Assembly: GCA_027080315.1 (NCBI GenBank)
Contig: JALWSI010000140.1
Coordinates: 1-5,343, forward strand
DNA from: a bacterium
GTDB taxonomy: Bacteria > Thermosulfidibacterota > Thermosulfidibacteria > Thermosulfidibacterales > JALWSI01
Length of the DNA stretch: 5,343 bases
Direction: 5' to 3'
Part shown: piece by piece, positions 1 through 5,343 of the stretch
Numbering within the stretch: the first letter of the stretch is position 1
Layout of the letters: each line of letters opens with the position of its first letter
Notes under the pieces: generated by a model
What the model saw: only the letters and a program-made list of their open reading frames with translations
Databases searched by the model: none
What the model was told of the DNA's origin: nothing
Program-made: the position numbers and the translations under genes

Positions 1-778
1 GAACAGGATGTATAGCCCTTGCCATTCCTGTATGGGCTATGGCAGAGACCCTTGAGCATTGAACTTTGCTTAACCGGGCATTTGTAGCCACCAGAACCAA
101 GGTTGTGTTTGCCTGAAAATCGGGCACGGTTCTCACTATTCCCTCTCTCATGGATTTAGCGGTATCCAAGAAGCTTCCCGTCTCAGGATCCCTTGCCCCA
201 GCCAGGATCCTGCCATCCTCAGCAACAACATCTCCAAACGCATTTATAACCGACAAGGCAGAAACCATGAGTTCACCTGCCTGCTCCACCGCCCATCCCT
301 GTCCACCTTTGGTACCCAAAGGTGTTCCTCTCAACTTCCCCACCACAGCCCCTGTACCGGCTCCACGACTGCCCAGTTCAACCCTGCTACCCGCCTTTAA
401 ACAAGCCTGATAGGCATCCTCTTTCAAAGGATAGGCATAGGGCTCCCCTATGAAGAGATCAAAGACAACTGCCGTGGGAACTATGGGAATCACCAAGTGA
501 TCTATGCGAGCCCCCCATCCCTGCTCCAGGAGAAATTGAAGCACTCCATCTGTGGCTCCCAGACCAAATGTTGATCCACCTGTGAAGAGAACACCGTGTA
601 TTCTTCCCCCTGATCTGTTCAAAGCCAAGGAGTCACAAGACCTAGTCCCAGGAGCACCTCCTCTAATATCTATGCCTCCTATAGCTCCATCAGGGAATAA
701 TGCGACAGTACACCCCGTGCATTTATGCGGATCAGAGTAACTGCCAATTAAGAGATTTTTTAAAGGAACCTCAGCCAT
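1..778 (-). CDS. P1 family (S58, DmpA/NylC-like) self-processing peptidase, 3' end outside window
   Basis: Reading from the ATG at 778 toward base 1 gives 259 uninterrupted codons and no stop, so the C-terminus lies outside the window. Signatures of the P1/S58 N-terminal-nucleophile family are visible: GGAPGTR (40-46), FTGGSTFGLGATDGV (65-79), NAFGDVV (179-185) and NTTLVLVATNARLSK (224-238). In the family member NylC the precursor cuts itself between Asn and Thr, and the freed Thr is the nucleophile. The equivalent bond here is Asn224-Thr225, giving a large subunit of about 224 residues and a small one continuing past the edge. Family members are usually about 320-340 residues, so perhaps 70 are missing. 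Known members are aminopeptidases, D-esterases, beta-peptidases or nylon-oligomer hydrolases; the substrate here cannot be told. There is no signal peptide, so it is probably cytoplasmic. The start is fixed by an in-frame TGA at 787-785, which is also the stop of the upstream gene. That gene ends 6 bases before this ATG and no clear Shine-Dalgarno site is present, which suggests translational coupling. Confidence 0.9.
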   Translation of the reverse strand, partial: MAEVPLKNLLIGSYSDPHKCTGCTVALFPDGAIGGIDIRGGAPGTRSCDSLALNRSGGRIHGVLFTGGSTFGLGATDGVLQFLLEQGWGARIDHLVIPIVPTAVVFDLFIGEPYAYPLKEDAYQACLKAGSRVELGSRGAGTGAVVGKLRGTPLGTKGGQGWAVEQAGELMVSALSVINAFGDVVAEDGRILAGARDPETGSFLDTAKSMREGIVRTVPDFQANTTLVLVATNARLSKVQCSRVSAIAHTGMARAIHPV

Positions 779-784
779 ACAACA

Positions 785-1768
785 TCAATAAGACGGTGGT
801 ATGTGCCTGAAAGGCGGAGGAATCTCCCTTGGCATGGGTCTATTCACCCTCCTGTGACGAGGGGGGAACGGAAGAACATATCTACCCGGCACTATGTAGA
901 ACGGGAGCTTTGAAGGGTTTATCGCCCTACGTCCTATGTATATGCCAGAAAGGGAAGGCTCCCCTGAGATTCTCAGGTCAAGCATAAGCTTCTCCCCTGT
1001 CCACCTGAAATCAAAGCCTTCGGGCTCTTCCTTCACCTTACCCTTGAATGTCAGAAGATTTGGAGGGGTCACCTTTGTCTTGTCCTTCTTCTCTAAGTTC
1101 ACCCTTCTACAAAGCTCAATTGAGCCCTTTATGTCCTTAATGGTTCCCGAAAACCTCTCTTTCTTCTCCAAACTCTGCCATCTCAAGTGCCAAACATCTC
1201 CAGTATGCCAAAATAGGTAGTGGGGCTTTTTGGTGGTCACCTCAGGAATTCCACTTGCAACTCCCGAAGATATGTTAACGTAAGAAGCTGATGGAGCCCC
1301 CGTAACGGAGAACGGTACTCCAGTGGGTCGTATGGCTCTTTTGCCGATATAAACTTTGGTAGGTAGATGATCACCTTCAATGTAAAGATCCAAAATTAGT
1401 TTTCTACCCGACCAGGTAAAGTCAAAACCCTCTGGCTCCTCTTTCACCTTACCCTTAAAAGAGATGGTATCATCTTCTTTCTTAACTTTGTCCTTCCTCT
1501 CAAGATTCACTCTCTCTTCTAAAGATATACTGCCATCTACAGCCCTTAATGTGCCGCTAAATCTCGCTTTCTTTTCAGGGCTCTGCCATCGTATGTGCCA
1601 TAAGTTTCCGTAATGCCACACCAAATAGTGAGGATCATCGTCGGTAATCACAGGTCTTTCAGCGGTAAGGCTGTAGGATACAGAAGGCTCTTTACCAAAG
1701 ACATTAGCCACCATACCCAACACCATCAACACTACCCAAAAGGCTAACTGTAACCGGTCTTTCTTCAT
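785..1768 (-). CDS. Secreted protein of unknown function with two tandem copies of a ~108-residue domain
   Basis: This is a complete 327-residue protein whose family I do not recognise. A basic start (MKKDR) and hydrophobic core (about 7-22) form a signal peptide, probably cut after VFG (residue 25), so it is exported. Residues 46-153 and 182-290 are two copies of one domain. Both have PHYL-x-WH near the start, then WH-x-RWQS, RFSGT, RVNLE, a shared FKGKVKEEPEGFDF block (104-117 and 241-254), LDL, YIG-x-RAI and a closing PF. By hand alignment they are about 60% identical with one single-residue gap. The alternating pattern with many Trp and Tyr suggests a beta-sandwich. A linker rich in Ser, Gly and Val (154-181) separates them. 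The last 29 residues are a Pro/Arg-rich tail with FPP, PPPF and IPPSY, perhaps for surface or wall contact. There is one Cys (220), so no internal disulfide. The start is set by AGGAGG at 1775-1780, six bases before the ATG. The gene lies between a secreted propeller protein and a peptidase; its role is unknown. Confidence 0.85.
   Translation of the reverse strand: MKKDRLQLAFWVVLMVLGMVANVFGKEPSVSYSLTAERPVITDDDPHYLVWHYGNLWHIRWQSPEKKARFSGTLRAVDGSISLEERVNLERKDKVKKEDDTISFKGKVKEEPEGFDFTWSGRKLILDLYIEGDHLPTKVYIGKRAIRPTGVPFSVTGAPSASYVNISSGVASGIPEVTTKKPHYLFWHTGDVWHLRWQSLEKKERFSGTIKDIKGSIELCRRVNLEKKDKTKVTPPNLLTFKGKVKEEPEGFDFRWTGEKLMLDLRISGEPSLSGIYIGRRAINPSKLPFYIVPGRYVLPFPPRHRRVNRPMPREIPPPFRHIPPSY
899..1225 (-). 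repeat. Second copy of tandem protein domain (residues 182-290)
   Basis: This codes for the C-terminal copy, about 60% identical in protein to the first, offset by 136 residues (408 bases). The strongest DNA similarity is over the FKGKVKEEPEGFDF block, where both copies still share stretches such as tttcaccttaccctt or close variants. That is consistent with an internal gene duplication rather than convergence. Confidence 0.85.
1310..1633 (-). repeat. First copy of tandem protein domain (residues 46-153)
   Basis: This codes for the N-terminal copy of the duplicated domain. Conserved positions shared with the second copy include Trp51, Trp57, Trp61, Phe70, the block at 104-117 ending in GFDF, Trp119, and YIG at 140-142. 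It has KKEDD-T where the second copy has an extra residue and two prolines. Confidence 0.85.
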
Positions 1769-1774
1769 TAACTA

Positions 1775-1780
1775 CCTCCT
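1775..1780 (-). promoter_or_regulatory. Shine-Dalgarno site of the duplicated-domain gene
   Basis: The minus strand reads AGGAGG, then six bases, then the ATG at 1768. It begins only 3 bases after the T-rich tail of the upstream terminator (1784). There is no space for a promoter between terminator and ribosome binding site. Confidence 0.85.
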
Positions 1781-1783
1781 GGT

Positions 1784-1827
1784 AAATCAAAAGGGGGACC
1801 CCAAAAACAGACCGTAGGATCCCCCTT
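1784..1827 (-). terminator. Rho-independent terminator after the beta-propeller gene
   Basis: On the minus strand AAGGGGGATCC (1827-1817) pairs with GGGTCCCCCTT (1801-1791): an unbroken 11-bp stem with one G-U wobble and a 15-base loop. It is followed by a T-rich tail, TTTTGATTT counted from the end of the stem to 1784. In plus-strand RNA the wobble becomes an A-C mismatch and no T-run follows, so it acts in the minus direction. It lies 13 bases past the stop of the propeller gene. The interrupted T-run suggests termination may be incomplete, letting some transcripts reach the downstream genes. Confidence 0.8.
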
Positions 1828-1840
1828 AGAGACCTTTGAG

Positions 1841-3667
1841 CTATTCATACAACTCCAAACTAAAGTAGGTGCACTCCCATTTCCCATTAGGATCCAAGTC
1901 AGTAAGGTCATCTTTCACCGTAGCTGGAACAACCAAAGTGTAGAACCAGTACGTGGTGTCTAGATAGATGTTTTGATTAAGAAGAGGATCCTTCAGGTTG
2001 AAGGGTGGGATAACCTCTTCATCCACGTTGTCTTGAACGTTCTTTTTCCAGGGTTTTATTGTGTTGGACTCCGTCATAAGCTCAAAATGTCCATCACTGT
2101 TCAAGAAGTAAAGATCATTATGATAGTTGCCACACTTGTCGGTGTATGGGATCTGAATGGCAACATAGATATTAACGGCAAGGGGATTGCCAGAGCTATC
2201 TGTGTACTGGGGAAAGCTTAAAGAGAGTTTCATGGTTTTCCCCTTGGTGGTAGCCACCTCGCCTACCCCAACATAAATCCCATTGGCTGGATCTGGATCG
2301 GTTTTGGGTTTCTTTATTACAACCACTCTATCGTCCCCAGATGGCAGTTCATTGGTGAATCTCTCTCCACCTCCCTGGTAAGCCAAGGTGGAGATATAGG
2401 TGTTCTCTCCACTTGCCATTAGTCCCGTAACAACCACCACTGAGTCGTCTGGGGTCACCGCCACGGATTTAGCGTACTCGTCGTTTGAAGACGTTGTAAG
2501 GGCAGCCCACTTAATATTCCCTCCCGAGGTATCTTTGGATTCCACAAAGATGGTTCGATAATTGTAATCAACTCCATCGTAAGAATAACCTGTAACTATC
2601 ACATTGTCAGACGAGTCAATGACCATGGAAGAAACCCTATCTCTATAGTCTTCGCTGCCATCCTGCAAAAACCATTTAACAGTCCCATCCGAACCAAACT
2701 TGACAACAAAGAAATCATCGCTGTTATACTCATAGTATCCCGCTACATAGATATTCCCATCGCTGTCCAAAGCAAGCGTAACGGGATGATCGTTCACCTT
2801 CATATCATTCATATCAAACCACTTAGCCCACTTTAAGTTGCCATCAGAATCGTACTTTAACAGTAGAGTATCATTATCTCCTCTGCTTGCATTCACAGCC
2901 TCCGCCAACACATACACATTGCCGCTACCATCTATTGCCACATCTACGGCCCTTGATTGATTGCCGGTATTGTACAGCTTACTCCACTTCTCATTTGTGT
3001 AATCGTAAACAACAGTGATAATTCCAGAGGTTGTGGCATTTTGAGTATTACCCACCACAACCAGATAGCTGGTGTTTGCCGCAACCCCAACCGCCGTACA
3101 GTTGTAACTTGTACTCCCTTTCTCTTTTATCATCTTCTGGGTTCCGTCATCCTTGAATACCGCTGTCTTGATGTAGAGGTAAGTTCCGTTGTAGGCGGTT
3201 CCCGTCACTATTCCTAAACCTGCTGCAGCGGCAACATCAACTATTCCTCCCTCTGCATATGAGCCATCCCCGTAATCCACAGTCTTTGGAAAATGCGAGT
3301 CTTTGTTTCCTTCAGAATCGTAGAGTGTGATTATACCCGTATTGTTGCCTGTTCCATTGGCCAAGGTACCACCCAAAAAGATGTTCGCTCCATCAGTGGC
3401 AAGCCCTCTTAATGTTCCATCAGGGAGATCGGTAACGGTGGTAGCATCCCCATTTGTAGCATTGTAAAGAACCATGGTGAAAGATCCGGTTTTGGTCCCC
3501 GCTACTGCAACCATACCATTATTGGCTGCCACTGCATATACGGGATTATCGCTGCCGCTAACGTTATTTGGCCCCCACAAAACATCTCCCTCTGCTGCTA
3601 ACGCTCCCCCAGAGTACAGGGCCAAAAAAACCGCAGCAAACACCAACAACATTACTTTTCTGTACAT
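1841..3667 (-). CDS. Secreted SBBP-type beta-propeller protein with C-terminal beta domain
   Basis: This is a complete 608-residue exported protein. MYRK followed by a hydrophobic stretch and GGALAA (20-25) is a signal peptide, probably cut after residue 24 or 25. Residues 43-431 hold about eight repeats with the plan 'x-V-x-V-A-x-D-x-x-G-N-x-Y-V-x-G ... K-Y-D-x-D-G-N-x-K-W', the form of SBBP beta-propeller repeats. The second half fits best: DGSGN (246-250), DSDGN (301-305) and DSSDN (351-355). A beta-rich C-terminal domain (about 461-608) contains Cys512 and Cys598, which could form a disulfide. Its pattern (alternating strands, LYFLNSDGHFEL, a late TYWFYTLVV strand) resembles C-terminal domains I associate with secreted proteins of delta-proteobacterial relatives; that link is a recollection, not a search result. 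Acidic, Asn/Gly-rich content suits an extracellular, perhaps calcium-binding, protein. Eleven N-x-S/T sequons occur before residue 268 and none after. The ATG at 3667 is preferred over the GTG at 3670 because its distance from the AGGAGG site is 6 rather than 3 bases. The ligand and role are unknown. Confidence 0.88.
   Translation of the reverse strand: MYRKVMLLVFAAVFLALYSGGALAAEGDVLWGPNNVSGSDNPVYAVAANNGMVAVAGTKTGSFTMVLYNATNGDATTVTDLPDGTLRGLATDGANIFLGGTLANGTGNNTGIITLYDSEGNKDSHFPKTVDYGDGSYAEGGIVDVAAAAGLGIVTGTAYNGTYLYIKTAVFKDDGTQKMIKEKGSTSYNCTAVGVAANTSYLVVVGNTQNATTSGIITVVYDYTNEKWSKLYNTGNQSRAVDVAIDGSGNVYVLAEAVNASRGDNDTLLLKYDSDGNLKWAKWFDMNDMKVNDHPVTLALDSDGNIYVAGYYEYNSDDFFVVKFGSDGTVKWFLQDGSEDYRDRVSSMVIDSSDNVIVTGYSYDGVDYNYRTIFVESKDTSGGNIKWAALTTSSNDEYAKSVAVTPDDSVVVVTGLMASGENTYISTLAYQGGGERFTNELPSGDDRVVVIKKPKTDPDPANGIYVGVGEVATTKGKTMKLSLSFPQYTDSSGNPLAVNIYVAIQIPYTDKCGNYHNDLYFLNSDGHFELMTESNTIKPWKKNVQDNVDEEVIPPFNLKDPLLNQNIYLDTTYWFYTLVVPATVKDDLTDLDPNGKWECTYFSLELYE
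2378..3541 (-). repeat. About eight beta-propeller blades
   Basis: Blades read by eye, in residues from the ATG at 3667: 43-74, 86-121, 143-178, 192-233, 240-284, 295-333, 345-388 and 399-431. Spacing is about 45-55 residues. Blades 5-7 carry the Asp-x-x-x-Asn loop and blades 5-6 end in K-W. Blades 1-4 keep the hydrophobic strand pattern but lose most of the Asp loop. The exact count (seven or eight, with a shared closing blade) needs modelling. Confidence 0.7.
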
Positions 3668-3672
3668 CACAT

Positions 3673-3680
3673 ACCTCCTT
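3673..3680 (-). promoter_or_regulatory. Perfect Shine-Dalgarno site of the beta-propeller gene
   Basis: The minus strand reads AAGGAGGT, a full match to the anti-Shine-Dalgarno sequence, then TAT, GTG, ATG counted from the GGAGG core. The core is 6 bases from the ATG and 3 from the GTG, which favours the ATG at 3667. It predicts strong translation. Confidence 0.85.
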
Positions 3681-3701
3681 TTCCCTTAATCTCGTTAATG
3701 G

Positions 3702-3731
3702 AGTATAAACCAACAAGTGCTGTAAAATCAA
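3702..3731 (-). promoter_or_regulatory. Sigma-70-like promoter for the beta-propeller gene
   Basis: On the minus strand, TTGATT (3731-3726) and TATACT (3707-3702) are separated by 18 bases. Each hexamer matches consensus at four or five of six positions. The predicted start near 3695 gives a leader of about 28 bases before the ATG at 3667, with the Shine-Dalgarno site inside it. Confidence 0.6.
3704..3709 (+). promoter_or_regulatory. Possible -10 box for bioD
   Basis: TATAAA lies about 36 bases before the bioD ATG, giving a leader of roughly 30 bases that contains the ribosome binding site. The -35 region upstream (near 3680-3686, ttccct) is poor, so the promoter may be weak or activator-dependent. 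The hexamer overlaps the opposing -10 box at 3702-3707. Another candidate, TAAAAT at 3723-3728, would start transcription inside the Shine-Dalgarno site and is less likely. Confidence 0.35.
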
Positions 3732-3737
3732 GGGAGG
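3732..3737 (+). promoter_or_regulatory. Shine-Dalgarno site that fixes the bioD start
   Basis: GGGAGG is followed by eight bases and then the ATG at 3746. The earlier in-frame ATG at 3698 has no ribosome binding site and would add 16 residues before the P-loop strand that normally begins BioD, so 3746 is the chosen start. Confidence 0.85.
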
Positions 3738-3745
3738 ATGAACAT

Positions 3746-4441
3746 ATGCGTCTCTTCATTACCGGAACAGATACAGGAGTAGGCAAAACGGTGATAGCCG
3801 GTGGATTGGCAATGGGTTTTAGGAAGCTTGATAAACGTGTAGGTGTTCTTAAACCAGCGGAAAGCGGGTGTGGAGAAGCACTCCATCCCCAAGATGGAAC
3901 CTTCCTCAGGTTCTGTGCAGACTCTGGTCAATCTCTGTCAGAGATCGTCCCTTACCTCTATGCTTTACCACTTGCCCCTGCAGTTGCCGCAATTGAGGAA
4001 TCAAAACCCGAGATTGATCCTTGCCATCTCATTAACCTACTAAACATTATTGAAGAAAATTACGATACAGTGATTGTAGAAGGTGCAGGAGGGCTTCTGG
4101 TTCCCATGGGCAGTGGTTTAACCTGCGGAGACCTGGCCAAAATCTTCAACGCCTCTCTGGTTGTGGTGGCACGACCCAACTTGGGAACCATAAACCACAC
4201 CCTCTTAACGGTTAGAGTGGCCAAAGCTATGGGATTAAAGGTTAAAGCAGTGGTGATAAATCAACATGACCCAAAAGGAGGGGGATTAGAGCAGAGAAGT
4301 AACCCCGAGGTGATAATGAAGATGCTTGATAACGTGCCTGTATATACGGTGCCACCTTTCAATGATCTGGTGGTGGAGAAGTGCGAGTTGGGAGAGATGA
4401 AAAAGTTCCCTTGGGAAAGACTAACAGAGGCACTTCTATGA
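3746..4441 (+). CDS. bioD: Dethiobiotin synthetase (ATP-dependent)
   Basis: The 231-residue product matches the usual BioD length (E. coli about 225). BioD closes the ureido ring of 7,8-diaminopelargonate using CO2 and ATP with Mg2+, the penultimate step of biotin synthesis, in the cytoplasm. Visible motifs are the P-loop GTDTGVGKT (7-15), the substrate-side KPAESG with Lys36, Asp50 in the place of the metal-binding Asp54 of E. coli, VEGAGG with Glu112 (E. coli Glu115 region), the LGTINHTLLT segment (146-155), and Asn172 in VINQ, near the position of the adenine-contacting Asn. All key residues are present, so it should be active. The stop at 4439-4441 is followed after 26 bases by the next gene on the same strand, suggesting co-transcription. 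No other biotin gene is seen. The related P-loop family (MinD/CobQ-like) is the only alternative, and the motif set favours BioD strongly. Confidence 0.95.
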   Translation: MRLFITGTDTGVGKTVIAGGLAMGFRKLDKRVGVLKPAESGCGEALHPQDGTFLRFCADSGQSLSEIVPYLYALPLAPAVAAIEESKPEIDPCHLINLLNIIEENYDTVIVEGAGGLLVPMGSGLTCGDLAKIFNASLVVVARPNLGTINHTLLTVRVAKAMGLKVKAVVINQHDPKGGGLEQRSNPEVIMKMLDNVPVYTVPPFNDLVVEKCELGEMKKFPWERLTEALL

Positions 4442-4467
4442 CTGGAGTTGGGAACTGGTGATAAGGA

Positions 4468-5343
4468 ATGGTGTTTATTCCGCCCATAGGTAAACCATCC
4501 TCGGCAACAGCGGAGGGTATAGCTGAAGAGACCGGCTTCAAGGTGGGAGAGGTTCTTGAGGGAAGGGTGGTACGCCCTGTGGGAGATCGCTATCTCTTCG
4601 TGGATATTGGTAAGCAGTTGAGGGTTAAGATTCACTGGGAGATGCCCTTTGAGATAAAACCAGGAGAGATCTTGAACTTTGAGGTGGTCTCTGAAGATCC
4701 CCTCACCTTTAAGTTGGTTGATAAGCAAGAATCTACAAAGAGGCCCTATCAACCACCCTCCACCTACTCAGAAAAGGCCGATAAAGAGAAGGTGGAGATA
4801 TCTCCAAATGGAAAAGATAAGCCACCTCCCAAAGTCACCTACGATCCCTTAAGATCCAAAAGGGATCTGCCTTCTCCTAAGGTCCATAAAGAAGAGTCCC
4901 TGTCCCCCAGAGCATCGGCCAAAAAGGTCGCAGCTTCAGAGACACCAGACGATACAACTATAGAGAAGGCACCCTATCCAGAAGAAAAGGCAAGCCCTCT
5001 CCCTTCTTCACTTACCCGGAAAGGGCTATCCTTTTCCCCTGTTATTGAAGAAGGAGTCTCTCCTTACTCCTTTGACGAGCTGGCAGATTCCGTGGTCTCC
5101 CTTCTTGCCGATGAGCCCTTCTTCTCCCTTTACACTTCAGAGGATCCCTCTGCCTCGCCAAAACCAACCTCTAATATGGAGCTTCTCAAAAACATCATCC
5201 TAAAAGGTTTAAGTGAAAAGGACCTCTCTCTATTGAGAGAGCTTTTCAAAGGGGCAAATGTAAAGATAGGGGATCTTTTGAAGACCATCCAGAACGTTTT
5301 TGAAGAAACGTTATCCCCTTCTGACGAAAATCAAGTACTTGAT
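4468..5343 (+). CDS. Possible FliK-like flagellar hook-length protein, 3' end outside window
   Basis: An open frame of 292 codons runs from the ATG at 4468 to the window edge without a stop. Residues about 25-86 form a compact beta-rich domain: VGEVLEGRVV, then LFVDIGKQLRVKI, then KPGEILNFEVV and a final LTFKLV. This order resembles the small N-terminal barrel of many FliK-type proteins, and also an S1/OB fold. Residues about 87-200 are a disordered linker rich in Pro, Ser, Lys and Glu. Residues 201-280 look helical, with ELLKNIILKGLSEKDLSLLRELF. A Pro/Ser-rich middle is typical of FliK, whose C-terminal domain switches export substrate at FlhB; that domain would lie beyond the edge and is unseen. 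An in-frame TAA at 4462-4464 limits the start to the ATG at 4468 or the GTG at 4471. AAGGA at 4463-4467 touches the ATG, so ribosome loading may depend on coupling with bioD. The gene is real; the function is a moderate guess. Confidence 0.6.
   Translation, partial: MVFIPPIGKPSSATAEGIAEETGFKVGEVLEGRVVRPVGDRYLFVDIGKQLRVKIHWEMPFEIKPGEILNFEVVSEDPLTFKLVDKQESTKRPYQPPSTYSEKADKEKVEISPNGKDKPPPKVTYDPLRSKRDLPSPKVHKEESLSPRASAKKVAASETPDDTTIEKAPYPEEKASPLPSSLTRKGLSFSPVIEEGVSPYSFDELADSVVSLLADEPFFSLYTSEDPSASPKPTSNMELLKNIILKGLSEKDLSLLRELFKGANVKIGDLLKTIQNVFEETLSPSDENQVLD

Follow-up and report, generated by a model that had tools for sequence, protein, structure and literature searches.

Eleven N-x-S/T sequons in the first half of a secreted beta-propeller protein probably reflect recurring hairpin loops and chance

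The window, meaning the whole 5,343-nucleotide stretch of bacterial DNA analysed here, carries on its minus strand a gene (1841..3667, stop codon included) whose 608-aa product, recognised by Pfam SBBP and by NCBIfam matches below cut-off, is a secreted beta-propeller of the SBBP type that has roughly eight blades followed by a C-terminal module specific to the lineage. The PF06739 (SBBP) match reached 41.1 bits (E 1.7e-10) and passed the gathering score of 20.5, with only one repeat stretch of the propeller scoring. A signal peptide was predicted for aa 1-25 (3593..3667, minus strand) from the sequence (K/R, a hydrophobic run and ALA-A) and a heuristic classifier. About eight blades occupy aa 25-436 (2360..3595, minus strand), as suggested by the repeat parse, the SBBP match and a weak single-sequence model. 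Eight repeats were counted by eye within these residues, consisting of V-x-V-x-G, a hairpin, a hydrophobic strand, a D-x-D-G turn and a W-containing strand, and the single-sequence AlphaFold2 model, used as a strand hint only because its mean pLDDT of 41 is too weak for propeller closure, contains a run of beta hairpins at aa 192-376. The repeat signature, the V-x-V-x-G strand, the D-x-D-G turn, the W-containing strand and secretion are common to the SBBP propellers (PF06739; LipL53, NF047494; delta-60, TIGR02608), whereas the present protein bears an unnamed C-terminal module (aa 437-608; 1844..2359, minus strand), scores 66 bits against a cut-off of 400 for the LipL53-type SBBP lipoproteins, remains under the cut-off for the delta-60 repeat and, with a signal peptide ending in ALAAEG and no Cys, lacks the lipobox of the LipL53 type. 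The downstream neighbour (785-1768) encodes a secreted 327-aa protein with two domain copies (WHLRWQS..KK.RFSGT...), for which the only match was a sub-threshold one to the RimP-C SH3 domain.

Numbered from the ATG at 3667, eleven N-x-S/T sequons run from 3565 down to 2867 on the minus strand, all inside blades 1-5 (aa 25-270; 2858..3595). N35-V-S (3557..3565) is followed by N69-A-T in the second hairpin of blade 1 (3455..3463), N104-G-T and N108-N-T in the recurring hairpin of blade 2 (3338..3358), N160-G-T in that of blade 3 (3182..3190), N189-C-T (3095..3103), N198-T-S (3068..3076), N210-A-T in the recurring hairpin of blade 4 (3032..3040), N236-Q-S (2954..2962), and N259-A-S and N265-D-T in that of blade 5 (2867..2893). 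Seven of them are N-x-T and four N-x-S. The sites listed in the first-pass annotation proved exact on recount, as did its statements that sequons cease after residue 265 and that none has an acidic residue at -2: the protein has 23 Asn up to and including 265 and 24 beyond, with no sequon among the latter, and the -2 residues from N to C are P, L, L, T, A, S, A, T, T, A and G (acidic, 0/11). The cluster itself is therefore a confirmed observation.

The count over the whole mature protein is unexceptional (11 observed vs 7.4 expected in shuffles of the same protein, P 0.10), and it is the distribution that departs from expectation. Residues 25-270 hold 11 sequons vs 3.9 expected by shuffling (P about 5e-4), the scan-corrected P from shuffles is 7e-4 for the densest 240-aa stretch, and P is 1e-4 for the final 24 Asn, none of which belongs to a sequon. 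Taken separately, neither the sequon-free blades 6-8 (0 vs 1.7 expected, P 0.15) nor the sequon-free C-terminal domain (0 vs 1.7 expected, P 0.16) departs significantly from expectation, and the border falls between blades 5 and 6 rather than at a domain border. With about 1,900 genes, a number estimated from the genome size of 1.84 Mb, a scan-corrected P of 7e-4 implies that about one such protein per genome would arise by chance. Among 632 predicted proteins sampled from the genome, only one surpassed the densest 240 aa of the propeller. This is a right-handed beta-helix protein of 969 aa (G000:C144, 1028-3934) with 25 sequons, 16 of them within 240 aa, located in Asn ladders (NSSFENNT).

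The placement of the sequons follows the repeat. Six of the eleven (104, 108, 160, 210, 259 and 265) share one recurring hairpin, directly after the V-x-V-x-G strand, in blades 2, 3, 4 and 5, and the same hairpin in blades 6-8 reads YEYNSDD, YSYDGVD and MASGENT, each without a sequon. In the model (pLDDT 41), strands at 201-209, 214-222, 251-259 and 264-272 place Asn210 within a hairpin and Asn259 and Asn265 at hairpin edges. The hairpin carries 5.3 sequons per 100 residues in the propeller of the window vs 1.2 elsewhere (ratio 4.6), and 1.91 vs 0.63 in five paralogues from the same genome (ratio 3.0). A similar bias (1.31 vs 0.50, 2.6-fold) was found in 18 SBBP proteins whose genomes gave no PF02516 match, a status that rests on one Pfam model and includes some incomplete genomes. 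The hairpin is thus sequon-rich in STT3-less genomes too, suggesting that the fold itself tends to place sequons there. However, the maximum per 240 aa was at most 5 in the 22 SBBP proteins compared, against 11 in the propeller, and so the loop habit alone falls short of the density seen here; summed over those 22 proteins, sequons were below expectation (74 observed vs 107 expected).

Neither 60 related genomes nor a collection of named genomes yielded an orthologue of the propeller, and the source genome is the sole member of its family among the genomes searched. Conservation was thus measured on the five paralogues (the closest 31% identical), standing in for orthologues. In their alignment, Asn was retained in 8 of 52 cells at sequon positions vs 25 of 150 at non-sequon positions, and the conservation beyond other Asn that the first-pass annotation had proposed as a check was not borne out among them. 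The closest paralogue also has sequons at three of the hairpin positions (N104, N210 and N259). Across the paralogues, sequons are spread over the full length, including the C-terminal module, which rules out a sequon-free C-terminal half as a rule of the family.

The same annotation had tied glycosylation to the presence of an STT3-family gene in the genome, and such a gene is present. The single PF02516 match above cut-off (G000:C21:4986-7352) encodes a 788-aa PglB-like STT3 that is apparently intact, as judged from its catalytic motifs, and that aligns with Campylobacter lari PglB (2e-27) in several segments spread over the chain. It keeps the chain layout of the bacterial single-subunit oligosaccharyltransferases, the catalytic Asp/Glu residues and WWDYG, with equivalents of D56, R147, the DTD motif, E319 (own E373), R375 (own R430) and R331 (R385). 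In contrast to Campylobacter PglB, it lies far under the cut-off of the NCBIfam PglB equivalog (129.8 bits vs 1300), and no pgl-type cluster was seen in its 9-kb contig, nor beside the PF02397 gene on contig C90. Generic genes for lipid-carrier or undecaprenyl-linked sugars, a type widespread in bacteria, occur elsewhere in the genome (two PF02397, one PF01943). Only known kinds are involved throughout, an SBBP propeller in the window and, outside it, a gene resembling PglB. Within the order, PF02516 occurs in the genome's own family and in family f3 (2/3 genomes) and was not detected in family f2 (0/5). The relatives of this STT3 found in named genomes belong to thermophilic Desulfurobacteriaceae, Thermodesulfobacteriota, Aquificota and Desulfurella, most of them without an R331 equivalent. 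In PglB, the acceptor's acidic residue at -2 is held in place by R331 together with R147 (PMC8479172). Nevertheless, the PglB of D. gigas is relaxed, glycosylating N-x-T and accepting A-Q-N-A-T, yet it retains the R331 equivalent (PMC4894442), and this residue was consequently dropped as proof of an acceptor rule. Literature searches on N-glycosylation in Thermodesulfobacterium and on the acceptor rules of PglB/Desulfovibrio yielded nothing beyond PMC4894442.

Sequon use across predicted secreted proteins was counted on contigs totalling 540 kb (discovery) and 301 kb (hold-out), with a home-made gene caller and a signal-peptide rule that admits some false members. In the 66 predicted secreted proteins of the 540-kb sample, N-x-S/T occurred 112 times vs 113 expected (mirror motif, 106 vs 114), compared with 0.91 of expectation in cytoplasmic proteins of that sample, and plain N-x-S/T was not enriched in the 108 predicted secreted proteins of both samples (186 vs 178.5 expected, O/E 1.04). 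N-x-T overall was 1.27-fold over expectation in the predicted secreted proteins (mirror, 1.06). By comparison, D/E-x-N-x-T reached 11 vs 6.2 expected in the secreted proteins of the discovery sample (z 2.0), where many motifs were inspected, and 7 vs 3.4 in the hold-out (z 2.2, Poisson P 0.06); for the 108 proteins together, these small numbers gave 18 vs 9.4 expected (P 0.008), with a ratio of 0.81 in cytoplasmic proteins. Controls, comprising the mirror motifs and the D/E-x-N-x-T context with Q, S, G or D replacing N, remained near 1. This excess points weakly to an acidic bacterial sequon, which is absent from the propeller. Moreover, methyl-accepting chemotaxis proteins hold up to 7 sequons per 240 aa in their signalling half, which is cytoplasmic. 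Dense runs there and in the beta-helix ladder (16) indicate that such runs occur where sugar is unlikely.

Taken together, the sequon run is probably a product of recurring polar hairpin loops and chance rather than the mark of a sugar coat. Asn/Gly/Thr/Ser-rich hairpin loops, repeated from blade to blade, would supply most of the sequons, with the hairpin after V-x-V-x-G bearing N-x-S/T in blades 2-5 and turns that lack the motif in blades 6-8, and the sequons outside this hairpin would be due to chance. Of the two readings offered in the first-pass annotation, the one invoking Asn/Thr-rich loops is favoured by the concentration of six sites in one hairpin and by the same bias in STT3-less genomes, although the density of the run and the sequons shared with the closest paralogue at N104, N210 and N259 speak against loops as a full account. 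Pure chance, with the propeller at the far end of the distribution over about two thousand proteins and no loop bias needed, would agree with the one such protein expected per genome and with the unremarkable whole-protein count; it is nonetheless the most doubtful of the explanations considered, since a single repeat position holds 6/11 sites and the loop bias was found independently in other genomes.

The other reading of the first-pass annotation, a glycosylated outer half, gains from the STT3 gene but loses from the lack of sequon conservation among paralogues and from plain sequons standing at expectation in predicted secreted proteins. In its general form, several or all of the eleven sites would be N-glycosylated in the periplasm or at the surface by the STT3, which would work as a relaxed oligosaccharyltransferase, and the propeller would bear sugar on one side. 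The alignment of the enzyme with C. lari PglB, its catalytic equivalents, the generic lipid-carrier genes and the 1.27-fold N-x-T excess, set beside a propeller with seven N-x-T sites among its eleven, are in favour, as is the precedent of D. gigas PglB, which modifies N-x-T despite its R331 equivalent (PMC4894442). Against it, D/E-x-N-x-T is the most enriched type in predicted secreted proteins, whereas no propeller site has an acidic -2 residue, and we consider this form unlikely. A bolder version, in which an orphan relaxed PglB-type enzyme of a deep-branching bacterium places up to eleven N-glycans on the recurring hairpins along one side of the propeller, appears more doubtful still. The STT3 probably prefers acidic sequons (D/E-x-N-x-T), and the propeller sites, which conform to N-x-S/T in 11/11 cases and to D/E-x-N-x-S/T in 0/11, would for this reason be unglycosylated. 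Glycosylation of these sites is therefore possible, albeit less likely than an effect of loop composition.

The propeller thus cautions that the Asn-rich turns of repeat proteins can yield runs of sequons with no sugar required. The PglB-type STT3 and the weak but replicated D/E-x-N-x-T excess in predicted secreted proteins are worth keeping in mind and, if confirmed, would provide a further example, beyond the Campylobacter group, of N-glycosylation at acidic sequons. Were the acidic-sequon preference true, the propeller would also be a ready test protein for the skipping of plain sequons.

The C-terminal module, which is free of sequons in the present protein and contains them in its paralogues, is about 170 aa long and has no Pfam name. 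The genome has about ten copies of it, carried by propellers and by a papain-like protease, with copies on contigs C216, C95, C109, C147 (twice), C90 and C3 of the source genome (G000) in addition to that of the window (recurring part, 1844-2353). The module is nearly absent from the 60 relatives, with one weak match, and the papain-like protease that bears it also has a lectin-like domain. It could represent a lineage-specific surface or sorting module.
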